The notes beneath the pieces are model-generated. The model made no database searches, was not told where the DNA came from, and was given only the letters and a program-made list of their open reading frames with translations. A DNA stretch of 64,000 bases from Candidatus Schneewindia gallinarum (GTDB lineage Bacteria; Bacillota; Clostridia; Oscillospirales; Ruminococcaceae). A program made the position numbers and the translations under genes. The stretch covers positions 1-64,000 of the forward strand of contig CAJFUF010000005.1 of NCBI GenBank assembly GCA_904420175.1, written 5' to 3'. Of this stretch, positions 1 through 64,000 are shown one piece after another; position 1 is the stretch's first letter, and the number at the start of each line of letters is the position of its first letter.

Positions 1-51
1 GGAGAAATCAAACGAGAGCAAACGCAGGAGCAGAGAACAGAAAAGGATAGC

Positions 52-351
52 ATGTATGAACTGTCCGCAAAAAATGACCGACTGATGTTGAACCGCAGGG
101 GGCATAAACCGGCGGGCTCCAGCCCGGTGGTAAAAATCATGTCGCACATGATGGCCGACAGAAAGGCCAAACGGGATCATTCCCCATCCGCCATTGCGGA
201 AATGGTGATTCAGGGCAGCACCATGGGCATCACAAAAATGACCCGGCGGCTCCATCAGTATGATGGGAACAACCGGGATATCGTCCACCTTGCCAAACAG
301 CAAATTGCAACGGAACAGAACAATATCGAAGAGATGAAGTCGTTTCTTTAA
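52..351 (+). CDS. small hypothetical protein (99 aa)
   Basis: ORF with AAAGGA upstream, followed directly by a strong intrinsic terminator; no family recognised. Confidence 0.5.
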   Translation: MYELSAKNDRLMLNRRGHKPAGSSPVVKIMSHMMADRKAKRDHSPSAIAEMVIQGSTMGITKMTRRLHQYDGNNRDIVHLAKQQIATEQNNIEEMKSFL

Positions 352-353
352 TA

Positions 354-385
354 AAAAAAGCTCCCCCGCGAGGGGGAGCTTTTTT
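354..385. terminator. bidirectional intrinsic terminator
   Basis: AAAAAAGCTCCCCC-GCGA-GGGGGAGCTTTTTT. Confidence 0.9.
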
Positions 386-387
386 AT

Positions 388-436
388 CGCCGGCTGATGG
401 CATAGCTGCTGAAATGCCAGCCGGCACTTTTTATGT
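388..436 (+). terminator. second hairpin, terminator-like
   Basis: GCCGGCTGATGGCAT...ATGCCAGCCGGC (3-nt bulge) followed by ACTTTTTATGTTTT. Confidence 0.55.
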
Positions 437-775
437 TTTCAAGCGCGAAATACTTTATGGAGAAACCGGGCGAAGCAATGTCGGCGAAAAAGCCACGTGA
501 CATCAGAAATCCCTACTGCGGAAACCTCTTTTGACACGGGCTCTTCACGGGTATCAGTCCGCGTCCCGCCGCCCATGGGCTTGTGTCCGGGCACTATCAA
601 AGTGGATAGCATAGATATCGTACGCGGCGCTATAAGTGCATGTATACCCGTGGGACTTAGGCAAACTGCCCTGAAGGTGCGGTGCGACCCTTGCGGTAAG
701 GGAGGCGCAGAGAAAGAATGATGCTGTGATAAAAGTCGCCGCAAATGGAATACACCACTTGCGGCGACGTGTAAT
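437..775. other. unexplained GC-rich non-coding or structured region (candidate ncRNA)
   Basis: No convincing CDS; many short inverted repeats; ends in GTCGCCGCAA...TTGCGGCGAC hairpin at about 737-771. Confidence 0.35.
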
Positions 776-832
776 GGTCATATGAAAAAGATTTTTATAA
801 AAAATCGGAGCAAAGCGTACTTTGCTCCGACG

Positions 833-908
<76 letters not shown>

Positions 909-927
909 GTTTGAAAATTGCTTTATT

Positions 928-956
928 ATTATAACGCGCTTTCCCTTCAAAGTCAA
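928..956 (-). promoter_or_regulatory. sigma-A promoter of tRNA-Ala(CGC)
   Basis: minus strand TTGACT-N17-TATAAT. Confidence 0.8.
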
Positions 957-980
957 ATACAATTTTGCAGAATTTCACGA

Positions 981-1014
981 AAAAAGGAAGCAGCCTAAAA
1001 GCTGCTTCCTTTTT
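981..1014. terminator. intrinsic terminator
   Basis: AAAAAAGGAAGCAGC-CTAAAA-GCTGCTTCCTTTTT. Confidence 0.85.
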
Positions 1015-1030
1015 AGGGAGGTAAGAGGTT

Positions 1031-1447
1031 TCATGCTTTTTTGATGAACTGTGTGCCGCATTTGGGACAGGTAATTTTTATTTTACCGCGACCTTTTGGC
1101 ACCCGCAGCATCTGCCTGCACTGCGGACAATGGTAATACCGATGGGTTCTTTTATCCGCTCGGCGTGCTTTTTGCTTCTGAAAACGCTGGGACACCGTGT
1201 ACCACAGCACCATCAGTTTTTCATTCTCCTTTCGCCGTACCTCAATCTTGTGAGAAAAGATGCGGTAGAATGCGAAAAAAAGCACCAGCCACGATAAAAG
1301 AAGTAAGGGAGTCCACCGGAAAAGCTGCCCAAACAAAGAAAGGAGGAAAGACAGGATAACGAGAACAAATCCTAACTGGTCGGGCCCATAACGTCCAACC
1401 AGAAACCGTCTTAAAAGATTCAACCCGCTTCCCCCGCTTTCTTGCAT
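1031..1447 (-). CDS. membrane protein with C-terminal zinc ribbon
   Basis: hydrophobic N-terminal half; C-terminal CPQC...CPKC pair. Confidence 0.7.
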   Translation of the reverse strand: MQESGGSGLNLLRRFLVGRYGPDQLGFVLVILSFLLSLFGQLFRWTPLLLLSWLVLFFAFYRIFSHKIEVRRKENEKLMVLWYTVSQRFQKQKARRADKRTHRYYHCPQCRQMLRVPKGRGKIKITCPKCGTQFIKKA

Positions 1448-1575
1448 TCAGTATACCGGACGGCTTTGAAGAAAGTTTCTCTATTTTATGAATGGTCTGT
1501 AAATTTAACCCATAAAAAAAATAAAAAAGCCCTTGCAAATCGGGGCGGATTATGGTAAAATAATTTTCGTCGCAC

Positions 1576-1651
<76 letters not shown>

Positions 1652-1654
1652 CAA

Positions 1655-1690
1655 AAAAGACACTGCCAATTTTTTTCGGCAGTGTCTTTT
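1655..1690 (+). terminator. intrinsic terminator after tRNA
   Basis: AAAGACACTGCC-AATTTTTTTC-GGCAGTGTCTTTTTT. Confidence 0.85.
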
Positions 1691-1759
1691 TTTATTTTTT
1701 TGCCGTTGTAAACCGTTTTATATTATAATAATAGTAACACGAAAAATGGGGGATCGGTT

Positions 1760-3496
1760 GTGAGCTTCAAACAAAAGATGTTCCTTATTCTTTTTATTGT
1801 GCCATCCTTTGTTGCCATATTGGTTGGTTTTGGAATGCTGAGCAATGTCAAGGCCTCCCTGATGGAAAGCCTGTTTGACCAGCGGTATGCAACTTTGCAG
1901 CAAAAGTCGGCCTATGCTTCGCAAAGATTTGTGGAGGCCGACCAGTATCTTGAGGAGATTGCCAAAAATAACACAGTGCAGTCGGCCTTGCGGGTGCAAG
2001 ACCCCGCATTTTATGAGGAGCAGAAGGCGGTTATCCGCCCGCTTTTGGCACAAAAAAATTATATCGAGGCGTTCATTCTCGTGGATGGCTCTCCCTATTT
2101 CGCGACCTCTCAAACGGATCATTACAGTGCGGACAAGCTCTCCGGCTACGACTGGTATCAGCAGACGCTGGACGTGGATGGAGGCATTGTGACGGCAGGG
2201 CCCTTCTTTGGCGAAGATGAGGGGATTTTTTCCATCTATCTTGTTAAATCCTGCCTGATAAAAGACCTGTTGACCGGGGAACCCCTTGGCATTGCGGTCT
2301 TTGAGGTCAGTACGGCCGTGATGGCCGAATCGCTGACAAGGCGTACAGACAATTACTCTGAAGCGGTGATTGCCGACAGGGCCAATGTGGTGGTGGCCAG
2401 CGCAGTAAGGAAAGAAATCGGCAGGAAAATTGACGAAGCATTCGGGTTGGACAAAGAGCTTGACACCGAATACGGCTACAGCCTGGTACACCGCCAGGGG
2501 GAGGATTATCTGGCGCTGCGCACACAGCTGGATCAGACAGGATACGACCTGGTGGAATTTGTGCAGATAGAGACCCTGACCCGGGAAATTACGCAAATGG
2601 GTTATGTCATTACCCTGCTCATCTTGTTTCTGGTCGTCCTGATTTTTGTCATTGATTTTTTCTTCACCGCTCTGATTTCAAAGCCCATCATTAAAATGGA
2701 ACAGGCCATGCTGGAGGTTACCGGCGGGAATCTGGATGTCCGGGTTACGATAACAACAGATGATGAATTTGGCAGAATGAGTGAAATTTTTAACGAGATG
2801 GTGGAGAATACCCAAAAACTGATAACCTCTGTAAAGCAGAGTGAACGGAAGCGCAGGAAGGCGGAGACGGACTTCCTGTATCAGCAGATAAACCCCCATT
2901 TTACATATAACACCCTGACATCGGTAAAATTCCTTGTGGCCATGAATAAAAACAGTGAGGCGGAGGAGATGTTGTCCAATTTTATTAAATTTCTGCGCTA
3001 CTCCGCGCACAACACGGCCAAGCTGGTTAAGTTGCAGCAGGAACTGGCGCAGGTGGAAACGCTGTGCAATATTCTGAAAATCAGCTACCCCGGGCGCTTC
3101 TGCTTCGAAACGAAAGTTGACGAAGAAACGCTGGACAAAAATGTCCCTGCATTTTCCATCCAGCCTGTGGTGGAAAATGCCGTGTTTCGCAACCTTGCCG
3201 GCAACAAGGGCATATGCCGGATTCGGGTGATGGCTAAAATGGTCTCAGGCAAAATGGTGGTCCGTGTCACGGACAATGGGGTTGGAATCAGCCGGGAGAA
3301 GCTGAAGGAAATACAGAAGGGCCACATCCACTCCAAGGAGGGGATCGGCCTTCGGAACGTGGACAGCAGGCTGAAACTGTATTGTGGTGAGTCGTGCGGA
3401 TTGAAAGTAAGCAGTAAACTGGGCATTGGAACCAGGGTGGACTTTATTTTGAATTATAAAGGGGAGGATCGAATTGAGAATACTGGTAGTCGATGA
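1760..3496 (+). CDS. YesM/LytS-type sensor histidine kinase
   Basis: GTG start; N-terminal TM and sensor domain, HAMP region, phosphoacceptor QQINPHFTYNTL, HATPase_c DNGVGI. Confidence 0.9.
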   Translation: MSFKQKMFLILFIVPSFVAILVGFGMLSNVKASLMESLFDQRYATLQQKSAYASQRFVEADQYLEEIAKNNTVQSALRVQDPAFYEEQKAVIRPLLAQKNYIEAFILVDGSPYFATSQTDHYSADKLSGYDWYQQTLDVDGGIVTAGPFFGEDEGIFSIYLVKSCLIKDLLTGEPLGIAVFEVSTAVMAESLTRRTDNYSEAVIADRANVVVASAVRKEIGRKIDEAFGLDKELDTEYGYSLVHRQGEDYLALRTQLDQTGYDLVEFVQIETLTREITQMGYVITLLILFLVVLIFVIDFFFTALISKPIIKMEQAMLEVTGGNLDVRVTITTDDEFGRMSEIFNEMVENTQKLITSVKQSERKRRKAETDFLYQQINPHFTYNTLTSVKFLVAMNKNSEAEEMLSNFIKFLRYSAHNTAKLVKLQQELAQVETLCNILKISYPGRFCFETKVDEETLDKNVPAFSIQPVVENAVFRNLAGNKGICRIRVMAKMVSGKMVVRVTDNGVGISREKLKEIQKGHIHSKEGIGLRNVDSRLKLYCGESCGLKVSSKLGIGTRVDFILNYKGEDRIENTGSR

Positions 3497-4214
3497 TGAA
3501 ATGCCGATTAGAGAGTGGTTTCAGTACGCCATTGAAAAAATTGGCGACCCGGATATTGAGGTGCTGAGCGCATCCATGGGGAACGAGGCATATGATATCA
3601 TCGCATCGCAAAAGGTGGACGTGCTGTTCACAGATATCCGGATGCCCGGCCTTGACGGGATTGAGCTGATGCGGAAAATCAGGAATGAGCTTGGTGACAC
3701 GAACCTTGTTGTCATTTTGCTGACCAATCATGCGGAGTTCGACTATGCGCGTAAGGCCGTCACCCTCGGGGCGCACGCATACCTGCTGAAATCTGAGGTA
3801 ACGACAGAGATGATACGGGATGAAATCGAGGCGATCCGGAGGATCCTCCCGGATCCGGAACCCGCTGAAGAGGAAACAGATGAACTGGTTGACAGTGCCT
3901 ATATCAACCGGGCGGTGGAATACATCCGGAGGAATTATATGAACGCCCTGTCCCTGACGAAAGTGGCGGAGGAAGTACACCTTTCCCCGGAGTATCTAAG
4001 CAGGCTGTTTAAAAAGCAGAAGAATGAAAACTTTAACCATTATGTTACAAAGGTGCGGCTGAATGCCGCCAGGGAATTGATTGAGCACACAGACCTGCCG
4101 ATTGTGGAGATTGCCGAGCAGGTCGGCTTTGAAAACCAGAGCTATTTCTCCTCCCAGTACCGAAAGGAGTTTCAGTGCAGCCCTCTGTCTGACAGAAAGC
4201 TAAAAAAGCAATAA
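3474..4214 (+). CDS. YesN-type response regulator with AraC-family HTH
   Basis: TTG start with GGGGAGG; receiver VDDE...LFTDIRMPGLDG...K; C-terminal AraC HTH. Confidence 0.92.
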   Translation: MRILVVDDEMPIREWFQYAIEKIGDPDIEVLSASMGNEAYDIIASQKVDVLFTDIRMPGLDGIELMRKIRNELGDTNLVVILLTNHAEFDYARKAVTLGAHAYLLKSEVTTEMIRDEIEAIRRILPDPEPAEEETDELVDSAYINRAVEYIRRNYMNALSLTKVAEEVHLSPEYLSRLFKKQKNENFNHYVTKVRLNAARELIEHTDLPIVEIAEQVGFENQSYFSSQYRKEFQCSPLSDRKLKKQ

Positions 4215-4370
4215 TTCGACAAAAAAGTGAAAAAAAGTGATTGTTTCGCAAACCACAAGACAAAAAAGAAAAAATCGTCGTCAATTCTGCGCGTAGAAAG
4301 AATGCCTCGTCGCAAGCTATACTCAAAGCAAGCTAAACGCTGTGCGACATTTATGAAAAAGGAGGCAATT

Positions 4371-5459
4371 ATGAAAAAGTTAAATTGGAGACGTCTTGTG
4401 GCGCTTTTGACGGCAGTGGTACTGGCAGTGTCCCTTGCCGCCTGCGGCGGGGGAGACGGCGGAACGTCAGACAGTGGCAGTGGCACGGGCGATAATGATC
4501 TGAAAATTGCGGTTGTATTCAGCTCCAGCGGCCTTGGCGACAAAAACATGAACGACATGACGTATGAGGCCATGTTGCAGGCGGAGGAGGAGTTAGGGAT
4601 CTCCTTTGACTACACTGTTCCGCCCACGGATAACGACATTGAAATGGCTGCAAGAATGTATGTAGAAGACGGCAGCTATGACTGCATCTTTTTCATTGCG
4701 GCGGCCACAGGTGAAGCGTGTAAAAACCTCGCCGCGGAGTTCCCGGATCAGAAAATGATGTGGCTTGACGGCGATGTGGATTTGCCCAATGTCTGCTCCA
4801 TCTCCACCTTCTGGCCGGAACAGACCTTCCTTTGCGGTGTCATTGCCGGACTGGGAACCCTGAGCGATATGGAAAAGGCCAATGACGACAATGTGGTTGG
4901 ATGTATTTTAGCACAGGAGCAGCCTTTCCTTGTATCAGGCACCATCGGTTTTGAGGCAGGTGCAAGATACGTCAATCCTGACGTGGAGGTTTTACATGCC
5001 ACAATCGGCAGCTTTACCGATCCGACCACCGGTAAGGAAATCGCTGTCTCCATGTATGAAAAGGGCGCAGACTTTATCCAGCACATCGCTGGTGGTTCTG
5101 GCCTCGGCGTGTTCAATGCCGCAGTAGAGATGGATCGCTATGCTTTTGGCGTCGGTTCCAATCAGAATGATATTGAACCTGACTACATTGTGGCTACCTC
5201 TTTGAAGGACGTAAAGACCATTGTTTACAATCAGGTGAAAGCCCTGCTTGACGGAACGTGGGAACCCGGCCTAATGACCATCGGTATGAAAAACGGTGGT
5301 ACCGGCTACACCACAGAAGGCTCCAACGTAAAGATCCCGGATGAGATTATCGAGGCTGTCGAGGAAATTAAGCAGAAGGTCATCGACGGCGAGCTGGTGC
5401 TTCCCTCCACCAGAGAAGAGTTGGAGGAATTCCTGGCAAACAACAAGTATGAAAAATAA
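4371..5459 (+). CDS. BMP-family ABC transporter substrate-binding lipoprotein
   Basis: AAGGAGG then ATG at 4371 (ORF track over-extends the start); lipobox LAAC; BMP/PnrA-like core. Confidence 0.9.
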   Translation: MKKLNWRRLVALLTAVVLAVSLAACGGGDGGTSDSGSGTGDNDLKIAVVFSSSGLGDKNMNDMTYEAMLQAEEELGISFDYTVPPTDNDIEMAARMYVEDGSYDCIFFIAAATGEACKNLAAEFPDQKMMWLDGDVDLPNVCSISTFWPEQTFLCGVIAGLGTLSDMEKANDDNVVGCILAQEQPFLVSGTIGFEAGARYVNPDVEVLHATIGSFTDPTTGKEIAVSMYEKGADFIQHIAGGSGLGVFNAAVEMDRYAFGVGSNQNDIEPDYIVATSLKDVKTIVYNQVKALLDGTWEPGLMTIGMKNGGTGYTTEGSNVKIPDEIIEAVEEIKQKVIDGELVLPSTREELEEFLANNKYEK

Positions 5460-5473
5460 AACAGCGTGAAATC

Positions 5474-5516
5474 AAAAAAGAAGCCGGACAGTGCCTGCGC
5501 ACAGGCTTCTTTTTTG
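5474..5516 (+). terminator. intra-operon attenuator-like terminator
   Basis: AAAAAAGAAGCC-GGACAGTGCCTGCGCACA-GGCTTCTTTTTT between the SBP and ATPase genes. Confidence 0.75.
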
Positions 5517-5603
5517 AAGGCAAATTTAAGCGGGGCAGGGCCGGTCTTGTTAAGCCCGGTTACTTTATCGAACCGGCCGGCTGCTCCGAATAGGAGAAAT
5601 GCT

Positions 5604-7124
5604 ATGAACTCGGTAGAAATGAAGCATATCATAAAAAGATATCCTCTGGTTACCGCGGTGGACGATGTGGATTTTTGCGTGGAGTCGGGTGAAATCCACT
5701 GTCTGCTTGGAGAAAACGGGGCAGGGAAGACCACCTTGATGAAAATCCTGTACGGGATGACCATGCCGGACGGCGGAAGCATCCTCGTCAACGGACAGGA
5801 AACGGATTTCAGAAACCCTAACGACGCCATTCACAGCGGCCTGTCCATGGTGCACCAGCACTTCCAGCTGGTGCCGGTGCTTTCGGTTGCGGAGAATGTG
5901 GTGGTGGGACAGGAGGGGCAGGCCTTTTTCCACTTTAACAAGAAAAAAGCAGTGCAGGAGGTCCAGCAGCTGATTGAGCGATACGGCTTTCACATTGACG
6001 CCACCAAAAAGGTGGGCGAGCTCTCCGTGGGGGAGCAGCAGCGCGTGGAAATTATCAAGGCGCTGTACCGCAAGGCGAAAATCCTGATTTTGGATGAACC
6101 CACCGCCGTGTTAACCCCGCAGGAAGTGGAGGAGCTGTTCGTGGTCATGCGGGAAATGCGTTCCATGGGGATCACCATTATCATCATTACCCACAAGCTG
6201 AAGGAGGCCGTTGAAATCTCCGATCATGTGTCGGTTATGCGGGACGGGAAAATGATACAAAGCGGAATTCCTACCGCGCAGTGCACGGTGGAGTCGCTGG
6301 CCAACATGATGGTGGGCAGGCAGATGTCCCTTTCCTCCACAAGAAGGACAAAAAACAAAGGCGATGTGGTGGCAGAGCTGAAAAACCTGACTGTGGTGAA
6401 AAAAGGGAAGAAGGTTGTGGACAATGTGTCCTTCTCCATCCATGCCGGTGAAATTTTCGGTATTGCCGGCGTGGAAGGCAATGGCCAGACAGAGCTGATA
6501 GAGGCGCTGACAGGCCTTATCAGGCCGGAAAGCATGTCCCTTAAGGTGGATGGAAAGCAGCTGCACGGCGGGGCCAACGGCTTTCTGCGCGGCGGCGTGG
6601 GACATGTGCCGGAAAACAGGAACACCAGGGGGCTTATCTCCCAGATGACGGTGGCGGAGAATATGATTCTTGGATACCACCGTACCGAAAGGTTTTCCAA
6701 AAAAGGCATCTTAAACCTGGGCGAAATTCACGCGTTTGCAAAGCAGGGAATTGCGGATTACGCCATCAAGGTTCCCAATGAGAATGAGCTGGTAAGCTCG
6801 CTGTCGGGCGGCAACCAGCAGAAGGTTGTCATCAGCCGTGTGTTCAGCGAAAACCCGAGGTTTATTGTGGTTGCCCAGCCGACGCGCGGCGTGGATGTGG
6901 GCGCCATGGAGTACATACACGACGTGCTGCTGAATCTGCGGGATGCCGGTGCGGCCATCCTTCTGATAAGTGCGGACCTGGACGAGGTCATCCGTCTTTC
7001 GGACACCCTGTCGGTTATTTATGAAGGGAAGCTTGTAAGTACGACGCCTGCCGATACCCTGACAGAGCTTCAAATCGGCCAGCTGATGCTTACAGGAAGC
7101 AATGAGGAGGTGGAAGAAAGATGA
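5604..7124 (+). CDS. nucleoside-type ABC transporter ATP-binding protein (two ABC domains)
   Basis: start ATG 5604 with TAGGAG; GENGAGKTT, LSVGEQQR, LSGGNQQK; RbsA/NupO-like. Confidence 0.93.
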   Translation: MNSVEMKHIIKRYPLVTAVDDVDFCVESGEIHCLLGENGAGKTTLMKILYGMTMPDGGSILVNGQETDFRNPNDAIHSGLSMVHQHFQLVPVLSVAENVVVGQEGQAFFHFNKKKAVQEVQQLIERYGFHIDATKKVGELSVGEQQRVEIIKALYRKAKILILDEPTAVLTPQEVEELFVVMREMRSMGITIIIITHKLKEAVEISDHVSVMRDGKMIQSGIPTAQCTVESLANMMVGRQMSLSSTRRTKNKGDVVAELKNLTVVKKGKKVVDNVSFSIHAGEIFGIAGVEGNGQTELIEALTGLIRPESMSLKVDGKQLHGGANGFLRGGVGHVPENRNTRGLISQMTVAENMILGYHRTERFSKKGILNLGEIHAFAKQGIADYAIKVPNENELVSSLSGGNQQKVVISRVFSENPRFIVVAQPTRGVDVGAMEYIHDVLLNLRDAGAAILLISADLDEVIRLSDTLSVIYEGKLVSTTPADTLTELQIGQLMLTGSNEEVEER

Positions 7125-8182
7125 ACAGACTAAAACAGCTTAAGCCAAATGACATCCTGTCCTCCACAGCGGTCAAATCGGTTATTTCGCTGCTGATTGC
7201 ACTGCTGATCGGGGGCGTGATTCTCGGTGTGTCCGGCTACAACCCCCTGTCCTGCTACGGGGCAATTGTGAAGGGCTCTCTGCTGTCGCCCAGCGCACTG
7301 ATTAACACACTGGTGCAGATGACGCCGCTGATGTTTACGGGGCTTGCCTTTGCGTTTTCCTCCAAATCCGGCCTTATCAACCTGGGTATGGAGGGGCAGA
7401 TGTTTTTAGGCGGGCTGGCCGCCGCCGTGGTGGGCGGGCTGGATTTGGGCCTTCCGATGATCATCCATCTGCCGCTGACAATTCTCAGCGGGATGCTGGC
7501 GGGCGGCCTGTACGGCCTGCTGGCGGGCCTGCTGAAAGCGAAATTCGGCGCCTCTGAGTTTATCGTGACACTGATGCTGAACTATGTGGCCACTTTCCTG
7601 TGCAGCTATTTGGCAAATGGACCGCTTCGGGAGGAAGGTTCATTAATGGCGCAGACAAAAACAGTTTTACCCTCTGCCCAGCTGCCGGAACTGGTCGGCG
7701 GCAAGAACCTGACCATTGCTCTGATTCTGGGAATTTTGCTGTGCGTCGGCATCCATCTGTTTTTAAACAAAATGGCGCTGGGGTACGAAATCCGCGCCGT
7801 GGGACGCAACCAGATTGCATCTGAAACGGCGGGTATCAACATCAATAAGGTGACGCTTACCACCATGTTCGTCAGCGGTGCGGTTGCGGGGCTTGCCGGC
7901 GTCAGCATGTCGCTGAGTGGAAATAACCGGTTTGTGGACGGAGCCACTGCCGGCTATGGCTTTAACGGCGTGGCCATTGCATCGCTGGCCTCCCACAACC
8001 CCCTGGCTGTGATCTTGTCGTCCTTCGTGTTTGGGGCGTTGCGCACAGGCTCTCTGGCGTTAAGCATGACCCAGCGTATCCAGCCGGAATTTGCCGATAT
8101 GATTCAGGCGCTGGTCATTTTGTTCGTAGCCATGCCTGCGCTGCTGACCGGCCTGAAAATCAGAAAAAGGAGGGCGAAGTAA
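7121..8182 (+). CDS. ABC transporter permease (nucleoside/BMP type)
   Basis: ATGA overlap with the ATPase gene; polytopic; BPD_transp_2-like. Confidence 0.9.
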   Translation: MNRLKQLKPNDILSSTAVKSVISLLIALLIGGVILGVSGYNPLSCYGAIVKGSLLSPSALINTLVQMTPLMFTGLAFAFSSKSGLINLGMEGQMFLGGLAAAVVGGLDLGLPMIIHLPLTILSGMLAGGLYGLLAGLLKAKFGASEFIVTLMLNYVATFLCSYLANGPLREEGSLMAQTKTVLPSAQLPELVGGKNLTIALILGILLCVGIHLFLNKMALGYEIRAVGRNQIASETAGININKVTLTTMFVSGAVAGLAGVSMSLSGNNRFVDGATAGYGFNGVAIASLASHNPLAVILSSFVFGALRTGSLALSMTQRIQPEFADMIQALVILFVAMPALLTGLKIRKRRAK

Positions 8183-9094
8183 ATGGGAATCGAGTCCTTG
8201 CTTTTAACGACGCTTAGAATGTCCATTCCACTGGTCATTGCGGCCATGGGCGGAATCTTTGCAACCCGGTCCGGCATGATGGCCATGGGACTGGAGAGCA
8301 TGATGCTGTTCGGCGCTTTCGGCGCAGTCTGGTGCTCTTACCTGACGGGAAATGTGTTCCTCGGCTTTCTCACAGGAGTCCTGTTCGGGATGGTGTTCGG
8401 CCTGACCTATGCCGTGCTGACCATCCGCTTCCAGGTCAATCAGGTCATCGGCGGTATCGCCCTTAACCTGTTCACGGTGGCGTGTACAACGGTGCTTATG
8501 CAGTTTGTGTGGGGAAATGCGGGCAACTCTCCCGCGGTAAACAGCCTTGAAGGCTCTGTTAACATCGGTATCCTGGCTGAGATTCCTGTCATTGGCCCTG
8601 TTTTAAGCGGCATGTCCATCAACTTCTACATTGCGATTTTGCTGATTGCGGCAACCACGTTTGTTATGTTCCACACCTGCTTTGGCCTGCGGCTTCGGAT
8701 GATCGGCGAAAACCCCACTGCGGCAAGCACTCTCGGCATTAAGGTGCGGGGCTACAAATACCTCGCTATGCTGATCTGCGGCGCCCTTGCGGGCTTCGCC
8801 GGGGCCTATCTGTCCATTGATCAGCTGAACATGTTCTCCAAGGACATGATTGCGGGAAAAGGCTATATCGTGGTGGTTATGCTGGCACTGGGCAAGTACA
8901 ATCCTGTGGGTGCGGCGCTGGCGGCACTGCTGTTCGGCTTCTCGGACGCGCTGCAGATTAACCTGCAGCAGATGTTCAGCGTTCCTGCCCAGCTGGTGCA
9001 GATGCTGCCGTACATTGTCACCATTCTTGTCATTACCTTTGCCGTCCGGCATGTGAAGGGCCCGGCGGGCACTGGAAAGCTTCCGGAGGAATAA
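8183..9094 (+). CDS. ABC transporter permease (nucleoside/BMP type)
   Basis: follows the first permease directly; BPD_transp_2-like. Confidence 0.9.
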   Translation: MGIESLLLTTLRMSIPLVIAAMGGIFATRSGMMAMGLESMMLFGAFGAVWCSYLTGNVFLGFLTGVLFGMVFGLTYAVLTIRFQVNQVIGGIALNLFTVACTTVLMQFVWGNAGNSPAVNSLEGSVNIGILAEIPVIGPVLSGMSINFYIAILLIAATTFVMFHTCFGLRLRMIGENPTAASTLGIKVRGYKYLAMLICGALAGFAGAYLSIDQLNMFSKDMIAGKGYIVVVMLALGKYNPVGAALAALLFGFSDALQINLQQMFSVPAQLVQMLPYIVTILVITFAVRHVKGPAGTGKLPEE

Positions 9095-9148
9095 GCCGGC
9101 CGGAAGAAAACAGCACGAAAAAGGAACATACAGAAAGGATGAAACAGA

Positions 9149-10657
9149 ATGAAAGCGATTATGGTCATGTTCGACTCCTTAAACCGGCACCTGCTGGAGC
9201 CCTATGGGTGCGACTGGACGAAAACGCCGAACTTTGCGCGGCTGGCGGAACACACCGTAACCTTTGACAACTTTTATGCGGGCTCCCTGCCATGCATGCC
9301 CGCCCGCAGGGAACTGCACACCGGCCGCTATAACTTCCTGCACCGGGCATGGGGCCCCATTGAGGGTTACGACGACTCCATGCCGGAGATTCTGAAAAGC
9401 AATGGAATTTACACGCACCTTGTCACGGATCACTGGCACTACTGGGAGGAAGGCGGAGCCAACTACCAGACGAAGTACAACAGCTTCGAGTATGCCCGCG
9501 GGCAGGAGGGCGACCCGTGGAAGGGGCACTTAAAATGGGATGTGCCGGAACATATTGACGGGCGGCAGGACGCCTGCGGCAAACAGGAGTATATTAACCG
9601 CTACTACATGCGTGAGGAGAAAAATCAGGCCATAGCGGTAACATTCCAAAACGGTCTGGACTTCATTGAGACGAACCATGCAGAGGACAACTGGTTCCTG
9701 CAGATAGAGGCCTTTGACCCGCATGAGCCGTTCTTCTCCCCGCAAAAGTATAAGGACTTATATCCGCACGAGTACCACGGCATCATGTTTGACTGGCCCG
9801 CTTACCACCCGGTACGGGAAAGCGAGGAGGCGGTTCAGCACTGCCGGTATGAGTATGCCGCACTGCTGTCCATGTGCGACGCCTACCTTGGTAAGGTGCT
9901 GGACATGATGGATCAATACGGCCTGTGGGAAGACACCATGCTGATTGTCAACACAGACCATGGTTTCCTGCTGGGGGAGCACAACTGGTGGGGAAAGATT
10001 CAGATGCTGTACTACAACGAAATCGCCCATACCCCGTTCTTTTTGTGGGATCCCAGGCTGAAGCTAAAAAACGTGCGGAGCGACTGCCTCGCGCAGACCA
10101 TTGACATCGCCCCCACTGTTCTCGATTTCTTTGGACAGGCAATCCCGAAGGACATGCTGGGCCGGCCGCTGCGCCAGTGCCTTGAAAGCGGAACGAATGC
10201 CCATGACTATGTCCTGTTCGGCCAGCACGGCATGCAGGTTTATATCACGGACGGAAGATATGTGTATGTTCGCTCGCCGCTGCCGGATAAGGAGGACGTG
10301 CTGTATAACTATATGTCGGTACCCAACAGCTACCCCAACGCCATGCCGGTGGAAGTGCTGCGCACAGGCGAGTGGCACCCCGGTTTTAGCTTCACGAAGG
10401 GCGTCCCGCTGATGAAATACCACGGCGGCAGCTGGATTCCTTCCATGCAGCAGAATGGAAAGCTGCCGGAAAGCCTACATGCAGCGGGCAACCTGCTGTT
10501 TGACCTTGAGACGGATCCGAAGCAGCTGAACCCCATCGACGACCCGCAGGTGGAGGAGCGGATGATCCGCGCCATGGTAAAACTGATGCTTGAAAACGAC
10601 AGCCCGGCGGAGCAGTTTGAACGCCTGGGACTGGAGAGCTATCTGCCGACACCGTAA
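9149..10657 (+). CDS. Cys-type sulfatase, no signal peptide
   Basis: sulfatase signature CMPARRELHTGR; DHGFLLGEH; N-terminus MKAIMVMFDSLNR lacks a signal sequence. Confidence 0.92.
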   Translation: MKAIMVMFDSLNRHLLEPYGCDWTKTPNFARLAEHTVTFDNFYAGSLPCMPARRELHTGRYNFLHRAWGPIEGYDDSMPEILKSNGIYTHLVTDHWHYWEEGGANYQTKYNSFEYARGQEGDPWKGHLKWDVPEHIDGRQDACGKQEYINRYYMREEKNQAIAVTFQNGLDFIETNHAEDNWFLQIEAFDPHEPFFSPQKYKDLYPHEYHGIMFDWPAYHPVRESEEAVQHCRYEYAALLSMCDAYLGKVLDMMDQYGLWEDTMLIVNTDHGFLLGEHNWWGKIQMLYYNEIAHTPFFLWDPRLKLKNVRSDCLAQTIDIAPTVLDFFGQAIPKDMLGRPLRQCLESGTNAHDYVLFGQHGMQVYITDGRYVYVRSPLPDKEDVLYNYMSVPNSYPNAMPVEVLRTGEWHPGFSFTKGVPLMKYHGGSWIPSMQQNGKLPESLHAAGNLLFDLETDPKQLNPIDDPQVEERMIRAMVKLMLENDSPAEQFERLGLESYLPTP

Positions 10658-10672
10658 CAGGAGGGAAAGGCC

Positions 10673-11800
10673 ATGCCGCCGCTGAGCATTTTAATCAAAC
10701 CCGTGTCCGACAGCTGCAATATGCGCTGTAAATACTGCTTTTACTGTGATGAGGCTAGCAAGCGGTCAGTCCACTCCTACGGCACCATGCAGGCGGATAC
10801 GCTGGAAAAGCTGGTGATGAAGGCGCTGTCAGCCGCACAGGGGCAATGCACCTTTGCCTTTCAGGGCGGGGAGCCAACCCTTGCAGGGCTGCCCTTTTAT
10901 CAGGAGTTTGTCCGGCTTGTACAAAAGCACAATGTAAAAAAGCTGGACGTCCATTTTGCCATACAGACCAACGGGACGCTGATTGACAGGGAGTGGGCCG
11001 GGTTTCTTGCGCAGAACGGTTTTTTAACCGGCTTGTCCTTAGACGGAACCAAGGAGGTAAACGACCGGTTCCGCGTGGACGCGCAGGGCGGCGGTACCTA
11101 TACGAAGGTGCTGCATGCTGCACAGCTTTTCGACGCAGCCGGCGCCCAGTACAACATCCTGACTACCGTCACCTCTGCCGTGGCGGAAAATGTTGAACGG
11201 ATTTACCGCTTTTTTAAAAAGAACGGATTTCAGTGGCAGCAGTACATCGCCTGCCTTGATCCAATTGGAGAGCGGCGCGGCGGGCATGACTACTCTGTTA
11301 CACCGGAGCAGTACGGCGTTTTCCTAAAGCGCCTGTTCGATTTGTGGTATCTGGACTGGAAGCATGGAACCCCCATCTCCATTCGGTATTTCGATAATCT
11401 GGTGTTTCTGCTTATGGGCCAGCCTGCGGAGGCCTGCGGCATGATGGGCCACTGCACCTGCCAATATGTGGTGGAGGCGGACGGCGGCGTCTATCCCTGT
11501 GATTTCTATGTGCTGGACGGCTATAGGCTGGGGGACATTGAAACGCAGGACTTCCCGGACTTTGACAAAAAACGCCGGGAGCTTCGATTTATCGAGAAAT
11601 CGCTGGTTCCCCATGAGGACTGCCGGGCATGCCCCTTCGGCTACCTGTGCCGAGGCGGGTGCCGCCGGGATCGCGACGGGTTTGACGGCGGCCCGCTTCA
11701 AAAAAATTATCTCTGCCCTGCGTACCGCGTCTTTTTCCCTTACGCTCTACCGAGGCTTCAGGAACTTGCGCAGGATGTCATGAAACGCTCCCGACCTTAA
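10673..11800 (+). CDS. anaerobic sulfatase maturase (radical SAM/SPASM)
   Basis: CNMRCKYCFY radical SAM motif; C-terminal Cys clusters CGMMGHC.C...CRACPFGYLCRGGCRRD...CPAY; adjacent to the sulfatase. Confidence 0.92.
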   Translation: MPPLSILIKPVSDSCNMRCKYCFYCDEASKRSVHSYGTMQADTLEKLVMKALSAAQGQCTFAFQGGEPTLAGLPFYQEFVRLVQKHNVKKLDVHFAIQTNGTLIDREWAGFLAQNGFLTGLSLDGTKEVNDRFRVDAQGGGTYTKVLHAAQLFDAAGAQYNILTTVTSAVAENVERIYRFFKKNGFQWQQYIACLDPIGERRGGHDYSVTPEQYGVFLKRLFDLWYLDWKHGTPISIRYFDNLVFLLMGQPAEACGMMGHCTCQYVVEADGGVYPCDFYVLDGYRLGDIETQDFPDFDKKRRELRFIEKSLVPHEDCRACPFGYLCRGGCRRDRDGFDGGPLQKNYLCPAYRVFFPYALPRLQELAQDVMKRSRP

Positions 11801-11810
11801 AACAGGGACG

Positions 11811-11844
11811 AAAGACGGCCGGATTTTTATCCGGCCGTCTTTTT
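11811..11844 (+). terminator. intrinsic terminator
   Basis: AAAGACGGCCGGATTTTTATCCGGCCGTCTTTTT. Confidence 0.9.
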
Positions 11845-12079
11845 CTGCCTCCAATCCACCCGGCCCCCGGCAGAGGACGCGGCAGAACAAAACCGCCGCC
11901 GCGGCACTTAAAACGGGGGAAAGTGCAGACAGGCAAAATCATATCATCGACTTGCGAGGGCATTTGTGGTAAGATAAACTGGGATTTTAAAAAGATCGCG
12001 CTGGACCGGCGGTAAGGCGGCGCGGCATATAGAATGGAAAAACCAAAGCCTTAAAAAGACGGGATGGGAGGAAAAGAAA

Positions 12080-13231
12080 ATGATGGGAACAGTTGCGCTG
12101 GTGCCGTGCGCCGGCTACAACCGGCAGGAGGTGACGGAGGCTGTCCGCACCGGTGTGGAACTGCTTGGAGGGATAGGACGGTTTGTCCGCCCGGAGGAGC
12201 ACATTCTTTTAAAGCCGAATCTGCTGCGTAAAGCGGAGCCGGACAGGGCTGTTTCCACCCATCCGGAGGTGTTTCGCGCCGTTGCCGCCCTGCTGCGGGA
12301 GGTGGGATATTCCAACCTGACATACGGGGATTCGCCTGGAACGGGCAGCATGGCCAAGACAGCAGAGGCCTGTGGAATGGCCGCCCCGGCGCAGGAGTTT
12401 AACATACCGCAGGCGGACTTTTCCACCTGCGTGGAAACCGCATTTCCGCAGGGCCGTGTCTCACAGCGGTTTTTCCTTGCAAAAGGGGTTGTGGATAACC
12501 CGGCTGTCATCAACATCTGTAAAATGAAAACCCATGCGCTGGAGCGGATCACCGGGGCCGTAAAAAACCTGTACGGCTGCGTACAGGGCTATAATAAAAG
12601 TGCAGGGCATGTGGCCTACCCCTCTGCGGAGCGGTTTGCCGCCATGCTGTGTGACCTCCACCGGCTGATACGCCCGCGGCTGCACATTCTGGACGGTATC
12701 ACCGCCATGGAGGGAAACGGCCCTGCTTCCGGCACGCCGGTGCACATGGGGGTGCTGCTGTTTTCCGACGATCCAGTGGCCCTGGACAGCGTTTTTTGCC
12801 GCCTTGTTTACCTGAATCCTGAACTGGTGCCCACCAATGTGCAGGGCATGAAAGCGGGTGTCGGTACCTATGAGCAGGTGCGCGTGCTTACTCCGCAGGG
12901 CGAACTGGACGTGGATGAAGCGGTGGAAAGGCATGGCCACAGCGAATTTGATGTGTACCGCGGTAAGGAGGAACGGCCGTTTTTAAAAAACCTGCTGCGC
13001 TTTGCCAGATCCAAGCCGGCAATAGATGGGACGCGCTGCGTCGGCTGCGGCGTGTGCGTGGACGCCTGCCCCGTGCAGGGAAAGGCCGTGCATCAACCGC
13101 GCAGGGGTGTGAAGCCCACATACGACTACAAGGCCTGTATTCGTTGTTTCTGCTGTCAGGAGATGTGCCCGGAACAGGCCATCTTTGTGAAAAAACCGCT
13201 GATGGCAAGATTGGCGGACAGAAAGTGGTAG
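12080..13231 (+). CDS. DUF362 protein with C-terminal 2x[4Fe-4S] ferredoxin domain
   Basis: DUF362-like core; CVGCGVCVDACP and CIRCFCCQEMCP motifs. Confidence 0.88.
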   Translation: MMGTVALVPCAGYNRQEVTEAVRTGVELLGGIGRFVRPEEHILLKPNLLRKAEPDRAVSTHPEVFRAVAALLREVGYSNLTYGDSPGTGSMAKTAEACGMAAPAQEFNIPQADFSTCVETAFPQGRVSQRFFLAKGVVDNPAVINICKMKTHALERITGAVKNLYGCVQGYNKSAGHVAYPSAERFAAMLCDLHRLIRPRLHILDGITAMEGNGPASGTPVHMGVLLFSDDPVALDSVFCRLVYLNPELVPTNVQGMKAGVGTYEQVRVLTPQGELDVDEAVERHGHSEFDVYRGKEERPFLKNLLRFARSKPAIDGTRCVGCGVCVDACPVQGKAVHQPRRGVKPTYDYKACIRCFCCQEMCPEQAIFVKKPLMARLADRKW

Positions 13232-13246
13232 GGCCGTATAGATAAG

Positions 13247-13282
13247 AAAAAGCGCACGGGCCGCTGGCCCGTGCGCTTTTTC
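13247..13282. terminator. bidirectional terminator
   Basis: AAAAAGCGCACGGGCC-GCT-GGCCCGTGCGCTTTTT. Confidence 0.9.
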
Positions 13283-13302
13283 TGCAAAGACGAAAACAAA
13301 CG

Positions 13303-13926
13303 TCAGCTGTTCTTCATCATAATTTCTTCCGCCATGTTGGCAGCATGTTCACACTTGTCCACACACTCCTCCATGACCTTATAAATCTCATTCCAGGTCA
13401 GCACCTCGATGGGATCCGCACCGGAGGTGTAAAGCTCCCGCATGGCGTCAATGTACAGCTTGTCCCCCTCGTTTTCATAGCTGTTGATATCGATGACCAG
13501 CTTAATAAGCTCACCCGACTTTTTAAAGTTGTGGAATTCAGCCATCAACTGTTTTAACGCCTCGCAGCTTTTGACGATGACGGCACAAAACTGTGGCGCA
13601 TCGGGACGCATGACCTTAATGTCAAACATATACATGCGCAGTAAAACATCCTCAATGGAGTCCGTGATTTCGTCGATATACTGGCTCAGGCCGATAATAT
13701 CTTCCCGCTCGATGGGGGTGATAAACTCGTGCGCAAGCTTTTTCATCAGTTTATGCTTGCTTGCATCGGCCGCGTTTTCCAGCTTGTGCATGGTGGCGGT
13801 GTTTTCCGCAAGCTTGTCATGGTCGTAGTCTGTCAGGCATTTTTGCAGCAGCAGGGCCTCCTCATAGCAGAAACCCGCCACTTCCTCAAACATGGAAAAA
13901 TAAAAGTTCTTTTCCTTTTTACGCAT
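13303..13926 (-). CDS. DUF47 (PhoU-like) protein
   Basis: DUF47-like all-helical sequence adjacent to a PiT transporter. Confidence 0.88.
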   Translation of the reverse strand: MRKKEKNFYFSMFEEVAGFCYEEALLLQKCLTDYDHDKLAENTATMHKLENAADASKHKLMKKLAHEFITPIEREDIIGLSQYIDEITDSIEDVLLRMYMFDIKVMRPDAPQFCAVIVKSCEALKQLMAEFHNFKKSGELIKLVIDINSYENEGDKLYIDAMRELYTSGADPIEVLTWNEIYKVMEECVDKCEHAANMAEEIMMKNS

Positions 13927-13938
13927 GATTTATCCTCC

Positions 13939-14991
13939 TTAAAATATCAGCATAAACAGCTGCGCCATCAGATATCCGATAATCCCGCAGCCGGGGAAGG
14001 TCAGCACCCAGGTCAGCACCATTTCCTTGACCACGCCCCAGTTGACAAAGCTTAAACGCTTGGCCGCGCCAACGCCCATGATGGCGGTGGTCTTGGTGTG
14101 GGTGGTGCTGACGGGCAGGCCCGTCAGGGAAGAGATAAGCAGGCATCCTGCACCTGCAAGGTCGGCGGAAAAGCCCTGATATTTCTCCAGCTTCACCATG
14201 TCCATGCCAACTGCCTTAATAATACGGTAACCGCCGATGGAAGTGCCAAGCGCCATAACGATACTGCACAAGATCATCAGCCAGACAGGGACGTGGAAGC
14301 TGGTGACCCCGGCCTTACCCTGAGCAAGGAACAGCCCCAGCAGAAATACACCCATGAACTTTTGCCCATCCTGTGCACCGTGCATAAAAGCCATGGCCGC
14401 CCCGCCTGCAATCTGTGCGTAGCCGAAGAAGTTATCCGCCTTCCTTCTTTCACAGCGGCGGAACAGCAGCGCGGTCAGTTTGGCACTGAAATAGCCCATG
14501 GCAAAGCCCAGCAGGGTGGACAGCAACAGGCCGTACAGCACCTTAACCCACTCGGCCCCGTTGATTCCGGAGAAACCGCCGTGCATGGCAATGGCGGCTC
14601 CGGATATACCGGCAATCAACGCATGGCTTTCGCTGGTTGGAATACCAAACCACCATGCAGCAGTGGCCCACAACACAATGGCGAACAGCGCCGCGCACAG
14701 GCCGATCAGTGCCTCCTGTGCGTTGCTGCCGAAATCCACCATGTTATAGATGGTTTCCGCAACAGTGGCGTTTATCATGGTCATGCAGAAAACGCCCAGA
14801 AAGTTGAACACCGCAGCCATCATAATGGCTGCCCGCGGGCCGATGGCCCGTGTGGACACGCAGGTGGCAATGGCGTTCGGTGCATCGGTCCACCCGTTAA
14901 CCAAAATAACGCCCAGCGTCAGTAACACCGTCACCAACAGGGCGGGATTACTAACGAGCTGGGCGAGAAAATCGGGAAATGAAACAGTCAT
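13939..14991 (-). CDS. PiT-family inorganic phosphate transporter
   Basis: NGWTDAPNAIATCVSTRA and GLPVSTTHTKTTAIMGVG signatures. Confidence 0.93.
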   Translation of the reverse strand: MTVSFPDFLAQLVSNPALLVTVLLTLGVILVNGWTDAPNAIATCVSTRAIGPRAAIMMAAVFNFLGVFCMTMINATVAETIYNMVDFGSNAQEALIGLCAALFAIVLWATAAWWFGIPTSESHALIAGISGAAIAMHGGFSGINGAEWVKVLYGLLLSTLLGFAMGYFSAKLTALLFRRCERRKADNFFGYAQIAGGAAMAFMHGAQDGQKFMGVFLLGLFLAQGKAGVTSFHVPVWLMILCSIVMALGTSIGGYRIIKAVGMDMVKLEKYQGFSADLAGAGCLLISSLTGLPVSTTHTKTTAIMGVGAAKRLSFVNWGVVKEMVLTWVLTFPGCGIIGYLMAQLFMLIF

Positions 14992-15159
14992 TGAATTCCA
15001 TCCTTTTTCTTTACAAGCTTCTTACGTATTTTTTACGAACACACTCATCTTAACATACCCGTGCGTTGTTGGCAATAAAAATATAGAAGACAACTTTCGT
15101 TGCAATCAGCCGGTAGATATGGTAAACTGACAAAAATTGTTGCATGAGGAGGGAAGCAG

Positions 15160-15876
15160 ATGATCGCGGAGCTGATACTGAAATTTACAATTTACAGTTT
15201 TCTCGGTTGGCTGTGTGAGACAGTGTACTGCAGTGTGGGTCAGCGCCGGTTTGTGTACCGTGGGTTTCTTAACGGGCCGGTTTGCCCGATTTACGGGTTC
15301 GGTGCCCTGCTGGTGCTGTTCTTTTTAATGGATGTAAAGGACAACCTGCTGGCCCTGTTCACTGCGGGGATGGTGGTAACCAGCACGCTGGAGTATCTGA
15401 CTTCCTTCCTTATGGAAAAACTGTTCCATGCCAAGTGGTGGGACTATTCCAACAGGCCGTTCAATCTGCACGGCCGGGTATGCCTGCTGAATTCGGTGCT
15501 GTTCGGCCTGATGGCGGTGCTGCTGGCCCATTTTGTGGATCCGGCAGTGGATCGGCTTATCGGCGGGCTTCCGGCGTGGCTGCTGCCATGGGCAGCCGGG
15601 GTTTTGCTTGTGCTGTTTGTTTTGGACACGGTGGTCAGCGTATGCGCTGCGTTGCACCTGGACGCACGCCTGCGGGAACTGCAGGCCGTCACGGAAGCCT
15701 TTATGGAGGGAAAGCGAAAAGAGCTGCAGGGAAAACGAAGTGCTTTACAGACAAGGCTTTTAAAGGCTTATCCCAACCTGCACTCTCTCAAGTATGACGA
15801 GCGCCTGCAGGAACTGCGGCAGGCGCTGCGCCGCAAAAAGGAAGAGAGGAAGAAAAACAGAAAAAAGGGGAAATAA
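15160..15876 (+). CDS. CmpB-type putative ABC transporter membrane protein (PF06541-like)
   Basis: FLGWLCETVYCSV...RGFLNGPVCPIYGFGA; TSFLMEKLFHAKWWDYSNRPFN. Confidence 0.85.
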   Translation: MIAELILKFTIYSFLGWLCETVYCSVGQRRFVYRGFLNGPVCPIYGFGALLVLFFLMDVKDNLLALFTAGMVVTSTLEYLTSFLMEKLFHAKWWDYSNRPFNLHGRVCLLNSVLFGLMAVLLAHFVDPAVDRLIGGLPAWLLPWAAGVLLVLFVLDTVVSVCAALHLDARLRELQAVTEAFMEGKRKELQGKRSALQTRLLKAYPNLHSLKYDERLQELRQALRRKKEERKKNRKKGK

Positions 15877-15930
15877 CTGGGTGCTTTTCTGCCCGCCGGC
15901 GGTTCTGACTTCGTCAAACCGGGCATACAC

Positions 15931-15980
15931 TTGACAGAGGCGCCATTTTCCCGTATGATCATAATAACTAATGATGTTAG
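15931..15980 (+). promoter_or_regulatory. marR promoter with operator palindrome
   Basis: TTGACA-N17-TATGAT (15931-15959) then CTAA-TGATG-TTAG (15968-15980). Confidence 0.75.
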
Positions 15981-15998
15981 GTAATCCGGGGGCTGTAT

Positions 15999-16424
15999 AT
16001 GGATTATAGAGCAATGGCAGAGGAGCTTTTAAGCATTCGTGCAGGCTTGCTTCATGTTCCTGCAATTCAGCACATGACAAATTTGGTGAAGGGTGAGATG
16101 AGCGTGCTGAACTATCTTGTCACCCATGAGAACAGGGCCCATCCCAAAGATATGAGCAGGGATATGCTGGTCAGCACCGCACGCATTGCCGCCATCCTGA
16201 ACCACATGGAGGAGAAAGGGCTGCTTACCCGCACGCACGATCCGGAGGATAACCGGCAGGTGATTGTGTCGCTGACCCGCGCCGGAATGAAGGAAATTCA
16301 AAAAAGGCGTGAGGAGGCCATCTGCTACATCATGCGGATGCTGGATTACCTTGGTCCTGAAGAAGCAAAGGAGTACCTTCGGATTCAGGAAAAAATCATC
16401 CATGGTTTTGCCGGGCGAAGATAG
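15999..16424 (+). CDS. MarR-family transcriptional regulator
   Basis: MarR wHTH with DPEDNRQVIVSLTRAG wing. Confidence 0.92.
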   Translation: MDYRAMAEELLSIRAGLLHVPAIQHMTNLVKGEMSVLNYLVTHENRAHPKDMSRDMLVSTARIAAILNHMEEKGLLTRTHDPEDNRQVIVSLTRAGMKEIQKRREEAICYIMRMLDYLGPEEAKEYLRIQEKIIHGFAGRR

Positions 16425-16459
16425 GGCGGCAGGAAAGGGCTTTTTCGTGTACCCAATTT

Positions 16460-16474
16460 GCTAATAGTGTTAGC
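16460..16474 (+). promoter_or_regulatory. probable MarR operator upstream of the DUF1538 gene
   Basis: GCTAA-TAGTG-TTAGC, same half-sites and spacing as 15968-15980. Confidence 0.65.
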
Positions 16475-16542
16475 TATCCGCTTGCTGTTCCCCATGAAAT
16501 CCCGGCGGTACCGGCCAAAGAAAGGAGGGGTGGGAGACCCAC

Positions 16543-18063
16543 ATGAATGAAAAATTAAAAGAAAAGACCCGGGAATCACTGGCCAGCGTCCTGCCAATTA
16601 CCCTGATTGTCCTGCTGCTAAGCATTACCTTTGTTCCGATGCAGGTCGCCACGTGGGAGCTGTTTGTCATGGGGGCGGTGCTTGTCATAATCGGAATGGG
16701 CTTTTTTCAGCTGGGCGCTGAAATTGCCATGATGCCGCTTGGACAGGGAATCGGCGGGCAACTGGTGAAAAGCAGGAAGCTGATTGTGACCATTGTCATC
16801 TGCTTTCTGGTCGGCACGGTTATCACCGTGTCCGAGCCGGATTTACAGGTGCTTGCGGCGCAGGTGGCCTCCATTCCCAATGAGGTACTCATCTGGTCGG
16901 TGGCAGTCGGCGTTGGGATTTTTACCGTTGTCGCCATTTTGCGGATTTTGCTGAAAATCAGCCTGTCCAAGCTGCTGAGCGTGCTTTACATTCTGCTTTT
17001 TGTGCTGGCAGCCTGTGCCCCATCGGAGTTTCTTGCAGTTGCGTTTGACTCCGGGGGAGTGACCACCGGGCCAATGACAGTTCCCTTTATTATGGCCATC
17101 GGCGTCGGCTTTTCCGCTGCCAGAAGCGACAGGGAGGGCGCCAGCGACAGCTTCGGACTGATAGCCCTATGCAGCATCGGCCCGATTATGATGGTTCTGC
17201 TGCTTGGGATTTTCTATCATCCGACCGAAGCGGTCTACACTGCGGTTGAAATTGTGCCGGCGGACACGCTTCAGGATGTGATCCGGCAGTTTGTCAGCGC
17301 ACTGCCCCAGTACACCAAAGAGGTTGTTGTCAGTATGCTGCCGGTGGGCGCGGTGTTTGTCCTGTTCCAGCTGTTCACCAGGCAGTATCATAAGTATCAG
17401 GTGCTGAGGATGTGTATGGGCTTTTTGTATACGATTCTCGGCCTCATCCTGTTTTTGACCGGGGTCAACGTGGGGTTTGCGCCGGTGGGAAGCCTTCTGG
17501 GGGGAAGCCTGGCGGACGGCCCCATGAAATGGATCCTGCTGCCAATCGGGATGGTCATCGGGTACTTTATCGTTAAGGCGGAGCCCGCAGTGAAAGTACT
17601 GAACGACCAGGTGGAGGAAATAACCGGCGGCACCATTTCCCACACCATGATGAACCGCTGCCTCTCCATCGGGGTGGCCTGTGCGGTGGCCCTGGCCATG
17701 GTACGGGTACTGACAGGAATCAGCATCTACTGGATTTTGATTCCCGGATACGCGCTGTCGCTAATCCTCAGCCATTTTGTCCCACCTGTTTTTGTGGGCG
17801 TTGCCTTTGACTCCGGCGGCGTTGCCAGCGGCCCCATGACCTCCACATTCCTGCTTCCGCTGGCGATGGGCGCCTGTACGGCTGCGGGGGGCAACGTGGT
17901 TACGGATGCGTTCGGCGTGGTCGCCCTGGTTGCGCTGACGCCGCTGATTACCATTCAGATTATGGGCTGCCTCTACGCCTACCGTTCAAAGCGGGAGGCG
18001 CAGAAACCGGCAGACACGGTTTCCGACGATATTGTTTTGGAGTTGGGAGAGGACGAGGAATGA
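16543..18063 (+). CDS. DUF1538 tandem-repeat membrane protein
   Basis: two internal repeats FLAVAFDSGGVTTGPMT... and FVGVAFDSGGVASGPMT...; polytopic. Confidence 0.88.
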   Translation: MNEKLKEKTRESLASVLPITLIVLLLSITFVPMQVATWELFVMGAVLVIIGMGFFQLGAEIAMMPLGQGIGGQLVKSRKLIVTIVICFLVGTVITVSEPDLQVLAAQVASIPNEVLIWSVAVGVGIFTVVAILRILLKISLSKLLSVLYILLFVLAACAPSEFLAVAFDSGGVTTGPMTVPFIMAIGVGFSAARSDREGASDSFGLIALCSIGPIMMVLLLGIFYHPTEAVYTAVEIVPADTLQDVIRQFVSALPQYTKEVVVSMLPVGAVFVLFQLFTRQYHKYQVLRMCMGFLYTILGLILFLTGVNVGFAPVGSLLGGSLADGPMKWILLPIGMVIGYFIVKAEPAVKVLNDQVEEITGGTISHTMMNRCLSIGVACAVALAMVRVLTGISIYWILIPGYALSLILSHFVPPVFVGVAFDSGGVASGPMTSTFLLPLAMGACTAAGGNVVTDAFGVVALVALTPLITIQIMGCLYAYRSKREAQKPADTVSDDIVLELGEDEE

Positions 18064-18761
18064 TGATTCGAAAGGAAAAACACATCCATCAGCGGATTGT
18101 GGTACTGGTGACAAGAACGGAGGACGAGCACAAGCTGTGCAAAACCCTGGAAGGGCTGCACATGCCCATTATTTATTACCAGTTTAGGGGACAGGGCACG
18201 GCCTCTTCCGAATTGTTGGATATTATCGGCCTGCGCGGCACCGGGCGGATCGTCACCCTCTGTGTGCTGCCGCACAAACTTGTGGGGGAGGTGTTTTCCG
18301 CACTGAACCGGGATCTTTCCCTTGAAAAGAAGGGGGGCGGAATTGCCGTTTCCATACCGGTTACCGGCCTGCCGGACGCCCTGCAGCAAATGCTGACAGA
18401 GGAACACGGTGCTGGACAACAAGAGCAGAAAGGAGAAGAAAAGCAAATGAACACCAGTGCGGCATATTCCATGATTTTGGTGGCGGCAAACTATGGCTAC
18501 AGCGATGAGATTATCGACGCGGCCCGCAGTGCCGGGGCAAGGGGCGGAACCGTCCTGAAAGGCAGACGCCGCGGGGAGGAAAACATCATGCATTACCTGG
18601 GCCTGTCCCTGCAGGAGGAACAGGAACTTACCATGATTGTTGTCCCGCAGGAAAAAAAGGCGGCCGTCATGGTGGCGGTCAGCCAGGCATGCGGTCTGCG
18701 GACAGAGGCGCACGGAGTTGTGCTGTCGGTGCCGGTTGATGAAGTGATGGGGTTAGAATAA
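18060..18761 (+). CDS. tandem PII-like signalling protein
   Basis: C-terminal half resembles the PII fold (ILVAANYGYSDEIIDAARSAGARGGTVLKGR); N-terminal half looks like a second PII-like domain; ATGA overlap with the DUF1538 gene. Confidence 0.75.
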   Translation: MMIRKEKHIHQRIVVLVTRTEDEHKLCKTLEGLHMPIIYYQFRGQGTASSELLDIIGLRGTGRIVTLCVLPHKLVGEVFSALNRDLSLEKKGGGIAVSIPVTGLPDALQQMLTEEHGAGQQEQKGEEKQMNTSAAYSMILVAANYGYSDEIIDAARSAGARGGTVLKGRRRGEENIMHYLGLSLQEEQELTMIVVPQEKKAAVMVAVSQACGLRTEAHGVVLSVPVDEVMGLE

Positions 18762-18834
18762 CCTCCGGCTTGTCATTAAAAAAATGATTTGCCATGTAAA
18801 AACCCCCGGCCATTGCCGGGGGTTTGTTTCGTGT

Positions 18835-19392
18835 TTATTTTCCTGTTTTTTCAAGCGTCTGCTGTTTTAAAAGCTGACGCAGCCGGCGTGTGTATGGAAA
18901 TGCATCCGCCTCTTTTTCCCCGTAGGTGAGGTTCAACTCATACTCCAGCGGAATCCAGCTGCTTAAAGGGGAGAGGTTGTGCTGATGCACGGCTTCCAGC
19001 CGGTCGATAATTTTGTACAGTTTCGCCTCGTCCGTCTCAAGGGCGTCCATTTCCTGGTACAACGTGCTCCAGCGCTGCCGCTGCTTTGGCGGAAGGCAAT
19101 CCAGCAATCCGGCCAGTGCGTCCGCCTCTGCCTTTTCATCGCCGCCGTTTTTTTCAAAGGCGGGGATATCACCGGTAACCGCCTCGCCGAAGTCGTGGAT
19201 AAGGCACATCTCCAACACCTTGTCCATATCAAGCTGCGGAAACTCATCCCGGATTAGCAGCGCAAACACCGCACAGCCAAAGGTGTGGTCGGCCACGCTT
19301 TCCGGCCCGCCTGCAGAGGTTGCACAGTGCCTTTGCGCACACTTCAGCTTTTCTACGCGGGAAAGAAATTCAAGTACAATCTCCGGCTTCAT
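18835..19392 (-). CDS. HD-domain phosphohydrolase (YfbR-like)
   Basis: ESVADHTFG...LIHDFGEAVTGD. Confidence 0.88.
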   Translation of the reverse strand: MKPEIVLEFLSRVEKLKCAQRHCATSAGGPESVADHTFGCAVFALLIRDEFPQLDMDKVLEMCLIHDFGEAVTGDIPAFEKNGGDEKAEADALAGLLDCLPPKQRQRWSTLYQEMDALETDEAKLYKIIDRLEAVHQHNLSPLSSWIPLEYELNLTYGEKEADAFPYTRRLRQLLKQQTLEKTGK

Positions 19393-19580
19393 TCGGCGCC
19401 CTCCTGGATGGCCGCGGCCTGCTGTGCTTCGTCCACCTCACCTGCTTCAAAGTTGTCCAGCGCGGCTTCCACTCGGTTCCGGCGGAATAGCTTGCCGGCG
19501 ACCAGCATCACTGCGGTGACGGCGCTTAACGCAGCCACCGCCACGGCAAGGCCCAGCGCACCGCCACTTCTGCGCTTCAT
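19389..19580 (-). CDS. small membrane protein
   Basis: 63 aa, one TM segment; ATGA overlaps with both neighbours. Confidence 0.6.
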   Translation of the reverse strand: MKRRSGGALGLAVAVAALSAVTAVMLVAGKLFRRNRVEAALDNFEAGEVDEAQQAAAIQEGAE

Positions 19581-20140
19581 TTCTGAAGCTCCTCCTTTTC
19601 CGAGGTCTTAATGGTCTTTCTGTACAGAATATTCATGCCGATGGTGCTGACGCCGTCCACAATCAGCGAGACGCCTAAAAAGATGGCGGCGATTGACGCG
19701 CCGGCGAACGGGTTGATAATCAGGAACACACCGCAGCACAGCACCACTGCCGCCACAATCAGCGCCCACCACCAGTTTGCATAGCCAACCTCGCGCAGAT
19801 CCAGCGCAGGACGGATTTTCAGCACGCCTTCCACGATTAAAAAGATGCCCATCAGGATGGGAAGAAGCGAGACAAACATCTGGGTGGCAAAAATCAGCAG
19901 CAGGCCGAGAACCGCCGCCACAACGCCCAGTACAACGTCGAACTGGAACAGGGCGTCCGACTCCTCCGATTTAAAATATCCGATAATTTTGGTGCTGCCG
20001 TAGACAAGGATCAACACGCCCAGGGTGTTGTAAATAAACGTCGTCGCGCCCAACGGCCAGATGATCAGCGAGATGCCGAGAAGGATGAACAGGGCGGCCG
20101 CTGCAAGGGACCACTTGTTTTGTACACGCATAGGGGACAC
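19577..20140 (-). CDS. DUF308/HdeD-like membrane protein
   Basis: six-TM pattern with DUF308-like repeats. Confidence 0.85.
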   Translation of the reverse strand: MSPMRVQNKWSLAAAALFILLGISLIIWPLGATTFIYNTLGVLILVYGSTKIIGYFKSEESDALFQFDVVLGVVAAVLGLLLIFATQMFVSLLPILMGIFLIVEGVLKIRPALDLREVGYANWWWALIVAAVVLCCGVFLIINPFAGASIAAIFLGVSLIVDGVSTIGMNILYRKTIKTSEKEELQK

Positions 20141-20305
20141 AACCTTTCTTTATTAGTACACTTCAGTTTTTTCCATTATACAACAAAAATGTCCGCTTGT
20201 AACTAGTTTTTATCCGGCGTTTTCCCTTCTTCACCTGTTCCCCCTTTTTTCCATACACTGGTGGATAGGGGTAAAAACCCCACAGGGGAAGGGGAGGAAT
20301 CTGCT

Positions 20306-20923
20306 TTGCTCAGCCTGTTTTGGGAGGCCGCAGTGCTCGCTGCTGCGCTGTCGGCCGATATTTTTTTGTGCGCTGTCAGTTTCGGCGCGGGAAAAATCAC
20401 GGTACCTTTTTCATCCAAATTGCTGGTAAGCGCCCTCAGCGGCGGGATGTTATTTGTTTCCCTGCTGGCAAGCCGCGGCGCAGGCGCCCTTTTGCCGGAA
20501 GAGGTGGGGCGGTGGCTGCCTTTTGCGGTGCTTATGGCCCTTGGCGCGGAAAAGCTGTTTCTCTCAAAAATCCGTGCCTTTTTGAAGGCGCGTTTTCATG
20601 GGCGGCGTGCTGCGCCGCCCGATGTGCTTCAGGTCTATGCCTCGCCCGTCTGCGCGGATAAGGATGGCTCCAGCAGTATCAGCCCCGGGGAGGCGGTGGC
20701 CCTTGCCTTTGCCGTGTCCTTCGACAGTGTGGGGGCTGGCCTTGGCGCAGGCATGCTGGCAGGCAGCTTATGGCTGCCTGCCGTGATGACAGGGCTGACA
20801 TCCTATGTGCTGCTGTGCCTTGGCCTGTGGGCCGGACGGCATGCGTCCGGGAAGATTCCTTTCTCACCGGACCTTGTCAGCGGCCTGTTCTTCGTCCTGT
20901 TTGCCGTTGCCAAACTGCTGTAG
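20306..20923 (+). CDS. YtaF-like sporulation membrane protein / MntP-like fold
   Basis: TTG start at 20306 behind GGGGAGG; ALSADIFLCAVSFG and AVSFDSVGAGLGAG repeat motifs. Confidence 0.8.
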   Translation: MLSLFWEAAVLAAALSADIFLCAVSFGAGKITVPFSSKLLVSALSGGMLFVSLLASRGAGALLPEEVGRWLPFAVLMALGAEKLFLSKIRAFLKARFHGRRAAPPDVLQVYASPVCADKDGSSSISPGEAVALAFAVSFDSVGAGLGAGMLAGSLWLPAVMTGLTSYVLLCLGLWAGRHASGKIPFSPDLVSGLFFVLFAVAKLL

Positions 20924-21847
20924 CGCAGGCAGGTGCGCCTCTATGAAAAGGCGGATGTTTTCAAATACCTCTTCACGGTTCAGTTCATGGTGCATCTCGT
21001 GCCGGCCGCCGGCGTACAGCGTCAGGGTCACATCCGTTACCCCTGCGGATTGCAGCAGATCGTACACCTCCGTCACGCCTTTGCCGAAACCGCCCACCGG
21101 GTCCTTGTCACCGGAGTATAGGAAAACCGGCAGGTCCTTCGGCATCCGGTCCGCCCACTGCCTGCCGGATACCGACTTGACAAGGTAGGCCAGCTCCCGG
21201 TAACCTCCAATTTTAAAAGGAACGCCGCAATGCGGATCCTCCCGATATTTACGCTGTTCTTCCTCGTCCCTCGTAAGCCAGTCGGTGCCGTTTGCATCAT
21301 CGGAAAAATGGCTGTTGAAGTCGCCGGTGCTGAGCTTCTCAATCATTTTACTGTAGTTTCGCTCGCCCCTGAAGAACCCCACCACGCTGCATACCGCGCC
21401 GCCGATTCCTGCCAATGGGTTGGTACCCCCAGTCCCGCTTAAAATCAGTCCGGCAAGCTCGCCGCTGTAGATTGTGGCGTAGTACCGCGACAGGAAGGAG
21501 CCCATGCTGTGACCAAGCAGAAACACCGGAAGCCCTGGAAATTCCTGCTTTGCAAGCAGGGTCATTTCGTGGATGTCCTCCACCACTGTCCGGTATGCGC
21601 CTTTTTTTCCAAAATAGCCGGGTATCCCGTCAATCATGGACTGCCCATGCCCAAGGTGGTCCTCGCCGCACACGGCAAAACCCATGCCGCACAGTGCTTC
21701 TGCCATGGGGGAGTAGCGCAGGATATACTCGCTCATTCCGTGGACAAGCTGAATCACCGCGCGCGGCTCCGTCTCCGGCCTGAAAAATGCGCCGTGAATG
21801 ACCGCTTGCCCGCCGGTGGAAGGGTAGGTAATTTCTTTTACCGTCAT
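20864..21847 (-). CDS. alpha/beta hydrolase (monoglyceride lipase/lysophospholipase type)
   Basis: ATG at 21847 with GGAGGA upstream; GHSMGS nucleophile elbow; HGMSEY and GEDHLGHGQS motifs. Confidence 0.9.
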   Translation of the reverse strand: MTVKEITYPSTGGQAVIHGAFFRPETEPRAVIQLVHGMSEYILRYSPMAEALCGMGFAVCGEDHLGHGQSMIDGIPGYFGKKGAYRTVVEDIHEMTLLAKQEFPGLPVFLLGHSMGSFLSRYYATIYSGELAGLILSGTGGTNPLAGIGGAVCSVVGFFRGERNYSKMIEKLSTGDFNSHFSDDANGTDWLTRDEEEQRKYREDPHCGVPFKIGGYRELAYLVKSVSGRQWADRMPKDLPVFLYSGDKDPVGGFGKGVTEVYDLLQSAGVTDVTLTLYAGGRHEMHHELNREEVFENIRLFIEAHLPALQQFGNGKQDEEQAADKVR

Positions 21848-22018
21848 GTTGTTTTCCTCCGCAGTTTTTTTTACAGTATACCCCGGAAGAGGGAAACGGA
21901 CAAGTGTTTCTTGAAGTTTCGCCGGTGGTATGCTAAAATAATAAAAAATTCTTGTACATTGGGCCGCCTGTTGGCGTGCCTGCGCAGATGAAATCCGGAA
22001 AAAGGAAAGGGGAAAAAC

Positions 22019-22858
22019 ATGGCTGTACGCATTATTACAGACAGTACCTCCGACATTGGCTTGAAGCAGGCGAAAGAGCTGGGCGTCGATATTCTCCCGC
22101 TGACCGTCCACTTCGGGCAGGAGGAATATCTCGACGGGGTCAACCTTACGAACGAGATGTTCTATGAAAAACTGCTTACAAGCGAGGAATTACCCACCAC
22201 CAGCCAGATTACAGTCACCACCTTTGAGACGGTCTTTAACGAGATTGTCAAGGAGGGGGACGAGGCGGTGGTCATCCTCATTGCAAGCAAACTCAGCGGG
22301 ACCTGCCAGTCCGCGATGATTGCCCGGAACATGGTCTCTCCGAAGCGCATCCGCGTCATTGATTCTGAGACGGTTACCTTCGGCCTGGGCGTCGCCGTCA
22401 GAGAGGCGGTCCGCCTGAGGGATCTCGGCATGAGTGCAACGGAAATTGCGGAGGAGCTGGAGCGCATCAAGAAAAACATCTGGCTGCTGGCCTATATTGA
22501 CGATTTGACCTACCTGCAAAAGGGCGGCCGTCTGTCCGCTACCAGCGCCTTTTTCGGCACGCTGCTTGGCATTAAGCCGATTATTGAGGTGAAGGACGGG
22601 GAGGTTCGCCTTGTCCACAAGGAGCGGGGCTTGAAGAATGCCTTCAGCTGGATTATTGATACTGTGAAAAAAACGGGAATCGACCTGTCCAGGCCGTATT
22701 CCTTCGGACACACCAACAACCCCCAGTTGGCAAAGGAGTTTATCGCCCAGTTCACGGAGGAAATTTCCCTGCCGCAGACGCCTCTCAGCGATATCGGCAC
22801 CGTGGTGGGAACCCATGTGGGTGCCGGATGCACCGGCTTTGCTTTCTTTAAGAAGTAA
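22019..22858 (+). CDS. DegV family fatty-acid-binding protein
   Basis: ITDSTSDIG..., SKLSGTCQSA, LQKGGRLSAT. Confidence 0.93.
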   Translation: MAVRIITDSTSDIGLKQAKELGVDILPLTVHFGQEEYLDGVNLTNEMFYEKLLTSEELPTTSQITVTTFETVFNEIVKEGDEAVVILIASKLSGTCQSAMIARNMVSPKRIRVIDSETVTFGLGVAVREAVRLRDLGMSATEIAEELERIKKNIWLLAYIDDLTYLQKGGRLSATSAFFGTLLGIKPIIEVKDGEVRLVHKERGLKNAFSWIIDTVKKTGIDLSRPYSFGHTNNPQLAKEFIAQFTEEISLPQTPLSDIGTVVGTHVGAGCTGFAFFKK

Positions 22859-22869
22859 ATTTGCATGAA

Positions 22870-22908
22870 GGGGAAGCGCCCGGGCAGGTTTTGCCCGGGC
22901 GCTTCCCC
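22870..22908 (+). terminator. strong hairpin, terminator-like
   Basis: GGGGAAGCGCCCGGGCA-GGTT-TTGCCCGGGCGCTTCCCC; no T tract. Confidence 0.55.
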
Positions 22909-23246
22909 GTGTGCGGCGGGTGCCTCCGGCATGTCCACCGCCATGGGGCGGGCCGGTACTTGTCATGGGACGGGCCGCCCGTGCTATTCCATCCGGAAAG
23001 CGGAAATTGTAAACTTTTTATGAACAGCCGTGCGGAAGAACGGTTTTTTCTCCGTTTGCCGTTTCCACTTTTTTTCCTGCAGGGCGCACAAACCTAGGTG
23101 CCATGCGGCTTTGTGGAAGTGCACAAAACGAAGAGTCCAAATTTGTGACATCTGACAAGCTATTATTTATTTTACACAAAAACCACTTGACTTTTTTGTG
23201 CAACGTGCTATAATAAGGGTGCAAGATAAATAAAGGAGGTATAAAT

Positions 23247-23492
23247 ATGAAAACCACAAACAGAGTTGCCGTAAAAATCGATGATATGCAGAAAGCGATC
23301 AAGCTGTACGAAATGGCAGCCACTGCAGACGGCGTTGTCTCGGTTGAGCAGGGCCAGTGGAGATCTCCTGTTCAGTCGCCGCTTGGATTCTTCGGCATGT
23401 GCGCTTACAATAAGGATGGCGTGCTGGAAATCATTTCCGAGGATCAGGCTTTTATGAATAAGCTGCTGCAGGCGAAAGATTTAATTGCATAA
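23247..23492 (+). CDS. small HPr-like protein lacking the phosphorylatable His
   Basis: 81 aa; AAGGAGG SD; upstream TTGACT-N16-TATAAT; HPr-like pattern without HARPA. Confidence 0.5.
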   Translation: MKTTNRVAVKIDDMQKAIKLYEMAATADGVVSVEQGQWRSPVQSPLGFFGMCAYNKDGVLEIISEDQAFMNKLLQAKDLIA

Positions 23493-23510
23493 TTTTTCTT
23501 TCGATTTTTC

Positions 23511-23543
23511 CCGCCGCACCGTTAACGGTGCGGCGGTTTTTTT
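23511..23543 (+). terminator. intrinsic terminator
   Basis: CCGCCGCACCGTTAACGGTGCGGCGGTTTTTTT. Confidence 0.92.
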
Positions 23544-23586
23544 ATCTCTCCGGAAAAAGGGAAAAGGCGCCCCATACGGGACGCCT

Positions 23587-23904
23587 TTACTTTTGGCCTT
23601 TCTGCTGCTGTTTTAAGCGGTTGTACTGCTGATAGACCGTGACAACCCGTTGGATTTCGTCAATCTGTTCCGGGGAAAGCCCCTGTGCGTCAATGGTGTG
23701 CAGCTTTTCCCGGCCGAGAAGGTAGTCGGTGCTGACGTGAAAAATTTCCGCCAGCCTTACCAGCACGTCGTAGGAGGGCAGACGCGTCCCGTTTTCATAC
23801 GCGGAAACAGAGGATTTGGTGATGCCGGCCCGGCTGGCCAGCGCCGCCTGGTTCATGTTTTTCATCTCTCGCAGGCGCTTTATTCTCATTCCTAAATCAA
23901 TCAT
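23587..23904 (-). CDS. XRE-family HTH regulator
   Basis: IKRLREMKNMNQAALASRAGITKSSVSAYENGTRLPS. Confidence 0.92.
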   Translation of the reverse strand: MIDLGMRIKRLREMKNMNQAALASRAGITKSSVSAYENGTRLPSYDVLVRLAEIFHVSTDYLLGREKLHTIDAQGLSPEQIDEIQRVVTVYQQYNRLKQQQKGQK

Positions 23905-24164
23905 CTGTATGCCCCCATTCCACTATTAGTATATGAATTTATTGTCAACTTTAGGGGTTATTAAATCTACTAGCTGTTGACAAACGGGCCTCTTTGCCCT
24001 ATACTGGCGGATAGGGAAGAGGTGGGGGACAGGTTTTCCAAGCTGCGGCAAATTTACAGAATTTGTCCTTTACAACTCACATCTCTTATCCTATAATGAA
24101 GCGGGCAGTCCGGCGAAGCTGTTGCCGGCCGCCCCAGAATGAAAAAGGAAAGGCAGGAAAAAAC

Positions 24165-24881
24165 ATGCTTCGTATCAGCCACCTGACCAAAATCTACGGC
24201 AAAAGCGGGAAAAAGGCTGTGGACGACCTGTCGCTGACGATTGAAAGCGGCGACATTTTTGGCTTTATCGGTCACAACGGCGCGGGCAAAACCACCACCA
24301 TCAAGTCGGCGGTGGGCATTCTCGACTTTGAGCAGGGCGAAATTTTAGTGGATGGGAAGGATATTAAGAAACAGCCGGAGGCGTGCAAGGCCGTTATGGC
24401 CTACATCCCGGATAATCCTGATTTATATGGCTCCCTGACCGGCATTCAGTATCTTAATTTTGTCTGTGATCTGTACGGCGTGTCCAAAAACGACCGGGAG
24501 CAGCGGATTAAGACCTATGCGGATGCCTTTGAAATCACAAAAAATCTGGGCGATCTCATCTCCTCCTACTCCCACGGCATGCGGCAAAAGCTGGCGGTGA
24601 TCTCAGCGCTGGTCCACCGGCCGAAACTGCTGATTCTGGACGAGCCGTTTGTGGGCCTTGACCCCACCGCTTCCCACCGGCTGAAGGAAATGATGAAGGA
24701 ACTGTGCGCAGAAGGCGGCGCCATCTTCTTCTCCACCCACGTGCTGGAGGTGGCGGAAAAGCTGTGCAACAAAATTGCCATTATCAAAAACGGAAAGCTG
24801 ATTTCCGTGGGCGATACAGACACGGTGAAGGGCGATGCCTCGCTGGAGGATGTCTTTTTGGAGTTGACGGGCGATGAATAA
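24165..24881 (+). CDS. ABC transporter ATP-binding protein
   Basis: start ATG 24165; GHNGAGKTTT, SYSHGMRQK, LLILDEPFVGLDP. Confidence 0.93.
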   Translation: MLRISHLTKIYGKSGKKAVDDLSLTIESGDIFGFIGHNGAGKTTTIKSAVGILDFEQGEILVDGKDIKKQPEACKAVMAYIPDNPDLYGSLTGIQYLNFVCDLYGVSKNDREQRIKTYADAFEITKNLGDLISSYSHGMRQKLAVISALVHRPKLLILDEPFVGLDPTASHRLKEMMKELCAEGGAIFFSTHVLEVAEKLCNKIAIIKNGKLISVGDTDTVKGDASLEDVFLELTGDE

Positions 24882-26481
24882 ATTTGGAACGCTGTTAAAG
24901 TACGATTTTATCATGATGCTTGGCCTTGGCAAGCTGAAGGCCGAGCTGAAAAAGGGAAAAGCAAAGTTCGCAGGAAAGGCGCTGCTGGGCGCCTTTCTGG
25001 TACTGGCGGTCCTCGGCACCATCTTCATGTATATCTACATGCTGGCAGATGTGCTGAAAATGACGGGGATGCTGGACTTGATGCCCATCTTCCTGCAGGT
25101 CATCTCCGGGCTGATGGTGTTTCTGTTTACCTTCTATTCCGCAGGCGGCACGCTGTTCTCCTTTAAGGATTACGATCTGCTGCTGTCCATGCCGGTAAAA
25201 CCCCGGGCGGTGCTGGCAAGCAAACTGGTCTCCCTGACGGTGTCCCAGCTGCTGGTGTCCTGCGTCATTATGGTGCCCGGCATTGTGGTATATGCGGTTC
25301 TGGGCGGCCTGTCGCCGCTGGGCTGGGTGTTCGGTATCATCAGCGTGCTGTTCTCCCCGCTGGTGCCGGTGGTGCTGGCAAGCATTATCTCTGCGGTAAT
25401 CGCGGCGATTTCCTCCCGGCTTAAGTTTAAAAACCTTGTCAGCATTATTCTGTCCTTTGCGTTCTTTGCCCTGATTATGATCGGCAGCTTTAACCTGCAG
25501 GGCCTGCTGGCCAGCTTTGCGGCCAATGCGGGCGGACTTGCGGAGGGGATCCGTCAGTACATGCCCTTTTTCTACTACTACGGCTCCGCCATGGTAACGG
25601 GCAGCGTGCTGGAACTGCTGATTGCGCTGGCCATCAGCGCCGCGGTGTTCGCACTGTTTGTGTGGGTGTTCAGCATTGGCTATAAGCGCATTAACCAGCT
25701 GCTGAACGAGCGCAGCTCCCGTGCCAATTACAAGCTGACCGCCCTGAAGGCCGGTTCCCCCATGCGGGCGCTGTTTTTTAAGGAACTGAAGACCTATGCC
25801 TCCACCCCCATCTACATCTTTAATACCGCCTTTGGCGCACTGCTGATGTTTATCCTCACCATTGCGGCGGCTTTCTTCGGCGGGGAAACAATGGCGCAGC
25901 TGCTGGAGCTTCCTGTTGTCGCCGACATGATGGGGCCCATGTTTGCAGCGCTTCTGTCCCTGCTGGCAGTGATGTCCTGCACCACCTGCTCCTCCATTTC
26001 GCTGGAGGGGAAGGCTTTCTACCTTGTGAAAGCGGCTCCGGTTCCGGTCTGGAAGGTGTTCGCCGCGAAAATTTCCATCAATCTGCTGATAACGGCAGTT
26101 CCCGCCGTTATCTGTGCGGTAATTCTGTACGCTGTGCTGGGCCTTAGTATTCAGGCCCTGTTGATTCTGCTGATTCTGCCCGTGCTGTATTCCTTCTACA
26201 TCTCCTTCATGGGCCTGTTGATGAACCTGCTAAGCCCCAAGATGGAGTTTACGACGCCGGCACAGGTTGTTAAGCAGAGCGCGGCAACCGTATATGCCAT
26301 GCTGGCCGGTCTTGCGGGTGTGGCGGTTCCGGTGGCGCTGTTTTTGCTGCTGAAGCTGTCTGTGGATTTCCTGTGGACCTATCTGTGGCTGGTGTGCGGC
26401 GGTGTTCTGCTGGTGGATATCCTGCTTGCGGCGGTGCTTGGCACTGTCGGCAAAAAGCTTTACGCGGCTGTCCCCGCATAA
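24874..26481 (+). CDS. ABC-type exporter membrane protein
   Basis: 8-nt overlap with the ATPase gene; polytopic. Confidence 0.85.
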   Translation: MNKFGTLLKYDFIMMLGLGKLKAELKKGKAKFAGKALLGAFLVLAVLGTIFMYIYMLADVLKMTGMLDLMPIFLQVISGLMVFLFTFYSAGGTLFSFKDYDLLLSMPVKPRAVLASKLVSLTVSQLLVSCVIMVPGIVVYAVLGGLSPLGWVFGIISVLFSPLVPVVLASIISAVIAAISSRLKFKNLVSIILSFAFFALIMIGSFNLQGLLASFAANAGGLAEGIRQYMPFFYYYGSAMVTGSVLELLIALAISAAVFALFVWVFSIGYKRINQLLNERSSRANYKLTALKAGSPMRALFFKELKTYASTPIYIFNTAFGALLMFILTIAAAFFGGETMAQLLELPVVADMMGPMFAALLSLLAVMSCTTCSSISLEGKAFYLVKAAPVPVWKVFAAKISINLLITAVPAVICAVILYAVLGLSIQALLILLILPVLYSFYISFMGLLMNLLSPKMEFTTPAQVVKQSAATVYAMLAGLAGVAVPVALFLLLKLSVDFLWTYLWLVCGGVLLVDILLAAVLGTVGKKLYAAVPA

Positions 26482-26528
26482 AGTACCTGGCTGGCAAAGA
26501 CAGCTGCTTTCCGGCAGGAAAGGCAAGT

Positions 26529-26571
26529 AAAAAAGAGATGACGGGCTTTGGGCCCGTCATCTCTTTTTTAC
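26529..26571. terminator. bidirectional terminator
   Basis: AAAAAGAGATGACGGGCTTTGGGCCCGTCATCTCTTTTTT. Confidence 0.9.
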
Positions 26572-27833
26572 TGATTCTGCTGCAAGCGTTCTTTCGCAAC
26601 TGCCAGCATCATTTTTATGCGGTTTTCCTGGTTGACCCTGGTTGCACTGGGATCATAATCGATGGGGACAATGTTGCTTTCCGGATGGATTTGTCGGATT
26701 TTCCCAATCATGCCCTTGCCGCAGATGTGGTTGGGCAGACAGCCGAAGGGCTGTGTGCACACGATGTTGGGGAAGCCCTGCTCAATCAGCTCCAGCATCT
26801 CCGCCGTCAGCAGCCAGCCCTCGCCCATCTTGTTGCCGTAGCCGATAACCCCCTTAACCAGCTTTTTCGTCTCACTGTAGGGGGAGGGGGCAAAAAAGCA
26901 GGGGAACTGCTTCACAGCGTCAATAAGCACCGTCTCCATTTTGGTCAGGTATTTCATCAGCCAGCCCACCACCATCTTTTTAAGGGGGTTGCCGCCGTAC
27001 AGCCGGATGTCCTCCAGCCGGTTATCCACCTTGAACAGGGCGAAGCCCATGATACCGGGAACCATAATTTCGCAGTTTTCACCTAACAGGAAGTTTTCAA
27101 GGTCGTTGTTGCCAAGGCTTGCGTATTTGACGTAGATTTCGCCCACAATGCCGACGCGCACCTTCTTTTCCTGCGTGCGGGGGATGGCGGCGAAGTCCTT
27201 TGCAATGCCGTTCAGGTTTTCCTTCATCTCCCCAATGGAGTAGCCCTTGCTCTGCTTAAACTGCTTTGTCAGCCGCATTGTCCACTCGTCCACCAGCTTG
27301 TCCGTCTGGCCCGCCACCTGCTCGTAGGAGCGGACCTGGTTGCGAAGCAGCATCAGCATGTCGCCGTACACAAGGCCCGCCACAGCCTTTCTGATCATTT
27401 TCAGCGTCAGCTTGAAGCCGCTGTTTTTTTCAAGGCCGGACATGTTAAGGCTGATGACCGGGATGTTGCCGTAACCCGCCTTTTTCAGCGCCTTCCGCAA
27501 CAGGTGGATGTAGTTGCTGGCCCGGCAGCCGCCGCCCGTCTGGGTGATGATGAGGGCGGTTTTGCTCAGGTCATATTTTCCGCTGTCCAGCGCGTCGATC
27601 ATCTGGCCGATAACCAGCAGCGCAGGGTAGCAGGTGTCGTTGTGTACGTATTTTAGGCCCTTGTCCACCACTGCCTGGCTGTGGTTGGTCAGCAGCTCCA
27701 TGTTATAGCCGCTGTCCTGGAAGGCGTTTTTAATCAGCGTGAAGTGGATGGGCGCCATCATGGGAATAAGGATGGTGTAATTCTGGCGCATGGACTTTGT
27801 AAACTCCGGCCAAGAGCGCGCTTTTTTACTCAT
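26568..27833 (-). CDS. 2-hydroxyacyl-CoA dehydratase (HgdB-like) family protein
   Basis: ATG at 27833; NDTCYPALLVIGQ, TQTGGGCRASNY, CTQPFGCLPNHICGKG. Confidence 0.85.
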   Translation of the reverse strand: MSKKARSWPEFTKSMRQNYTILIPMMAPIHFTLIKNAFQDSGYNMELLTNHSQAVVDKGLKYVHNDTCYPALLVIGQMIDALDSGKYDLSKTALIITQTGGGCRASNYIHLLRKALKKAGYGNIPVISLNMSGLEKNSGFKLTLKMIRKAVAGLVYGDMLMLLRNQVRSYEQVAGQTDKLVDEWTMRLTKQFKQSKGYSIGEMKENLNGIAKDFAAIPRTQEKKVRVGIVGEIYVKYASLGNNDLENFLLGENCEIMVPGIMGFALFKVDNRLEDIRLYGGNPLKKMVVGWLMKYLTKMETVLIDAVKQFPCFFAPSPYSETKKLVKGVIGYGNKMGEGWLLTAEMLELIEQGFPNIVCTQPFGCLPNHICGKGMIGKIRQIHPESNIVPIDYDPSATRVNQENRIKMMLAVAKERLQQNQ

Positions 27834-30756
27834 GTACTGCTTTCGCCTCCTGTTTTTCCTCAATGGCGGCGAACAGGCTGCGCAGCCGGATTTTTACCGC
27901 GCCGAGGTTGGTGATTTCGTCAATTTTGATCTGGGTGTAAATTTTGTCGCCCGCCTCCAGAATACTGCGTACCTCGTCCGTGGTAATGGCATCCACGCCG
28001 CAGCCGAAGGAAACCAGCTGCACAAGGTTCATGTCGTCCTGGGTGGTGACATAGTTGGCGGCGGAGTAAAGCCGCGCGTGGTAGGTCCACTGGTTCAGTA
28101 CCGTGGTGGGCATTTTCGGCATAAGATGGCTGACCGCATCCTCTGAGATAACCGCTGCGCCGAAGCCTGCAATCAGCAGGTCGATCCCGTGGTTGATCTC
28201 CTCATCCAGGTGGTAGGGGCGGCCGCACAGCACGATGATCTGCCTGCCCTCGCGCCGGGCCTCCTCAATAATCTCCTGTCCCTTTTCTCTGACGGCGGCA
28301 AGATAACGGTCGTATTCCTCATAGGCCTTCTTCGCCGCATGCTTCACTTCCTTAAGGCCGATGCCGTCAAAGTATTTCTGAAGGATAGCCGTCATCTTTT
28401 TCGGGAAGTCGTGTTTGCGGTGAATACCGATGTAGTCATAAATAAACGTATTGTCCGCAAGCCGCCGGTCATTTGCGGCGATAACCTCCGGGTAGTAGGC
28501 CACAACCGGGCAGTTGTAATGGTTGTCACCCATACCCTCATCAATGTTGTAGCTCATGCAGGGGTAGAAGATGGCGTCCACCCCCCGGTCCAGCAGGGCG
28601 GCAATATGCCCGTGAATCAGCTTGGCGGGGAAACACACCGTGTCGGAGGGGATGGTGCCCTGCCCCTTCAAATACAGCTCCCGGCTGGAGCGGGGGGAGG
28701 TGACAAGGGAGAAGCCGAGCTCTGTAAAGAACACGGTCCAGAAGGGCAGCAGCTCATACATGTTCAGTCCCATGGGGATGCCAATGACGGCGCGGGGGGT
28801 GTCAATCTGCCCGCGTTTCTTGTACTGCTCCAGCAGTTCCTGCTTGAAGCGGTAGATATTCAGCTTCCCGTCCGAACGTTTACCCGCAATGGGCCGTTCG
28901 CACCGGTTCCCGCTGATGAACTTCCGCCCGCCGGAGAAGGTGTTGACCGTCAGCTGGCAGTTGTTGCTGCACAGCCCGCAGTTGATGTTTTTTACCTCGT
29001 GGGTAAAGTCCTTCAGCTGGGCGGCATCCAGCACGGTGCTGTGCTGTTTCTTTTTGCCCATGCCGTACAGTGCGGCTCCATAGGCGCCCATCAGCCCCGC
29101 AATGGCCGGGGCAACCACATCGCACTGCAGCTCCTTCTCAAATGCGCGCAGCACGGCCTTGTTTAAAAAGGTGCCGCCCTGCACCACGATGTGCCGGCCG
29201 AGGCTGGTCGGGTTGGAGGCACGGATTACCTTGTACAGGGCGTTTTTCACCACGCTGATGGACAGCCCTGCCGAAATGTTTTCAATGGATGCGCCGTCCT
29301 TCTGCGCCTGTTTCACGGAGGAGTTCATGAACACCGTGCACCGGCTGCCCAGTTCCACCGGCCTGTCTGCAAACAGGCCAAGGTTGGCAAAATCCTCGAT
29401 AGAATAGCCCAGCGCCTCCGCAAAAGTCTGAAGGAAGGAGCCGCAGCCGGAGGAACAAGCTTCGTTTAAGAAGATGTTGGTGATGACCCCATCCTCCACC
29501 TGAAAGCATTTCATGTCCTGCCCGCCGATGTCAATAACAAAGTCCACCTCCGGCATGAAACGGCGTGCAGCGGTAAAATGCGCCACTGTTTCCACCACGC
29601 CAAAATCACCCTGGAAGGCGTTTTTGATAATTTCCTCGCCGTAGCCGGTGGAAGTGACGGAGGCAATCTGGATATAAGGATACTTTTCATACAGCCCCAG
29701 AAGGTAGTCCCGGATAATGGGCACCGGATTGCCCCCCGCCTTTTGGTAACTGGACAGCAGCAGGCTGCCCTCGCTGTCAATCACTGCGGTCTTAACTGTG
29801 GTGGAGCCTGCGTCAATTCCGATATGTACCGGGCCCGTCTGCTCGTTCAGCTGTTTGTAGGGGACGGTGGCCTTGGCATGCCGGGCACAGAATTCGTCGT
29901 ATTCCTGCTTGTTTTTAAACAGCGGCTCATTATAGGCGAAGTCGCCCGAACCGTCGTATGCGTTCAGCTTTGCGATCACGCTTTCCAGCGTGTCCTCCTT
30001 ATCCGAATACAGCGCTGCGCCCAGCGCCACAAAATACAGCGAGTTTTCCGGCAGCGTCCCCTGAAGGCCCAGCGACCAGTCAAAGGCATTTTTCAGTTCG
30101 CTTAAAAAGGAGATGGGCCCGCCCAGGTAGACGACGTTCCCCTCAATTGCCCGGCCCTGTGCAAGGCCGCCGATGGTCTGGTTGACCACGGCGTAGAAAA
30201 TGCTGGCCGCAATATCCTCCTTTTTTGCCCCCTGGTTAAGCAGCGGCTGAATGTCCGTCTTGGCAAACACGCCGCAGCGGGAGGCGATGGTGTAAATTTT
30301 TTCGTGTTTTTTCGCCGCCTCATTCAATTCCTCAAGGGACATACCCAGCAGGGTGGACATCTGGTCAATAAACGCACCGGTGCCGCCTGCGCAGGATCCG
30401 TTCATGCGCACTTCCATGCCGCCGTCAAGAAAGATGATTTTCGCATCCTCACCGCCAAGCTCAATAATCACGTCGGTTCCGGGCAGAAAGCGGTTGGCCG
30501 CCACCCGGGTGGCAAACACCTCCTGAACGAAGGGAATGCCGCACTTGGTGGCAAAACCCATTCCGGCGGAACCGGAGATGGACAGCAGAACCGGCCGCCC
30601 GTGTACCACCTCGCTGTCCAGCCGCGACAGCAGCTCCACGGCTTTTTCTACAATGTGGGAAAAGTGCCGCTCGTAGGAGGAGTAGAGAATCTGCTCCTGC
30701 TCGTCAAGAACGACGCACTTAATGGTTGTGGAACCAATATCCAATCCGATTTTCAA
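27826..30756 (-). CDS. acyl-CoA dehydratase activase, two BadF-type ATPase domains plus DUF2229-like region
   Basis: MKIGLDIGSTTIKCVVLD and GPVHIGIDAGSTTVKTAVID; ACSSGCGSFLQTFA; 8-nt overlap with the downstream gene. Confidence 0.9.
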   Translation of the reverse strand: MKIGLDIGSTTIKCVVLDEQEQILYSSYERHFSHIVEKAVELLSRLDSEVVHGRPVLLSISGSAGMGFATKCGIPFVQEVFATRVAANRFLPGTDVIIELGGEDAKIIFLDGGMEVRMNGSCAGGTGAFIDQMSTLLGMSLEELNEAAKKHEKIYTIASRCGVFAKTDIQPLLNQGAKKEDIAASIFYAVVNQTIGGLAQGRAIEGNVVYLGGPISFLSELKNAFDWSLGLQGTLPENSLYFVALGAALYSDKEDTLESVIAKLNAYDGSGDFAYNEPLFKNKQEYDEFCARHAKATVPYKQLNEQTGPVHIGIDAGSTTVKTAVIDSEGSLLLSSYQKAGGNPVPIIRDYLLGLYEKYPYIQIASVTSTGYGEEIIKNAFQGDFGVVETVAHFTAARRFMPEVDFVIDIGGQDMKCFQVEDGVITNIFLNEACSSGCGSFLQTFAEALGYSIEDFANLGLFADRPVELGSRCTVFMNSSVKQAQKDGASIENISAGLSISVVKNALYKVIRASNPTSLGRHIVVQGGTFLNKAVLRAFEKELQCDVVAPAIAGLMGAYGAALYGMGKKKQHSTVLDAAQLKDFTHEVKNINCGLCSNNCQLTVNTFSGGRKFISGNRCERPIAGKRSDGKLNIYRFKQELLEQYKKRGQIDTPRAVIGIPMGLNMYELLPFWTVFFTELGFSLVTSPRSSRELYLKGQGTIPSDTVCFPAKLIHGHIAALLDRGVDAIFYPCMSYNIDEGMGDNHYNCPVVAYYPEVIAANDRRLADNTFIYDYIGIHRKHDFPKKMTAILQKYFDGIGLKEVKHAAKKAYEEYDRYLAAVREKGQEIIEEARREGRQIIVLCGRPYHLDEEINHGIDLLIAGFGAAVISEDAVSHLMPKMPTTVLNQWTYHARLYSAANYVTTQDDMNLVQLVSFGCGVDAITTDEVRSILEAGDKIYTQIKIDEITNLGAVKIRLRSLFAAIEEKQEAKAVHE

Positions 30757-31027
30757 TCTATCATCTCCTGTCCTGGGTGAAAGAACACCTGTTCTTTACA
30801 GCTTTGTGCCGCCATCTTGCTGGATAAGGCGGAGGCCCTCAGTAAAATGGCACGAAGCGCCCGCCTACAGGGCGCTTCCGCATAACAAATCGTTAAAAAA
30901 CTGCATTCATATCTAAGTATAGTATTTTGTCGAAACAGTGTCAAGAAAGGGGAAAGATCTGACAACAGAAAAAGGGCCTTGAGGCCACCGGGATACCGGT
31001 CCTCAAAACCCCTTTTCTTTTCCATTT

Positions 31028-32470
31028 TTACAGGACGGGGGCGCGGCGCACAAAGCCCTGTTCGAAGGCGTCCGCCAGCTGCAAAATCCGATCCTCGCTG
31101 AAAGCGCGGCCCACAATGGACATTCCAATGGGCAGCCCGCTTTCTGTATAGCCGCAGGTGGTGTTGACGGCGGGCAGTCCGGCAATGTTGACTGCCACCG
31201 TGTAAATATCTGCAAGGTACATCTTAACCGGGTCGTCCTCCCGCTCCCCAATGCGGAAGGCCGGGTCGGTGGTGGTGGGTGTCAGGATGGCGTCGCAGGT
31301 TTCAAAAATGGCGGCATATTCACGCTTGATCCGCTCCCTTAACAGCACGGCCTTTTTGTAGTACGCATCATAATAGCCGCTGGACAGCGCATAGGTGCCA
31401 AGCAGAATCCGCCGCTTGACCTCCTCGCCGAAGCCCTCGGCCCTTGTGCGCTTCACCATGTCCACATAGCCGTCGGCGTGGGAAGTACGGTAGCCGTATT
31501 TTACCCCGTCGAACCGCGCCAGGTTGGAGCTGGCCTCAGAGGAGGAGATAAGGTAGTAGGCGGGAATGGCGTAGGGAAGGCTCGGCATGGACACCTCCAC
31601 AATTTCGGCGCCCATGGCCTTGTAGGTATCTGCCGCCGCAAGCACCGAGGCCTTGATTTGCGGGTCAAGCCCCTCACCGAAAAATTCCTTCGGAAGGGCG
31701 ATGCGCAGCCCCTTGATATCCTGGGAAAGCAGGCTCCCGGCACTCTGCTTCATGCCGACACTGGTGGAGTCGCGGGGATCCTTGCCCGCAATGGCATCCA
31801 GCACCAGCGCGCAGTCCCTGGCGCTGCCGGCAATGGGCCCAATCTGGTCAAGGCTGGAGGCGAAGGCCACAAGCCCGAAACGGGATACGGCGCCGTAAGT
31901 CGGCTTAATCCCCGTCACCCCGCAGAAGGCGGAGGGCTGGCGAATGCTGCCGCCCGTGTCGGAGCCCAGCGCCGCCGCGCACAGGCCCGCGGCCACGGCT
32001 GCGGCACTGCCGCCGGAGGAGCCGCCCGGCACCCGGGTCAGATCGTAGGGGTTTTTTGTCTTTTTAAAGTAGGAGGTCTGGGTGGAGGCGCCCATCGCAA
32101 ACTCGTCCAAGCTGGTCTTGCCAAGCAGCACTGCGTTTTGCGCCTTCAGCTTGTCGATGACTGTGGCATCATAGGGCGGCACAAAGTTGTACAGCATTTT
32201 GGAGGAGCAGGTGGTCAGCACCCCCTCGGTGCAGATGTTATCCTTCACAGCAAGGGGAATCCCCGTCAGCGTGTCTGCGTTGCCTTCATCAATGCGCTTT
32301 TGCGCCTGCTCGGCAGCTTTCAGCGCCTCGTCGGCGCACACAGTGATGTAGCTTTCCAACGCCCCGTCTTTTTTCTCAATTTCCGCCAAATACTCTTTTG
32401 TCAATTCCACCGCGCCAATTTCACGCTTGTCCAGTTTTTCACGCAGCGCGGCAATCCTTTCGTTTCTCAT
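31028..32470 (-). CDS. gatA: Asp-tRNA(Asn)/Glu-tRNA(Gln) amidotransferase subunit A
   Basis: amidase signature PGGSSGGSAAAVAAG...GSDTGGSIRQP. Confidence 0.96.
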   Translation of the reverse strand: MRNERIAALREKLDKREIGAVELTKEYLAEIEKKDGALESYITVCADEALKAAEQAQKRIDEGNADTLTGIPLAVKDNICTEGVLTTCSSKMLYNFVPPYDATVIDKLKAQNAVLLGKTSLDEFAMGASTQTSYFKKTKNPYDLTRVPGGSSGGSAAAVAAGLCAAALGSDTGGSIRQPSAFCGVTGIKPTYGAVSRFGLVAFASSLDQIGPIAGSARDCALVLDAIAGKDPRDSTSVGMKQSAGSLLSQDIKGLRIALPKEFFGEGLDPQIKASVLAAADTYKAMGAEIVEVSMPSLPYAIPAYYLISSSEASSNLARFDGVKYGYRTSHADGYVDMVKRTRAEGFGEEVKRRILLGTYALSSGYYDAYYKKAVLLRERIKREYAAIFETCDAILTPTTTDPAFRIGEREDDPVKMYLADIYTVAVNIAGLPAVNTTCGYTESGLPIGMSIVGRAFSEDRILQLADAFEQGFVRRAPVL

Positions 32471-32482
32471 GCGTCGCCCCTC

Positions 32483-32785
32483 CTATTCCACAACTTTGGG
32501 CACAAGGAACAGCCCGCTGACTTCCTTGGGGGCGTTCTGCATGGCCTGCTTCTGGGGGATGGAGGGCTGAATCTCGTCCGGACGAAAGTCGGACGGGGGA
32601 AGCGTGCTGTCCAGCTTGGTCTCACAGTCGGACAGGTCCAGCCCGGCAATCGTGTCCATCAAATCAATAATGCCGCTCATCTCTCCCTGAATTTTTGTAA
32701 GCGCCTGCTCGTCAAAATCAATTCGGGACAGGTTGGCAAGGTGGGCGACCGTCTCTTTTGTAATCATATCCATACTCCTGTGCAT
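32483..32785 (-). CDS. gatC: Asp-tRNA(Asn)/Glu-tRNA(Gln) amidotransferase subunit C
   Basis: VAHLANLSRIDFDE...; immediately upstream of gatA. Confidence 0.93.
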   Translation of the reverse strand: MHRSMDMITKETVAHLANLSRIDFDEQALTKIQGEMSGIIDLMDTIAGLDLSDCETKLDSTLPPSDFRPDEIQPSIPQKQAMQNAPKEVSGLFLVPKVVE

Positions 32786-32920
32786 CAGAATTTACCTTTC
32801 TATTTTACCAGAAACCGCTTCTTTAAACAATACAATATTTACAACCGGGCGGAAATGCATTAAAATAGTAGCAGCGCGATAAAGCGGCGCCAGGCCGCAA
32901 TCGGAAGGGAAGTGTCCAGT

Positions 32921-33766
32921 ATGAAGCGCAACTTTATCAAGATGCATGGAATTGGCAACGATTACATCTATTTCGACTGTTTGAAGGAACAGCCGCTGCC
33001 GGATCCGTCGGAGGCGGCGGTTCGCCTGTCCGACCGACACAAGTCCATCGGCGGCGACGGGGTTGTCCTTATCCTGCCAAGCGATAAGGCGGATTTCCGC
33101 ATGCGGATGTTCAATGCGGACGGCTCAGAGGGGAAGATGTGTGGAAACGCCATCCGCTGCGTCGGAAAATATGTGTACGACTATGGCTACACGGATAAGA
33201 CGCAGGTTTCGGTGGAGACGCTCAGCGGTATTAAATATCTGACGCTCAGCGTGCAGGATGGAAAGGTCTCCTCTGTGTGCGTGGACATGGGCGAGGCGGT
33301 TCTGGCCCCCCGGGACATCCCGGTGGATGCGGACGGCTCCCAGTTTGTAAATATCCCGGTTACGGTGGACGGTCAATCGGTGTATCTGACTTGCGTCAGC
33401 ATGGGCAATCCACACGCCGTGCAGTTTTGCCCCAGCGTGGCGGACCTGGACCTTGCGGCCATCGGCCCGAAGCTGGAGCATCATCCGCTGTTCCCGGACA
33501 GAGTCAATGCGGAGTATGTGCGTGTCATTGACGAACATACACTGGAGATGCGCGTGTGGGAGCGCGGTTCGGGGGAGACCATGGCCTGCGGCACCGGCGC
33601 CTGCGCCACGGTGGTGGCCGCGGTACTGAACGGCCACTGTAAAAAGGACACGGACGTTACCGTGAAGCTGTTGGGGGGCGATTTAAATATCGTCTGGCGT
33701 TCGGATGGACATGTGATGATGACCGGCCCGGCTGCCGTCAGCTTTGAGGGAACGGTGACACTGTAA
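32921..33766 (+). CDS. dapF: diaminopimelate epimerase
   Basis: KMHGIGNDYIYFD; EGKMCGNAIRC; GETMACGTGACA. Confidence 0.96.
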   Translation: MKRNFIKMHGIGNDYIYFDCLKEQPLPDPSEAAVRLSDRHKSIGGDGVVLILPSDKADFRMRMFNADGSEGKMCGNAIRCVGKYVYDYGYTDKTQVSVETLSGIKYLTLSVQDGKVSSVCVDMGEAVLAPRDIPVDADGSQFVNIPVTVDGQSVYLTCVSMGNPHAVQFCPSVADLDLAAIGPKLEHHPLFPDRVNAEYVRVIDEHTLEMRVWERGSGETMACGTGACATVVAAVLNGHCKKDTDVTVKLLGGDLNIVWRSDGHVMMTGPAAVSFEGTVTL

Positions 33767-33788
33767 TTATAAGGAGAGGAGAAGCAGC

Positions 33789-34988
33789 ATGTTTTCAGTA
33801 AATGAGCATTATCTCGACATTAAACAAAGCTACATTTTTACGGAGATTGCGGCCCGGGTCCGCAAATTTTCCGAGGAGCACCCGGATAAAAAGGTGATCC
33901 GCATGGGCATCGGCGACGTGACGCTGCCGCTGGCCAAAACCGTGGTGGAGGCGCTGGTGAAGGCCTCACAGGAGATGGGCGTGAAAGAGACGTTCCACGG
34001 CTACGGACCGGAGCAGGGATATGACTTTTTAAGGGAGAGAATTTCCGAATACTACGCATCCATGGGCGTCACGCTGCAGGATGGGGAAGTGTTTGTCAGC
34101 GACGGTGCCAAAAGTGATGTTGCCAACATCACCGACCTGTTTGGAAACGACAACGTGGTGCTGATTTGCGACCCGGTCTATCCTGTCTATGTGGACACCA
34201 ACCGTATGCTTGGCCGTACCATCAAGTTTTTGCAGGGGGATGAAAGCAACGGCTTCCTGCCCATGCCTCCCTCTTTCCACGGGGATATCATTTATCTGTG
34301 CTCCCCCAACAACCCCACCGGCGCGGTGTACGACCGCGCACAGCTGAAGGCATGGGTGGACTATGCCAAGGCGGAGGGCGCCATCATCCTGTTCGACGCC
34401 GCGTATGAGTCGTTTATTGAAGACCCGTCCCTGCCGCGTTCCATTTTTGAAATTGACGGTGCAAAGGACTGCGCGATCGAGTTTTGCAGCCTGTCCAAAA
34501 CTGCCGGCTTCACCGGCACCCGCTGTGGTTATACAGTGGTGCCGAAGGGGATTGAAGTCACGGCAAAGAACGGCAAGACACTGAACCTGAACGCCATGTG
34601 GATGCGCCGTCAGACCACGAAGTTCAACGGCGTTCCTTATATTATTCAGCGCGGGGCGGAGGCCGTCTTTACGCCGGAAGGCTTAAAGGAAATCCGGGAG
34701 AACATCCAGTATTACAAACAGAACGCAAAAATTTTGGCGGACTGTTTTACCGAGCTTGGCATTCCCTTCACCGGAGGAATTAATTCCCCTTACATCTGGT
34801 TAAAGTGCCCTGACGGAATGGATTCATGGGCTTTCTTTGACCTGCTGCTGAATGGAGCGGCCGTTGTGGGAACGCCCGGTGCGGGCTTTGGCGATGCAGG
34901 CGAGGGGTATTTCCGGCTGACCGCTTTCAGCGACAGGGAAAACACCCTCGAGGCGGTAGAGCGTATCAAAGCACTGCTGAAAAAATAG
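33789..34988 (+). CDS. dapL: LL-diaminopimelate aminotransferase
   Basis: YIFTEIAARV...RMGIGDVTLPL; SPNNPTGAVYDRAQL; SLSKTAGFTGTRCGY. Confidence 0.95.
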   Translation: MFSVNEHYLDIKQSYIFTEIAARVRKFSEEHPDKKVIRMGIGDVTLPLAKTVVEALVKASQEMGVKETFHGYGPEQGYDFLRERISEYYASMGVTLQDGEVFVSDGAKSDVANITDLFGNDNVVLICDPVYPVYVDTNRMLGRTIKFLQGDESNGFLPMPPSFHGDIIYLCSPNNPTGAVYDRAQLKAWVDYAKAEGAIILFDAAYESFIEDPSLPRSIFEIDGAKDCAIEFCSLSKTAGFTGTRCGYTVVPKGIEVTAKNGKTLNLNAMWMRRQTTKFNGVPYIIQRGAEAVFTPEGLKEIRENIQYYKQNAKILADCFTELGIPFTGGINSPYIWLKCPDGMDSWAFFDLLLNGAAVVGTPGAGFGDAGEGYFRLTAFSDRENTLEAVERIKALLKK

Positions 34989-34999
34989 AAAGAGTATAC

Positions 35000-35032
35000 A
35001 AAATACCCCCTGCCAGCCGGCAGGGGTATTTT
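35000..35032 (+). terminator. intrinsic terminator
   Basis: AAAATACCCCCTGCCAGCCGGCAGGGGTATTTT. Confidence 0.85.
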
Positions 35033-35148
35033 GTATTAAAGTGTACTTTATTTATGATATTATGTGTTAAATATAATATAAATAAACAAATTCCTGCTGG
35101 GAAAATATTTTAATAATAGGAAGAAAAATATGATTTTGGCCTCCTGTC

Positions 35149-35177
35149 TTGAGAATATTAAAAAAGTATAGTATAAT
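35149..35177 (+). promoter_or_regulatory. sigma-A promoter of the LicC-like gene
   Basis: TTGAGA-N17-TATAAT; implies translation starts downstream at GTG 35230. Confidence 0.75.
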
Positions 35178-35229
35178 GCTGCGGAGAAAGGGAAATTTCA
35201 ATTATGTAATCAAGGTTAGGGGAGAAAAA

Positions 35230-36111
35230 GTGGATCGCTGTCAATTTGATATTCTGGAATTTTTTGTCCAGAATCATCCGTTTCTGTCTTTGGAAGAGCT
35301 TTCTAAAAAAATTGGACTGCCCCTAGAGACAGTGAAAAATGTGCGCTCTGTATTAGAAGAAAAAGGTCTGCTACAAAACAATAAAATTACGGACCTGGGG
35401 CGAAAAGCGTTGGAGCCCTATAAAGCAAAACGCGCGATACTTTTTGCGGCAGGACTTGGCTCCAGACTTCTGCCGGTGACACAAAATATACCGAAACCTT
35501 TGGTACGGGTAAATGGGACTCGGCTGATTGATACGTTGATTGATGCAGTTTTAGCCGCTGGAATTGAGGAAATTATTGTGGTCCGGGGTTATCATTCTGA
35601 ACAGTTTGATCAGCTTCTTGGGAAATATCCAAACTTAAAATTTGTCGATAATCCATTTTTTGAGACACAAAATAATATATCGTCTGCAATGTGTGTCCGT
35701 GACTTATTTGAAAGCGCATATGTAATGGATGGAGATCTGTTATTGTATAATCCGAAGCTTATCAAGCCCTATCAGTATGAAAGCAATTATCTGGGGATCC
35801 CTGTTGACAAGACGGATGACTGGTGCCTTACTACACAGAATGGCTATATCAAAAGCATGGTCATCGGTGGGAAGCGTTGCTATACAATGGTGGGCGTTTC
35901 ATTCTGGTCTCCAGAGGATGGAAAGCGGCTTGCAAACCACTTGAAAGTAATTTATGACAGAAAAGACGGAAAACAGTGCTTTTGGGATCAAGTGGCCTTG
36001 GACTTTTTCCAGGATCAGTATAAAATACGGGTACGCTCTTGCAGCTCATGGGATATTGCCGAAATTGATACGTTGGCGGATTTAAAAAAGGTTGATTGTT
36101 CCTACGCATAA
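35230..36111 (+). CDS. winged-helix domain fused to a LicC-like NTP transferase
   Basis: GTG 35230 behind AGGGGAG; N-terminal wHTH; AILFAAGLGSRLLPVTQNIPKPLVRVNG. Confidence 0.85.
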   Translation: MDRCQFDILEFFVQNHPFLSLEELSKKIGLPLETVKNVRSVLEEKGLLQNNKITDLGRKALEPYKAKRAILFAAGLGSRLLPVTQNIPKPLVRVNGTRLIDTLIDAVLAAGIEEIIVVRGYHSEQFDQLLGKYPNLKFVDNPFFETQNNISSAMCVRDLFESAYVMDGDLLLYNPKLIKPYQYESNYLGIPVDKTDDWCLTTQNGYIKSMVIGGKRCYTMVGVSFWSPEDGKRLANHLKVIYDRKDGKQCFWDQVALDFFQDQYKIRVRSCSSWDIAEIDTLADLKKVDCSYA

Positions 36112-36144
36112 AAGGAGATGAGGCTGTTGCCTCATCTCCTTTTT
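36110..36144 (+). terminator. intrinsic terminator
   Basis: AAAAGGAGATGAGGC-TGTT-GCCTCATCTCCTTTTT. Confidence 0.9.
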
Positions 36145-36171
36145 GACAAGCCTGTAGCAGAATGGTATAAT
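36143..36171 (+). promoter_or_regulatory. perfect-consensus sigma-A promoter
   Basis: TTGACA-N17-TATAAT, -35 box overlaps the terminator T tract. Confidence 0.85.
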
Positions 36172-36210
36172 CTTGTCACGCGTTGGATGAAAAAGGAGTT
36201 GCAGAGCAAG

Positions 36211-37059
36211 ATGATGTATCAGGAGTATGACGAGCAGACTTTACAGCGTTTACAGCATACAGAACTGGAAATTCTGAAGGATTTCGCCGATCTGTGCGAT
36301 AAGCACCGGATAGATTATTTTGGGGTTGGTGGCACGGCAATTGGCGCGGTACGTCATCAGGGCTTTATACCATGGGATGATGATATCGACATTGGGATGC
36401 TCAGAAAGGATTACGACCGTTTTCTTCAGATTGCAGAAAAGGAACTCGGCGAAAAATATGAGATCCTGAATTTTGAAACGAATACAAACTATCCTTTACC
36501 AACAACGCGCCTTGTGAAAAAGGGCACGGTATTTCAAGAGTATGCAATGAAAGGAATAGACTGTAATTTTGGGATTTTTTTGGACATCTACTTTTTTGAC
36601 AACATTGCAGATGAGGATAAAGCGATGAGGAGACAGGGCAAAACTGCCTGGTTCTGGGGGAAATTACTGATTTTGCGAAAAATTGCAAGACCCACGCTTT
36701 ATTATTCGGGACTCAAAGCTTCTTTAATCACTGCGGCGTGTGTTTGTGCCCATTTCTTTTTGCGGCTTTTCCGCATCTCCCCCCGCTTTTTATACTCCAA
36801 AGCGATGAAGGCCAGCAGACGATATGAGGACACTCCAACAAAAAGAGTCGCCTATTTTTTTGATCCGACGCCATTCACAAGCATCATGAAATTGGATGAT
36901 ATTGTGCCAACAAAAAAGATGCCCTTTAATGGTCTGATGATAAAATTCCCGGGTAATATTCATGCCTATTTGGAACGCAGGTATGGCGATTATATGACAT
37001 TACCGCCGGAGGATAAGCGGCATAACCATCCACCGATGGATCTTGATTTTGGAGAGTAA
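36211..37059 (+). CDS. LicD family phosphotransferase-type protein (copy 1)
   Basis: GGTAIGAVRHQGFIPWDDDIDIGM; start ATG 36211 after AAAGGAG. Confidence 0.92.
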   Translation: MMYQEYDEQTLQRLQHTELEILKDFADLCDKHRIDYFGVGGTAIGAVRHQGFIPWDDDIDIGMLRKDYDRFLQIAEKELGEKYEILNFETNTNYPLPTTRLVKKGTVFQEYAMKGIDCNFGIFLDIYFFDNIADEDKAMRRQGKTAWFWGKLLILRKIARPTLYYSGLKASLITAACVCAHFFLRLFRISPRFLYSKAMKASRRYEDTPTKRVAYFFDPTPFTSIMKLDDIVPTKKMPFNGLMIKFPGNIHAYLERRYGDYMTLPPEDKRHNHPPMDLDFGE

Positions 37060-37082
37060 TAAAAACTTGAAAGGGTTTCGAA

Positions 37083-37922
37083 ATGAATAGTTACCGACAG
37101 GAAGACTTGCAACGGCTTCAGAAAGCAGAAGTTGAAATTTTAGCAGATTTTATCGCATTTTGTGATCAACATGAGCTGCCCTATGTGGTCATAGGCGGCA
37201 CGGCAATTGGTGCGGTGCGCCATCAGGGTTTTATACCGTGGGATGACGATATGGATGTGGGGATGTTACGTGCTGATTTTGACCGGTTTTTGGAACTTGC
37301 TCCGGCTGAACTTGGTGAGAAATACGACTTTATGTCTGCGGATATTCAAAAGGATTGCCTTGGCCATACTCTACGTATGTCGAGAAAAGGGACGGCGCAT
37401 GTCTCTGAAGAGCATATGAAATGGCCGAGACATTATGGCATCCACATTGACATTTTACCTTTTGACAATGTTTCCACAGATAAAAAAGAAAGAAAAAAGC
37501 AATTCCGGCGGATTAATTTCTGGAATCGGCTTTACATTATGCGGGGTATTAAAAATCCGGCAGTTCCGGGAAAGGGCCTATTATCCAAACTATTTGCCGC
37601 AGGCTGTTGGACCGTGCATTATATTCTTCGTGGGCTACATGTGCCTGTAGATTATATCAACAGAAAGTACACAGAAGAAGCATTGAAGTATAATGGAAAA
37701 ACCAGGCTGTACACGACGTTAAGCGCGTCGGACCAAGAGGACTGGATCGTCTCCTATGATGAAATTTTCCCTCTCAAAACTGCAAAGTTTGAGGGCTTGG
37801 ATGTGAAAATAATGAACAAAAACCATGAAATGCTGACACGGGGATACGGCGACTATATGCAGCTTCCTCCAGAAGACCAGCGTATTAATCATGGGGCTGT
37901 TTTACTGGAATTTGGTGACTAA
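37083..37922 (+). CDS. LicD family protein (copy 2)
   Basis: GGTAIGAVRHQGFIPWDDDMDVGM. Confidence 0.92.
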   Translation: MNSYRQEDLQRLQKAEVEILADFIAFCDQHELPYVVIGGTAIGAVRHQGFIPWDDDMDVGMLRADFDRFLELAPAELGEKYDFMSADIQKDCLGHTLRMSRKGTAHVSEEHMKWPRHYGIHIDILPFDNVSTDKKERKKQFRRINFWNRLYIMRGIKNPAVPGKGLLSKLFAAGCWTVHYILRGLHVPVDYINRKYTEEALKYNGKTRLYTTLSASDQEDWIVSYDEIFPLKTAKFEGLDVKIMNKNHEMLTRGYGDYMQLPPEDQRINHGAVLLEFGD

Positions 37923-37951
37923 ATTAAACTGATAAAAGGAAAGAAACCGCA

Positions 37952-39217
37952 GTGAAAGACAGAGCACGAGCAATTATCTTAGGCAGTGAAACAAACATAG
38001 GGCGAAAGACCTATTTTTGGACAGTGGCATCCGGAATTATGTACTCGGGCAGTAGCGTGATTATGCTTTGGGCTGTTACCCATCTACTGGGCCCCTCTGA
38101 AGCTGGTGTCTTCTCAATTGCACTTGCTATTTCACAGCAGCTGCTGACAGTGGGTTTTTTCTGCATGAGGACATATCAGGCCTCCGATGTGGATGATAAG
38201 TTTTCTTTCTCCAATTATCTGACTTCACGAGTCATAACGTGCGCTATTTTGTTGATAGCCGGTGTTGTTTGGGTTATTGCCGGGGATTTTTATACAGAAA
38301 AAGCCGTTATTGTCCTAATGTTTTGCCTGTACAAGGCAATGGAGGCATTTGCAGATGTATTTGAAGGTCTGTATCAGAAACATGGGCGTTTTGACATTGC
38401 TGTAAAGGGACATTTTCTTCGCTTTTTCTGCTCCACCCTTGCATTTCTTGTATCGCTGTATTTCAGCAGAAACCTGGTTCAGGCATCCTTCTTTCTTGCA
38501 GCGGGAATCATTCTTGCATTTTTGCTCTATGATCCCTTTGTTGTAGGATATTTTGACAAGTTCAAAATAAAGTTTGACTGGGGCAAGTTGCTACTACTCT
38601 TTCTCGCCTGCCTTCCCCTGTTTGCCAGTTCTTTCCTTTCTGCATATATTAACAATTCGGCCAAGTATGCGATAGATTCCTACTTAAGTTCAGATATTCA
38701 AACATATTTTAATATTTTATTTATGCCAGCTTTCGTTATCAATTTGTTCGGCGGATTTATTATCAAGCCGCAACTGACCGCCCTTGCCCTTCGCTATAGG
38801 GATGGCAACATGAAGGGCTTTTTCTCTGTTTTGAAGAGACAGGTGTTTTATGTAACCCTGATAACATTGGGCTGCCTGGTTGTTGCCTATTTCCTCGGCA
38901 TACCGGTGTTAAATTGGTTCTACGGGGTTGATTTGGACGGCTATCGCCCGGTTCTTCTGATTCTCCTTATTGCAGGTGGCTTCTCTGCACTTTACAATGT
39001 GTTTTACTATGCCATTACGATTATGAGGCACCAATACAGTCTGCTGATTGGTTACGGTATAATAACGCTCTGTGCGCTTCTTGCCATGCCGATGGCGGTA
39101 AAATCATTTGGCATTTATGGCGCTTCAATTTGTTACCTGATTTTGATGATCTTGCAGACCGTTATTTTCGCTGTAATAGCTTTCGTTTACGTACGAAGAT
39201 TAAAACAAGAAAAATAA
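37952..39217 (+). CDS. Wzx-type polysaccharide flippase
   Basis: about 12 hydrophobic segments, MATE/PST-like pattern; glycan gene context. Confidence 0.85.
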   Translation: MKDRARAIILGSETNIGRKTYFWTVASGIMYSGSSVIMLWAVTHLLGPSEAGVFSIALAISQQLLTVGFFCMRTYQASDVDDKFSFSNYLTSRVITCAILLIAGVVWVIAGDFYTEKAVIVLMFCLYKAMEAFADVFEGLYQKHGRFDIAVKGHFLRFFCSTLAFLVSLYFSRNLVQASFFLAAGIILAFLLYDPFVVGYFDKFKIKFDWGKLLLLFLACLPLFASSFLSAYINNSAKYAIDSYLSSDIQTYFNILFMPAFVINLFGGFIIKPQLTALALRYRDGNMKGFFSVLKRQVFYVTLITLGCLVVAYFLGIPVLNWFYGVDLDGYRPVLLILLIAGGFSALYNVFYYAITIMRHQYSLLIGYGIITLCALLAMPMAVKSFGIYGASICYLILMILQTVIFAVIAFVYVRRLKQEK

Positions 39218-39255
39218 AAAGAAGTTCCGGACAGCATGTCCGGAACTTCTTTTTA
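39216..39255. terminator. bidirectional terminator
   Basis: AAAAAGAAGTTCCGGACA-GCA-TGTCCGGAACTTCTTTTT. Confidence 0.92.
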
Positions 39256-39822
39256 TCCCAGTATCCCAAGATGCTCCAGTAGGATTTTAGTGCCGATTAA
39301 AATTAAGATAATTCCCCCGCACAGCTCCGCGCCGCTTTTCCACTTTGCACCAAGCAGATTTCCCGCCTTAACCCCTGCAGCGGAAAGCAGGAAGGTGATG
39401 GCCCCGATAAGGCTGACGGCCGGGATAATCTGCACCTGAAGGAAAGCAAAGGTAATTCCCACCGCCAGGGCGTCAATGCTGGTGGCCACCGCCAGCGGAA
39501 GCATGGCCTTCCATCCGAAGGAGCTGTTGCATTTGTCCGCGCCGCCTCTTGACTCACGAATCATATTTCCCCCGATAAGCGCCAGCAGGATAAAGGCGAT
39601 CCAGTGGTCAAAATCGGTAATGAGGGACTCGAACTGCGTCCCAAGCAGAAAACCAATCAGCGGCATCAGTGCCTGAAACCCGCCAAACCACAGCCCGGTG
39701 GTCAGCGAGTGCGTGATGCTGGCACGCGATACGGACAGGCCCTTACACACAGACACAGCAAAGGCGTCCATGGAAAGCCCCACCGCCAACAATAGCAGTT
39801 CCCATAGATTCATTTTTTTCAT
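39253..39822 (-). CDS. mntP: manganese efflux pump MntP
   Basis: 189 aa; [29 protein letters not shown]. Confidence 0.93.
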
Positions 39823-39834
39823 CCTCCAGACATA

Positions 39835-39957
39835 AAAAAAGAGGCCTATCCGTCTGCTGATGACAGATAAGTCTCATCGTTTCAAACAAGGCCAGAAAGC
39901 GCAATGCTTTCAGTGTGTTGACCTTGCCACACTTTCGTGCCGATTACTCCCTTATGA
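39835..39957 (-). ncRNA. yybP-ykoY manganese riboswitch with terminator expression platform
   Basis: RC: ATAAGGGAGTA...GATGAGACTTAT (P1 ATAAG/CTTAT), then TATCTGTC-ATCAGCA-GACGGATA-GGCCTCTTTTTTT directly upstream of mntP. Confidence 0.87.
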
Positions 39958-40069
39958 CGCTTGTATCATACCATAGCGTCCACTGTTTGTCAACGACCGA
40001 ATAACAAGAAATTCGCCCGCACCGTATGTTTTTCGCCTGTAATGGAATACTGTCCTTAGAGGTGATAGT

Positions 40070-41500
40070 ATGAGTTTTTCGGGTGATTTTACAATGGATA
40101 CGGGCGCGTTGGATAAGGCGCTTCGGTTAGGGGAGAGCTTCGACCTGGTTGGCCGGAATGTGCTGATTGGTGGGAAGAAGGGCCGTTTCTACTTTGTAGA
40201 CGGCTTTTTAAAAGATGAGGTGATGGAGAAACTGCTGGAGTTTTTAATGAAAATCACGCCGGAGCAGCTGGAAGGGGTGGACACGGCTGAACAGTTTGCC
40301 CTCCGGTTCATCACCTATGTGGAAGTGGCGCACAGCCCCGACCCGGACGGGGTAGTGACCGGTGTGCTGTCCGGCCAGCTGGCACTTATGATGGATGGCT
40401 TTACAGAGGCCATCCTGATGGATCTGCGCACCTATCCCGTCCGTGGCGTGGAGGAGCCGGAGGATGACCGGGTGCTGCGCGGATCCCGCGACGGCTTTGT
40501 GGAAACACTGGTGTTTAACACTGCCCTGCTGCGCCGCCGGGTACGGGATCCCTCTCTGACGATGGAGCTGTTCTCCATCGGTACCCGCTCGAAAACTGAT
40601 GTGGTGGTGTCCTACCTTAGCAACCGGGTGGACAGAAAAAAGCTGGAGCGCCTGCGCAAACGGCTGAAAGCCGCGGATGTGACGGCCCTGACCATGAGCC
40701 AGGAGAGCCTGGCAGAGGTGCTGATTGACAGGGGCTGGTACAATCCTTTCCCCAAAATCCGCTATACGGAGCGGCCGGATGCAGCCTCTGCCTGTGTAAT
40801 GGAGGGAAGCATCCTGATTCTTGTGGACAATACACCCTCCGTGATGATTCTGCCCACCTCTATTTTCGACTTTTTTCAGGAAAGCAATGATTTTTATTTT
40901 CCCCCGTTGGTGGGGAGCTACCTGCGGATAACCCGTATCGTCACGTTTTTTCTCACGCTGCTTTTAACCCCGGCTTGGTTCTTGCTGGTAGAAAACCCGC
41001 AGTATATCCCACCCTGGCTTGATTTCATCAAAATTTCGGAACCGAACTCCGTCCCCATTTTGTTTCAGCTGCTGGTGATTGAATTCGCAGTGGATGGGCT
41101 GAAACTGGCATCGCTGAATACGCCCAGTATGCTCAGCAACTCTTTTTCTGTGGTGGGCGGGCTGATACTGGGGGAATTTGCCGTTAAGGCAGGATGGTTT
41201 GTGCCGGATGTTATCCTGTATATGGCGTTCGTCAGCATTGTCAATTTTACCCAGCCCTCGTTTGAACTGGGTTACGCCTTTAAGCTGATGCGGGTCCTGA
41301 TTTTGATTCTTACCGCCCTGTTTAATGTCTGGGGGTTTGCGGCGGGGCTGCTTGTTGTGATTCTGCTTTTGGCCACCAACCGCACAGTGCTTGGCGGCAG
41401 TTATCTCTATCCGCTGGTTCCCTTTGACGGCCATGCTTTAAAAAGCCTGCTTATCCGGAAAAGGCTGCACACAAAGCGGCGGAGGCAGCGGGAACGGTAA
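40070..41500 (+). CDS. spoVAF: GerA-family spore protein SpoVAF
   Basis: YPVRGVEEPEDDRVLRGSRDGFVETLVFNTALLRRRVRDPSL; polytopic C-terminus. Confidence 0.9.
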   Translation: MSFSGDFTMDTGALDKALRLGESFDLVGRNVLIGGKKGRFYFVDGFLKDEVMEKLLEFLMKITPEQLEGVDTAEQFALRFITYVEVAHSPDPDGVVTGVLSGQLALMMDGFTEAILMDLRTYPVRGVEEPEDDRVLRGSRDGFVETLVFNTALLRRRVRDPSLTMELFSIGTRSKTDVVVSYLSNRVDRKKLERLRKRLKAADVTALTMSQESLAEVLIDRGWYNPFPKIRYTERPDAASACVMEGSILILVDNTPSVMILPTSIFDFFQESNDFYFPPLVGSYLRITRIVTFFLTLLLTPAWFLLVENPQYIPPWLDFIKISEPNSVPILFQLLVIEFAVDGLKLASLNTPSMLSNSFSVVGGLILGEFAVKAGWFVPDVILYMAFVSIVNFTQPSFELGYAFKLMRVLILILTALFNVWGFAAGLLVVILLLATNRTVLGGSYLYPLVPFDGHALKSLLIRKRLHTKRRRQRER

Positions 41501-41685
41501 AAGGAAGCGGCCCCAGCCTGCATTCAGCAGAAAATGTACTTTACACTGTTTTTGTTTCCCGGTATAATATAAGGAAAACATCCAGAGCACGGTACTGTCA
41601 CATGGCCTGGGCCGGATGCCCATATGGCAGTGGCCGCGGCCGGATGGCCCAATGCAAAGGATCGCCGGAGAGAGGAGGGGACAGC

Positions 41686-42174
41686 ATGGAAATTGAACGA
41701 AAATTTCTGATTTCCGGCTTCCCTGATCTGCCGGTGGCAGAGTCCTCTGAGATGGAGCAGGGCTATCTGTGTGTTAAGCCTGTGGTGCGCATCCGGAAAA
41801 AGACGGTAGATGGCCGATCCGGTTACCGGCTGTGTATTAAGGGGGAAGGGACCCTCGCCCGGGAGGAAATCGAACTGCCGCTTACCCCGGAGGTGTACGG
41901 GCGCTTAAAGGCGCTGCTGCCCATGCCGCCGGTCAGAAAACTGCAAAAAGTTTACCCTCTGCCGGACGGGCTGCAGCTGGAATGTAACTTGGTGGATGCC
42001 GGAACGTCTGACGCCTTTTACTATGCAGAGGTGGAGTTCCAGAGCGTGGAGCAGGCACAGGCCTTTGTCCCGCCGGCCTTTCTGCTGCAGGATGTGACGG
42101 AGTGCCCCGGCTACAGCATGAGCAGCTACTGGACAAAAAAGCTGAATGAAAAACAAGGAGAGATGGGCAAATGA
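41686..42174 (+). CDS. CYTH-domain protein
   Basis: MEIERKFLISGFP; start ATG 41686 behind GGAGGGG. Confidence 0.9.
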   Translation: MEIERKFLISGFPDLPVAESSEMEQGYLCVKPVVRIRKKTVDGRSGYRLCIKGEGTLAREEIELPLTPEVYGRLKALLPMPPVRKLQKVYPLPDGLQLECNLVDAGTSDAFYYAEVEFQSVEQAQAFVPPAFLLQDVTECPGYSMSSYWTKKLNEKQGEMGK

Positions 42175-43013
42175 ATGTGAAAATCTGTGCCGACAGCACC
42201 TGTGACTTATCGGATGCACTGCTGGAACAGTACGGCGTCACCCTGGCGCCGCTGTATGTGGCGATGGATGACAAGCCCCTGAAGGACCGGGTGGAAATTG
42301 TGCCGGAGGATATTTTCCGCTATGTTGAAAAAAGCGGGAAGCTGTGCCGTACGGCGGCGGTGAATGTGGCCGATTATACGGAGCTGTTCGGCCGCTTTGC
42401 AAAACAGTACGACGCAGTGATTCACGTGTGCATCAGTTCGGACTTCTCCTCCTGCTATCAGAACGCGTGCGTTGCCGCGCAGGAGTTTGACAATGTGTAC
42501 ATAGTGGACTCCCGCAACCTGTCCACAGGCAGCGGCCTGCTTGTGATTGAGGCGGCGCTGCGCGCAGCCCAGGGGATGGAGCCCCAGCAGATTGTAACGG
42601 AATTGAACGAGCTGGCAGGCAGGGTGGAAGCCAGCTTCGTGGTGGATAATATTGAATACCTGCGCAAAGGCGGCCGGTGCAGTTCGGTTGCCGCGCTGGG
42701 CGCCAACCTGCTGCGCCTGAAGCCCTGCATTGAAGTGACCGACGGCAAAATGCATGCTGCCAAGAAGTACCGTGGCAGCCTTGAAAACTGCATTGTCCAA
42801 TATGTGAAGGACCGCCTGTCCGGCCGGAGCGATATTGTGGCAGACAGGATTTTCATCACCCACTCCACCTGCGCGCAGCAGATTGTGGACAGGGTGCGCG
42901 CCTTTGTTGAAGAGAACTGCAAATTCAACGAGATTTTGGAGACAGAGGCAGGCTGTACCATCAGCAACCACTGCGGTCCGGGGACCCTTGGCGTGCTGTT
43001 CATCAGAAAGTAA
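42171..43013 (+). CDS. DegV family protein (second copy)
   Basis: ICADSTCDLSD...LRKGGRCSSVAA; ATGA overlap with the CYTH gene. Confidence 0.93.
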   Translation: MNVKICADSTCDLSDALLEQYGVTLAPLYVAMDDKPLKDRVEIVPEDIFRYVEKSGKLCRTAAVNVADYTELFGRFAKQYDAVIHVCISSDFSSCYQNACVAAQEFDNVYIVDSRNLSTGSGLLVIEAALRAAQGMEPQQIVTELNELAGRVEASFVVDNIEYLRKGGRCSSVAALGANLLRLKPCIEVTDGKMHAAKKYRGSLENCIVQYVKDRLSGRSDIVADRIFITHSTCAQQIVDRVRAFVEENCKFNEILETEAGCTISNHCGPGTLGVLFIRK

Positions 43014-43045
43014 AAAGAACGGGCCGCACGGCCCGTTCTTTTTTT
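43013..43045. terminator. intrinsic terminator
   Basis: AAAAAGAACGGGCCGCACGGCCCGTTCTTTTTTT. Confidence 0.9.
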
Positions 43046-43065
43046 GAGCAGCTTTTCAAATGATA

Positions 43066-44805
43066 TCACGCACCGAAGCGGACAATGCCCTTGGCCCCGT
43101 CCACAATGACGGTGGTCCCGCTTTTCAAAATTTTGGTGGCGTTTTTGGCAGCGTAAATAACGGGAATATCAAGGGTCATCCCGGCCACTACTGCATGGCA
43201 GTTGGGGTTTTCATCCTCCACTATCAGGGCTTTTGCTTTCTTGATGGCGGGCAGCATGGTGTTGTCCGTGCTGAAGGTGACAAGAATGTCCCCATCCTTA
43301 AAATGTTTTTTGACAGCGGCCTCATCCGCTGCAACGCACAGGTTGCCGCAAACCGTCTCCGGCATGGAGCCGATGCCGGACACCAGAATGTGCCCCACCA
43401 GATGCACTTTCAGCAGGTTGGTGGTGCCGGAAATTCCAAGCGGCACACCGGCTGTAATGACAACCAGATCCCCGCTTTCCAGATAGCCGGCCTCAGTGGC
43501 AAGCTGAACGGTGCGCTCGAACAGGCGGTCGGTGGAGTCCAGCTCTTCAATCATTAAAGGTTCAACCCCCCAGGACAGGGCCAACTGATTATAGACCTTT
43601 TCCGATGTAGTAAAGGAGATAATCGGGCACTCCGGGCGGTGCTTGCTAATCATCTTCGCCGTCTCGCCCGATTTGGTCACGTTGATAATGGCGACTGCGC
43701 CAAGGTCGTGTGCGGTGGTGCAGGTGGCGTGGGAGATGGCGCTGGTTACGGTATAGGGCAGGGGGAACGCCTCGCTTTCAAAGCGGCTTCTGTAGTTGAT
43801 GTTTTCCTCCGTTTTAATGGCAATGGTGGCCATGGTCTTTACCACCTCAACGGGATACTTGCCCACAGAGGTCTCGCCGCTGAGCATGATGGCGCTGGTC
43901 CCGTCATAGATGGCGTTGGCCACGTCGCTGATCTCCGCACGGGTGGGACGGGGGTTGTTAATCATGCTTTCCAGCATCTGGGTGGCGGTGATGACGCGCT
44001 TGCCTGCGCGGTATCCCTTTTTAATCAGCTCCTTCTGCAGCCTGGGCAGATCCTCGAAGGGCACCTCCACACCAAGGTCGCCGCGGGCGACCATGATGCC
44101 GTCCACCAGGTTGAGGATTTCCTCAATCTTTTCGCACCCCTCCAGATTCTCGATTTTTGCAATGATGCCAATGTCCCCGCCGCCGTTTTTTTCAAGGAAT
44201 TCTTTCACTTGCTTCACATCGTCCGCACGGCGTGTGAAGGAGGTGGCGATTAAATCCACATCGCACGAGATACCAAACAGGATGTCCTCCTTGTCGCGGT
44301 CGCTGAGGAAGGGCATGGTCAAATCCACCCCGGGCAGATTCAGGCTTTTGTGGTTGCTGACCACCCCGCTGTTGATAACCTCGCACACGATGTCGGTCTT
44401 TGTCAGCTTGACCACCGTCAGCTCAATCAGCCCGTCGTCCAGCATGATGCGCGCGCCCTTGGAGATGTCGCCGATGATATCGTAGCTGATGGAGACCTCC
44501 TCATTGGTGCCCTCCACCTTGCGGGTGGTCAGGGTGAAAATGTCGCCGGCGTTCAGCTGCACTTTCCCCTCCTTAAAGGTGCCAAGACGCAGTTCCGGCC
44601 CCTTGGTGTCCAGCATGATAGCAACGGGGCGGTGCAATTCCGCCCGCAGCTTTTTCACGGTGTCCATCCGGCGCTTATGCTCCTCGTGCGCGCCGTGGGA
44701 AAAGTTGAACCGGGCCACGTCCATTCCTGCCAGAATCATCTCGCGCAGGACCTCTTCTTTTTCTGAGGCGGGACCTAAGGTACAAACAATTTTTGTCTTG
44801 CGCAT
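43066..44805 (-). CDS. pyk: pyruvate kinase with C-terminal PEP-utilising-type domain
   Basis: RKTKIVCTLGPASE; MLDTKGPE; 579 aa. Confidence 0.96.
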   Translation of the reverse strand: MRKTKIVCTLGPASEKEEVLREMILAGMDVARFNFSHGAHEEHKRRMDTVKKLRAELHRPVAIMLDTKGPELRLGTFKEGKVQLNAGDIFTLTTRKVEGTNEEVSISYDIIGDISKGARIMLDDGLIELTVVKLTKTDIVCEVINSGVVSNHKSLNLPGVDLTMPFLSDRDKEDILFGISCDVDLIATSFTRRADDVKQVKEFLEKNGGGDIGIIAKIENLEGCEKIEEILNLVDGIMVARGDLGVEVPFEDLPRLQKELIKKGYRAGKRVITATQMLESMINNPRPTRAEISDVANAIYDGTSAIMLSGETSVGKYPVEVVKTMATIAIKTEENINYRSRFESEAFPLPYTVTSAISHATCTTAHDLGAVAIINVTKSGETAKMISKHRPECPIISFTTSEKVYNQLALSWGVEPLMIEELDSTDRLFERTVQLATEAGYLESGDLVVITAGVPLGISGTTNLLKVHLVGHILVSGIGSMPETVCGNLCVAADEAAVKKHFKDGDILVTFSTDNTMLPAIKKAKALIVEDENPNCHAVVAGMTLDIPVIYAAKNATKILKSGTTVIVDGAKGIVRFGA

Positions 44806-45087
44806 GGAAAGCCTCCTTTTCCTTCTGTCTGTGAAGTGAATTTTTCAAAATCAATGTAATTATCATACCCTAAATGCCGATTGGTTGCAACCATTTTTTG
44901 CGGGCGCGGGCCTCTCGTGCCACGGCGGTTTCCACTGCTTGCACCCCTTTGCCGGAAGGGGGCGCCCGGATGAAAAACAGCTGTGCTGCTCTGTTGACAA
45001 CATCTGCTTTTTTGTTTACAATATGGTTGCGCAGGATCCTGTATGCGCAGCCTAAAATAACGCCTGATGGCAACGGAGGAGTAAAAG

Positions 45088-45834
45088 ATGAGCAAGCCTA
45101 AAATTTTATTTGCCGGCGAGTCGTGGTTTGTTACCACCATTGAAACCAAGGGGTTCGATCAGTTTACCATCGGCGGCTATGAGACGGAGATTCACCGCAT
45201 CTACCAGTACATGGGGGACGCGGCGGAGATCATCCATATGCCTGCGCACGAAATTTTGGAGAAGTTCCCCGGCACCGCGGAGGAGCTGGCTGAGTATGAC
45301 ATGGTAATCATCAGCGACGTGGGCGCCAACACCTTTTTCTTACATCCGCAGACCTTTAAATATTCCATCGCCACCCCCAACCGCCTGGAAGCCATCAAGC
45401 AGTATGTGGCCAACGGCGGCAGCTTCGGCATGATGGGCGGCTACCTGTCCTTCACCGGGTTTGAGGCGAAGGCTCATTACCATGACACCGCGCTGGAGGA
45501 GATTCTGCCGGTGGAGATGCTGCCCTGCGACGACCGGAAGGAGCATCCGGAGGGCTTCTCGGTTGAGATTGATCCGGACCGTCATCCCATCCTGAACGGT
45601 TTCCCGAAGAAGTGGCCCGCCCTGCTTGGCTACAACAAACTGATTGCGAAGCCGGATGCGGACGTCATTGTGGAGTATGACGGCGATCCCATTCTGGCAC
45701 TTGGCACCTATGGCAAGGGCAAGACGTTTGCCTGGGCCTCCGACTGTGCCCCCCACTGGATGAGCCCTGAGTTCTGCGAGTGGGAGTACAACAAGAAACT
45801 GTGGGAGAATATTATCGCCTGGGCCACCAAATAA
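45088..45834 (+). CDS. glutamine amidotransferase-like (GATase1-like) protein
   Basis: GATase1-like fold pattern; GTYGKGKTFAWASDCAPHW. Confidence 0.8.
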   Translation: MSKPKILFAGESWFVTTIETKGFDQFTIGGYETEIHRIYQYMGDAAEIIHMPAHEILEKFPGTAEELAEYDMVIISDVGANTFFLHPQTFKYSIATPNRLEAIKQYVANGGSFGMMGGYLSFTGFEAKAHYHDTALEEILPVEMLPCDDRKEHPEGFSVEIDPDRHPILNGFPKKWPALLGYNKLIAKPDADVIVEYDGDPILALGTYGKGKTFAWASDCAPHWMSPEFCEWEYNKKLWENIIAWATK

Positions 45835-45908
45835 AACAGACGGAATGCTGAAAGGCGGGTCGGAATGCGTTCCGGCCCGCCTTTTTTAAAAAAGGAGAGC
45901 GAACAAAC

Positions 45909-46253
45909 ATGGTAAAGAAAAAGGACTCAAACCGTTCCGAAATCAGGGAACATGTGAAGGACGGGAAAGGCGCGGTGCAGTTCTGCCACATCTTTGAGCA
46001 GGACGAGCTGCTGGGTAAGGCGCGGACTTTTGCCGTGATGAAAATGAAGCCCGGCACCTCCATCGGCGATCATCCCCACGTGGGCGAAGCGGAGGCCTAC
46101 TATGTGCTGAAAGGCGAAGTGGAGGTCAGCGACGACGGGGAGAAGATTACCCTTGGCGAGGGGGACGCCATGCTGACGGGGGAGGGGCACTCCCACGCCA
46201 TTGAGAACAAATCGGCTGCGGACGCGGAAGTCCTGGCGATTATTATGCTGTAA
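45909..46253 (+). CDS. cupin-domain protein
   Basis: PGTSIGDHPHVGEAEAYYVLKGEVEVSDDGE. Confidence 0.92.
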   Translation: MVKKKDSNRSEIREHVKDGKGAVQFCHIFEQDELLGKARTFAVMKMKPGTSIGDHPHVGEAEAYYVLKGEVEVSDDGEKITLGEGDAMLTGEGHSHAIENKSAADAEVLAIIML

Positions 46254-46350
46254 ACCAGCTTGAAGCCCTCTCTTCTGCAAGCGGGAAGGGGGCTTTCCGG
46301 GAAATACTGAAAATGTCCCGCCCATTTGGGATAAGTGTGGAGGATGCAGT

Positions 46351-47724
46351 GTGGAAAAGAGAGAAAAATTTGGTTCCCGCCTGGGGTTTATCCTGATTTC
46401 GGCGGGCTGTGCGGTGGGCCTCGGCAATGTGTGGCGTTTCCCATACATTGTGGGGCAGTACGGCGGCGCGGCATTTGTGCTGCTGTATTTGTTTTTTCTG
46501 GTTGTGCTGGCCATGCCCATTATGTCGATGGAGTTCTCTGTCGGCCGGGCAAGCAGGCAGAGTGTGGCGACCTCCTTCCGAAAGCTGGAGCCGAAGGGGA
46601 CGAAGTGGCACCTGTTCGGCTACTTCGGCATAGCAGGCAATTACCTGCTGATGATGTTTTACACCACCATTGCAGGCTGGATGCTGTACTATTTGTTTGA
46701 TATGGCGCGCGGCGGATTTGAGGGGCTCAGCACCACGCAGGTGGAGCAGAAATTTTCGGAAATTACGGCAGATCCGGTTCTGGGTATCTGCTGCATGCTG
46801 CTGGCGGTGCTGCTGGGCTTTCTTGTGTGCTCGCTGGGCCTGAAAAACGGGGTGGAGAAAATCACAAAAGGGATGATGACCGCCCTGTTTGTGGTTATGC
46901 TGGTGCTGGTGGTACGCAGTATGACGCTGCCCGGCGCAGCGGACGGGCTAAGCTTCTATCTGTTGCCGGACTTCTCCAAAATGGTGGAGAACGGCCTGTG
47001 GGATGCGGTGTTTGCCGCCATGGGCCAGGCATTCTTTACACTCAGCGTGGGCATCGGAAGCATGGCCATTTTCGGCAGCTACATTGGGAAGGAGCGCACC
47101 CTCCTTGGGGAGACGGTGAACATCACCGTGCTGGACACGCTGGTGGCGGTCACGGCGGGACTTATCATTTTCCCGGCCTGCGCCGCTTTTGGCGTCAGCC
47201 CGGACAGCGGCCCGCCGCTGGTGTTTGTAACACTGCCCAATATTTTCAACGAAATGCCGCTGTCCCGGCTGTGGGGTTCGCTGTTTTTCCTGTTTATGAG
47301 CTTCGCCGCCCTGTCCACTGTGATTGCGGTGTTTGAAAACATCCTGTCCTTCGCCATGGATTTGTGGGGCTGGACCAGGAAGAAGGCGGTGGCGGTGAAC
47401 ATCCTGTTGGTGAGTGTGCTGAGCCTGCCCTCCGCCATGGCCTACAACCTGCTTTCCGGCGTTGCGCCCTTTGGAAGCGGCTCAACCATCATTGACCTGG
47501 AGGACTTTATTGTCAGCAACAACCTGCTGCCTCTGGGCGCGCTTGTGTACCTGCTGTTCTGCGTCACCAAAAAGGGCTGGGGCTGGGACAATTTTATCAA
47601 AGAGGTGAACACCGGAAAGGGGCTTCGCTTCCCCACAAGCATCCGTTTTTATGTCACCTATGTCCTGCCGGTCATTATGCTTGTCATTTTTGTGGGCGGC
47701 TACATTGTAAAATTTTTCGGATAA
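46351..47724 (+). CDS. NSS/SNF-family sodium-dependent transporter
   Basis: SRLGFILISAGCAVGLGNVWRFPYIVGQYGGAAF. Confidence 0.95.
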   Translation: MEKREKFGSRLGFILISAGCAVGLGNVWRFPYIVGQYGGAAFVLLYLFFLVVLAMPIMSMEFSVGRASRQSVATSFRKLEPKGTKWHLFGYFGIAGNYLLMMFYTTIAGWMLYYLFDMARGGFEGLSTTQVEQKFSEITADPVLGICCMLLAVLLGFLVCSLGLKNGVEKITKGMMTALFVVMLVLVVRSMTLPGAADGLSFYLLPDFSKMVENGLWDAVFAAMGQAFFTLSVGIGSMAIFGSYIGKERTLLGETVNITVLDTLVAVTAGLIIFPACAAFGVSPDSGPPLVFVTLPNIFNEMPLSRLWGSLFFLFMSFAALSTVIAVFENILSFAMDLWGWTRKKAVAVNILLVSVLSLPSAMAYNLLSGVAPFGSGSTIIDLEDFIVSNNLLPLGALVYLLFCVTKKGWGWDNFIKEVNTGKGLRFPTSIRFYVTYVLPVIMLVIFVGGYIVKFFG

Positions 47725-47725
47725 A

Positions 47726-47758
47726 GAAAAAGGACAGGAAGTTTCCTGTCCTTTTTTA
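47726..47758 (+). terminator. intrinsic terminator
   Basis: AAAAAGGACAGGAAG-TTTCCTGTCCTTTTTT. Confidence 0.9.
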
Positions 47759-47995
47759 AAACTTTACAGGGCGTTTAAGGTCTTTTCACATTTTTTCAAA
47801 TTCAGTTCATAAAGATAGGATATAGTAAAAACAGCACAAGGAAAGGAGGGCAGGCGGAGTGTAAAAAAAGAAAAGGGCCATTTTTTACTTCAAAGAAAAC
47901 TTTCGGAAGCAAAATTTTAACATCATATAGATACTGTCAGTCCGCCGGGGAGGCCCCCGGCGGACGGGACAGACGAACAGACCGCCGTACGGCGG

Positions 47996-48847
47996 CTATT
48001 TTTTTGCCGCTTCCTTTTTTAAGTTCTCCCGCTTGATACGGCTTCCGTCCGCAAGCAGGGCAATAAGCCTTTCCCGGTCGCCCTGTTCCAGCGCCTGCTC
48101 ATACTGCTGCAGGTGCCCTATCAGGTTCTTTACTTCGAACAGCAGCGGATCCCGGTTCAGCAGAAACAGGCTGCTCCACATCTCCTCGTTGATGGTGGCG
48201 ATGCGGGTCATGTCCTGAAAGCTGCCTGCGCTGAAGCCGCACTCGTTCTCAATGGAGGGGCTTTTGACATAGGCGCTGGACACCACGTGCGCCAGCTGGG
48301 AGGTGTAGGCGATAACCCGGTCGTGTTCCTGCGGCGTGGCGGTTACCACCTGGCCGAAACCGATGGACAACGCCAGTTCCCCGGCAGCTTTTACCGCCTC
48401 CGGACAGGTTTTGTCCGTGGGGGTGATAATAAAGCTGGCGTTTTGCCAAAGCTGTGCCTGTGCGCCGGAAAAGCCGGAGACCTCCCTGCCTGCCATGGGG
48501 TGGCAGGGCACAAAATGCACGCCGGTGCCGGAAAATGCCTCGTCCGCGGCAAGGGCCACGGCGGATTTAATGCCGCACACATCGCACACCATGCTGCCTT
48601 TTTTGAATTCGGCCGCATGCTTCTGGATGAAGTGCACCGTGGCCTCCGGATACAGGCAGATAAAGCTGACGTCCGCCTCATCCAGCCGGTCCGGCGTAAG
48701 CCTTTCGTCCACTGCGCCCTCCGCCAGCGCTGCGTCCATGGTGGCCTCATCGGTGTCAAGGCCGAGGACCGTGTGCTGTGTGTATTTCTGAAAGGCCTTA
48801 CAGAGGGAGCCGCCGATAAGCCCCAGCCCAATGACTGCAATCCGCAT
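47996..48847 (-). CDS. tyrA: prephenate dehydrogenase
   Basis: MRIAVIGLGLIGGSLCKAF; PCHPMAGREVSGF; start ATG 48847. Confidence 0.92.
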   Translation of the reverse strand: MRIAVIGLGLIGGSLCKAFQKYTQHTVLGLDTDEATMDAALAEGAVDERLTPDRLDEADVSFICLYPEATVHFIQKHAAEFKKGSMVCDVCGIKSAVALAADEAFSGTGVHFVPCHPMAGREVSGFSGAQAQLWQNASFIITPTDKTCPEAVKAAGELALSIGFGQVVTATPQEHDRVIAYTSQLAHVVSSAYVKSPSIENECGFSAGSFQDMTRIATINEEMWSSLFLLNRDPLLFEVKNLIGHLQQYEQALEQGDRERLIALLADGSRIKRENLKKEAAKK

Positions 48848-49857
48848 TACAAAACCTTCCCTTCCATCCGGCACAGGGCCTTGACACTGTCCATAATGCC
48901 GTCAAACCGATCCGGGCGGATGGACTGCTTTCCGTCGCACAGCGCGTGGGGCGGATCGGGGTGCACCTCAATCATCAGCCCGTCTGCACCCGCGACCACA
49001 GCGGTTTTGGAAAGGGGCATAATTAAGGAGGCGTTGCCGGTGGCATGGCTGGGATCCACCACGACAGGCAGATGTGTCAGCTGTTTTAACAGCGGCACGG
49101 CGGAGATGTCCAGCGTGTTGCGGGTGGCCGTCTCAAACGTGCGGATTCCACGTTCGCACAGGATGACCCGCTCGTTCCCCTCGGACATGATGTATTCCGC
49201 ACTCATCAGCAGCTCCTCAATGGTGCTGGACAGGCCGCGCTTAAGCAGGATGGGCTTGTTGCACTTCCCCAGCTCACTGAGCATCTCAAAGTTCTGCATG
49301 TTGCGCGCTCCGACCTGAATGATATCCACATCGTTGTACAGGTGCAGATGGTTGAGGCTGGTCAGCTCCGTAACAATGGGCAGCCCCGTCTCCTTTTTGG
49401 CAATCAGCAGCAGTTCAATCCCCTCTGCCTTCAGCCCGCGGAATGCGTAGGGGGAGGTACGGGGCTTAAACGCGCCGCCGCGCAGCAGCTTCGCGCCGGA
49501 GGCCTTCACCTTTTTTGCAACAGAGACGATCTGCTCTTCACTTTCCACGGAGCACGGCCCTGCGATGACGCTGAAATTGCCGCCGCCGAATTTGGCGCCG
49601 CCCACCTCAATAACCGTGTCGTCCTGATGGAACTTGCGGTTTGCCAGTTTGTAGGGTTCGCTGACGCGTTTAACCGTTTGCACCAGCTCATTTGCCTGCA
49701 GCGCGTCAATATCCAGCTTGGAGGTGTCGCCCACAAGCCCAATGATGGTGGACTGGGTTCCGTCACTGCGGTGGATGCCAAGACCCTGTCCCTTTAGGCT
49801 GCGGATAAGCCCCTCCACCTTATGGGGATCCGCATGGTTCTTTAAGACAATAATCAT
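48847..49857 (-). CDS. aroF: 3-deoxy-7-phosphoheptulonate synthase (type Ibeta, N-terminal FeS-like domain)
   Basis: VIAGPCSVESEEQI; LRGGAFKPRTSPYAFRG; VDPSHATG; TAATG overlap with tyrA. Confidence 0.94.
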   Translation of the reverse strand: MIIVLKNHADPHKVEGLIRSLKGQGLGIHRSDGTQSTIIGLVGDTSKLDIDALQANELVQTVKRVSEPYKLANRKFHQDDTVIEVGGAKFGGGNFSVIAGPCSVESEEQIVSVAKKVKASGAKLLRGGAFKPRTSPYAFRGLKAEGIELLLIAKKETGLPIVTELTSLNHLHLYNDVDIIQVGARNMQNFEMLSELGKCNKPILLKRGLSSTIEELLMSAEYIMSEGNERVILCERGIRTFETATRNTLDISAVPLLKQLTHLPVVVDPSHATGNASLIMPLSKTAVVAGADGLMIEVHPDPPHALCDGKQSIRPDRFDGIMDSVKALCRMEGKVL

Positions 49858-49891
49858 AAAAATCCTTCTTTCCGATGCGCTTGTACTGAAT

Positions 49892-49922
49892 CGCAATTTA
49901 AAGCGTAACGCTTTAAATTGCG
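49892..49922 (-). promoter_or_regulatory. 31-bp perfect palindrome at the aroF transcription start
   Basis: CGCAATTTAAAGCGT-A-ACGCTTTAAATTGCG (15-bp arms, no mismatch). Confidence 0.85.
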
Positions 49923-49925
49923 AAA

Positions 49926-49954
49926 ATAATAACACATCCACTGCCTGTTGTCAA
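49926..49954 (-). promoter_or_regulatory. aroF sigma-A promoter
   Basis: minus strand TTGACA-N17-TATTAT. Confidence 0.85.
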
Positions 49955-50120
49955 GGGCGGAAAGGGAAATTTTCGCAGCAGCGTGCGCCGGATGCAGGCG
50001 GGAAGCGGACTTTAACCTTTTCCGGCACCACTTTTTGTATTGAATACGGGGAAAATGTAGGCTATAATGAAGATATACCCTGCCGAGGGCGGGGTGAACA
50101 AAGGATATAAGGGAGAGAGT

Positions 50121-50642
50121 ATGAAAACAATCGTCATAACTGACAGGCCAATCGATTTGGCAGAGACGGAGGAGCGTACTTTTTACCGTGCGGACAAGCT
50201 GGGTGTTGTACCATGCACCGGTTGCATGACATGTCAGTTTCAAACGCCCGGCCGCTGTGTGTATGAGGACGAGATGAAGCCGCTGTGCAAAGCGATTCAA
50301 ACCTGTGATGAGCTTATTATCGTCTCCCACATCACGGACGGCATGTACGACCTGCCGGTGTTAAATCTGCTGAGCCGGACAAGACCGCTGGAGAAGCCTT
50401 TTTACAAAAAAATTGATGAGGAGGTCCATCACGTGATGCGGGGCGTCAGAAAAAAGACGGCCACCGTGGTGGGATACGGCGGCCGGACGCCGGAGGAAAA
50501 CGAGATGTTTAAGAATTTTGTCCGCCGCACCGTGTACCGATTCAACATCATTTCGCTGCGTGTGTTCGCCACCAGAGCGGACAATGTGGACTATTGCCTG
50601 AGCCTTGGCGAAAACGCACAGGAGGATGAGGATGATGAGTAA
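50121..50642 (+). CDS. iron-sulfur-flavoprotein-like (flavodoxin fold) reductase
   Basis: start ATG 50121; CTGCMTCQFQTPGRC = CX2CX2CX7C. Confidence 0.7.
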   Translation: MKTIVITDRPIDLAETEERTFYRADKLGVVPCTGCMTCQFQTPGRCVYEDEMKPLCKAIQTCDELIIVSHITDGMYDLPVLNLLSRTRPLEKPFYKKIDEEVHHVMRGVRKKTATVVGYGGRTPEENEMFKNFVRRTVYRFNIISLRVFATRADNVDYCLSLGENAQEDEDDE

Positions 50643-51216
50643 GATCCTGCTGCTAAATGCGGATCCTGCACCGGAGGAGTGGAACTACACGGACGGCTAT
50701 CTTGCGACACTGTCCCGTGCACTGGAGAAAAAGGCGGAAGTTTCCACGCTGAAAATCACACAGGCGCAGGGGAATGAAATCCGAAGTGCCGTCCTTGCCG
50801 CCGACAAGACCGTGTTTGCCTTCCCGCTTTGCATGGATACACTCCCGCCGCAGCTGGTGCAGTTCTTCCTGCAGTCTGAAAAGCTGGCAGGCCGGGCTTA
50901 CGGCCTTATCAGCACCGATGTGCTGGAGTATGGCCATACCGACTTTGCGGAGCCTCAGCTGCGCCTTGCGTGCGAAAACCGTGGGATGGATTACGCCTGC
51001 ACCATGAAAATCGGCGGCGCCACCCGTCTTGCGGACAGCTACTACAAGGTGTATCTGAATATGAAGCTGAAAAAATTCTGCAGAAACCTTTTGTCGGACA
51101 AGGACGCCAATGTGGGTGTGCAGATGCCGGTTGGAAAGTCCAATTTTATCATGACAGGCGATCGCTATGTCGGGAAAAAGGCCAAGCCCTACGGCCGTAA
51201 AATCAGGGATCTTTAG
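50635..51216 (+). CDS. flavodoxin-fold NAD(P)H reductase-like protein
   Basis: flavodoxin-like N-terminus KILLLNADPAPEEWNYTDGYL; 8-nt overlap with the upstream gene. Confidence 0.65.
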   Translation: MSKILLLNADPAPEEWNYTDGYLATLSRALEKKAEVSTLKITQAQGNEIRSAVLAADKTVFAFPLCMDTLPPQLVQFFLQSEKLAGRAYGLISTDVLEYGHTDFAEPQLRLACENRGMDYACTMKIGGATRLADSYYKVYLNMKLKKFCRNLLSDKDANVGVQMPVGKSNFIMTGDRYVGKKAKPYGRKIRDL

Positions 51217-51239
51217 ACAATGGGGAAGGGGGAACGGCC

Positions 51240-52139
51240 TTGAATCTGCTGCATTTGAAATATGCCGTGGAGGTGGAGCGGACCCGCTCCATCACAAAGG
51301 CCGCGGAGACCCTGTTCATGGGCCAGCCCAACCTGTCGCGGGCCATCAGGGAGCTGGAAAGGGAGTGCGGCATCACCCTGTTCCGCCGCACTTCGAAGGG
51401 AATTGTCCCCACCAAGCAGGGGGAGGAGTTTTTACACCATGCCCGGCAGGTGCTGGAGCAGGTCCAGCAGCTGGAGGCACTGTACGGCAGCGGGGCTGAT
51501 CAGCGCGATTTCAGCGTTTGCATCCCACGTTCCGCCTGTTGCACCCATGCGTTCGCCCGGTTTGCGGCGGGCACACCGGCACAGGGCCCCGCCCTGTCGG
51601 TGAGGGAGGCCCCCGCAAAGCAGGCGGCCGCACTGGTGGCGGAGGGTACCTGCGGCATTGCCGTAATACGCATAAATGCTGCTGAGGCCGAAGCGTGGAC
51701 GCAGCGGTTGGATAAACTCGGCTTAAAAAGTGAAATTTTGTGGCAGGCGCCGCTGGTTGTGGTTTTACCTCACAACAGCCCCCTTGCGGATGAGACCGCC
51801 GTTGACAGCGGGCAGCTGACGGGGCTGACGGAGATTGCCTACGGGGACGAGGAGTTCCCGCCCGCGGGTCCCTCCAACCGCATCACCGTGCATGAGCAGA
51901 GCAGCCGGTTTGATCTGCTGGCGGCGCTGCCGGAAAGCTACCTGTGGGATTCCCCCACGCCCGCCGCAGTGCTGAAGCGGCTGCACCTGGTACAAAAGCG
52001 CTGCGTGCAGGCGCCGTACTCTTTCTGTGATCTGCTGGTCTACAAAAAATTTTTCCGGATCGGGAAGGAGGATGCGCGGTTCCTGTCGGTGCTAAAGCGG
52101 GCACAAACGCAGGCGGCGCAGGCCTTGAAAAGATTGTGA
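51240..52139 (+). CDS. LysR-family transcriptional regulator
   Basis: TTG start; LKYAVEVERTRSITKAAETLFMGQPNLSRAIRELE. Confidence 0.92.
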   Translation: MNLLHLKYAVEVERTRSITKAAETLFMGQPNLSRAIRELERECGITLFRRTSKGIVPTKQGEEFLHHARQVLEQVQQLEALYGSGADQRDFSVCIPRSACCTHAFARFAAGTPAQGPALSVREAPAKQAAALVAEGTCGIAVIRINAAEAEAWTQRLDKLGLKSEILWQAPLVVVLPHNSPLADETAVDSGQLTGLTEIAYGDEEFPPAGPSNRITVHEQSSRFDLLAALPESYLWDSPTPAAVLKRLHLVQKRCVQAPYSFCDLLVYKKFFRIGKEDARFLSVLKRAQTQAAQALKRL

Positions 52140-52209
52140 ACCCACAGTCAAACATTTATAAAATTACATGGTGCCATGCTTTTTTAGCATTTCCCATTAG
52201 CAGGGCAAC

Positions 52210-52227
52210 TTGTTAAAATATTAACAA
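52210..52227 (+). promoter_or_regulatory. Rex (NADH/NAD+ sensor) operator
   Basis: TTGTTAA-AATA-TTAACAA, exact inverted repeat, 22 nt upstream of the adhE start. Confidence 0.9.
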
Positions 52228-52249
52228 AGATCGAAAAGGAGATAGTTGC

Positions 52250-54859
52250 ATGGAAATCAAAAACAAGTACGAGATTGTCGACAGTGTTGAAAAACTCGAA
52301 GCAGCCCTCTCCCGTGTACGGGAAGCGCAGCGCATTTTTGCAACCTATACGCAGGAACAGGTGGATAAAATCTTCCTTGCAGCCGCGTCCGCAGCCCTGC
52401 AGCAGAAGATCCCCCTGGCAAAAATGGCCGTGGAGGAGACCGGCATGGGTGTGGTAGAGGACAAGGTCATCAAGAACCACTACGCCTGTGAATACATTTA
52501 TAACGCATACAAGGACACGAAAACCTGCGATATTATCGAGGAGGATCCGGTGTTCGGCACCAAGAAGGTGGCAGAGCCCATCGGCGTGGTTGCCGCGGTT
52601 ATCCCCACGACCAACCCCACCTCCACCGCAATTTTCAAAACCCTGATTTGCTTAAAGACCCGCAACGGCATCATCATCAGCCCCCACCCCCGTGCAAAGG
52701 CCTGCACCATTGAGGCGGCGCGGATTGTGCTGGAGGCCGCAGTGGCCGCCGGTGCGCCGGAGGGCATTATCGACTGGATTGACATCCCCAGCCTTGAAAT
52801 GACCAACCTGCTGATGGCAGAGGCGGACATTATCCTCGCCACCGGCGGCCCCGGCATGGTCAAGGCCGCTTACAGCTCCGGCAAGCCGGCGCTGGGCGTG
52901 GGCGCGGGCAACACCCCCGCCATCATTGATGAGACGGCGGATATCCTGCTGGCGGTCAACTCCGTTATCCATTCCAAGACGTTCGACAACGGCATGATCT
53001 GCGCATCGGAGCAGTCGGTCATTGTTCTGGACAAGGTTTACAAGAAGGTCAAGGACGAGTTTAAGGCCCGCGGCTGCTACTTCTTAAGCAAGGAGGAGAC
53101 GGAGAAGGTCCGCAAGACCATTATCATCAACGGCTCCTTGAATGCGAAGATTGTCGGCCAGTCGGCATATAAAATTGCCTCTCTTGCCGGCGTCAGCGTC
53201 CCCGAGAGCACCAAGATCCTGATTGGTGAGGTGGAGAGCGTGGACATCAGCGAGGAGTTCGCGCACGAGAAGCTGTCCCCGGTGCTTGCCATGTACAAGG
53301 CGAAGGACTTCTCCGACGCGCTGAACAAGGCGGAGCAGCTGATTGCAGACGGCGGCTACGGCCACACCTCCTCTGTGTACCTCAACGAAGTGACGGAGGA
53401 AGCGAAAATCAAGGAATTCGCCAACCGTATGAAGACCTGCCGTATCCTTGTCAACACCCCGTCCTCTCAGGGCGGCATCGGCGACCTGTACAACTTCAAG
53501 CTTGCACCCTCTCTGACCCTCGGCTGCGGCTCCTGGGGCGGCAACTCGGTGTCTGAGAACGTGGGCGTCAAGCACCTGCTGAACATCAAAACCGTTGCCG
53601 AGAGGAGAGAGAACATGCTGTGGTTCCGCGCGCCTGAGAAAGTTTATATCAAGAAGGGCTGCCTGCCCGTTGCCCTGGATGAGCTGAAGACGGTTATGGG
53701 CAAGAAGAAGGCCTTCATTGTCACCGACTCCTTCCTGTACAACAACGGCTATACCAAGACCGTCACCGACAAGCTGGACAGCATGGGCATTGCCCACACC
53801 ACCTTCTTTGATGTTGCCCCCGACCCGACGCTTGCCTGCGCCAAGGAGGGTGCCAAGGCCATGAACTCCTTCCAGCCCGACTGCATTATTGCGGTGGGCG
53901 GCGGTTCTGCCATGGACGCTGCAAAAATTATGTGGGTCATGTACGAGCATCCGGAGGCGGACTTCATGGATATGGCCATGCGCTTCATGGACATCCGTAA
54001 GCGTGTCTACACCTTCCCGAAGATGGGCGAGAAGGCCTACTTCATCGCGGTTCCCACCTCTGCCGGTACCGGCTCTGAGGTAACGCCCTTCGCCGTCATC
54101 ACGGACGAGCGCAGCGGCGTGAAGTATCCGCTGGCCGACTACGAGCTGCTGCCCAACATGGCCATTGTAGATGCCGACCTGATGATGAATATGCCCAAGG
54201 GCCTGACCGCTGCTTCCGGTATCGACGCGGTCACCCACAACCTGGAGGCCTACGCTTCCATGATGGCGACCGATTACACGGACGGCATCGCGATTGAATC
54301 TTTGAAGAACATCTTTAAATACCTGCCCCGCTGCTATGACAACGGCCCGAACGATCCGGAGGCGAGAGAGAAGATGGCCAACGCCGCCACCATGGCCGGT
54401 ATGGCATTCGCCAACGCCTTCCTTGGAATCTGCCACAGCATGGCGCATAAGCTGGGTGCGTTCCACCATCTGCCCCACGGCGTTGCCAACGCCCTGTTAA
54501 TCTGCCATGTGCTGCGCTTCAACGCGGCTGAGGTTCCTGTCAAGATGGGTACCTTCCCGCAGTACGATCATCCGCACACCCTGCGCCGCTACGCTGAAGT
54601 GGCGGAGGCCCTGGGCTTCGGCGGAAAGAATGATCAGGCGAAGCTGGACAACCTGATTCAGGGCATTGAGGACCTGAAGGCAAAAGTCGGCATCAAAAAG
54701 ACCATCAAGGAGTATGGTGTGGATGAGAAGTACTTCCTCGACACACTGGACGAGATGGTGGAGCAGGCCTTTGACGACCAGTGCACCGGTGCCAACCCGC
54801 GTTACCCGCTGATGAGCGAAATGAAAGAGATGTACCTGAAAGCCTACTACGGAGAATAA
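52250..54859 (+). CDS. adhE: bifunctional acetaldehyde-CoA/alcohol dehydrogenase
   Basis: ALDH N-terminus plus iron-dependent ADH C-terminus (GGGSAMDAAK, GICHSMAHKLGAFHHLPHG). Confidence 0.97.
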   Translation: MEIKNKYEIVDSVEKLEAALSRVREAQRIFATYTQEQVDKIFLAAASAALQQKIPLAKMAVEETGMGVVEDKVIKNHYACEYIYNAYKDTKTCDIIEEDPVFGTKKVAEPIGVVAAVIPTTNPTSTAIFKTLICLKTRNGIIISPHPRAKACTIEAARIVLEAAVAAGAPEGIIDWIDIPSLEMTNLLMAEADIILATGGPGMVKAAYSSGKPALGVGAGNTPAIIDETADILLAVNSVIHSKTFDNGMICASEQSVIVLDKVYKKVKDEFKARGCYFLSKEETEKVRKTIIINGSLNAKIVGQSAYKIASLAGVSVPESTKILIGEVESVDISEEFAHEKLSPVLAMYKAKDFSDALNKAEQLIADGGYGHTSSVYLNEVTEEAKIKEFANRMKTCRILVNTPSSQGGIGDLYNFKLAPSLTLGCGSWGGNSVSENVGVKHLLNIKTVAERRENMLWFRAPEKVYIKKGCLPVALDELKTVMGKKKAFIVTDSFLYNNGYTKTVTDKLDSMGIAHTTFFDVAPDPTLACAKEGAKAMNSFQPDCIIAVGGGSAMDAAKIMWVMYEHPEADFMDMAMRFMDIRKRVYTFPKMGEKAYFIAVPTSAGTGSEVTPFAVITDERSGVKYPLADYELLPNMAIVDADLMMNMPKGLTAASGIDAVTHNLEAYASMMATDYTDGIAIESLKNIFKYLPRCYDNGPNDPEAREKMANAATMAGMAFANAFLGICHSMAHKLGAFHHLPHGVANALLICHVLRFNAAEVPVKMGTFPQYDHPHTLRRYAEVAEALGFGGKNDQAKLDNLIQGIEDLKAKVGIKKTIKEYGVDEKYFLDTLDEMVEQAFDDQCTGANPRYPLMSEMKEMYLKAYYGE

Positions 54860-54874
54860 GAGGAGGAAACAGAC

Positions 54875-55624
54875 ATGAAGCTTGATAAAGTCATTGCGGT
54901 AAGAACCGGCAAGACCGTGTATCGGGACGGCGACAGCGCGATAAAGGTGTTCGATGAGGACTACGCCAAGTCCGACGTCCTGAACGAGGCCCTCAATCAG
55001 GCCCGTGTGGAGGAGACCGGCCTGCCCATCCCGAAAATTCTCGGCGTCAACATGATTGACGGCAAATGGGCGATTGTCTCCCAGTTCATCAAGGGTAAGA
55101 CCCTGGCCCAGCTGATGGAGGAAAATCCCGACAAGCGCGACGAGTATATGGAGCGTTTTGTGGACCTTCAGCTGACCATTCACAGCAAGAAGGCCCCGCT
55201 GTTAAACAAGCTGAAGGATAAGATGAACCGGAAAATTGACGAGACGGATTTGGACGCCACCAACCGGTATGAGCTGCACACCCGCCTTGCCAGCATGCCC
55301 AAGCACACCAAGCTCTGCCACGGCGACTTTAATCCCAGCAACATCATCTGCGGGGAGGACGGCATCGACTATGTCATCGACTGGTCCCATGCGACGCAGG
55401 GCAACGCCAGCGCCGATGCTGCCCGTACCTACCTGCTGTTCTGGCTTGCGGGCGATATCGAAGGGGCCGAGAAGTATCTCGATCTGTTCTGCAAGAAGAG
55501 CGACACTGCCAAGCAGTACGTCCAGAAGTGGATTCCCATTGTCGCCGCCTCTCAGTCCGTCAAGGGCAAGCCGGAGGAGCGCGAGTTCCTGCTGCACTGG
55601 GCAGACGTGGTTGAGTATCAATAA
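54875..55624 (+). CDS. APH-fold (aminoglycoside/choline kinase-like) phosphotransferase
   Basis: LCHGDFNPSNII...YVIDWSHATQGN. Confidence 0.9.
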   Translation: MKLDKVIAVRTGKTVYRDGDSAIKVFDEDYAKSDVLNEALNQARVEETGLPIPKILGVNMIDGKWAIVSQFIKGKTLAQLMEENPDKRDEYMERFVDLQLTIHSKKAPLLNKLKDKMNRKIDETDLDATNRYELHTRLASMPKHTKLCHGDFNPSNIICGEDGIDYVIDWSHATQGNASADAARTYLLFWLAGDIEGAEKYLDLFCKKSDTAKQYVQKWIPIVAASQSVKGKPEEREFLLHWADVVEYQ

Positions 55625-55646
55625 ACAATAGGGGAGCGTCAGAAGG

Positions 55647-55892
55647 ATGAAAATTACAGTATGTATCGGCAGTGCCTGCCACCTGAAGGGTTCCCGCCAG
55701 ATTGTGGAGGAGTTTCAGTACCTCATCCGCGAGAACAACCTGAAGGAAAAAGTGGAACTTGGCGGTAAGTTCTGCATGGGTAAGTGTGACGGCGACGTGG
55801 CCGTCACGGTGGACGGAAAGTATTTCTCCGTAAAGCCGGAGGATGCCAAGGCATTCTTCGAGAAGGAGATTCTTCCGAACGCTGCCAGATAA
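55647..55892 (+). CDS. thioredoxin-like [2Fe-2S] ferredoxin (NuoE-like)
   Basis: CIGSACHLKGS...GGKFCMGKCDGDVAVTVDG. Confidence 0.88.
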   Translation: MKITVCIGSACHLKGSRQIVEEFQYLIRENNLKEKVELGGKFCMGKCDGDVAVTVDGKYFSVKPEDAKAFFEKEILPNAAR

Positions 55893-55900
55893 ACAGAGGC

Positions 55901-55944
55901 AAAAAGAACCGGCCCGGACGAACAGTCCGGGCCGGTTCTTTTTT
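55901..55944. terminator. bidirectional terminator
   Basis: AAAAAGAACCGGCCCGGAC-GAACA-GTCCGGGCCGGTTCTTTTTT. Confidence 0.92.
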
Positions 55945-55950
55945 GCTTTT

Positions 55951-56643
55951 TTAAATTCCCAGTTCTTTGGCTTTGGCTTTTGCCCTGTCGCAGAACAGCT
56001 TCACCTTTTCCGGGTCCTTTTCCATGCTGCCGTCCTCATGGAAGCGGGAGGTCTTTGTCAGGCTGTCCACACCGAAGGGACGCACCTCCTCAATGGCGGC
56101 TTCCACGTTGTCGGGGCCAAGCCCGCCCGCCATGATGACGGGGATGTTTACGCTGCGCACAATCTCTGCGTCAATGCTCCAGTCGTGGGTCTTGCCGGAA
56201 GCGCCGATTCCGGTATTGGGCGCAAGACCGGTGTCCAGAATCAGATAGTCGCAGTATTCCGCATATGCCTTGGCCTGCTCTACGGCCTCCGGCCCCTCAA
56301 TCAGGACTGCCTGCATCAGCTTCATACCGGGCAGCTCCCTGTGCAGCCGCTCGGCAAAGGTCTTGTCAGCGGCAAACTTCTCGCTGCACACGTGCAGGAT
56401 GTCGGGCCGTGCCTGCTTCATGACCTCGATAATCTCGTCCGGGTCGTTGGTCAGCGCAATGCCGACGCAGGTGCAGCCGCGCTTTCTCGCCTCGTCATAG
56501 ATGGCGTGAACCTCACTGATGGGGGTACGGGCAAGACCGATGGACTGCATGGGCACAAGGCCGATGTAATCTGCACCTGCATCCATGGTGGCAATCGCCT
56601 CATCCAGCTTCTGAAGGGAATAAATCTGTGTAATCATCTTCAC
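55951..56643 (-). CDS. TrpF-like (phosphoribosylanthranilate isomerase-like) TIM-barrel protein
   Basis: LDTGLAPNTGIGASGKTHDW...VIMAGGLGPDNVEAAI; FGVDSLTKTSRFHEDGSMEKDPEKV. Confidence 0.8.
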   Translation of the reverse strand: MKMITQIYSLQKLDEAIATMDAGADYIGLVPMQSIGLARTPISEVHAIYDEARKRGCTCVGIALTNDPDEIIEVMKQARPDILHVCSEKFAADKTFAERLHRELPGMKLMQAVLIEGPEAVEQAKAYAEYCDYLILDTGLAPNTGIGASGKTHDWSIDAEIVRSVNIPVIMAGGLGPDNVEAAIEEVRPFGVDSLTKTSRFHEDGSMEKDPEKVKLFCDRAKAKAKELGI

Positions 56644-56664
56644 AAAACTCCTTTACTAATATTG

Positions 56665-57600
56665 TTACAGTTTGTGCGCTAAAAATGCTTCATATGCGCG
56701 CTCCGGCGACAGGTTAGGGTCGTTTGCCTTTTCATAGCTGAGCGCGACCATGGCCGCCCCCATGCCAAGGTTTAAGGCATACTGTACATCCTTGCCGTTT
56801 AAAACGCTCCACACGTAGCCCGCAGTCACCGCATCGCCTGCGCCGGTGGCGCTGACCACCTTTTCAAGCGGTTTGGTTGCAGTGCGGATAACCTTCCCGG
56901 AAGAGTCCTTGTAGAACAACCCGCCTTCGCCAACCGTAAAGATACAGCAGGTGGTACCGCGGTCAATCAGATAGTCGGCCGCCTCATGCATGGCTTTGTC
57001 GTCTGCCGGGTCGATGCCGGTCAAAGCCTGCACCTCGTAGTTGTTGGCCTTGATGGTATGGTAAACGCCGAAATTGCGTTTGACATACTCTGCAAGGCCG
57101 ACAGCAGCCACATCCACCATAATTGGCACCTCCGGGCACTCGGCATGCAGGTAGCGCAGGCACTCGTCCGGGATTTCGGGCGTCATCACCACCATGGCAG
57201 CACCGCGGATGGTCTCAATCTCCCGCTGGAAGTAGGCGACGGTGTACTCCTCGCAGATGTGCAGGTCGGTCACCCCTGCGGACAGCACCCCGTCCCCGTC
57301 AATCAGGGCGAGATAGGTGGGACTGACCCGGCCGGGAATAATATCCAGGTGCCCCATGTCGATACCGGCGGCCTCGCCGTCGGTGCGGATTTTGGCGCCG
57401 AACGCGTCGTCCCCCAGCACGGTCAGCAGTTTGGTGTCCACGCCCATCCGGGCCAGATTCTCCGCAATGTTGCGCGCCGCCCCGCCGGAGCTGAGTGCAA
57501 CAAACCCATCGGAGTTCTTATCGCCCAGAATCAGCGGGCCGGGGGTAAATCCGGTGATGTCCAGAATAGTCGCCCCGATACATACTACATAGGGATTCAT
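56665..57600 (-). CDS. PfkB-family carbohydrate kinase
   Basis: GGAARNIAENLARMG; VVSATGAGDAVTAGYVW. Confidence 0.93.
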   Translation of the reverse strand: MNPYVVCIGATILDITGFTPGPLILGDKNSDGFVALSSGGAARNIAENLARMGVDTKLLTVLGDDAFGAKIRTDGEAAGIDMGHLDIIPGRVSPTYLALIDGDGVLSAGVTDLHICEEYTVAYFQREIETIRGAAMVVMTPEIPDECLRYLHAECPEVPIMVDVAAVGLAEYVKRNFGVYHTIKANNYEVQALTGIDPADDKAMHEAADYLIDRGTTCCIFTVGEGGLFYKDSSGKVIRTATKPLEKVVSATGAGDAVTAGYVWSVLNGKDVQYALNLGMGAAMVALSYEKANDPNLSPERAYEAFLAHKL

Positions 57601-57707
57601 AGCAGCCTCCTTTTCTTTATTTATGTTTAATATCTAAACTTATGTTTAAATTCTATCACCCTTATCTGCCGCTGTCAATAGCTTTCAGAAAAAAATTCCG
57701 AAAGGCC

Positions 57708-57757
57708 TTGACAAACAGGGTTCAATGATATATAGTCAGTTACACAAGTAATTAACT
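57708..57757 (+). promoter_or_regulatory. GntR-ABC operon promoter with candidate operator
   Basis: TTGACA-N17-TATAGT (57708-57736) followed by AGTTA-N10-TAACT (57738-57757). Confidence 0.65.
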
Positions 57758-57775
57758 AACAAAGGAGGGAAGCTC

Positions 57776-58141
57776 TTGAAACTGGATTTTACCAGTGAAG
57801 TACCCCTGTACCTGCAAATCGGAAGCGCACTGAAGGAAGAAATTTTGGGGGGCGTTTATGGGGAGGAGGAGCAGGTGCCCTCCACCACCGAAATTTCCCT
57901 TACTTACAAAATCAATCCGGCCACCGTGCTGAAAGGGTACAACCTGCTGGTGGACGAGGAGATCATTTACAAAAGGCGGGGTGTGGGGATGTTTGTTAAG
58001 ACAGGCGCAGTGGAAAAACTGAAAGCCGTCAGAAAGAAGGAGTTTTATTCCAGTTATGTGGAGCCCCTGCTGGAGGAGGCGCAGCGCCTGTCCATCAGCA
58101 GGGAGGAGTTGATTGCCATGTTTGAGGAGGAAAAGGAATGA
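57776..58141 (+). CDS. GntR-family (YtrA-type) regulator
   Basis: TTG start; VPLYLQIGSALKEEIL...TTEISLTYKINPATVLKGYNLL. Confidence 0.9.
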   Translation: MKLDFTSEVPLYLQIGSALKEEILGGVYGEEEQVPSTTEISLTYKINPATVLKGYNLLVDEEIIYKRRGVGMFVKTGAVEKLKAVRKKEFYSSYVEPLLEEAQRLSISREELIAMFEEEKE

Positions 58142-59013
58142 GCACGCTGACGATTGAGAAAGTATCGAAGCATTATGGAAAAAAGCAGGTGCTGAAAGAC
58201 ATCAGTGTAAACTTTGAAGGCGGGAAGCTGTACGGCCTGCTGGGGCGCAACGGCGCGGGGAAGACCACGCTAATCGACATGATCACCGGCAAACAGGCGG
58301 TAAGCAGCGGGCAGATCACCATGGACGGCCGGAAGGCGCCGGGCAACGACTGGGTGCAGGGCCACATCTTCGCCATGGGGGAACAGAACATCTATCCGGA
58401 GGATATGTCCGTAAAGGGCGTTTTCTCATGGATGCAGCTTCGCTACAGCCGCTTTAACTGGGACGAGGCATACCGGCTAAGCAGGATATTCCACCTGGAT
58501 TTGAAGCACCGCTTCTGTAAGCTGTCCACCGGCCAGCAGTCCCTTGTCAAACTGGTTTGCGGTCTTGCGCTGGATGTGGACATCAAAATTTTTGACGAGC
58601 CGGTACTGGGCCTTGACGCCGTCCACCGGGACGTCTTTTATAAAGAATTGCTAAAGTCCTACGCGGAAAATCCGTGCACGGTTATCCTCTCCACCCACCT
58701 GATTGAGGAGGTCTCCGATTTACTGGAGCGGGTCGTGGTGATGGACGAAGGGGAGATCAAGGTGGACTCGGCGGTGGAGGATCTGCTGCGGGAAGCCTAC
58801 TGCGTAAGCGGCCCCAGACAGGATGTGGAGGTATTTGTAAAAGGGCGGCCCGTCCTGGAAACGGAATTTCTTCAGGGCTTTGCCAGCGCCACGGTACAGG
58901 AGCGGCTGACAGAGGACATCCGCCGCGTAGGCGAACAGGCGGGCCTGCAGTTCGCTGGGGTCAGCCTGAACCGGCTGTTTATCGACTTAACAAAGGAGGC
59001 TGTAGAGCAATGA
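58138..59013 (+). CDS. ABC transporter ATP-binding protein (copy A)
   Basis: GRNGAGKTTL, LSTGQQSL, IKIFDEPVLGLD. Confidence 0.93.
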   Translation: MSTLTIEKVSKHYGKKQVLKDISVNFEGGKLYGLLGRNGAGKTTLIDMITGKQAVSSGQITMDGRKAPGNDWVQGHIFAMGEQNIYPEDMSVKGVFSWMQLRYSRFNWDEAYRLSRIFHLDLKHRFCKLSTGQQSLVKLVCGLALDVDIKIFDEPVLGLDAVHRDVFYKELLKSYAENPCTVILSTHLIEEVSDLLERVVVMDEGEIKVDSAVEDLLREAYCVSGPRQDVEVFVKGRPVLETEFLQGFASATVQERLTEDIRRVGEQAGLQFAGVSLNRLFIDLTKEAVEQ

Positions 59014-59753
59014 ACCTGAAACCGGTAATCATCGATACCGCCCGGACCTTTCGCAAAAGCATGCTGTGGTTCTATTCTATCTACATCGCAATTATGCTGG
59101 CGCTGAGCGTTATTTTTATCCATCGCAGCAACAGCACCTCGGGCACAGAGATGGCAACCATGATTTTTCTTGTTGTGACGGGGCTTACCATCTTCCGCCC
59201 AAGCTTTGTGCTGTACTGTTCCACGGGCATCAGCCGCAGAACGATGCTGACCGGCATGCTGGCTGTTTTTCCAGTGGCCTGTCTTGCCGCCTCCATTCTG
59301 GACACGGCGCTGAACCGGCTGTTTAATCTGTTCCATCCCAATGCATCCAACTATGAGATGCTGTTCGGAATATTAAAAATCCATAACTCCCTGTTCAGCT
59401 ACAGCAGCAGCTATCATCCGCCCATGGATATCGGGTCGCTGGCCGCCGCAACGCTGTGGCAGGCGGCAGTGTACTTTGGCGTGCTGTCACTGGCCTTCTT
59501 TCTTGCAGTGCTGTTCTACCGCCTCGGTAAATTTGGAAGGGTGCTTCTCTGCATGTCTCCTGTGATTTTGTTTTTCTCCCTCTTCTCCACACTGCAGCCG
59601 CTGATCAGTTTTTGGAGATGGTTTTTCGGCGGGATTACACAACTGCTGTTCGGGAACCCTGTGTCCAGTTCGTTAAGCTTCCTTGTTCTGGGCCTGGTGT
59701 CTTTCGTGCTGTGCTGGCCGGTTATCCGCAGGCTTGGTGTGAAGCGGACCTGA
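59010..59753 (+). CDS. ABC transporter membrane protein (copy A)
   Basis: overlaps the ATPase gene; about 6 TM segments. Confidence 0.82.
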   Translation: MNLKPVIIDTARTFRKSMLWFYSIYIAIMLALSVIFIHRSNSTSGTEMATMIFLVVTGLTIFRPSFVLYCSTGISRRTMLTGMLAVFPVACLAASILDTALNRLFNLFHPNASNYEMLFGILKIHNSLFSYSSSYHPPMDIGSLAAATLWQAAVYFGVLSLAFFLAVLFYRLGKFGRVLLCMSPVILFFSLFSTLQPLISFWRWFFGGITQLLFGNPVSSSLSFLVLGLVSFVLCWPVIRRLGVKRT

Positions 59754-59774
59754 TAACACCGTGGGGGGACAGAA

Positions 59775-60050
59775 ATGTGTAAGCTGAATTGTATCAATGT
59801 AGTAAAAAAGTACCCAGGAAAGACTGTGCTGAACGGCCTGTACTGCATATTGGAACAGGATACCATCTACGGCCTGTTCGGTCGCAATGGGGCAGGGAAA
59901 ACGACGCTGATCGACCTTGTCACCGGGAAACAGGCGCCTTCCGGTGGATTGATTGAAATGGATGGCGAGCAGGTCTTTAACAGTGAACGGGCACAGCGCC
60001 GGATCTACTCCATGGGGGAGCGCCCTCTGTTCCCCGCCACAAAAGGGTGA
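59775..60050 (+). CDS. ABC transporter ATPase copy B, N-terminal fragment (Walker A)
   Basis: GRNGAGKTTLIDLVTGKQ; ends ...ATKG-stop at the frame change. Confidence 0.8.
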   Translation: MCKLNCINVVKKYPGKTVLNGLYCILEQDTIYGLFGRNGAGKTTLIDLVTGKQAPSGGLIEMDGEQVFNSERAQRRIYSMGERPLFPATKG

Positions 60051-60862
60051 GGGATACGCTGCGCATTGTGGCGGAGCGGTACGGTCGCTTTGACATGGAG
60101 GAGGCATACCGCCTTTGCCGTGTGTTCGGCATCGGGACGGAGAAACGGATTTTCTCCCTCTCCACCGGCCAGAACACCCTGCTAAAGCTGGTGTACGGCC
60201 TTGCCGTGGACTGTCCCTACAAATTTTTTGACGAGCCGGTGTTGGGCCTCGACCCCATCAACAAAGAACTGTTCTACCGTGAACTGTTAAAATCGTATGA
60301 GCGCAGACCGTGTACCATGGTGCTGTCCACCCATCAAATTGACGAGGTGGCGCACCTGGTGGAGCGGGTGCTGATTTTGCACGACGGCCGTTTTCTGGTG
60401 GACGACACCGTGGAAAACCTGTCCCGGACTGCAAGCGCCGTCAGTGGGAAGAAGGCGGCAGTGGAGGAGTTTACAAAGGGCAAGCAGATTCTGGCCCGTT
60501 CCAGTCTGGCGGGCTTCTGCTCCGTTGTTGTAAAGGAACCGTTCAGCGAGAAGGAGCGCGCCGCGGCGGAGCAGAAGGGGATTGAGATCACCGGTGTCGG
60601 GCTGGAACAGCTGTTTATCAGCCTTGTGAAGCCGGAACTCCCCAAAGAAGAGCCTGACCCATCCGATGCAGAAAAGAAGCCGGACTCCGAGATGAAAGCT
60701 GAAGGGCAGCCGCAGGAGGACACCTTAGGGACGGGGTCCGAAAAGGGCCCGGCGGATACCCCCGCTGGGCCGGAACAGCAGAACGGGGAGCCGGCAGACG
60801 AAACAGAGGATGAAGAAACACCGCAGAAAGGGGAACTGGCGCATGACACAGAACAACGGTAG
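60047..60862 (+). CDS. ABC transporter ATPase copy B, C-terminal fragment (signature, Walker B) plus acidic tail
   Basis: LSTGQNTLL, YKFFDEPVLGLD; colinear with copy A across the -1 junction. Confidence 0.8.
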   Translation: MRDTLRIVAERYGRFDMEEAYRLCRVFGIGTEKRIFSLSTGQNTLLKLVYGLAVDCPYKFFDEPVLGLDPINKELFYRELLKSYERRPCTMVLSTHQIDEVAHLVERVLILHDGRFLVDDTVENLSRTASAVSGKKAAVEEFTKGKQILARSSLAGFCSVVVKEPFSEKERAAAEQKGIEITGVGLEQLFISLVKPELPKEEPDPSDAEKKPDSEMKAEGQPQEDTLGTGSEKGPADTPAGPEQQNGEPADETEDEETPQKGELAHDTEQR

Positions 60863-61583
60863 AAGTATCCTGCTGGTTTTTAAGGATGTGTATTTTGCCC
60901 TGTGCAGGGTAACACTGTTGTATGGAATTTTGTACGTTGCGCTTGCCGTCTACTTGGGCATGACCCATGACGGCAACATCCCGGTCTGGCTGTATTACAT
61001 GCTTCTGCCAATCATGCTGTTTGCAGCGGTCATGGTGGGGCTGCCGGGCAGGTTCCGTATGGCGGTGGGCCTCGGGATCAGCCGCCATCATCTGTACTTT
61101 GGCGGCATGCTAGGTATCGTGACCGCTTCTTTGACGGCGGCAATGTTCGACCTTGTGCTCAACCAGGTTGTGCAGCTGTTCGTAAAACTTCCCGGGAATT
61201 ATCACCTGCTGTATGGAACATTTCCGTATTTTCAGGGCCTGCCCATCCAAAGGCTTCCTGTCTATGGAAGCACGCTTGACTTTATTGGCTACCTGCTGTT
61301 TTCCCCTTTCCTTATGGCGCTGCTGTACTGCCTTGCCTGCGCGGTGGGGGCGGCGTTCGCCTCTGTCTACTGCAGGCTGAGGGCCTATGGAAGGGTGGCC
61401 ACCATTGTGGGAGAAACGGTGGGCGCCATCGCCGCGTTTTTATTCGCTGCAATGCTCATCGGCAATTATTTTTCAGGATATTTGTATACGGATATGGAAC
61501 TGATATGGCTTATCATTTTACCGTTTCCGCTTCTCATCTCGTGGTTTTCTCTCAGAAACTGCCCGGTTGCCAAACGGCAATAA
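60843..61583 (+). CDS. ABC transporter membrane protein (copy B)
   Basis: start ATG 60843; about 6 TM segments; mirrors copy A arrangement. Confidence 0.8.
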   Translation: MTQNNGRSILLVFKDVYFALCRVTLLYGILYVALAVYLGMTHDGNIPVWLYYMLLPIMLFAAVMVGLPGRFRMAVGLGISRHHLYFGGMLGIVTASLTAAMFDLVLNQVVQLFVKLPGNYHLLYGTFPYFQGLPIQRLPVYGSTLDFIGYLLFSPFLMALLYCLACAVGAAFASVYCRLRAYGRVATIVGETVGAIAAFLFAAMLIGNYFSGYLYTDMELIWLIILPFPLLISWFSLRNCPVAKRQ

Positions 61584-61670
61584 AAAGGGGCCCCGGAATC
61601 CTGTCCGGGGCCCTTCTTGTGTTTTCTCGGCGTAGGGGGTATAATCGAAAAAAACGGGGGAGGCGACTGG

Positions 61671-62459
61671 ATGGTACCGGTACCACTGAATCGCAGCGGC
61701 CTGCTGGCGCCGCTGTTCCGGGATGTTGAAGAGACGATGGCTTGGTCCTTTTTGCAGGGCTGCATGGGGCGCGGTGCGGCGGACAGGCTGCCGCAGCCCC
61801 GCGCAGGCCGGATTGTAACAGGTGACTTCTGCTTTCTTGCAGGGGACGCCGACAGCCCGGATGCAGAAAGGCTGGCCGAAACCCTGTGGGAGGATGCTCC
61901 CAATGCATTCAGCCTGCTGATCCCGCCGGACAGGGCGTGGCTTCAGCTGATTGAGCGGGTGTTCGCAGGTCGCTGCACCATGCTTCGCCGCTATGCTTTT
62001 CGAAAAACTGCCCAGGGCTTCAACATCGCCCGGCTCCGCTCTTTTGCTGCCCGCCCCCTGCCGCCCGGCTTCCGTCTGGTTCCGGTGGGGGCGGGGCTGT
62101 ACCGCAGCGTACAAAAACAGGCGCAGCTTGCGGATTTGTGCTCCCAATTTCCGTCCTATCTGTCTTATAAAAGACAGGGCAGGGGCTTTGCCATTTTGTA
62201 CCGCGGCCGTCCCGTGTGTGGGGCCTCCTCCTACACGGTGTTCAAAGGCGGCATTGAAATTGAAATCGACACGCTTCCGGGCTTTCGCCGCCGTGGCTTT
62301 GCCACCGTGTGCGCTGCGGCATTGATGCTGAGTTGTCTGGAGGACGGCCTGTACCCCAGCTGGGACGCGGCAAACCCCACCTCCTGTGCGCTGGCGGAAA
62401 AACTCGGCTACCGGCCTTCCGGCGCTTATACCGCCTGCCTTGTGACAAGGCAGGACTAA
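61671..62459 (+). CDS. GNAT-family acetyltransferase
   Basis: start ATG 61671 behind GGGGGAGG; IEIDTLPGFRRRGFATVCAAALM...DAANPTSCALAEKLGY. Confidence 0.87.
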   Translation: MVPVPLNRSGLLAPLFRDVEETMAWSFLQGCMGRGAADRLPQPRAGRIVTGDFCFLAGDADSPDAERLAETLWEDAPNAFSLLIPPDRAWLQLIERVFAGRCTMLRRYAFRKTAQGFNIARLRSFAARPLPPGFRLVPVGAGLYRSVQKQAQLADLCSQFPSYLSYKRQGRGFAILYRGRPVCGASSYTVFKGGIEIEIDTLPGFRRRGFATVCAAALMLSCLEDGLYPSWDAANPTSCALAEKLGYRPSGAYTACLVTRQD

Positions 62460-62460
62460 C

Positions 62461-62497
62461 AAAAAAGAAGGGACAGGCACCGCCTGTCCCTTCTTCT
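62461..62497. terminator. bidirectional terminator
   Basis: AAAAAAGAAGGGACAGGC-ACC-GCCTGTCCCTTCTTCT. Confidence 0.82.
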
Positions 62498-62508
62498 GTT
62501 GATGTTTT

Positions 62509-63372
62509 TTATGCCTTGCCGACGGAACCAAACAGCTCCATCTTTTCCTTAACGGTTTCTTTGATGGCCTCAAAGCCGGGGGCCAGCAGCTTTCTCGGGT
62601 CAAAGCCCTTACCCTGCTGATCCTTGCCCTCCTCAATATATTTTCTGGTGGCGGCGGCAAAGGACAGCTGGCACTCGGTGTTGACGTTGATTTTGCACAC
62701 GCCGAGGTTGATGGCCTTTTTAATCATGTCGTCCGGAATTCCGGTACCGCCGTGCAGCACGAGGGGCATGCCGGGGGTGGCCTCCTGTACAGCGGCCAGC
62801 ACGTCGAAGTTCAGTCCTGCCCAGTTGGCGGGATAAACGCCGTGGATGTTGCCGATACCGGCGGCAAGAATGTCCACGCCCAGGTCCGCAATCATCTTGC
62901 ACTCCTTCGGGTCTGCGCACTCGCCGGCGCCGACCACGCCGTCCTCCTCGCCGCCGATGGAGCCGACCTCAGCCTCAACGGAGATCCCTTTGCTGTGGGC
63001 CAGGGCAACCAGCTCTTTCGTTTTTTCAACGTTCTCGTCAATGGGATAGTGGCTGCCGTCGAACATAATGGAGGAGAAGCCTGCCTCAATGCACTTTTTC
63101 GCGCCTTCATAGGTGCCGTGATCCAGATGCAGCGCAACCGGAACCGTGATGTTCAGCTCCTCAATCATGGCCTTTACCATGGCGGCCACGGTTTTAAAGC
63201 CGGTCATGTACTTTCCGGCGCCCTCGCTGACACCAAGGATAACAGGGCTGTTCTGCTCCTGCGCGGTCAGCAGCACCGCCTTTGTCCACTCCAGGTTGTT
63301 GATGTTGAACTGGCCGACTGCATAGTGGCCAGCCTTGGCCTTCTGCATCATTTCTGTAACACTGACTAACAT
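62509..63372 (-). CDS. fba: class II fructose-bisphosphate aldolase
   Basis: VALHLDHGTYEGAKKCIEAGFSSIMFDGSH; start ATG 63372 with GGAGG. Confidence 0.95.
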   Translation of the reverse strand: MLVSVTEMMQKAKAGHYAVGQFNINNLEWTKAVLLTAQEQNSPVILGVSEGAGKYMTGFKTVAAMVKAMIEELNITVPVALHLDHGTYEGAKKCIEAGFSSIMFDGSHYPIDENVEKTKELVALAHSKGISVEAEVGSIGGEEDGVVGAGECADPKECKMIADLGVDILAAGIGNIHGVYPANWAGLNFDVLAAVQEATPGMPLVLHGGTGIPDDMIKKAINLGVCKINVNTECQLSFAAATRKYIEEGKDQQGKGFDPRKLLAPGFEAIKETVKEKMELFGSVGKA

Positions 63373-63620
63373 GATTACATTACCTCCGTTGCAAATTTGA
63401 ACAAACATGGGACATGTGAAAGTTCTAACGAATAAATTATACCTTATTCCGTCTTTAAAAGCAACAGCCAGGCGTCGGAAAACAGCAAAAAGCCTGATGG
63501 AAACGCGTCGTTTAAGCAGGATTCAGGAAACGGTAAAATGGGAAAGGAAAACGGGGAATAATACTGCGGGGACACGCGTGCCGCGGAACGGGGACACGGC
63601 ACGCCCGCCGCTGCAGCGCG

Positions 63621-63649
63621 TTGACTGCGGCGTGAAAGCTTGCTATAAT
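63621..63649 (+). promoter_or_regulatory. sigma-A promoter of the Rrf2 gene
   Basis: TTGACT-N17-TATAAT. Confidence 0.75.
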
Positions 63650-63742
63650 ACGGTAAGATAAAGCCCTTAAACGGCAGGCTTTGTGCAGTTTCATTTCCTG
63701 CCGGCGGGAAACGGGCAAGTGGAAAGGGGGCGGATTGCCGGC

Positions 63743-64000
63743 ATGAAAATTTCAACCAAGGGCCGCTATGCGCTGCGTCTGATGCTGGACTTGGCAGTGT
63801 ACGGCGGCGGCAGTTATATTCCTCTCAAGGTGGTATCCGAGCGGCAGGAGATTTCCATTAAATATCTTGAGCAGCTGATCACCGTCTTAAGCAGGGGCGG
63901 ATTTGTTTTAAGCTCCCGTGGTGCGCAGGGCGGCTACAAGCTGGCAAAGCCGGCCGGCCAGTATACCGTGGGCGATATCCTCCGCCTGATGGAGGGCAGC
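63743..64000 (+). CDS. Rrf2/IscR-family regulator (truncated by window end)
   Basis: MKISTKGRYALRLMLDLAVYGGG...ISIKYLEQLITVLSRGGFVLSSRGAQGGYKLAKP. Confidence 0.92.
   Translation, partial: MKISTKGRYALRLMLDLAVYGGGSYIPLKVVSERQEISIKYLEQLITVLSRGGFVLSSRGAQGGYKLAKPAGQYTVGDILRLMEGS

Follow-up and report, generated by a model that had tools for sequence, protein, structure and literature searches.

Why does a sulfatase gene stand directly behind the genes of a BMP-family ABC importer, and what would such a pair bring into the cell? We followed this question in a window of 64,000 nucleotides of Candidatus Schneewindia gallinarum (the whole stretch of DNA that was analysed), in which genes for a YesMN-type two-component system lie at positions 1760-11847 together with those for a BMP-family ABC importer, a CMPAR sulfatase and an anaerobic maturase, followed by a strong terminator. 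With a probability of roughly 0.58, the unit imports a nucleoside or nucleoside-like sulfate ester and desulfates it in the cytoplasm, nucleoside phosphorolysis following. Seen directly were the order of the genes, the missing export signal, the recurrence of the linkage in other genomes, the nucleoside-gene context and a pocket change common to the linked binding proteins.

Organization of the locus

The following features were identified in the window:

1700..1729, plus strand: sigma-A-like promoter, TTGCCG-18-TATAAT (consensus scan, 10/12)
1760..3496, plus strand: YesM-like sensor histidine kinase (Pfam HAMP, His_kinase and HATPase_c; dCache below cut-off)
3474..4214, plus strand: YesN-like response regulator with a TTG start (Pfam Response_reg and AraC-type HTH_18)
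4371..5459, plus strand: BMP/PnrA-family lipoprotein, the substrate-binding protein (SBP) (PF02608, 154.6 bits against a cut-off of 24.1; lipobox LAAC)
about 5472-5517, plus strand: 14-bp hairpin with U-tract, attenuator or terminator (sequence; -22.3 kcal/mol, z -3.99)
5604..7124, plus strand: double-NBD ABC ATPase (PF00005, two stretches)
7121..8182, plus strand: permease A, BPD_transp_2 (PF02653, 151 bits)
8183..9094, plus strand: permease B, BPD_transp_2 (PF02653, 134 bits)
9149..10657, plus strand: S1-type formylglycine sulfatase, no signal peptide, predicted cytoplasmic (PF00884, 121.2 bits against a cut-off of 25)
10673..11800, plus strand: anaerobic sulfatase-maturating enzyme (anSME), radical SAM/SPASM (NF010321, 465.4/441; TIGR03942, 370.3/349; PDB 4k36, E 3e-126)
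11813..11847, plus strand: intrinsic terminator 3' of the maturase gene, end of the unit (sequence; -29.6 kcal/mol, z -6.6)

A sequence-only reading had placed two-component system, BMP importer, sulfatase and maturase together, and Pfam and NCBIfam profile searches found all of these genes on the plus strand in the order it had given. The sigma-A-like promoter lies 5' of the two-component genes, directly 3' of a tRNA-Ala gene. The regulator gene overlaps the kinase gene, and the two products have the make-up of a YesMN-type system, with a membrane kinase of dCache, HAMP and His_kinase domains (dCache narrowly below the Pfam cut-off, 43.6 bits against 45) and a regulator that joins a receiver to an AraC-type HTH domain. 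The ATPase reading frame opens with GTG at 5466; an AGGAG precedes the ATG at 5604, which is the likely start.

The same reading had called the unit an operon without a terminator between importer and sulfatase. The observation is correct: in the 54-nt gap between the importer and sulfatase genes (9095-9148) neither promoter-like nor terminator-like sites were found, and the gap does not fold stably (-3.3 kcal/mol, z -0.16). The strong hairpin with U-tract at about 5472-5517, between the SBP and ATPase genes, had been overlooked; given this hairpin, full co-transcription from SBP to sulfatase is not assured. Such hairpins 3' of SBP genes are often partial attenuators. Further 3' of the maturase gene, past the terminator, lies a DUF362 gene (12080-13231), which was excluded from the unit.

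The sulfatase and its maturase

The sulfatase starts with MKAIMVMFDSLNRH and an in-frame TGA is found three codons 5' of its ATG, therefore a longer form bearing a signal peptide is excluded. This agrees with the sequence-only reading, which had seen no N-terminal signal, and rules out an exported glycan sulfatase. The C-x-P-x-R maturation motif of S1 sulfatases is present as CMPAR (residues 49-53), with Cys in 98 of 100 aligned rows, the remainder being one gap and one Val from a truncated contig. According to the active-site residue roles described in PMC5870055 and PMC5488252, the metal ligands, the flanking HisA and the general-acid His/Lys are all retained, D9 in 98/100 rows (two gaps) and D270, H271, H97, H192 and K283 in every row. 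The maturase scores above the anSME equivalog cut-offs. Among specific sulfatase models, the choline-sulfatase TIGR03417 (103.6 against a cut-off of 433) and the aryl sulfatase equivalogs stayed under their cut-offs.

The formylglycine enzyme could also be a phosphoesterase, the importer taking up a nucleoside phosphoester whose phosphate is removed inside; products of RNA breakdown such as 3'-nucleotides and 2',3'-cyclic nucleotides would be examples. We regard this as unlikely. Some formylglycine hydrolases are indeed phosphodiesterases or phosphonate monoester hydrolases (PMC5488252), hydrolases of this kind rank high in the sequence searches (NCBIfam PehA; 4upk), and the window enzyme shares the formylglycine nucleophile, the Asp-His metal ligands and the general-acid His-Lys pair with the phosphonate monoester hydrolases PehA, RlPMH and SpPMH. 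Moreover, LysA, which contacts sulfate oxygens, is not conserved: the ungapped alignment puts His95 at its position, the HMM alignment Asp94. In contrast to phosphonate monoester hydrolases, which carry Asp or Thr beside the nucleophile and Tyr at the LysA position, sulfatases are marked by a flanking His (PMC5488252); for the window enzyme the ungapped alignment gives His at either position, the flanking one in 100/100 rows, and its PehA score of 131.9 is far under the cut-off of 900. The fold search placed it nearest to S1 sulfatases, with phosphonate hydrolases close behind. A second sulfatase, found in clusters of relatives at 19/80 loci, also speaks for sulfate esters and against phosphoesters, as does the lack of an obvious nucleotidase gene in the L022 cluster, a lack that is expected if the hydrolase already yields a nucleoside.

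The importer and its binding pocket

Lbp, BmpA and PnrA were the nearest PDB relatives of the window SBP in the sequence search, and its predicted fold was nearest to guanosine- and adenosine-bound structures; nucleoside-bound structures exist for Lbp with guanosine, BmpD with adenosine, and PnrA (ligands according to PMC9601137 and PMC7093131). The unit resembles PnrA/BmpD/Lbp-type nucleoside importers in having a lipoprotein of PF02608, an ATPase of the double type and a pair of BPD_transp_2 permeases, and in the predicted SBP fold. It differs from them in the coupled sulfatase and in the pocket, where, by residue alignment only, the ribose-contacting Asp is replaced by Gly, Asp+2 by Asn and the first stacking Phe by Met. 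The ribose-site motif thus reads GVGSNQ and not GVDSDQ. BmpA Asp225 contacts ribose (PMC13325309), and in 6/6 sulfatase-linked SBPs this position is Gly and Asp+2 is Asn; both Asp are kept in 6/7 BMP paralogues of the window's genome. Among the other ribose contacts (BmpA numbering), Asp98 and Lys242 are kept in the window SBP. The aromatic sandwich Phe27/Phe176 is Met/Phe in the window SBP, Phe/Phe in four linked SBPs and Phe/Trp in that of L026. Unlike the window SBP, the other five linked SBPs have also lost Lys242, therefore the pocket change need not mean added negative charge, and the view that it marks an anionic ligand is weakened. The altered ribose side is consistent with a phosphoester as well. 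The four importer genes match the putative vitamin B6 BMP transporter models NF047927-NF047930, all far below cut-off (60/400, 431/670, 152/400 and 159/465), and were therefore not assigned to that family.

Linkage and nucleoside genes in relatives

For the relatives, genes were called with a codon model and neighbours without a family match were named by eye. The sulfatase gene lies directly 3' of a BMP importer in five further genomes, of a Ruthenibacterium (L021), two Clostridium isolates (L022, L023), a Galloscillospira (L025) and a member of the Tissierellales (L026), with gaps of 15-77 nt and the order SBP-ATPase-permease-permease-sulfatase repeated. The linked sulfatases form one clade within a family otherwise tied to many transporter types. 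Since the pairing is seen in five further genomes and its sulfatases belong to one clade, it is not a local accident. The linkage is rare: a sulfatase match at E <= 1e-185 occurs in only three others among 349 genomes of the own family, and no BMP importer was found near it in either of the two of these three whose flanks were read. This rarity, together with the hairpin 3' of the SBP gene, would fit a chance neighbourhood or separate transcription with unrelated jobs for importer and sulfatase; given the repeated gene order with its short gaps and the junction without a promoter, we give this explanation almost no weight.

Most sulfatase relatives at 50-60% identity adjoin other transporters (MalEFG-like, SsuABC-like and GPH/MFS where read), which counts against a nucleoside sulfate. 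Several sulfatase relatives also adjoin LacI regulators and glycosidase-like genes, L020 of the same sulfatase clade has a ribose-type importer, and one stacking Phe is missing in the window SBP, so a sulfated sugar or glycoside has to be considered, with a BMP importer of changed specificity and incidental nucleoside genes nearby. This is improbable in our view. A purine nucleoside phosphorylase (PNP) gene adjoins 4/5 linked loci, across different families, the contig of the fifth stopping after the sulfatase, compared with 1/75 unlinked loci, the lone case being L020. Furthermore, the SBP clade is nested within SBPs of nucleoside operons, and the MtaD-type deaminase and adenosylhomocysteinase found in the relatives have no obvious part in sugar use.

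L022 and L023 also hold a deaminase nearest to 5'-deoxyadenosine/MTA types, MtnA, a class II aldolase and an alcohol dehydrogenase, and L026 holds an adenosylhomocysteinase; the PNP, MtnA and adenosylhomocysteinase models scored above cut-off, the deaminases below their equivalog cut-offs. These genes could point to salvage of by-products, the imported molecule being an ester-bearing 5'-modified adenosine (5'-deoxyadenosine, methylthioadenosine or SAH-like). We consider this very unlikely, as a comparable isomerase-aldolase-reductase scheme degrades unmodified ribose phosphate in an archaeal pathway (PMC9700705), and no MtnA-family match was found in the window's genome (86.65% complete).

Further findings count against import of a nucleoside sulfate: the window's own unit has no nucleoside gene inside, and L160 has a BMP-PNP-MtnA-aldolase cluster without a sulfatase. 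The His (or Asp) at the LysA position, the Met in place of the first stacking Phe and the loss of Lys242 in the other linked SBPs speak in the same direction. The genome of the window (1.77 Mb) encodes 8 BMP-type binding proteins and 9 phosphorylase-family matches, and on its contig C25 an amidohydrolase-family gene adjoins phosphorylases. Hence the earlier suggestion of a nucleoside-like substrate gains support from the PNP genes, the sequence and fold likeness of the SBP and these matches, and intracellular desulfation of a small sulfated substrate from the missing signal peptide, the promoterless junction and the linkage in five genomes.

Proposed pathway and relation to known systems

The sensor kinase would detect an extracellular ligand and the AraC-type regulator would turn the unit on, as their domains suggest. 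The BMP lipoprotein may hold the ester in its nucleobase-binding cleft, the ribose-side acidic residues being gone, and the ABC importer would take it up intact. Judging from families and conserved residues, the maturase would convert Cys49 of the sulfatase into formylglycine without oxygen in the cytoplasm, where the sulfatase would then remove the sulfate. The freed nucleoside would enter ordinary nucleoside catabolism, in relatives probably by deamination and phosphorolysis encoded in the same cluster, with pentose phosphate isomerisation and aldol cleavage in the two Clostridium isolates, and in the window's genome presumably by phosphorylases and deaminase-family enzymes encoded away from the unit. 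We know of no natural nucleoside sulfate that is common in the gut, which counts against this pathway. The papers found describe natural nucleoside sulfates for venoms and insects only, and the searches made showed no pathway for sulfated nucleoside use; nor did they yield anything relevant on BMP proteins paired with a sulfatase, on ascorbate sulfate in connection with gut bacteria, or on gene clusters that combine nucleoside and sulfatase genes.

Import followed by desulfation is known from choline-O-sulfate use, where the ester is taken up intact and cleaved by a cytoplasmic formylglycine sulfatase. The proposed route resembles it in both steps; it differs in importer family, in the low choline-sulfatase score and in the nucleoside context of the relatives. 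SsuABC/AtsRBC-like sulfate-ester uptake systems also adjoin sulfatases, and the gene sets near the sulfatase relatives L012, L014 and L125, read by eye, are presumably of this type. As in the window, an ABC importer adjoins a relative of the sulfatase there, but transporter and binding protein are of another family and no nucleoside genes were seen, unlike in relatives of the window unit. In the L022/L023 cluster the steps of phosphorylase, isomerase, reductase and class II aldolase are similar to those of archaeal nucleoside degradation via ribulose-1-phosphate aldolase, a pathway that uses an R1P kinase, an R15P isomerase and an RuBP phosphatase and has no sulfatase (PMC9700705).

Two relatives of the window's genome, L135 and L136, have the same unit of two-component system and importer, including a kinase homologue 5' of the importer, with a DUF3604 hydrolase bearing PHP-like motifs as the last gene and no sulfatase. 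PHP enzymes are mostly phosphoesterases, and the place of the DUF3604 protein in the sulfatase slot thus favours the phosphoester explanation weighed above. A PDB sequence search with the DUF3604 protein gave no match, and a literature search for DUF3604 as an already known sulfatase gave nothing relevant. As a tentative extension of nucleoside sulfate import, there may be a dedicated catabolic route for sulfated nucleosides, in which a G-x-G-x-N-Q subfamily of BMP proteins for nucleoside esters has a formylglycine sulfatase as its partner, a DUF3604 enzyme taking over the same task in sister lineages. If so, DUF3604 would be a second desulfating enzyme, independent of formylglycine, and this would be the first functional hint for these hydrolases. 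If the import and cytoplasmic desulfation of nucleoside sulfates is right, gut and environmental Bacillota would use an overlooked pool of sulfated nucleosides by a nutrient route hitherto undescribed, the window unit would be the genes that reveal it, and the Clostridium strains chh4-2 and MCC353 are named places for testing it.

Importer-sulfatase unit and its conservation

The substrate class of the unit is probably a nucleoside sulfate ester (probability roughly 0.6). The source genome is a 1.77-Mb draft of 39 contigs (completeness 86.65%; the window lies on contig C5), and the parts of the unit all come from known families: S1-type sulfatase, anaerobic sulfatase maturase (anSME), BMP importer and YesMN-type two-component system. 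Two tRNA-Ala genes, one per strand, lie upstream of its promoter.

Upstream of the sensor kinase gene, + strand: sigma-A-like promoter, TTGCCG-18-TATAAT
+ strand: sensor kinase (dCache just under cut-off, HAMP, His_kinase, HATPase_c)
+ strand, gene overlapping the sensor kinase gene: response regulator with AraC-type DNA-binding domain

On the same strand follow genes for a BMP-family lipoprotein (the substrate-binding protein, SBP), a double ATPase, two permeases, the sulfatase and the maturase, and then a strong terminator. The sequence-only reading had joined importer and sulfatase in one operon, and the 54-nt junction between them indeed holds neither a terminator nor an independent sulfatase promoter. 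A strong hairpin with a U-tract in the SBP-ATPase gap (-22.3 kcal/mol, z -4.0) may adjust how much binding protein is made, since the same gap carries stable hairpins in L136, a same-family relative (z -4.1), and in Ruthenibacterium (L021, z -3.8), and a weaker one in L135, a second such relative (z -2.0). A DUF362 protein with a ferredoxin domain is encoded 3' of the terminator (12080-13231).

We scanned 84,980 species genomes for sulfatase relatives and examined the nearest 80 loci. Rather than being absent from related genomes, the linkage recurs among these loci in five others, with the sulfatase directly 3' of a BMP importer at gaps of 15-77 nt: L021, two Clostridium isolates (L022, L023), Galloscillospira (L025) and Tissierellales (L026). 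The L025 SBP gene, which escaped the tblastn overlap filter and was called as an ORF close to where the contig begins, encodes a protein aligning end to end with the other sulfatase-linked SBPs. In the 100-row sulfatase tree the window and the five linked loci fall within one eight-row clade (support 88; 98 for the inner seven rows), completed by L020, with a ribose-type importer, and L029, whose contig begins inside the sulfatase gene. Among 349 own-family genomes only three others had a sulfatase match at E <= 1e-185, and the flanks read in two of these held no BMP importer; thus the trait is rare and scattered.

Binding protein and hydrolases

By sequence and predicted fold the window SBP is nearest to nucleoside-bound proteins, Lbp-guanosine first. 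RfuA, a riboflavin-binding member of this family, also gives a good score, and the ligand can therefore not be read from the fold alone. The base is stacked by Phe27 and Phe176 in BmpA, where Asp98, Asp225 and Lys242 are positioned for ribose contact (PMC13325309). The window importer belongs to the BMP family but lacks one of these ribose contacts. In the alignment (BmpA numbering) all six sulfatase-linked SBPs carry Gly for Asp225 and Asn at +2, and six of seven window-genome BMP paralogues have Asp at both positions; the window SBP retains Lys242, which is replaced by Tyr or Phe in the remaining five, and has Met at the Phe27 position. We read this as altered ribose recognition, which would be compatible with a ribose ester, though negative charge is not thereby proven. 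A nine-row SBP clade (98/98) consists of the six SBPs linked to a sulfatase, two linked to DUF3604, and L159, which has a long branch and a different motif.

L135 and L136 have an importer that shares 60-69% identity and the G-V-G-S-N-Q motif with the window's. A homologous two-component system lies upstream of it, and a 745-residue protein with PHP-like motifs follows in place of sulfatase and maturase.

L135:2440-4677 and L136:2226-4463: DUF3604 protein, N-terminal region beta-propeller-like by look, C-terminal PHP-like motifs

Because one hydrolase replaces another beside a similar importer, hydrolysis of the imported substrate gains support. L037 has a DUF3604 homologue too, overlapping the end of a sulfatase from the window's sulfatase family. 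PHP enzymes are often phosphoesterases, and for this reason we retain, as an unlikely alternative, a nucleoside phosphoester as the imported substrate. In the sulfatase, metal ligands, CxPxR, the general-acid pair and the nucleophile-flanking His (roles in PMC5870055, PMC5488252) are conserved across the 100-row family alignment, the exceptions being a few gaps and a single Val in place of the Cys, and this His distinguishes sulfatases from phosphonate monoester hydrolases (PMC5488252). The window's enzyme has the sequence features of S1-type sulfatases but for one: where these have the Lys contacting sulfate oxygens, it has His95 or Asp94, depending on the alignment, which marks the family, on its aligned residues, as a divergent sulfatase that could still act on phosphoesters. 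Its structure model (mean pLDDT 88) most resembles S1 sulfatases, phosphonate hydrolases being a close second, and the adjoining maturase exceeds the cut-off in two equivalog models. The N-terminus, MKAIMVMFDSL, with an in-frame stop three codons 5' of the start, means that no signal peptide exports the enzyme, in line with the sequence-only reading of a cytoplasmic sulfatase. One relative (L018:1-1326), whose contig begins within the gene, reads VMPAR, with Val for the maturation Cys, possibly an assembly error.

Nucleoside genes

Turning to the nucleoside sulfate ester, four of five BMP-linked loci, versus 1/75 others, have a purine nucleoside phosphorylase gene within the flank fetched (Fisher p 1.6e-5, kinship among loci ignored), the single other being L020 of the same sulfatase clade; in the fifth linked locus, L025, the contig ends just after the sulfatase. 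L022 and L023 carry in one row, on one strand, genes for a DeoR regulator, class II aldolase, phosphorylase, alcohol dehydrogenase, MtnA, importer, sulfatase and a deaminase closest to 5'-deoxyadenosine/MTA types, and L026 has adenosylhomocysteinase, phosphorylase and maturase. A scheme for nucleoside breakdown after ester removal is plausible from this gene set. The window genome holds eight BMP-type binding proteins and nine phosphorylase-family matches, two of them adjoining an amidohydrolase-family gene on contig C25; MtnA had no match in this 86.65%-complete draft.

Six of the eight binding proteins are close paralogues, and contigs C8, C25, C29, C34 and C35 carry such genes. One of the C8 copies has its importer after it; the C34 and C35 copies have no importer genes within the fetched stretch and CRP/FNR-like regulators nearby (assigned by eye). 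Within this genome, the SBP closest to the window's belongs to an importer on C29 (L152:776-8567), adjoining three genes resembling inosine-uridine nucleoside hydrolases. A further sulfatase, the genome's second, is encoded on C4 (L149:11499-15309) together with a maturase of its own; its neighbours are an ADP-ribosylglycohydrolase-like gene and, close by, PfkB-kinase-like and HAD-like genes (non-sulfatase/maturase names by eye), a setting that is possibly nucleoside-related.

For other substrates, uptake and subsequent desulfation in the cytoplasm are already known. Our literature search, largely of non-subscription papers, found no such system paired with an importer of nucleoside type and with genes for nucleoside breakdown. 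Since L160 holds a similar cluster without a sulfatase, the sulfatase seems to have been added to a nucleoside module.
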